Below are positions 1 to 21,330 of a DNA stretch of 21,330 nucleotides, one piece after another. The stretch comes from a virus. The stretch covers positions 1-21,330 of IMG/VR virus record IMGVR_UViG_3300031963_001061. One strand, 5' to 3'. Each line of letters starts with the position of its first letter. Position 1 is the stretch's first letter. The notes below the pieces were generated by a model. That model was not told the DNA's origin, ran no database searches, and saw nothing but the letters and a program-made list of their open reading frames with translations. The translations under genes were made by a program, and so were the position numbers.

Positions 1-219
1 TCCTTGTTCAATAGATTCGGTTTTTTCTTTAATAAGAACTTTCTCCATTAAAGAGCAGGCAACCATCAGTTCAAAGTTAAAACGCTTTGCTCGGTTGATG
101 ATGTCAGCAAAGACATCGTGAGCAGAGACAGTAGTGATGTCGATCTGCTTCAGCACATGGTCAATAGCCTTGGCATGGTCTTCACTGATTTGCTCTGGTT
201 GTGTATTTTCTTGGCTCAT
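1..219 (-). CDS. Hypothetical protein, C-terminus beyond the window
   Basis: Open reading frame of 73 codons that begins with ATG at 219 and is still open at the window edge, so the C-terminus is missing. The protein starts MSQENTQPEQISEDHAKAI and looks helical and charged. I recognise no domain. A weak AAGAAG element at 227-232 lies 7 bases before the start, inside the last codons of the preceding 47-aa gene. The gene follows that gene with only 1 base between stop and start, so it belongs to the same transcript. Function unknown. Confidence 0.7.
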   Translation of the reverse strand, partial: MSQENTQPEQISEDHAKAIDHVLKQIDITTVSAHDVFADIINRAKRFNFELMVACSLMEKVLIKEKTESIEQG

Positions 220-220
220 A

Positions 221-364
221 TTATTTCTTCTTAATGATATTTATTTTTGACTTCTTAGGCTTCATAATCGAAACGCTAATATTTGTTTTCTTCGGCTTGC
301 TATCTGCTGTTGTTATTATTGTTGGAGTCTCAAATTTAAGACTCGCAGATGTTTGTTTTTTCAT
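221..364 (-). CDS. 47-aa lysine-rich hypothetical protein
   Basis: Short frame running from ATG at 364 to TAA at 221-223. Its ATG overlaps the TGA of the preceding gene in an ATGA arrangement (361-364), which is typical of translationally coupled phage genes. The product, beginning MKKQTSASLKFETPTII and ending IKKK, is strongly basic with alternating Thr/Ile/Val stretches. No family recognised. The tight overlap upstream and 1-base gap downstream fill the space between neighbours exactly, which is the main argument that it is real. A nucleic-acid-binding role would fit the charge but is speculation. Confidence 0.6.
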   Translation of the reverse strand: MKKQTSASLKFETPTIITTADSKPKKTNISVSIMKPKKSKINIIKKK

Positions 365-612
365 TGCTTATCTCGCTGTTCAATCATGGCATTTGCCATT
401 TCAAAAGCAAATTCTGCCACATCTTTAACGGGAACTTTCTCTCCAAACTCCTCTGAATTAGCAAGGATTCCATTCATGGCTTGTGCGGCAAAGTAGTCAC
501 GCATACTCATACCAGTATTCGGACGCACCTTTGGGTTTGCCGCATCGCCGGGATACGCTTGCACAGGAAATGCAGGATGACTCCCATTCAATGTATTTGA
601 TTTATTAACCAT
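361..612 (-). CDS. Small phage protein with G-M-S-x-R-D-Y-F-A motif
   Basis: 83-aa product containing GMSMRDYFAAQAMNGIL followed by a predicted helix (EFAFEMANAMIEQR). From memory, a Gly-Met-(Ser/Thr)-x-Arg-(Asp/Glu)-Tyr-Phe-Ala-Ala motif recurs in small uncharacterised proteins of many tailed phages and prophages, so this is a recognisable family without known function. I choose ATG at 612, which leaves a 2-base gap after the previous stop and has a purine-rich AGGTGGGG at 625-632, although the 12-base spacing is long. An in-frame GTG at 628-630 would add six residues but has no Shine-Dalgarno sequence. The stop overlaps the start of the 47-aa gene. Confidence 0.8.
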   Translation of the reverse strand: MVNKSNTLNGSHPAFPVQAYPGDAANPKVRPNTGMSMRDYFAAQAMNGILANSEEFGEKVPVKDVAEFAFEMANAMIEQRDKQ

Positions 613-614
613 AT

Positions 615-809
615 TTATATTCTGCCCCACCTAGATTTATAGTAAAGTTCGTTAAGCCTAGCTCTCTCTGCTGTCATTGTCCAGAATTTATCGCAAGCAA
701 TATTAACTAACTTGCAAGTCTCATAAAACCACGGGTCATGGTCGCCATTATCAACGCCAGCTTTTCTGTGGTCATGCGCCGAATCTTTTATATAAGTCTT
801 TTTGTCCAT
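615..809 (-). CDS. 64-aa hypothetical protein
   Basis: Starts at ATG 809, inside the end of the sulfhydryl-oxidase gene (22-base overlap), and stops at 615, just before the start of the next gene. The product is charged and rich in aromatic residues (DPWFYETCKLVNIACDKFW, then RARLNELYYKSRW), with two Cys. It is probably a small soluble helical protein. No family recognised. The coupled overlap with the oxidase gene hints at shared expression, but nothing shows a shared function. Confidence 0.65.
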   Translation of the reverse strand: MDKKTYIKDSAHDHRKAGVDNGDHDPWFYETCKLVNIACDKFWTMTAERARLNELYYKSRWGRI

Positions 810-1390
810 AAATTCTCTGCTTCAGAAAGCGACAATACTGGCCTTCCATTCCGCGAGTTGACATCGTTATGTATACCAATTCCCCATTTCCACAAGTCTG
901 AAAAATCTGGAGGAAAATGCTTGCAATAGTCTTCAAAATGTTGTTGGCACGGACAACCATTCCATGGAATAGAATCAGCCCAGTTCTTAAACCAACTCTC
1001 GATGAATGCGCGATCCTCGCAGTTCCTATTGCGAAGTGAGAACAAATGTAGTTCTGCCCAGTATCTAGGCCCATCGCGGAGTATCACAGATTGAATTAGC
1101 GCACGGTTGCGCTCCGATTCATCCAATGCTCTCTGAACCCAGTCGCAATGCTCGTCCCAGTTCAACCCAATATGCTCACAGACCATCTTCTCGACATCAT
1201 CAGCAATCGAATAACCACTAATAGACTTTGAGCGGACGAATGTTTCGACCAGTTTACCAAGTGCTACGAGGAACGAATGATCTTCCCTAGCACCATAATC
1301 AACAACAGGGATAATCAAATGATCACCGATAATCTCGGAATCACTAAATGGCATTAGTGATGGATCAACTGACTTCGCCTCAAACTTCAT
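788..1390 (-). CDS. Erv1/Alr-type FAD-linked sulfhydryl oxidase-like protein
   Basis: 200-aa product. Residues about 105-195 match the Erv/Alr fold that oxidises thiols to disulfides using FAD and oxygen. Visible marks are a Trp-x3-His pair (W111, H115), a Cys pair at C146/C148 followed by QQHF, then PPDF, and the flavin-binding HNDVNSRNGRP (H174, N178). Family members carry C-x-x-C before the (Q/R)xH(F/W) segment; here it is C-x-C, so the redox site is atypical. Residues 1-100 are an extension I do not recognise, with C71 and C82 as possible shuttle cysteines. No signal peptide, so it is probably cytoplasmic or virion-associated. No clear Shine-Dalgarno sequence; the leader is AT-rich. A plausible role is disulfide formation in virion proteins, but that is inference. 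Confidence 0.75.
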   Translation of the reverse strand: MKFEAKSVDPSLMPFSDSEIIGDHLIIPVVDYGAREDHSFLVALGKLVETFVRSKSISGYSIADDVEKMVCEHIGLNWDEHCDWVQRALDESERNRALIQSVILRDGPRYWAELHLFSLRNRNCEDRAFIESWFKNWADSIPWNGCPCQQHFEDYCKHFPPDFSDLWKWGIGIHNDVNSRNGRPVLSLSEAENLWTKRLI

Positions 1391-1416
1391 TTATTTATTT
1401 ATATTTTTTAGAATCT

Positions 1417-1512
1417 TTATTGATCCCACCAGAACGCCGATGCCATCGCGTATCCACCTCCGACGAAAGTAGCAATAGCAAGAACAAGAGAAACCAGAGA
1501 ATCATGCGTCAT
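1417..1512 (-). CDS. 31-aa single-span membrane peptide
   Basis: Very short frame, ATG at 1512 to TAA at 1417-1419, starting 2 bases after the preceding stop. The product begins MTHDSLVSLVLAIATFVGGG and ends ASAFWWDQ. Residues about 6-27 form an uninterrupted hydrophobic, Gly/Ala-containing segment bounded by charged or polar ends, as expected for one transmembrane helix with a Trp-Trp interface. A GGGA element lies about 8 bases before the start. It fills an otherwise empty 120-base gap between two genes. It could be a lysis-related or regulatory micro-protein, but nothing in the sequence proves a role. Confidence 0.55.
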   Translation of the reverse strand: MTHDSLVSLVLAIATFVGGGYAMASAFWWDQ

Positions 1513-1514
1513 GG

Positions 1515-1676
1515 TTATTTTCCCATCTTGCGAGTCTTAGCCGCTTTCATTGCGCGAGCTTTGCGCTGAACACTATAGGCGATTGCCAAACTTTGCTTCA
1601 ATGGCTTGCCAGATTTAAGCTCAGTTTTAAGATTGCGTGTGAAACAATTTTGTGAAGCACATTTACGGATTGGCAT
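1515..1676 (-). CDS. Small basic phage protein (NL..E..SGKP.KQ..AIAY..QRKA motif)
   Basis: 53-aa Lys/Arg-rich product beginning MPIRKCASQNCFTRNL. The core ELKSGKPLKQSLAIAYSVQR matches a pattern I know from many short phage proteins (Asn-(Ile/Leu)-x-(Thr/x)-Glu-x-x-x-Gly-(K/R)-P-x-(K/R)-Q-x-x-A-I-A-x). These are usually found among structural genes and have no established function. ATG at 1676 is preferred. A TTG at 1716-1718 would extend the protein by 14 residues, but the known pattern begins close to the chosen Met. The leader lacks a good Shine-Dalgarno sequence. Two Cys (C6, C11) are present near the N-terminus. Confidence 0.75.
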   Translation of the reverse strand: MPIRKCASQNCFTRNLKTELKSGKPLKQSLAIAYSVQRKARAMKAAKTRKMGK

Positions 1677-1714
1677 AGCTTTTATGTTGTATGTTAATTT
1701 TAGTTTGGATGCAA

Positions 1715-4700
1715 TCAAAAAGCAGGAAATTCTTCTTCTGAAGTTTCTTTTTCTCCTTCGACTTCTTCACCTTCTTCCTCAAGTCCAAAGTCAGTTGCCC
1801 TAGCTTGAATTCCCATATTGCGAAGAAATCGCTTAGTCTGAGGCCATGTTTGCTGATTGATAGGACGAATCATATTTTCAGCAATTTCTGGATCAGTTAA
1901 AGACCTAGCAAGCAAATCAGCGTAAATCTTACCAACATCATCTTTAGCCCTTTGATTTAGCTTTCTAATCAAATCAATAGCTTTCCAAGCAACATAGCCT
2001 TTAACATTGGCAAAGCCGATTGCGCCAATAGACATAAGGGTATCTGCAACCTCTCCCTTTGTGACATCCTTTTTAAGAATCTCATTTGGAGACAATGTTG
2101 TTTTGCGAGCCATTGAATCAAGAATCTGGCGCGACCTATCAAGAACATTCATTTCTCTTGAATTCTTGCCAAAAATAAGCTCAAGTGTTTTTCTTGGTGC
2201 TTTGCCTTCTTCCAACAATGCACTAATCTTGCCCAAGTCAGCTTGCAGTGTATCAACTAATAGGACAGGGTCAGGAAGTCCTTCAGTTGTTGTTGCTAGA
2301 GATATTGACCTTACTTGACTATTAAGCCATTTTCTAGCAGCATTAATAACTCCTTGAGTTGCCTTTCCAGTTGGGTCTTTAGCAGCAGAATTCAATATAC
2401 GCTGCATCTGAGATTGAGAAGTTTCGGCATTTGACATGATATTACGAACAACCTCACTGGCATCTCCTTCAATGAATCTATTTGCTGGATTTAATGAGGT
2501 ATTCTCAAATTCTTGGAACTCATCAATGACTTGTTTTCTCTTAATTGTTAAAAGCGTATCAATTTCTTTTTTAGCCTTACGAGCTTCATCAAACGCATCC
2601 TTCTCTGGAGTGCCTTGAGATATTTTTTTCTTAGCTACTTCATCAGCACTATTCTTTGCGCCATTTGCAGATTCTTCAAGATTTCTGAATCTTGATGCTA
2701 AATTATTAACGGCTATTTCAGCTTCAGATGGAGTTCCTTTAAATGCTCTAAATATTACAGAACCGGGACCATCCCTCCATTCTTCAATAGATTTTGATGT
2801 TGAAAATCCCTTAGCTTGAGGTTTTTTCAAATGATCGACAACACTATCAACAATCCAGTTGTCAACTTCCTTAAATCCTTTTTGCTTCAGCGCATCGACA
2901 TTTGCAACGCCAGCATCTTGTAGTTGCTGAAGAGTTACAGTAACTCTTGGATCGCCTTCAATGGATTTACGCAATCTAATCAAATCGTCTTCAGATTTAC
3001 TATATTTATCTAGAATTTGAGTTAGGCTAGCACCTTCTTCAAATGCTTTCTCTGCTGCGCCAGACTTATACACACTAGCATAATCTGAATAAAATTTATT
3101 AGCTTCAGCAATTTGAGGATATGTTGATTCAAGTTTTTGCAAGTCACTATCAAGTGCTTTTTTGACCTTGAGCATGATCCTTCTTTGAGCTTCATTTCTT
3201 TCAGTAGAAATAGCCGCATTAAGCTCCTTTAATGAGGCAGTAACATCTTGAAGTTGTTTTTTATATGGATTCCCTTGAGGATCAACCAAGTTTCTATAAA
3301 TGCTTCTAACTATTGCTGGAATCTTTTGATTCAATTCAACTTGATTTTGAATTGATTCTTGTGCTGTTTCTCCAACTATGCGTTCTTCTTTGGATACAGC
3401 ACCAGATGGAACTAGGCTTTCAATTTCAGACCTTGCTGTTTTTGGCTCAAATGGTTTTACATCAGTAATTTTATCATACAATGTTGTTGCGTAGTCGCTT
3501 GCAAATTTCTTTTGCTTTTGAATTACATCAGCAACAGCTTTGTTTGTATCAAGTTTTTGCGTTCCAATGCGCCTTGATTTTTCGGCATCAAAAGCATCAT
3601 CAAGAGTTTGCTTTGACTCTTTATATGCTTGTTCAGCATCAATTTTACCAGCAGCAAGATTCTTTTCAGCCTCATCAAGTTTTATCTTGGCATCTTCAAG
3701 TTCTTGCGTTGCCTTCAATCCTTGAACATCCAAATCTTGAATTGTTTGTTTATATTGATCTTTTAGTGTATTGTATTGATTCAAGAAGAATGTCTTTGCA
3801 TCTTCCGCTGGTGCGCCAACTTCAGCCATTCCACGGCCAATTTTTTTACCAACACCTTGAAGGTTTTCAAAACTGCGTTGAGCAACTTCTTGAGATGATT
3901 TTTCCAATGCCTGCTGGAATGCAAGCATAGTTTTGTTGTTTGTAATATCACCGATCATTAGCTTAACATCATCATCAGAGATGTTTCCAGCCTTGCGAAG
4001 AGCTTGGATTGCTTCTTCTCTTGATTTTTCATCTTTGAAAGCCGACTGATAAACAAAACGAACTTTCTCTTCAGCTTCCAATGCTTTTTTTGCTTCAGAT
4101 GGAGCGAGTGCGCCTTTTACTTTAGCTACCGCAGGAACAGCAAATCCTGTTGCCAGACCAGCGATTGCAGGAATTGGTCCTCCAAGTCCAGCCTCTTCTG
4201 CTCCAGTAGATGCTAGTGCTGCCGCGCCACCAGTTGCAGCTTGAAGCAGCGGTTGTTCCCCCATAAATTCAGCAGCCTTTTTGACTTTAGTAGCTTTCGG
4301 GGTTAATCCAGCAAGCATTTTAGCTCCTTTTGTGAGAGCCATAGCTGATCCGCCAGCACTCGATACCCCCTCAAGAGCAGACTCAAGGATTTTTTCTGCT
4401 GCTGTATCTGATTCTGGTATTCCTTGCTCGCTAAGAAAATTTGAAATTATACTCCTTGAAGTTGGGATGTCTTTTCCCGTAAGTGCATTTACTCCCTCCG
4501 TAGCGAGATCTGTTAGCCCCAAAACAATTGGCCCTGCACCAGCACCAATCAATGCTCCCGGAGGTCCGCCAATCGTTGCTCCAAAAATTCCACCAACCAC
4601 AGCTTGAGCAGCAGGAACAGATAGACCGCGCAATGCTGCCCCGCCAAGTCCAGCTAAATCAGTTTTAGGCTCTGCTTCTACTTCTTTAAGTGTATCCGTT

Positions 4701-4801
4701 TTTTCTTCTTCAGTTGTTTTATCTGGAGATACAACATCTTGAAGAGGAGAAGTTGCTGTCCTCTCTTTTAGCTTTTTTTCAGCGGCTTCCTCTAGTGTCA
4801 T
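1715..4801 (-). CDS. Large putative internal virion / DNA-ejection protein (1028 aa)
   Basis: 1028-aa mainly helical protein, one of two long helical proteins at the end of the virion block, which is the place of the long internal virion proteins (gp15/gp16) in T7-like phages. After an acidic N-terminus, residues about 50-100 and 183-231 are Gly/Ala-rich hydrophobic stretches (such as GGIFGATIGGPPGALIGAGA) of glycine-zipper type that could insert in a membrane. Residues about 340-420 look like coiled coil (repeated KATQEL, KLDEAEKNLA). A hydrophobic helix precedes the C-terminal region, and the protein ends in a very acidic tail (EEEGEEVEGEKETSEEE). No lysozyme or transglycosylase motif was found by eye. 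It starts 5 bases after the previous stop. The assignment rests on composition and order, not on a sequence match. Confidence 0.75.
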   Translation of the reverse strand: MTLEEAAEKKLKERTATSPLQDVVSPDKTTEEEKTDTLKEVEAEPKTDLAGLGGAALRGLSVPAAQAVVGGIFGATIGGPPGALIGAGAGPIVLGLTDLATEGVNALTGKDIPTSRSIISNFLSEQGIPESDTAAEKILESALEGVSSAGGSAMALTKGAKMLAGLTPKATKVKKAAEFMGEQPLLQAATGGAAALASTGAEEAGLGGPIPAIAGLATGFAVPAVAKVKGALAPSEAKKALEAEEKVRFVYQSAFKDEKSREEAIQALRKAGNISDDDVKLMIGDITNNKTMLAFQQALEKSSQEVAQRSFENLQGVGKKIGRGMAEVGAPAEDAKTFFLNQYNTLKDQYKQTIQDLDVQGLKATQELEDAKIKLDEAEKNLAAGKIDAEQAYKESKQTLDDAFDAEKSRRIGTQKLDTNKAVADVIQKQKKFASDYATTLYDKITDVKPFEPKTARSEIESLVPSGAVSKEERIVGETAQESIQNQVELNQKIPAIVRSIYRNLVDPQGNPYKKQLQDVTASLKELNAAISTERNEAQRRIMLKVKKALDSDLQKLESTYPQIAEANKFYSDYASVYKSGAAEKAFEEGASLTQILDKYSKSEDDLIRLRKSIEGDPRVTVTLQQLQDAGVANVDALKQKGFKEVDNWIVDSVVDHLKKPQAKGFSTSKSIEEWRDGPGSVIFRAFKGTPSEAEIAVNNLASRFRNLEESANGAKNSADEVAKKKISQGTPEKDAFDEARKAKKEIDTLLTIKRKQVIDEFQEFENTSLNPANRFIEGDASEVVRNIMSNAETSQSQMQRILNSAAKDPTGKATQGVINAARKWLNSQVRSISLATTTEGLPDPVLLVDTLQADLGKISALLEEGKAPRKTLELIFGKNSREMNVLDRSRQILDSMARKTTLSPNEILKKDVTKGEVADTLMSIGAIGFANVKGYVAWKAIDLIRKLNQRAKDDVGKIYADLLARSLTDPEIAENMIRPINQQTWPQTKRFLRNMGIQARATDFGLEEEGEEVEGEKETSEEEFPAF

Positions 4802-4806
4802 TGATT

Positions 4807-6654
4807 TTATAGAGCCTGCATCTCAGCAAGCATTTGATTAAACTCCTTGATTCGGATTGCTTGATTTTCTAGCATTTCTTTTTTCTGCATTGCATTAAGA
4901 TAATTTTCAGTTTTCTTAGCTTTATCAGTTGCTTTTTCCGCTGCCTGTTGAATCTTATTATACAAATCTTTATCTGATTTAGTAATTCTCAAAGGACTCA
5001 TTATTGGCATCTTAAAAGCTGGATCAATTTGTTTGATTTCTTTAGATGCGTTTACAATTGTTTTTGTTGTTCCATTCTTTAAATTGTAAAGCGTTTCAAG
5101 TATTAAATCTGGAGATGATGTTATATCAAGTGGGCCTTGAGTTTGTTCCAGAGATTGCCTTTCACCCTCAGTAAGTGATCCAACTCCAGCAGTGCCAGTT
5201 GGAGACAATGTTTTCATTTCCCTAAATATAGACCATCCAATATTACTTCCAATTGAAGCAATTCGGTTAGAGATATTTTTAACCTTTTGAGCCTTTTCTG
5301 CAATATCCTTATATCCAAGTTTCTCAGCTATCATTGCAGCCTCTTTATATGTTATTGGAGAAAGAGGCATTTTTTCTTTTCCAAGATAATAGTCTGTCAT
5401 TATTCCAACAATACTAGGATCAGACTCAATTTCATCAATTGCTTGGTCAATCTGAAATAGTTTAACAGATTCATTGTTGACGCTATTTTTAAGCGTGTTG
5501 AATGATGCCTTATCAGCCTTTAGTTTTTCTGTTTCGTTTTTTATTCTATCATCTTCGGCTTTTTTAACCTGTATTTGTGCATTAGCTTGATCTATAATTA
5601 ATTTTTGTTTATCTATTCCAAGCCTTTCTGCATCAGCGGCTAGTTTTGCAACATTTGCGCTATTGTCTTGCTGTTTAAGAACCCAACGATTTCTTGAATC
5701 TTTTTCTGCCGTAACCAAATAATTGTAATCGCTACTCTTTGATAAATCTATTGCTGCCTGTTCAGCTACGGATTGTTGTGATGGCTCAAATACAATATCA
5801 TCAGTTTTCCTTGGCTGAGTTACTTCTTTTGGCTGATTTTGAAGCCACCACTTATCAACTGGAGCTTCCATTCCAGCCAAAGCAGGTGTTGGTGCGGGTT
5901 CTGCCGATGACTGAACTTGAAGTCCAGTTAGTGCAGGAGCTGGAGTTCCTTGAATAGATACACGCCTTAAATTTGGGTCTGGAATATTTATTCCACCTGT
6001 ATCAACCTGAGGAGGTGGTTGCTGAATAGGTGCGGCCTCTGGAGCTTGCTCTGCTAGATTTATTGGCAATCCAACTTGATTTGTAATTGCTTTGGATTGT
6101 TCTTCTGGAGTTCCAGTTGGAGCAAATACAGCATCTGTTGGAGACAATCTGCGATCTCCATAAGTATCATAACTTGTATCTGCCTCAGTATCAATGCTTG
6201 TTTTTGGAGTTGGTTTTTCTACTGGAGTATTTCCAGATGGGTTTACGCCAAAAAGCCGTTCAGCAGCTTTATCTAATGCTGCCATTCTTTCATCAACATC
6301 CGCTTCTAGGCCATGCTCAGAAGCTACTTTTAGCTTTAGTTCATCAAGAAATTGTTTATTCCTTGTCTTTTGCTTTGCTTCTTCAAGAAGTAGTTCTTGA
6401 GCGAACTTGCGTGTTTCTTTGGCTTTCTCCTCTTCCTTCTCGTATTTAGCAGTAATGCCACTCAAAGCACCTTTAGCAATGTTAGAAACAGCACCAGCGA
6501 TGCCTTCAGCTACAAGCTCTGGTCGAGAAGACTGAATCTGGATAGCTTGAAGTGGCTGAAACTGCAATGCAGCACCGCGAGTCACATCGAGTGCTGGCAG
6601 TGGTTGCAGGTTGCTAAGATTAGCGAATTGAGGAGTGAAGGAATAGTCAGCCAT
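4807..6654 (-). CDS. Putative internal virion / ejection protein (615 aa)
   Basis: 615-aa protein. It has an N-terminal segment with a short Gly/Ala-rich stretch (residues 50-68), then a charged helical region (about 70-135). A long Pro/Gln-rich, low-complexity linker follows (about 137-300), and then a mostly helical C-terminal half with likely coiled coil (about 335-400 and 560-605). Residues 489-510 (AGVGSLTEGERQSLEQ) resemble a short motif I associate with phage ejection and internal-core proteins. Translation is probably coupled to the upstream gene: a perfect GGAGG at 6661-6665 sits 6 bases before the ATG, which shares one base with the preceding TAA. Function is inferred from order and architecture. 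Confidence 0.75.
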   Translation of the reverse strand: MADYSFTPQFANLSNLQPLPALDVTRGAALQFQPLQAIQIQSSRPELVAEGIAGAVSNIAKGALSGITAKYEKEEEKAKETRKFAQELLLEEAKQKTRNKQFLDELKLKVASEHGLEADVDERMAALDKAAERLFGVNPSGNTPVEKPTPKTSIDTEADTSYDTYGDRRLSPTDAVFAPTGTPEEQSKAITNQVGLPINLAEQAPEAAPIQQPPPQVDTGGINIPDPNLRRVSIQGTPAPALTGLQVQSSAEPAPTPALAGMEAPVDKWWLQNQPKEVTQPRKTDDIVFEPSQQSVAEQAAIDLSKSSDYNYLVTAEKDSRNRWVLKQQDNSANVAKLAADAERLGIDKQKLIIDQANAQIQVKKAEDDRIKNETEKLKADKASFNTLKNSVNNESVKLFQIDQAIDEIESDPSIVGIMTDYYLGKEKMPLSPITYKEAAMIAEKLGYKDIAEKAQKVKNISNRIASIGSNIGWSIFREMKTLSPTGTAGVGSLTEGERQSLEQTQGPLDITSSPDLILETLYNLKNGTTKTIVNASKEIKQIDPAFKMPIMSPLRITKSDKDLYNKIQQAAEKATDKAKKTENYLNAMQKKEMLENQAIRIKEFNQMLAEMQAL

Positions 6655-7157
6655 TAGGAGCCTCCGAAAGAAAGATTAGCAGCAGAAGGAAGTTTGAACA
6701 TATTAGCAGGTTGACCAGTTCCGCCAGCACCGAGATTAGCGGCCATAGCAGCTCCGGGAATTACGCTAGGAGCAGCACCAGCACCACCAATACCCATAGA
6801 TGCGGCTTTCTCTGTTTGAGACGCTTGACCGCCACCACCAGCGATTGCGCTAGTTCCAATAGCACCTTGAGCTTGTTGCGATGCAGTCAATGCGGCTTGA
6901 TCACTGGCTTGCTGTTGAGTAGAAAACTGTCCTAGTTGTTGACGAGCTAGTTGTTCGCCTTGTCGTTCAGCCGCAAATCCAGCCTCGCGTTGTTGTTCAA
7001 GCAATGCTTGTTGGCGAGCCTGTTCAGCCATACGAGATTGTTCAGCGGCTTGTTGAGCCTGCTGTTGTTGCTGTTGCATCATCATAACCATCATAGGGTC
7101 TGTTGATGGCTGTGGTTTGGGTTTTGGTTGTTTTGGCCCTTTGAACATTCCTCCCAT
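6654..7157 (-). CDS. Gln/Ala-rich Met-Gly-Gly virion protein, paralogue of the next gene upstream
   Basis: 167-aa protein starting MGGMFKGPKQPKPK. A Met-rich DPMMVMMM patch leads into a long Gln/Ala helix (residues about 22-95), followed by a Gly/Ala-rich half and the end PANMFKLPSAANLSFGGS. The C-terminus and the AxxAERQGE segment match the neighbouring 199-aa protein, so the two are tandem paralogues. The composition suits a small internal-core or tail-assembly protein like the class of T7 gp14, but I see no direct match. A strong GGAGGAG at 7165-7171 lies 7 bases before the start. The 3' codons of this gene carry the Shine-Dalgarno sequence of the next gene. Confidence 0.75.
   Translation of the reverse strand: MGGMFKGPKQPKPKPQPSTDPMMVMMMQQQQQQAQQAAEQSRMAEQARQQALLEQQREAGFAAERQGEQLARQQLGQFSTQQQASDQAALTASQQAQGAIGTSAIAGGGGQASQTEKAASMGIGGAGAAPSVIPGAAMAANLGAGGTGQPANMFKLPSAANLSFGGS
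6661..6665 (-). promoter_or_regulatory. Shine-Dalgarno GGAGG before the 615-aa gene
   Basis: GGAGG lies 6 bases before the ATG at 6654. It is made of the Gly codons in the terminal Phe-Gly-Gly-Ser of the upstream protein, so the ribosome terminating there is placed on the next start. Confidence 0.8.
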
Positions 7158-7159
7158 AA

Positions 7160-7759
7160 TTATACTCCTCCGAATTTTATATTGCTTGTTTTTGGTAAGT
7201 TAAAAATATTAGCTGAACGAGTTGCTGGAGTTGTTGTGGTGGAATCACTCATTCCGTAGAATGGCAATGCAGCACCAGTTGGAATAGCTCCCATCCCTGC
7301 GAGATTTGCAGCCTGCTCCTGCTGTGCTTTACCAATATCAAATCCTCCGCCAATAGCAGATGTTCCTGCTGTTTGGTATGCTTTCTGTTGAGCTTGTTGC
7401 GCGGAAATATCTTTAGCTTGCTGCATCGCTCCAGCTTGAGACAAAAATTGTTGCGCCCCTGTTTCACCTTGACGCTCAGAGGCCATAGCAGATTGTTTTT
7501 GGGCTTCAAGAAATGCTTGTTGTTGAGCCTGTCGAGCAGATTCAGCTTGGGCTTGTTGCTGCGCTTGCATTTGAGACATATAAGCCAACATCGGATCAGG
7601 TGGGGGAGTTGCACCACCGCTCTTTTTCTTTTTCTTATCACTAGACTTCCAAGATGGTGTTCCGAACTTACCTCCTTTTGGGCCGGGTAAAATTCCCAAA
7701 GGGTCCATTATATTAAATGGATCAATAACTTTTCTTGTAGTTTTTAAAGCTCCTCCCAT
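7160..7759 (-). CDS. Gln/Ala-rich Met-Gly-Gly virion protein
   Basis: 199-aa protein starting MGGALKTTRKVIDPFNIMDP. A basic KKKKK patch (about residue 42) precedes a Pro-rich PPPDPMLAYM segment and a long Gln/Ala helix (about 58-130). The C-terminus is SANIFNLPKTSNIKFGGV. It shares the Met-Gly-Gly start, DPM...M patch, ASERQGE segment, GTSAI motif and (S/P)AN(I/M)F-x-LP...FGG end with the adjacent 167-aa protein. Probably a structural or ejection component. The start lies 1 base after the stop of the YkgJ-like gene and has no good upstream Shine-Dalgarno sequence, so it probably depends on translational coupling. Confidence 0.75.
   Translation of the reverse strand: MGGALKTTRKVIDPFNIMDPLGILPGPKGGKFGTPSWKSSDKKKKKSGGATPPPDPMLAYMSQMQAQQQAQAESARQAQQQAFLEAQKQSAMASERQGETGAQQFLSQAGAMQQAKDISAQQAQQKAYQTAGTSAIGGGFDIGKAQQEQAANLAGMGAIPTGAALPFYGMSDSTTTTPATRSANIFNLPKTSNIKFGGV
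7165..7171 (-). promoter_or_regulatory. Shine-Dalgarno GGAGGAG before the 167-aa gene
   Basis: GGAGGAG lies 7 bases before the ATG at 7157 and is formed by the Gly-Gly-Val codons that end the 199-aa protein. It is the strongest ribosome-binding site in the window. Confidence 0.8.
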
Positions 7760-7760
7760 A

Positions 7761-8054
7761 TTATTTGATATTTAGTTTTTTTCGTGCTTCAAGGCATAAG
7801 TCGCCATTCGGCTTAAATTGCCTACAAGAATTAGGTCTGTCAAAGTAAATTGAGCATGATACACAATTTCCTACAACGCCTTGCAATGCCACACATCTAT
7901 TATTCTCAGTTTTCATCAAAGGATAGTCTCCTCGTTGCATTTCTTTCGGTATCTTTTCTGCATCCGATCTGTCACGCTTAAGAAGCGGCCAAGACCATTT
8001 GTAAGAACAGCAAGCACCGCAAGAAATACAGTCTTCACTTGTTACTTCTTCCAT
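7761..8054 (-). CDS. YkgJ-type cysteine-cluster protein (putative Zn/Fe-binding)
   Basis: 97-aa protein with nine cysteines in the spacing of the YkgJ family of putative zinc- or iron-chelating proteins. C9-x2-C12-x2-C15-C16 (CISCGACC) is followed by C54, C64-x2-C67, the family's IYFDRPNSC (C77) and a C-terminal C87 in LCLEAR. The length is that of a minimal single-domain member. The biochemical role of the family is not established; an Fe-S or Zn site is the usual proposal. It overlaps the end of the PP-loop gene by 13 bases, so the two are translationally linked and likely act together. Found between structural genes, so it is an accessory function. Confidence 0.85.
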   Translation of the reverse strand: MEEVTSEDCISCGACCSYKWSWPLLKRDRSDAEKIPKEMQRGDYPLMKTENNRCVALQGVVGNCVSCSIYFDRPNSCRQFKPNGDLCLEARKKLNIK

Positions 8055-8878
8055 TCCACAGGGCGGAATCCAAGGTCATCAATAACGATGTCCTCGTATG
8101 GAGCCATTTCGCTTATATTCGTGATAGTGGCGTTTAGTTTAGGGCAATGCACATGACGACCTAAATGTCGATTCACGCAATTAAAACAAGTCGGATAAAA
8201 GTCGGCATTGAGAGATTTATCTGGATTGTTATACCACTTATCATCTTTTTTAATATACCGAGTTGGATCAGGTTCAACTCCACTTTCCTCTAAATACTCA
8301 AAAATATCATCATCAGTCCAGTCGCGCATTGGATATAGCGATACTGGCGAACCATCAACAATGCGGATGTCTTGAGCGAGCGGAACATGACCTTTGATTA
8401 GGTCAGTATCCTCGTATTTAGTTCCGATAAATACTGCACCCCACGGCCAGTTAAATGTTCCAGTAGGGCGTTGCAGGAAGTCATCAACGCCACACAAGAA
8501 CCTTTCATCTGACTTTGGAGTCTCTGTTCCCAAAGATAAGACTACGCAATTTTTACCCCATTGGAAGTAATGAAGCATATCGAAGCGAACCTCGCCAGTA
8601 TTGACATCTGGGCCATCTGCGAGTGAAACCTTCATCGGCGGATACTCATATACCTCCAAGTCCCATTCCTTGATTAAACGATCAGAATAGGCATATCGCT
8701 CACGGAATTTTGGCTGACGATACTGAACAACAGGAATATCAATCTCTGCTCCATATCGGATCAAATGAAGCAATGCAGTAGAGTCTTTACCTCCACTCCA
8801 TAATACTACTGATCTAGGCCATCTTTTGTTCCACTCTTTTATTCTATTTATTGTTTTATTTATTAGGTGATGTCTCAT
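8042..8878 (-). CDS. PAPS-reductase-family PP-loop ATPase/nucleotide hydrolase
   Basis: 278-aa enzyme of the adenine-nucleotide alpha-hydrolase superfamily. The PP-loop SGGKDS is at residues 28-33 after a short strand (VVLW). A second family mark, YPMRDWTDDDIFEYLEESG, is at 182-200. Near the C-terminus are C231-x2-C234 (PTCFNC) and C245 (HCP), possibly a metal or Fe-S site. The ECGLH motif of assimilatory PAPS reductase is absent, so calling it CysH would be unsafe. Relatives activate or transfer sulfur or adenylate groups in sulfate reduction, tRNA thiolation and DNA phosphorothioation (DndC). It starts on the stop of the preceding virion gene (1-base TAATG overlap) and overlaps the YkgJ-like gene downstream. 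The substrate is unknown. Confidence 0.85.
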   Translation of the reverse strand: MRHHLINKTINRIKEWNKRWPRSVVLWSGGKDSTALLHLIRYGAEIDIPVVQYRQPKFRERYAYSDRLIKEWDLEVYEYPPMKVSLADGPDVNTGEVRFDMLHYFQWGKNCVVLSLGTETPKSDERFLCGVDDFLQRPTGTFNWPWGAVFIGTKYEDTDLIKGHVPLAQDIRIVDGSPVSLYPMRDWTDDDIFEYLEESGVEPDPTRYIKKDDKWYNNPDKSLNADFYPTCFNCVNRHLGRHVHCPKLNATITNISEMAPYEDIVIDDLGFRPVEWKK

Positions 8879-9690
8879 TAAATAATAATTGCCGCTCCTA
8901 TAGCCGCCCCAGCTACTGCGCCTCCCGCGCCAATCATCTGTCCAGTCATTGCGTTTTGAGAAGCTGCATTCTGAACAGCATTGTTATACATTGCTTGTTC
9001 GTAGTTCTGCTTGTTCTGTTGAGATACTTGATTGGCTTGTGCAAGTTCACCAAGATTTTGATTGATAAAATCAGAGGTAGATTGTTGCAATCTTTGTCCG
9101 CTCGCAAGAACATTTTGCTGGTATTGTTGCATTGCCTGAAGATTTGCTGACTTAGCCGCCATCTCAGCTTGAATAGCAGTAGCTGGATCAAGCCCTCCGA
9201 TAGGTGCTGGAGTTTGCGCCAAATATCCCTGTTGAAGTGCCAGATTTCGCAGTCGAGCTTGTCGTCCAGCTTCAGTTCCAGCATCATAGATCGCAGCGCG
9301 ACCAATCGTCCCGCCAAGCCCCGTTGTATATCCAGAGGTCAATCCTTGCTTTTTAGCAAACTCATCCATGCTTCGCTGAGTAGCTGTAATATCAGATAGC
9401 TCCGCAACCCTTCCACCCATCTGGCTCCGCATTCTTGCAGCCTCTGGATCAGTTAAAGCCTCAAGTTCACGAGAACGAGTGATGTTTTCAAGTCCAAATT
9501 CAGCAGCTTCTTTAGATGTCCTGCCAGCATCAAAGGTTTGAGTTTTTGGAGGGAGTGCAGCATATGCTTTTACAAGTTCACCTTGCGACTGCAAATACTG
9601 ACCCCCGATGCCTTGCTTTGCAGCAAGCAAAGCATACATAGATGTGTCATCAGGTTTTGGTATTTTAGGACTAGAAGTTGATCCACCCAT
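8878..9690 (-). CDS. Met-Gly-Gly virion protein, shorter copy of tandem paralogue pair (270 aa)
   Basis: 270-aa protein starting MGGSTSSPKIPKPDDTSMYA. Clear paralogue of the 308-aa protein just upstream. Shared blocks in order are (F/Y)DA...AAE(F/L)GL(E/Q)NI, RELE-x2-T-(D/N)P, a T-x-Y-x-TGLG...TIGRAA-x-YD segment, a Gln/Ala-rich region, and N-AMTG near the C-terminus. The end, GQMIGAGGAVAGAAIGAAIII, is a glycine-zipper-like hydrophobic tail that could insert in a membrane. An AGGAG element at 9701-9705, inside the last codons of the upstream gene, lies 10 bases before the ATG. Probable internal virion or ejection component, by position and composition. Confidence 0.75.
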   Translation of the reverse strand: MGGSTSSPKIPKPDDTSMYALLAAKQGIGGQYLQSQGELVKAYAALPPKTQTFDAGRTSKEAAEFGLENITRSRELEALTDPEAARMRSQMGGRVAELSDITATQRSMDEFAKKQGLTSGYTTGLGGTIGRAAIYDAGTEAGRQARLRNLALQQGYLAQTPAPIGGLDPATAIQAEMAAKSANLQAMQQYQQNVLASGQRLQQSTSDFINQNLGELAQANQVSQQNKQNYEQAMYNNAVQNAASQNAMTGQMIGAGGAVAGAAIGAAIII

Positions 9691-9695
9691 AAATT

Positions 9696-10622
9696 TTATG
9701 CTCCTGCTAGAGTATAATATTGACCGCCAGTTGCAGATGTTCTTGGGACATATTGCTGTCCTCCGTATCCAGTAATGGATGATCCGCCAGCACCGCCACC
9801 CATTTGACCATACGCTCCAATAGCAGAGGATGCAATATTCCCTCCAGCTTGGATATAAGCTCCGGTCATTGCATTTTTAGATGCTTGATTTTGAGCTTGG
9901 TTTTGAAGCATGGCTTGCTGGTATGCTTGTTGAGATTGTTGTTGAGCTTGTTGCGCTCTAGCAAGGTTGCCAAATTGATTCATCGCAGACTCATACCCAG
10001 TTTGACCAAATCCAGCAACCGATCCAAACATTCCTTGCTTATATGCCTCTTGCGCGGCGATATTTTGAGCTTCAGCAGCTTGCTTTGCGGCAATAGATGT
10101 CTCTGGTGAAATGCCGCCAGTTGGAGCTTGCGTTGAGGCAAGATATGCTTGGCGTTGCGCGGATAGATTTTGTTCGTATGCCTGTTTAGCGGCAAGCGCA
10201 CGATCATACATTGCGGCACGACCAATAGTAGAATCTCCAAGTCCAGTCTCGTATTGCGTTGGAAGACCTTGTGTCCGCATATACTCTCGCATATACTGAT
10301 CAGCATTTTGTTGTGCTGTAAGGTCTTCAATCTGCTGAGATTGAGCAAGTCGCATTGCCGCTTCTTGAGGATTGGTAATGCGTTCCAATTCTCGTTGCCT
10401 ATAAATGTTTTGCAATCCAAGTTCAGCGGCACGACGAGATTGCTGAGAAGCATCATACATCTGTTGCTCTGGAGCCATGCCAGCATATTGCTGAAGCATT
10501 TGTGCTTGGTTAGCCATTTGACGTTGTTGAGCTTGCTGCATCATCATGGCAAGAGCAATATCACGCGATGGATCGCGTTTAGAGATATACTTGTTTGCGT
10601 CTACTGTTTTTGCTCCACCCAT
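9696..10622 (-). CDS. Met-Gly-Gly virion protein, longer copy of tandem paralogue pair (308 aa)
   Basis: 308-aa protein starting MGGAKTVDANKYISKRDPS. A Met/Gln patch (LAMMMQQAQQRQ) opens a helical, Gln/Ala-rich body. Conserved with the 270-aa neighbour are AAELGLQNIYRQRELE, the TGLGDSTIGRAAMYD region, TQAPTGGISPETSI and ASKNAMTGAYIQAG. The C-terminus differs: about 40 residues rich in Gly, Tyr and Ser. It follows the 129-aa gene by 2 bases and shows no strong Shine-Dalgarno sequence. Probably a structural protein of the internal core or tail channel; the position corresponds to gene 14 of T7-like phages, but no direct similarity is claimed. Confidence 0.75.
   Translation of the reverse strand: MGGAKTVDANKYISKRDPSRDIALAMMMQQAQQRQMANQAQMLQQYAGMAPEQQMYDASQQSRRAAELGLQNIYRQRELERITNPQEAAMRLAQSQQIEDLTAQQNADQYMREYMRTQGLPTQYETGLGDSTIGRAAMYDRALAAKQAYEQNLSAQRQAYLASTQAPTGGISPETSIAAKQAAEAQNIAAQEAYKQGMFGSVAGFGQTGYESAMNQFGNLARAQQAQQQSQQAYQQAMLQNQAQNQASKNAMTGAYIQAGGNIASSAIGAYGQMGGGAGGSSITGYGGQQYVPRTSATGGQYYTLAGA
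9701..9705 (-). promoter_or_regulatory. Shine-Dalgarno AGGAG before the 270-aa gene
   Basis: AGGAG lies 10 bases before the ATG at 9690 and overlaps the Ala-Gly-Ala codons at the end of the 308-aa protein. This is the third case of a ribosome-binding site hidden in a C-terminal Gly codon. Confidence 0.7.
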
Positions 10623-10624
10623 TT

Positions 10625-11014
10625 TTAAGTCAATGAATCGTAACTATAAATCTCTCTATTCATCTTAGTCAATCCCAATTTACCCATAACATCATTAGTA
10701 AATTTTGGTCGATCATCAATAAGAGGAACGCCAATATATCCAAGCCCTCCAGAAAGTTGAGCGTGTGCCCTCCAATCGCTCATAACTTGGATTACATCCT
10801 GCGGCCTAGTATGATTCGGGTGAAAAGCTGGATAGACAGTAGGAATGAAAACATGGTCAGAATAGCCAAACAACTCACCATTCCGATAATGAGCGTAAAT
10901 ATTGATGTTAGGATGTTCGACAATTTTGTGGTCAAACGATTCAGCGAAGTCTTGTAAATTTCCAAATTCAAATGATCCTTTAGGAACGAGTCGATAGTCG
11001 ATTCTGGTTTTCAT
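10625..11014 (-). CDS. 129-aa protein, possible GNAT-fold virion protein
   Basis: 129-aa protein starting MKTRIDYRLVPKGSFEFGNL. The pattern resembles a divergent GNAT (acyltransferase-like) fold: a strand with a turn (AHYRNGELFGYSDH), a central helix (DVIQVMSDWRAHAQ), a strand (YIGVPLIDD), then a helix and final strand (VMGKLGLTKMNREIYSY). That last stretch is like the C-terminal GNAT segment where a helix, Leu-Gly and a strand end the domain. It lies directly after the nozzle-like and Cys-motif genes. In T7, gene 13 occupies this place and encodes a small internal virion protein that I recall as GNAT-like. No acetyl-CoA P-loop motif (Q/R-x-x-G-x-G/A) is convincing, so it may not be an enzyme. 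Confidence 0.65.
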   Translation of the reverse strand: MKTRIDYRLVPKGSFEFGNLQDFAESFDHKIVEHPNINIYAHYRNGELFGYSDHVFIPTVYPAFHPNHTRPQDVIQVMSDWRAHAQLSGGLGYIGVPLIDDRPKFTNDVMGKLGLTKMNREIYSYDSLT

Positions 11015-11019
11015 ATTTA

Positions 11020-11274
11020 TTAATTGAATCCGGCCTTAGGATTGTTCCCTGCAATTTCATTAGGGATGTAATCTTTAAATCGGTTTGCTTGTTGTGCAAT
11101 GATTTTTTTGCGGTCTGCATAGTTTCCGCAAGCGGCACATGGCAAACATCCAGCTTGAGGAGAGAATAAAGGAACAGAAGAATACAGCGGCACAACAGGA
11201 TCATCCTTGAATGGCGAGATGTATCGAAACGGGAAATCTGTTACTTGCTTTGAGGCTGTTGTGATAGATGGCAT
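11020..11274 (-). CDS. 84-aa protein with C-x-x-C-x-x-C motif
   Basis: 84-aa protein starting MPSITTASKQVTDFPFRYIS. The only striking motif is C43-x2-C46-x2-C49 in AGCLPCAACGNYADRKK, which could bind a metal or an Fe-S cluster with one more ligand or through dimerisation. The N-terminal half is rich in Pro, Phe and Ser, and the C-terminal half is polar and helical. It starts 3 bases after the nozzle-like gene and ends 5 bases before the 129-aa gene. No family recognised. Its place between tail and ejection genes suggests a small virion part, but this is inference. Confidence 0.65.
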   Translation of the reverse strand: MPSITTASKQVTDFPFRYISPFKDDPVVPLYSSVPLFSPQAGCLPCAACGNYADRKKIIAQQANRFKDYIPNEIAGNNPKAGFN

Positions 11275-11277
11275 ATA

Positions 11278-13410
11278 TCAGCAGGGATTCTGTGCGAGGT
11301 ATTGTTGCGCGGCTTGGTTGGCGGCATTTTGAGCTAATTCACCAGCTTGATTCTTTGCGTCAATCTGTGAAATGCCAGACAAGTAGCTTGCCGATGCGGT
11401 AGCAGAAATAGACTTTGTGGGATCAATCGTGCATGAAAGAGTCGCAGTCCTAAATTCTTTGGCCCACCAAGACCTTTGCGTAGTGTCTGCTTGCTCATAC
11501 GGGCTAGGAAGCAAGTCAATTTCAATGCTAGTTCCATCTTGTGCTGTAACACATGATTTAGTCTCTGGAGCTTGAGGAACGCCAGTGCTGCGCTCGCTCC
11601 AAGGATCAAGGAATACACGCAATGATTCAATGCCCATTTCGCCACACCACTCGATTAGCACAGAGAATGCTTTGTCAATGTCGTTTGTAAGGCTGGACTC
11701 GCAAGTAATGGCCGATTGTCTGCGCTGACTATTTTCAGTAATCAACCTACGATATTGCGTGTTTAAGAATCCAAGTTCGGCAATCTCTTTAGCGTAGTCG
11801 CTATTCACCCACTGGTAATCTGAAGTTACCGCCAGCAATCGAGTATCAAGAATGTTTTGGTAGAAGCCTTTTGAACCGCGATACGAAACTCGCGCATCCA
11901 CAGTTCCGCCAATTTCGCAAGCCTCAATTTCACCATACTGGAATTGCTTGAAATCAAGACCATCACCAAGAAGTCCAGTCTCCATCTGTGCGTAGATGCG
12001 ATTTACTTTTTCTGTGATTCCACCATCGACATCAATATCGAAATATGTATCTGCGCGATTAGACATGAATGCTTCCCAAAGATGATTGTAAGAACCATCA
12101 TTTGTTGCAGCGTAATCAACAGAGAAATGGAAACAACGAGGTGCGCCATTTACAACGCCAGAAATCCACTCTACGGGCCTTGTTCCAGTCCATACGCCAC
12201 ACCATGCTGGGATGCGTTGCGATGACCACTCAGCGGCGGCAGCGTAATCAAGAACCATCGTTGCTGAATTACATGGCTCCAAGTAAGGGACGGAATATAG
12301 CAAGTAGTTCTCAAACGACATCGCGCAAATCTTTGATGTATCTCCAGCCATGTATGCTTTGATGCGAGCCATCTCAACATCTCGATAAAGCGACTCCGAT
12401 GTAACATAGACTGACGCCGCAATGTCAGCAGATATTAGTCCGCCTTGGGAATACCACCACATTTGTCCAGCTTGAAACGAAATAGATTTGCCAGCAACGC
12501 AGCCAATCGTCGGATACAATGTCGTTTGGAAATTTGCAGTAGTTACCCATTGAGTTCTATCGTAGATTCCACTTGCCAGTGAGTATGTCGCACGATCAGT
12601 GAATACAATCAGTTTTGTGTCGTTATCCTGACCAATGTAATTCGTCATTCCAGTAACAACGCGAGCAAATGCAAAGTCACCACGGCCAGTTCCAGTCAGT
12701 CTTTCCGTGAATGAAGTTGGATCGCCTAAATCAGATGCTAGAACGATGTTCTTTGATGCAACCCAAAGTCGATTTCCACTAAATGACATCCAATATCCAA
12801 CAGGAATTGAAGTTGTCTGGATGCCAGTCTGATTTGACCCATCCCAGTATGCAGGAGTAGAAATGCCATCTTGGATTACAACGATACGATGAGATGGAGT
12901 TACTGTTACATCACCACCAGTTGATACCTTTGCGGTTTGCGTTGCTAGAGTGAAAACAAACTGGTCAACACTTGGGTCTAGCTTGATATTTTTGAGTCGA
13001 TAATCTTCCCAGTTTTTCGGTTGAGTCAATGGGAATGGCGAGTAGTAAACATTTCCATTAACTGCGAACACTACAAACGGCAATTCATCAGCAACAGATG
13101 TTGTTCCATCTGGATTGTAGATTTGCGCTGGAATAGTTTTCGTGACTCCATTTTGGATCACAGTATCTGATGCACTTGCTTGCTTGTTTGATGAGAAAAA
13201 GATTCCTCCTTGGAAATTTCCCGGAGGAAGCGAGAGACGCATTGAGTATCCCGGCCTAGTTTGAACAACTCCACCACGAACAGAACAATTTACTGCCCAC
13301 TTAATCTGGTTGTCTGGCAATGCCCACGGATTTCTTATTGAGTTGACACCAAGAATCCACCCAGAAGAAACTTTTACTTCTCTTCCTGAAGTTATCTGTG
13401 CGCTTTTCAT
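11278..13410 (-). CDS. Putative tail nozzle / tail tubular protein B-like (710 aa)
   Basis: 710-aa mainly beta-strand protein. The N-terminus (residues about 15-60) has the pattern SGWILGVNSIRNPWALPDNQ followed by an RGG...QTRPGY segment. This is typical of phage stabilisation/nozzle proteins that begin with Gly-x-(N/D)...LP(D/E)xQ and RGG...RPG. The middle is rich in Trp, Tyr and Gly with repeated short strands, as expected of a beta-propeller-like nozzle. The last 30 residues form a Gln/Ala/Asn-rich helix ending QNPC. It starts by ATGA overlap with the adaptor-like gene, the order of genes 11 and 12 in T7. The likely role is closing and sealing the end of the short tail. Confidence 0.75.
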   Translation of the reverse strand: MKSAQITSGREVKVSSGWILGVNSIRNPWALPDNQIKWAVNCSVRGGVVQTRPGYSMRLSLPPGNFQGGIFFSSNKQASASDTVIQNGVTKTIPAQIYNPDGTTSVADELPFVVFAVNGNVYYSPFPLTQPKNWEDYRLKNIKLDPSVDQFVFTLATQTAKVSTGGDVTVTPSHRIVVIQDGISTPAYWDGSNQTGIQTTSIPVGYWMSFSGNRLWVASKNIVLASDLGDPTSFTERLTGTGRGDFAFARVVTGMTNYIGQDNDTKLIVFTDRATYSLASGIYDRTQWVTTANFQTTLYPTIGCVAGKSISFQAGQMWWYSQGGLISADIAASVYVTSESLYRDVEMARIKAYMAGDTSKICAMSFENYLLYSVPYLEPCNSATMVLDYAAAAEWSSQRIPAWCGVWTGTRPVEWISGVVNGAPRCFHFSVDYAATNDGSYNHLWEAFMSNRADTYFDIDVDGGITEKVNRIYAQMETGLLGDGLDFKQFQYGEIEACEIGGTVDARVSYRGSKGFYQNILDTRLLAVTSDYQWVNSDYAKEIAELGFLNTQYRRLITENSQRRQSAITCESSLTNDIDKAFSVLIEWCGEMGIESLRVFLDPWSERSTGVPQAPETKSCVTAQDGTSIEIDLLPSPYEQADTTQRSWWAKEFRTATLSCTIDPTKSISATASASYLSGISQIDAKNQAGELAQNAANQAAQQYLAQNPC

Positions 13411-16400
13411 TAGAACATTACTGGATCAGTCGTATCTCCGTATGTGATCGCATTGATCTGCGGGACTGACATTGCATGACCATCAATACTCTCTTGCTGA
13501 TTCTTTAGATAAGCAAAAGCAATCTGCCAGTAGCGAGCCGATTGATCAGCGAAATCTTTATCTTCCAAATCGCAAGCGTGAACAGCAGTGATAATTGCTC
13601 GCTCTTGCTCTAGCGGAATAAAGTCATAGATGCTGGTGATACTTGGAGTCTGGATGCGATAAGAAATCCTAGCCCACGCACAAGGCTTACCAATGCGAAT
13701 CCTGCGGTATTGAGGATTAACTTCAGATGGATGATATTGACCAATTAGAGTCATGTCATTGCTACGGCCATAATCGTAAGCATAAAGCGACACATAGCCT
13801 TCAGTAATTGGCTTGTCGATTTGAGAAACTGACTTCACGAATGTTGGCAATGTTACAGAGTCAACAAAGAATGTTGATTCTACAGTCTCGCCAGTTGTCG
13901 TGTATGTCTTGCGACCAGTAGTAGACGATGTATTTCTTGCTTGAGCAAGTGTATCGTAAAGCTCAAACGAATTATTATCTAGCCTGCGAGCGTAGTATGT
14001 CGTTCCAGCAGTCAATCCAGTTGGCAATACATCGCCTTCTTTAGCGCGAGGAACAACGGCATCACCAGTATTGAAATGAGCTTGGTCAGCGTCAATGCTC
14101 GTAGATGAAGGGACATTGAATGTGCGAAGAATGTCTAGGCTTAACTGACCAGTCCCCGGAGTTGTCAATACCTGCAAGATTCCACCCAAGTAAACCTTGA
14201 TTGAATTACCAAATAGTTTGATGGTATAGTCGGTTCCAGAAACAAGAGGAGCAGGAAGCGTGTTCGTCGTGGAGAATCGAACAATTTGATCTTCGCTCAA
14301 GAATACAATTTCAGATGGAGTAATTAGATTTCCAAATGGCAAGGAACGGAATGATTTCCTAAGAGCATAGTAAGACTGACCAGAACCGAATGAGGTAATC
14401 GTGATAAGACCAGTTACTCCTCCAGCATTGGCGTTGACTAAACTATTGTAAATCTTACCAGTCGTGTTGTTGATCTTATTTAGATAAAATGGAGTTACTC
14501 CATTATCAATAGATGGAGATGTATTTGGAAGCAGATAATCAGTTCCAAAATACAATTCTTGTCCAGTAACGAGATTAGTAAAATCACTCTCCCAATTGTT
14601 GTTGAATGTCACGCTAAATGAACGGGACAATGATACATACAATGTCCCAGTGCCAGATGAAGTAATATTTACATCATTGAAGTCTGCGCCTTTTACTGTA
14701 AAGTTACCAGTAGAAGTGTTAAGTGGGGCTTCTGCGCGATATGCTACTCCAGAAACCAATGGTGATGGCAATGATCCAGTAGAAGTAAAGCTAATAAATA
14801 CACCAGTCGATGGCGAGATGGCGACTGTTGGAACAGATGTATATCCAGTTCCAGATGTTATTAGATTAAGACCAGTAACAACTCCTGCACTTACTGTTGC
14901 AGTTGCAGTTGCGCCACTTCCGTTTCCTCCAGTAATTTTAACTTGAGGTGCTTCGGTATATCCAGAACCTCCAGAAATAAGAGTGAAATGTGATAGAAAT
15001 GATGTTGTTATATTTGCGGTTGCTACGGCTTGACTTCCAGCCTTCAACGCACAAGTCATTGTTCCAGTTGCGGGAGTAGAAAAAACATTAATTGTTCCAG
15101 TTGCTGGACTCAGAAGACCTCCATCAACAGAATAATCAAATGTGCTTGCCGTGACATTAGAAATAATAGCTTGTTTATTGTATGCTGGTGGGGTTGCCCC
15201 GCTAATAAGAACACTCTGACCATTAGAAAAGCCATGCGGAGTTGATGTTGTTGCAGTAGCAGTTGTTCCAGAGCTTGCAGATGCTGTTATTGATCCAGTT
15301 GCATCAACACCGGGATCGCTTGCCATTGTGTATGTAAATTGATTTGGATTTACATAAACAATTGTAAATGTTCCGTTATATTGGGATTGGTTTGCTCCAA
15401 CAATTATAACGCTTTGCCCATTAGTAAATCCATGACTTGTACAATTTACTGTAGCAGTAGTTGTTACATGGGTTATTGAGGTAACTGCCTTCCCGCTTAC
15501 GAGAGATGATATTGATTTATCATATCCAACTGAAGCATTTAAGGTATATGTAAATGTATTGGAGCCAGTGACATTTACAATATATGTTCCATTGTATCCA
15601 GTTGGTGTAGCTCCAGAAATAGTAACTTCATTTCCACTTGTAAAGCCATGTGGATTAAAAGTTGTGCAAGTAGCTGTAGTTGCAGATGATGTTAGACTTG
15701 TTATTGAAATTGATGGATTTATAGGGGGCGGATCAATTGTAATCAAGGGCGAAGTTGAATATCCAAGGCCCGGATTCGTGATTACAATTCCAGAAATAGT
15801 ATTATTTACAGTATTGCGAACGGCATATCCAGTTGCAGTCAGTGGAGTAATAGGGCTTCCAACTGGTGGCGTCGGGGGAGCAGAAAATGCTATATTAGGA
15901 GTCGCGGTATATCCACCTCCAGAGGCAGTAATGTTTATTTCAGTTACAGAGCCAACGACAACAGCTTGAAAATTAGCTCCAGAACCAGAGGGGGTTGGGA
16001 TGTTAAGTCCCGGTGCGGTGATTTGAGACGATGTTCCAGTCGTAGCAGTAGCTGCAATCAGCTTAACAATAGAGTTCGTTCCACTACCAGAGTCTTTAAT
16101 AACAATTGGATTTACAAGGCTTGTTGGTGTCGAAGCAATCGCATCAGCTTGATTTTCGTGAAGCGAAATACTAAATGGATCAATGACATTAACGAAATAG
16201 TTTTGATTCGCAATAAGAGGCTTTGGAAGATTTCCAGATGCAGTAAATGCTTGGACTTGATCTCCGTCATTGTAGTAGTGACGAACAGAGAAAGTCAGAG
16301 TAGTTTGCGGATCAATCTTTTTGCGAATATCTACTTCTAGCGTTCCGGGTGCTGGAGGAACAGGCCCAGTCGTTCCAGTCGTGTAAACTGGATTGATATT

Positions 16401-17393
16401 CTTTTTGGCATCATCTGAGGTTTCAAATACAGTCAAATGCGTCGAGTCTTCGGCATTTGCGTAGTATGTAGTTTCAGGATTAAGCGGAGCAGGAAGTGAT
16501 TGACCAGCGGGGAATGTGATTTGATTAGCAGTATCAAGCGTGAATGCTGGAGCAGAAGAAAGCTCAAGTGCAGTTATAACCTGTGATTCACGGCTATCTT
16601 TAAAATCAAGGCTATTTGGAATAACGATGCTCTGCAAGTTGATTGGATATTGCAACGCTTGAGCATTCAGAGGATCATTGAAAAGCTGGATTGTGAAAGC
16701 ATCAATAACTCCAATGTAATATGTCTGACCATTCTCCAATGCTACAGGAATCGTTCCAGATGTCGCAGTAACGCTCATTCCTTGACCAGATGATAGTCCG
16801 TGCGCCGCTGTGCTAGTAAACAGATTGATTGGCGTAATAGCAACGCTACGGGTCTTTACAGTAGCATCATCTGGAGCAATCGTTCCATAAGCAAAATCAC
16901 TTTGCGAGTGAATTGGAACAAGCAAGCCATCAACACCAGTTCCATTCGCAAGTTGCGAGCGAAGTGTGCGATTGTTCTGATCGTTTCCAAGAACGCGAAT
17001 CGTCTTGCCAACATCATTCTCCAACTCTGCGACAGCGACAAGCTGTGAAGGCTGGATGATGTCCATGAGTGTCGCGACATATCCGCGATCATCCCATGCC
17101 CATTCAACGGAATTAAACATTCCGCCTTTGTTTACATGGTATTGAAATAAACGATTGCGGAAGTATGTCGGAGAGCCATCAATGTTGACTGCAAGAGGAA
17201 CATCAATGTTTCGAGGAAGCGTGATAGAACAACGATCCCAGCCTGTGCATACATCAACATCAGCGACAGAGTGAGTCCAGTGACCAGACTCCATCAAGGT
17301 CGCTACCGCCTGCTGAATTTTACGAAAGATTTTACTTTCGTCAGTCGTTCCTAGAATTTCAGCACATTCCTCAAAGATTTGCGAGACAAACAT
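13410..17393 (-). CDS. Head-tail adaptor-like protein with giant repeat insert (1327 aa)
   Basis: 1327-aa protein with three parts. Residues 1-180 ([15 protein letters not shown] onward, with helices and a [19 protein letters not shown] segment) look like the start of an adaptor/tail tubular protein A. Residues about 1185-1327 resume a compact domain ([53 protein letters not shown]). The roughly 1000 residues between are beta-rich repeats of three kinds. Six copies carry LPxPL followed by a Tyr pair, near residues 215, 300, 389, 875, 1046 and 1123. Three carry HGFxxG, at 582, 654 and 720. Four carry GxGYxxxP, near 493, 542, 809 and 849. Usual T7-like adaptors are about 200 aa. Hand-counted 60-base samples gave 50% GC near the N-terminus, 32% in the insert and 47% near the C-terminus. 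The insert probably decorates the outer surface. Confidence 0.75.
14808..14990 (-). repeat. Second pair of GxGYxxxPxVxI repeats
   Basis: Codons for residues about 802-862 encode [19 protein letters not shown], a [10 protein letters not shown] connector, and [19 protein letters not shown]. The two units match each other closely and match the pair encoded at 15726-15938, so four copies exist in two pairs separated by the HGF repeats. Confidence 0.8.
15078..15656 (-). repeat. Three tandem HGFxxGxxVxIxGAxxxxYN repeats in the adaptor-like gene
   Basis: Codons for residues about 580-772 encode three adjacent units of 66-72 aa. Each begins T-x-HGF-(T/S)-(S/N)-G-x-(E/S)-V, continues with I-x-GA and Y-N, and ends with an F-(T/D)-Y strand (FTYTLN, FTYTMA, FDYSVD). 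They differ enough to be old duplications rather than recent copies. Such units occur in phage and bacterial surface proteins as small beta-sandwich modules. A divergent HGL unit at residue 198 may be a fourth. Confidence 0.8.
15726..15938 (-). repeat. First pair of GxGYxxxPxIxI repeats
   Basis: Codons for residues about 486-556 encode two units: [20 protein letters not shown], and then a second containing [19 protein letters not shown]. The pattern of a hydrophobic strand, Gly-x-Gly-Tyr, a few residues, Pro and a further strand is repeated again further along the same protein. These are small beta modules in the insert of the adaptor-like protein. Confidence 0.75.
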
Positions 17394-17402
17394 GGCGCGA
17401 CA

Positions 17403-17726
17403 TTATCGCATCGAACCTTCTGCCGCAAGTGATTTAAGAAACTCTTCGTCTTCAGCGGTTGCAACAGCCTCTGGAGCCATTTCTTCGGCAACAGCAGCGG
17501 CTTCACCACCCTTTTGAGCGTCAACCTCTGCCTTGAGTGTTTCAAGACCAGACTGGAGTTGGCTAACAAGGGTGTAGATGGAATCAAAAGCATCAGATGG
17601 CATTTGAACCATAACCTTGCCACCAGCAGGAGGAGCCATGTCAGGAGTTGGTGCGGCCATTTCCCCCGGCATCGCTTCTGGTGTTGGTGTTGGAGCTTCA
17701 GTGAGCATTTCGTTTTTCTTAGCCAT
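17403..17726 (-). CDS. Acidic Pro/Ala/Glu-rich hypothetical protein (107 aa)
   Basis: 107-aa protein starting MAKKNEMLTEAPTPTPEAMP. The first 40 residues are a Pro/Ala/Met-rich low-complexity stretch. A short helical domain follows (VQMPSDAFDSIYTLVSQLQS...LKAEVDAQK), and the end is Ala/Glu-rich. It lies 9 bases before the adaptor-like gene. Composition and place resemble small scaffold- or chaperone-like phage proteins, but I recognise no family, so the function is left open. Confidence 0.65.
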   Translation of the reverse strand: MAKKNEMLTEAPTPTPEAMPGEMAAPTPDMAPPAGGKVMVQMPSDAFDSIYTLVSQLQSGLETLKAEVDAQKGGEAAAVAEEMAPEAVATAEDEEFLKSLAAEGSMR

Positions 17727-17730
17727 AAAA

Positions 17731-18129
17731 TTAATCTTCGTATTCTTCTTCGTTTTCTTCTTCGCCCTCGGCTTCTTTCAAGCCTTTTTCGATAGCGTCT
17801 TCATCATCCTCTTCTTCTTCCATCATTGGCTCCATCTTGGATTTGCCATTGGATTTGATGCCGTGGATTTCAAGTTCTACGCAATAGCATTTCTTCTCTT
17901 CGCCATCGCGCATAATAGTCTCTTTCTTCTCCATGACTTTCTTGAAATGAATGACAGCAGTTCCCTCTTTGGGGAAATCCATCAACTCTTTAGCATTGCT
18001 AAAATAGAGAGAAGGATAGTGAACAGAAGATGGTTCACGCTCAATTTCAATAGCCATCGCTGGCTTCATTTCTTCGCCAAGGTCAACAAAACCCTCTGGC
18101 AAACTTACTTTTTTAGATGTGTATGGCAT
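17731..18129 (-). CDS. 132-aa protein with compact N-domain and acidic tail
   Basis: Chosen start is ATG at 18129 (MPYTSKKVSLPEGFVDLGEE). A TTG six codons upstream would be the only extension. Residues about 1-95 form a strand-rich domain (MAIEIEREPSSVHYPSLYFS, then AVIHFKKVMEKKET and CYCVELEIHGI). From about 97 the protein becomes very acidic (EEEEDDEDAIEKGL, ending EEENEEEYED). Overlap with the membrane-protein gene is 17 bases. A DNA-mimicking or capsid-assembly role would fit acidic tails in phages, but this is speculation. No family recognised with confidence. Confidence 0.65.
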   Translation of the reverse strand: MPYTSKKVSLPEGFVDLGEEMKPAMAIEIEREPSSVHYPSLYFSNAKELMDFPKEGTAVIHFKKVMEKKETIMRDGEEKKCYCVELEIHGIKSNGKSKMEPMMEEEEDDEDAIEKGLKEAEGEEENEEEYED

Positions 18130-18421
18130 ATTTAAGAATAAAGGCAATAGTTATTACGATTACAGATGGGATTGTCAAGTCTGCAAGTAGTGCTTTAAGC
18201 GTCCAGTATTTTGGATTGAACCCACCAAACACACTCATATCTTTCCTTAACTTGCTTGGAGATGCTTCAATATTCTTATACTCGGCTTGAGCAATCTCCC
18301 TGCCAGCAAAGAAGAATATCCCTGCAATAGCTCCGATAAATGGATTCTTTGTCAGAGCATATCCGATTCCTTGGAACGCAAGGCAGATTAAGATATGAGA
18401 GATGTTGATATAGTTTTTCAT
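18113..18421 (-). CDS. Small membrane protein, holin candidate
   Basis: 102-aa protein with hydrophobic segments at residues about 7-23 (ISHILICLAFQGIGYAL), 27-41 (FIGAIAGIFFFAG) and 80-99 (IPSVIVITIAFILKY). The motif GREIAQAEYK follows the second segment. I recall a GRE-x-AQAEY motif in phage membrane proteins encoded near tail and lysis genes. Size and two-to-three-span topology fit a holin, but no endolysin or spanin is next to it here, so the role is unproven. ATG at 18421 overlaps the last base of the preceding stop. The first seven residues, MKNYINI, are identical to those of the upstream 41-aa gene. Confidence 0.75.
   Translation of the reverse strand: MKNYINISHILICLAFQGIGYALTKNPFIGAIAGIFFFAGREIAQAEYKNIEASPSKLRKDMSVFGGFNPKYWTLKALLADLTIPSVIVITIAFILKYAIHI
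18401..18421 (-). repeat. Duplicated start region, copy 2 (21 bases)
   Basis: First seven codons of the membrane-protein gene, MKNYINI. Nearly identical to copy 1, which lies 125 bases upstream in the transcript. The codons diverge immediately afterwards (HYMTTEQ versus SHILICL). Confidence 0.8.
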
Positions 18422-18546
18422 TAATATTGTGTAATCCGACCTTCTTTTTGGGCTTGTTCGTATTCTTCCTTGGTCACTTTATTTTTAGCAAGGATTTCTT
18501 TAGCTTGTTCGGTTGTCATGTAATGGATGTTAATGTAGTTTTTCAT
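18421..18546 (-). CDS. 41-aa hypothetical protein
   Basis: Runs from ATG at 18546 to TAA at 18421-18423. The start overlaps the tail-spike stop (ATGA) and the stop overlaps the next start (TAATG), which argues strongly for a real coupled gene. The product begins MKNYINIHYMTTEQAKEILA and continues as a charged helix-turn-helix-like stretch (KNKVTKEEYEQAQKEGR). A second Met at residue 10 is an alternative start. The first seven residues equal those of the following membrane protein. Function unknown. Confidence 0.6.
   Translation of the reverse strand: MKNYINIHYMTTEQAKEILAKNKVTKEEYEQAQKEGRITQY
18526..18546 (-). repeat. Duplicated start region, copy 1 (21 bases)
   Basis: First seven codons of the 41-aa gene, MKNYINI. 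They match the first seven codons of the next gene at 19 of 21 bases. Both differences are third-base changes that keep the amino acid. Confidence 0.8.
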
Positions 18547-20309
18547 GCAATGACATACTGACCAGTAAATATAATTGATGTTGTTGCGGAAAGATCACCT
18601 AAAGAAACTGTGCTTGGACTTGCTGAAGCTACTGTTCTTTTATTAAGCCTGATTCTATTTGTATTTAAATCAAGCGAACCTTCCATTGAAACAATGGATG
18701 TTGTCATATTGGATGTAAGACATTGAACAACGCCTTGGAATTCATTCCCATTTTTAATTGTAAATGGCAATCCAGAAATTGCTATCTGCCCAGTAGCATC
18801 AAGAGAAACAGCACTTAAATTTATTCTTCCAGTAAAAAAACAACGATTCCCTATTCTTGTGTAAGACCCAGTTTGAAGTCCGTATGCCCAACCTGTTCCG
18901 CTTATAGTTACACCTTCAAGTGATGGGGTAAATGTATTTTCATTATAAAATGAAAGTGCAGAATCACTTGCATTAAACTTTATTCCTCCATTTGCAACAA
19001 TAGCTCCAACTGGATAATTTGCTGAAATGCTATTGTATATTTCTACGGCACAATTAATAAGTCGATAGTTTCCCCAATCTGAAAGTAAATAATTTGCCCC
19101 AGTAATACTTTCCAATGAAAATCCACCTTCAGTTCTTCCAACTGATGGTTGTGTTCCTGTAATTCTAATTCCCTCTGCTGCCATATAGGTATTACAGAGT
19201 CTCATGTTTAAAGAATCAACAGAATCCCCATTAAACCAACATCCCCATTTTCTGGTAGCCCTTCCATCCGTTATTGCATTTGTTCCAGAAATAATTAAAG
19301 AATTACTTAATTCTGAATATCCAGATGCAATATAATTTGTAGATGATGTTGGACTCAATACAACTCCTACACCATCATTATTTTCAGATGTATAAGAAAG
19401 TAATGTATTTCCTCTATGAAACCATAGTCCAATTCCATATCCCCATAATGGATTTGTTGTTTCATTAAATGCTTTATCTGATCCATTTGCGTTTGCATAT
19501 AGATCAGAAATTGTTAATGCGTTAACTTTATTTCCACCAGTCCATGAATAATCTAATGTTCCCCTTCCTATAGAAATTCCGCAACCTTGATTTTTAAATG
19601 CACTTATTTTTTCATAAACACCGCTATAAGTTCCATCTAAATAAAATGCGTGTTTTGTAGTATTTGTAATTACTATATTTTTGATTACAGGTTCAGACAA
19701 TCTTATTGCATAAACTCCAAATCCAGCTTTATTATTTCCATCAATTACGATGTTTTCTAATTTTAATCCAAAAACTACAGAGTCAAAAGTTTGTGGATTT
19801 TGAACTCCAATAGATGTAAGAGATACAAGCAATACTGCTGTTGTGGTGGACATTGGCCCATCATAAAACAAAATACATTCTTTTTTCCCATCCCATGTTG
19901 GCCCACCAGATTGCGATGTATATGGATAATTTGTTGGAAATTCACAACCTATAATACCTGCATTTCTATTTCTGTTTGGTGAAATAATAAGTGACGATGT
20001 AACTCGATATTTACCTGCTGGGAACAATACTGTTTTATTAGAATCCAAAGCCGCTTGAATCGCAGCAGTATCATCCGCTACCCCATCACCCACCGCACCG
20101 AAGTCCTTCACATTGACCACATCAGCAAACCTGTTTGCCAATGTCCTTGCCGTAGTCGATCCAGTTGCCGTGACATTGGTATTGCTGATTGCCCCTACAA
20201 AGCTATTTGCTGTGACTACGCCAGCGTTGCTCACAGTCATCTGGTCTACTCCACCTACCCCGATTATTGCCTGTGTTCCGTCTACTGATGCTTTAATGTT
20301 TGCGCTCAT
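18543..20309 (-). CDS. Tail spike with pectate-lyase-like beta-helix (588 aa)
   Basis: 588-aa host-recognition protein. Residues 1-65 are an N-terminal anchor-like segment (GVDQMTVSNAGVVTANSF) with a TARTLANRFADVVNVKDFGA linker. Residues from about 66 start a pectate-lyase-3-type right-handed beta-helix, marked by KDFGAVGDGVADDTAAIQAA and VLFPAGKYRV; the strand-rich coils continue to about residue 450. The C-terminal domain (about 455-588), with FTPSLEGVTISGTG, TGSYTRIGNRCFFTGRINL and IAISGLPFTI, is a beta-sandwich common at phage tail-fibre ends. Homologues are trimers that bind or cut surface polysaccharide. Catalytic residues cannot be assigned by eye. It starts 3 bases after the previous stop. 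Confidence 0.85.
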   Translation of the reverse strand: MSANIKASVDGTQAIIGVGGVDQMTVSNAGVVTANSFVGAISNTNVTATGSTTARTLANRFADVVNVKDFGAVGDGVADDTAAIQAALDSNKTVLFPAGKYRVTSSLIISPNRNRNAGIIGCEFPTNYPYTSQSGGPTWDGKKECILFYDGPMSTTTAVLLVSLTSIGVQNPQTFDSVVFGLKLENIVIDGNNKAGFGVYAIRLSEPVIKNIVITNTTKHAFYLDGTYSGVYEKISAFKNQGCGISIGRGTLDYSWTGGNKVNALTISDLYANANGSDKAFNETTNPLWGYGIGLWFHRGNTLLSYTSENNDGVGVVLSPTSSTNYIASGYSELSNSLIISGTNAITDGRATRKWGCWFNGDSVDSLNMRLCNTYMAAEGIRITGTQPSVGRTEGGFSLESITGANYLLSDWGNYRLINCAVEIYNSISANYPVGAIVANGGIKFNASDSALSFYNENTFTPSLEGVTISGTGWAYGLQTGSYTRIGNRCFFTGRINLSAVSLDATGQIAISGLPFTIKNGNEFQGVVQCLTSNMTTSIVSMEGSLDLNTNRIRLNKRTVASASPSTVSLGDLSATTSIIFTGQYVIA

Positions 20310-20312
20310 AAA

Positions 20313-20660
20313 TTAAATTGCTGAAATGATAAATGCTAAAAGTTGATCGTATCTAATCCCGTATCTGTTGCCAGCTGGTCGATATTGTTGAATTACATTT
20401 CCATCAGAATCTTTTTCTTCTGGCTGTTCGTCCCACTCATCATAGCATAGCAATCCATATTTAGTAGCGTCAAGTTCTTCTGATTCAAATGCCGATACAA
20501 CTTCTTGTGCAATAACGCCAATATGGATTCGGGCATCCTCCCCTTTTGCAGAAACTGCATCTTTGAAACGGAACTTTTTAACAATTGATTTTAATGAAAT
20601 AGCAACTCTTTTTTCAGCCTCATTTAGATTTTCAATATCTTGTTTTTCTCGCTCGTCCGA
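20313..20660 (-). other. S74 self-cleaving chaperone domain of the tail fibre
   Basis: The domain begins with the Ser of S-D-E-R at 20658-20660 and runs to the stop. Conserved S74 features present are the SDER-x-K-x-DI start, the helix with KSIVKKFRFKD, IHIGVIAQEV and the C-terminal YD(Q)LLAFII strand-helix. Family knowledge says that the peptide bond before this Ser is cut after folding. Confidence 0.8.
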
Positions 20661-21330
20661 AGTGTTAATTACATTAGTCCCTGCAAAAAGTTGTGACCAA
20701 CGAAATGATCCACTTCCAAGTGATACAAGATTGTCTGAACCGGGAGTAAATGATCCCTCGCCAACACCTGTAGGAACAGAGAAAATATCAACATACCCAA
20801 GAGAGTTGCTATATCTCGTTCCAAGACCACCTGTAGATGTTGTTCTATTTAATGTAAATGGTAGTGAAGATGAGTATGCACCTTGATTTCCAAGAACAAA
20901 TGAGCCGCTTGTATTTATTCCATAACCACCCATCTTGTGATCTATTTCAAATGGAGTAGTAAAAGAGGTTAGCGTGAATAGAGGAATGGTTTGATCCCAA
21001 ATATTATTTTTAACAATGACATTTGTAAATGTATTAGAAGACGACCTAATTACAGAAACAACTGTAGCACCAAGATTTGAAACTGTATTATTAGTAAAAA
21101 TAAATCCACTTATATCATATACTGAAATAAATGCCCACCTATTAGCTGTTCCATCCAATCCCACCGAATCAATTAAATTATTTGTTATAACAAAATTTAT
21201 AGGATTAACAACTGGACTTGATGAATCATTTAATACAGCAATAGCCCCAGCAGATGTTCCGCAAATTGTATTTCCAGAAATCAATGTATTTTCCAATTTG
21301 GAAAGACCATCAAATCTAATTGATGTAAAT
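20313..21330 (-). CDS. Tail fibre with C-terminal S74 intramolecular chaperone, N-terminus outside the window
   Basis: The frame is open to the window edge, so the gene is partial at its 5' end; at least 338 codons are seen. The visible N-terminal part is a right-handed beta-helix of the parallel-repeat kind (NTLISGNTICGTSAG, FVITNNLIDSVG, FIFTNNTVSNLG, VIVKNNIWDQ). The last 116 residues form a peptidase-S74 chaperone: TSDEREKQDIENL, IHIGVIAQEV, and YGIRYDQLLAFIISAI at the end. In this family the trimer folds, then cuts itself just before the Ser of Ser-Asp-Glu-Arg and releases the chaperone. Ser is encoded at 20658-20660, so the mature fibre would end there. Confidence 0.88.
   Translation of the reverse strand, partial: FTSIRFDGLSKLENTLISGNTICGTSAGAIAVLNDSSSPVVNPINFVITNNLIDSVGLDGTANRWAFISVYDISGFIFTNNTVSNLGATVVSVIRSSSNTFTNVIVKNNIWDQTIPLFTLTSFTTPFEIDHKMGGYGINTSGSFVLGNQGAYSSSLPFTLNRTTSTGGLGTRYSNSLGYVDIFSVPTGVGEGSFTPGSDNLVSLGSGSFRWSQLFAGTNVINTSDEREKQDIENLNEAEKRVAISLKSIVKKFRFKDAVSAKGEDARIHIGVIAQEVVSAFESEELDATKYGLLCYDEWDEQPEEKDSDGNVIQQYRPAGNRYGIRYDQLLAFIISAI

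Follow-up and report, generated by a model that had tools for sequence, protein, structure and literature searches.

Predicted Erv/ALR-fold proteins of phages with a conserved C-x-C in the place of the FAD-proximal C-x-x-C

The Erv-type gene and its surroundings

We analysed a window of 21,330 nucleotides of viral DNA, i.e. the whole stretch from position 1 to 21,330 of the IMG/VR record IMGVR_UViG_3300031963_001061, in which an Erv-type gene occupies positions 788-1390 of the minus strand within a run of minus-strand phage genes. The gene starts with ATG, ends with the stop codon at 788-790 and encodes a protein of 200 amino acids, in which a degenerate HELVE-type N-terminal domain (residues 1-95; 1106-1390, minus strand) is fused to an Erv/ALR-type domain of five helices (residues 101-200; 791-1090, minus strand), the latter being assigned by PF04777, AlphaFold2 and Foldseek. 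The plus strand at 947-955 reads GCACGGACA, which in minus-strand reading gives the redox-pair codons TGT-CCG-TGC for C146-P147-C148, i.e. a Cys-Pro-Cys at the N-terminal end of the third helix of the Erv half; the original prediction of a C-x-C replacing the C-x-x-C is thereby confirmed for this reading frame. Two flavin-site signatures are present, W111-x3-H115 in the first Erv helix (1046-1060, minus strand) and H174-N-x-V-N178 in the fourth (857-871, minus strand).

Besides the redox pair, the protein contains C71 and C82 in its N-terminal part and C124 (codon 1019-1021) and C156 (codon 923-925) in its Erv half. Only C146 and C148 are invariant among the 30 sequences compared, which leaves no family-wide shuttle pair. 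C124 and C156 are conserved together solely in the window's own Erv clade and are possibly a structural or resolving pair.

Directly downstream lies a conserved neighbour gene of 64 amino acids (615-809, minus strand; family F6, found in 7 of the 37 sequences compared), the start codon of which overlaps the end of the Erv gene, and ACDKFW proteins resembling its product are encoded downstream at other loci as well. The upstream conserved neighbour is a small Lys-rich ORF (1515-1718, minus strand; family F5). The same gene run holds two further sulfur- or metal-related genes near the Erv gene, a PAPS-reductase-like gene (8042-8878, minus strand) and a gene of the metal-chelating CxxCxxCC family (PF03692; 7761-8054, minus strand). 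Towards the end of the window, at 18543-21296 on the minus strand, a tail spike-like protein is encoded, as is a protein that has a Peptidase_S74 chaperone domain at its end.

Erv/ALR fold and spacing of the cysteine pair

The window protein matches PF04777 (Evr1_Alr) over residues 110-195 with an E-value of 6e-6 and 26.9 bits, the curated cut-off being 27.6, whereas 21 of the 22 matching related records score above this cut-off, as do example proteins of a C-D-C/C-S-C/C-G-C group described below. Queried as a single protein, its nearest PDB sequence is the African swine fever virus (ASFV) sulfhydryl oxidase 3gwl (E 2e-8), and a profile of the clade compared to the sequences of solved structures finds 3gwl (5e-11) and Arabidopsis Erv1 (2e-6), the human and yeast Erv/ALR proteins also being matched. 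The AlphaFold2 model, built on an alignment of 30 rows, has a mean pLDDT of 87.4 and a pTM of 0.64 for the whole model, and places the helices of the Erv half at residues 102-120, 127-140, 147-158, 166-180 and 188-199, the third thus beginning at P147. In a Foldseek search against the PDB, 3gwl comes first (E 3.5e-4) and Erv/ALR chains fill all 24 leading places, with TM-scores, normalised by target length, of mostly 0.6-0.7. The model shows the four-helix bundle with a perpendicular fifth helix that defines the Erv/ALR fold, so that the structure prediction upholds the FAD-type fold on which the original prediction had been made to depend, and together with the flavin-site residues it supports the proposed Erv/ALR-like fold.

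The cysteine pair departs from this picture. The FAD-adjacent C-x-x-C has been termed the molecular signature of the Erv/ALR family (PMC10598087), and a survey of QSOX enzymes describes its inner residues as variable inside the CXXC frame (PMC3616962); the window protein has C-P-C at this place and its clade C-x-C throughout. ASFV pB119L (3gwl), the nearest solved structure, shares with the phage protein the predicted five-helix fold, W-x3-H, HNxVN and a second cysteine at the start of helix 3, but the first active-site cysteine of the phage protein lies two, not three, residues before the second. We read the alignment such that the second cysteine of the clade corresponds to the FAD-proximal second cysteine of the canonical CxxC, and that two extra residues separate the conserved proline from it relative to canonical Erv/ALR proteins (phage IP-WNG-CPC compared to ASFV LP-CTRC). 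The pair spacing is one residue shorter than in every characterised relative found. No FAD-proximal C-x-C occurs among the solved structures matched. As the clade carries C-x-C instead of C-x-x-C, we file it as a homologous variant clade and not as a standard member of the family.

Across 30 full-length IMG/VR relatives, the window protein included, with identities down to 34%, both cysteines and the proline are invariant, and likewise the first-helix Arg, Trp (W111) and His (H115) as well as H174, N175, V177 and N178 of HNxVN. Since the initial homologue searches were partly based on the motif, they were repeated with alignments of post-motif sequence only (A7, A10). The first of these motif-blind searches returned 203 relatives, and the best 80 of 203 comprise 65 distinct domains, all with C-x-C (52 C-P-C, 8 C-D-C, 3 C-S-C, 2 C-G-C). 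The second returned 177 relatives, and all 69 distinct domains among the best 80 of 177 have C-x-C as well (40 C-D-C, including L205 scored by eye, 16 C-S-C, 6 C-Q-C, 4 C-G-C and single occurrences of C-A-C, C-N-C and C-P-C), the result sets of both searches overlapping. No C-x-x-C is found among these 65 and 69 distinct phage domains; the middle residue varies among P, D, S, Q, G, A and N, while both cysteines never change. The suspicion that C-x-C might be shared by a clade thus proved justified for every distinct member, and no homologue of the clade restores a C-x-x-C. This rules out a frameshift or assembly error hiding a CxxC, as all homologues have C-x-C.

The DNA at the C-P-C motif varies, synonymously only: in the 52 distinct C-P-C sequences the first cysteine is encoded 26 times by TGC and 26 times by TGT, and the proline by all four codons. 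Among close relatives, dN/dS is 0.08-0.32 in the Erv half, and 0.02-0.13 in the N-terminal half among close relatives of the window, showing that neither half is decaying. The same spacing in more than 100 distinct related phage sequences from many metagenomes, among which C-x-C is invariant, goes far beyond chance and marks the short pair as a genuine variant kept by selection, not as a defect of the site. A decaying oxidase of one lineage, or a sequencing or assembly error, might be suspected from the N-terminal half, where the signature residues and some 30 amino acids are gone in the window lineage; given the invariance of C-x-C, the synonymous codon variation and a dN/dS well below 1 in both halves, we regard this explanation as extremely improbable, and the degenerate site considered in the original prediction is abandoned on the same grounds.

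Beyond the clade, a tblastn search with several members against 50,697 phage records gave no match to isolated phages at the limits used. The CPC domain had no match in the host genome contigs searched, nor had PF04777 in 300 genomes of one archaeal phylum. The sole phage-like contig with a CxxC that we met is L051 (CTEC), and queries with L051 or with canonical or cellular Erv proteins for other viral Erv proteins returned only this contig from the collection searched. In four records (L143-L146) the CPC Erv domain follows an unrelated N-terminus, with neither a HELVE domain nor an ATP-grasp gene in the record. In a second phage group (L160, L165-L258) the Erv proteins are small, their first half is shortened and the motif is C-[DSQGAN]-C.

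The N-terminal domain and its link with an ATP-grasp gene

The initial ~130 residues of close relatives form an intact, separate domain with the signature HE-[LM]-VE-A-W-L-C ... PYxxQH, its invariant residues being H49-E50, E53, C57, D71, E79-P80, Y88, H92 and E99 (L013 numbering). PHROG 7302, a family of unknown function, matches this domain in L011, L013 and the standalone protein L075, but not the N-terminal copy of the window protein, in which the HExxE and PYxxQH residues are lost: GKLVE (residues 45-49; 1244-1258, minus strand) occupies the place of the HE[LM]VE of intact relatives, so that the HExxE-type metal ligands of zincin-like proteins are missing, and a deletion has removed ~30 residues, the PYxxQH loop among them. 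We therefore describe the N-terminal half of the window protein, judging from these comparisons, as a degenerate copy of a phage-wide domain related to PHROG 7302. The original prediction had reported an extension of unknown fold with two further cysteines; C71 and C82 are present, but the extension is no orphan. The signature of the intact domain (HExxE and PYxxQH) is suggestive of a metal site. A model of the intact domain has a pLDDT of 95 with no confident PDB match, the weak similarity being to zincin-like proteins (4l7a and CapP 7t5t, probability 0.12-0.20), which is insufficient to name the domain. The one match of the HELVE domain in the host genome contigs searched lies on a contig binned in the MAG of a Nitrososphaerales archaeon (L098), which may be a phage contig or fragment.

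In most relatives, a gene of ~430 amino acids lies directly upstream of the intact HELVE domain. Divergent members of this gene family match PurD/GARS, and the main ATP-grasp group is joined to these by profile comparison with a probability of 95.7, direct BLASTP having failed to link them. One of the ATP-grasp genes is split by an intein-like insert with matches to Intein_splicing and LAGLIDADG_3 (L072:506-2854), and two records, G361 and G362 (L141/L153 and L142/L152), each carry two different HELVE-Erv genes together with two ATP-grasp genes, which looks like a duplication or a second acquisition of the pair.

The window lacks the ATP-grasp gene, its record giving no A6 match. In the first record-wide search the gene was present in 13 of 13 intact-site records and in none of the 15 degenerate ones, several of the latter being longer than 60 kb; as most of the surveyed records are fragments, absence cannot be taken as proven in every single one. 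The prediction of co-occurrence was fixed before a new clade was examined, in which the gene is absent from 8 of 8 degenerate and 4 of 4 HELVE-less records, but three records (L105, L116, L117) keep an intact site without the ATP-grasp gene, other genes occupying its place, which weakens the notion of a perfect co-occurrence. The 50 rows placed on a tree of the Erv domain comprise 23 with intact site and gene, 2 with intact site but no gene, 24 with a degenerate or lacking site and no gene, and none with a degenerate site and the gene, the site of L114 being left unscored. Of 7 phylogenetically independent pairs, 5-7 show a joint change of site and gene (median sign test p 0.03). Viewed from the other side, 41 of the 80 ATP-grasp loci examined belong to a close clade of ~50% identity or more and have HELVE within 2.5 kb; this close clade contains few loci without HELVE, and the distant ATP-grasp clade is mostly without it. 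The loss of the HE..E/PYxxQH residues thus tracks the loss of the ATP-grasp gene.

This link and the fusion of Erv and HELVE in most C-P-C members, with the ATP-grasp gene adjacent where the HELVE site is intact, would also be expected if the Erv half served the N-terminal domain and the ATP-grasp ligase, e.g. by oxidising a cysteine product of these enzymes with a C-x-C specialised for that pathway. We consider such a dedicated fusion enzyme improbable, as independent contrasts, about seven or more of them, show the Erv half with its C-x-C persisting after both the HELVE site and the ATP-grasp gene are lost. The HELVE domain moreover stands alone in other phages, with no Erv domain in the sequence available for those records, and the HELVE signature was not found in the CDC/CSC proteins.

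Proposed function and relation to known disulfide systems

Our preferred reading, to which we assign a probability of roughly two in three, is that the window protein belongs to a large phage clade of the Erv/ALR fold acting as flavin thiol oxidases, in which the FAD-proximal pair would be C-x-C. The analysis itself shows the predicted fold, the motif and its conservation, the link between HELVE site and ATP-grasp gene, and the purifying selection on both halves. In the electron path that we infer, FAD would sit in the helical bundle, held by the Trp and His of the first helix and the HNxVN of the fourth. C146, as the outer cysteine, would exchange with the thiols of putative substrates, which would thereby reduce the C146-C148 disulfide, and C148, at the beginning of helix 3 and equivalent in position to the FAD-proximal cysteine of canonical enzymes, would pass the electrons to the flavin and this in turn to O2 or another acceptor. 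Since no other family-wide cysteine pair exists, we propose that substrates would be oxidised directly and that no separate shuttle disulfide would take part. The N-terminal half would be a remodelled copy of the metal-site-like domain that accompanies the ATP-grasp ligase gene in relatives; its function would have been lost in the window lineage, and it is probably retained as a scaffold for folding, dimerisation or substrate binding. We count against this reading that the window protein scores 0.7 bits under the Pfam cut-off, that the whole model reaches a pTM of no more than 0.64, and that no signal peptide was seen in the Erv-type protein, the host cytoplasm being reducing.

In model peptides, C-x-C disulfides are more oxidising than a typical CxxC of this kind, and small CxC peptides can mimic PDI. 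The potential of C146-C148 may by analogy be closer to that of the flavin, which would be suitable for direct oxidation or for isomerisation. A more oxidising or isomerising site, as already proposed for a C-x-C from the sequence of the window, would fit the chemistry of C-x-C disulfides elsewhere. In yeast Erv1 the proximal CxxC has a potential of -215 to -260 mV and the FAD of -148 mV (PMC7318334).

The window protein shares the tripeptide Cys-Pro-Cys with Mia40/CHCHD4, where it is the redox pair; Mia40, the partner of mitochondrial Erv1, is a client of Erv1 with twin CX9C helices and no Erv fold (PMC8069373); no CX9C pair is present in the 200 residues of the window protein. The likeness to the redox site of Mia40 lends some weight to the idea of a C-x-C disulfide isomerase or reductase that keeps the FAD fold, shuffling or reducing disulfides with the flavin in a minor or structural role. 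The flavin-site residues, however, are as invariant as the cysteines and would be unneeded by a flavin-free isomerase, and we judge this alternative unlikely, if the strongest among those considered. Binding of a 2Fe-2S cluster has also been reported for the CPC of Mia40 (PMC8069373), and in the phage C-P-C group the conserved pair is followed by an invariant His at +3, a combination that could hold a metal and counts against the oxidase reading. C-P-C and His151 would then bind Zn or Fe, and the Erv fold would be reused in a structural or regulatory capacity, with no redox function, in line with the metal suggested by the HExxE signature of the intact N-terminal domain. Canonical oxidases, however, also have a His at +3 after the second cysteine (ASFV CTRCQHH, Arabidopsis CRECADH), this His is missing from the CDC/CSC/CGC group, and the flavin residues are retained, making a metal site somewhat less probable still than an isomerase.

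A second, shuttle cysteine pair is present in many but not all Erv/ALR members; the phage proteins differ from Erv1/ALR in having no conserved shuttle pair and in carrying an N-terminal HELVE-type domain. The shuttle disulfides of Erv1 and Erv2 are C-x-C, C-x-x-C or C-x4-C (PMC3509050), so that C-x-C is known there as a distal, flexible pair while the FAD-proximal pair stays CxxC, in contrast to the phage C-x-C at the FAD-proximal place. In Mimivirus R596, too, a viral Erv domain is joined to a domain without known function (ORFan), but this protein has CxxC, a CX9C shuttle and its extra domain at the C-terminus (PMC3509050), whereas the phage protein has C-x-C and its extra domain at the N-terminus. 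In the literature searched, mostly without subscription journals, neither a phage Erv protein nor a C-x-C at the FAD is described.

We tentatively go one step further and consider it possible, albeit with the odds against it, that these proteins constitute a large undescribed phage class of FAD-proximal C-x-C thiol oxidases, which would unite an oxidase and a Mia40-type pair in one protein and oxidise clients directly in the bacterial cytoplasm, many of them being fused to a new HExxE domain that would work with an ATP-grasp ligase in a two-gene module repeatedly lost as a unit. Through the repeated co-loss, PHROG 7302, a phage domain without annotation, becomes linked to an ATP-grasp enzyme. 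The natural C-x-C clade provides a direct test of how spacing sets redox potential and direction, and hints at a formation or rearrangement of disulfides by some phages while they infect their hosts.
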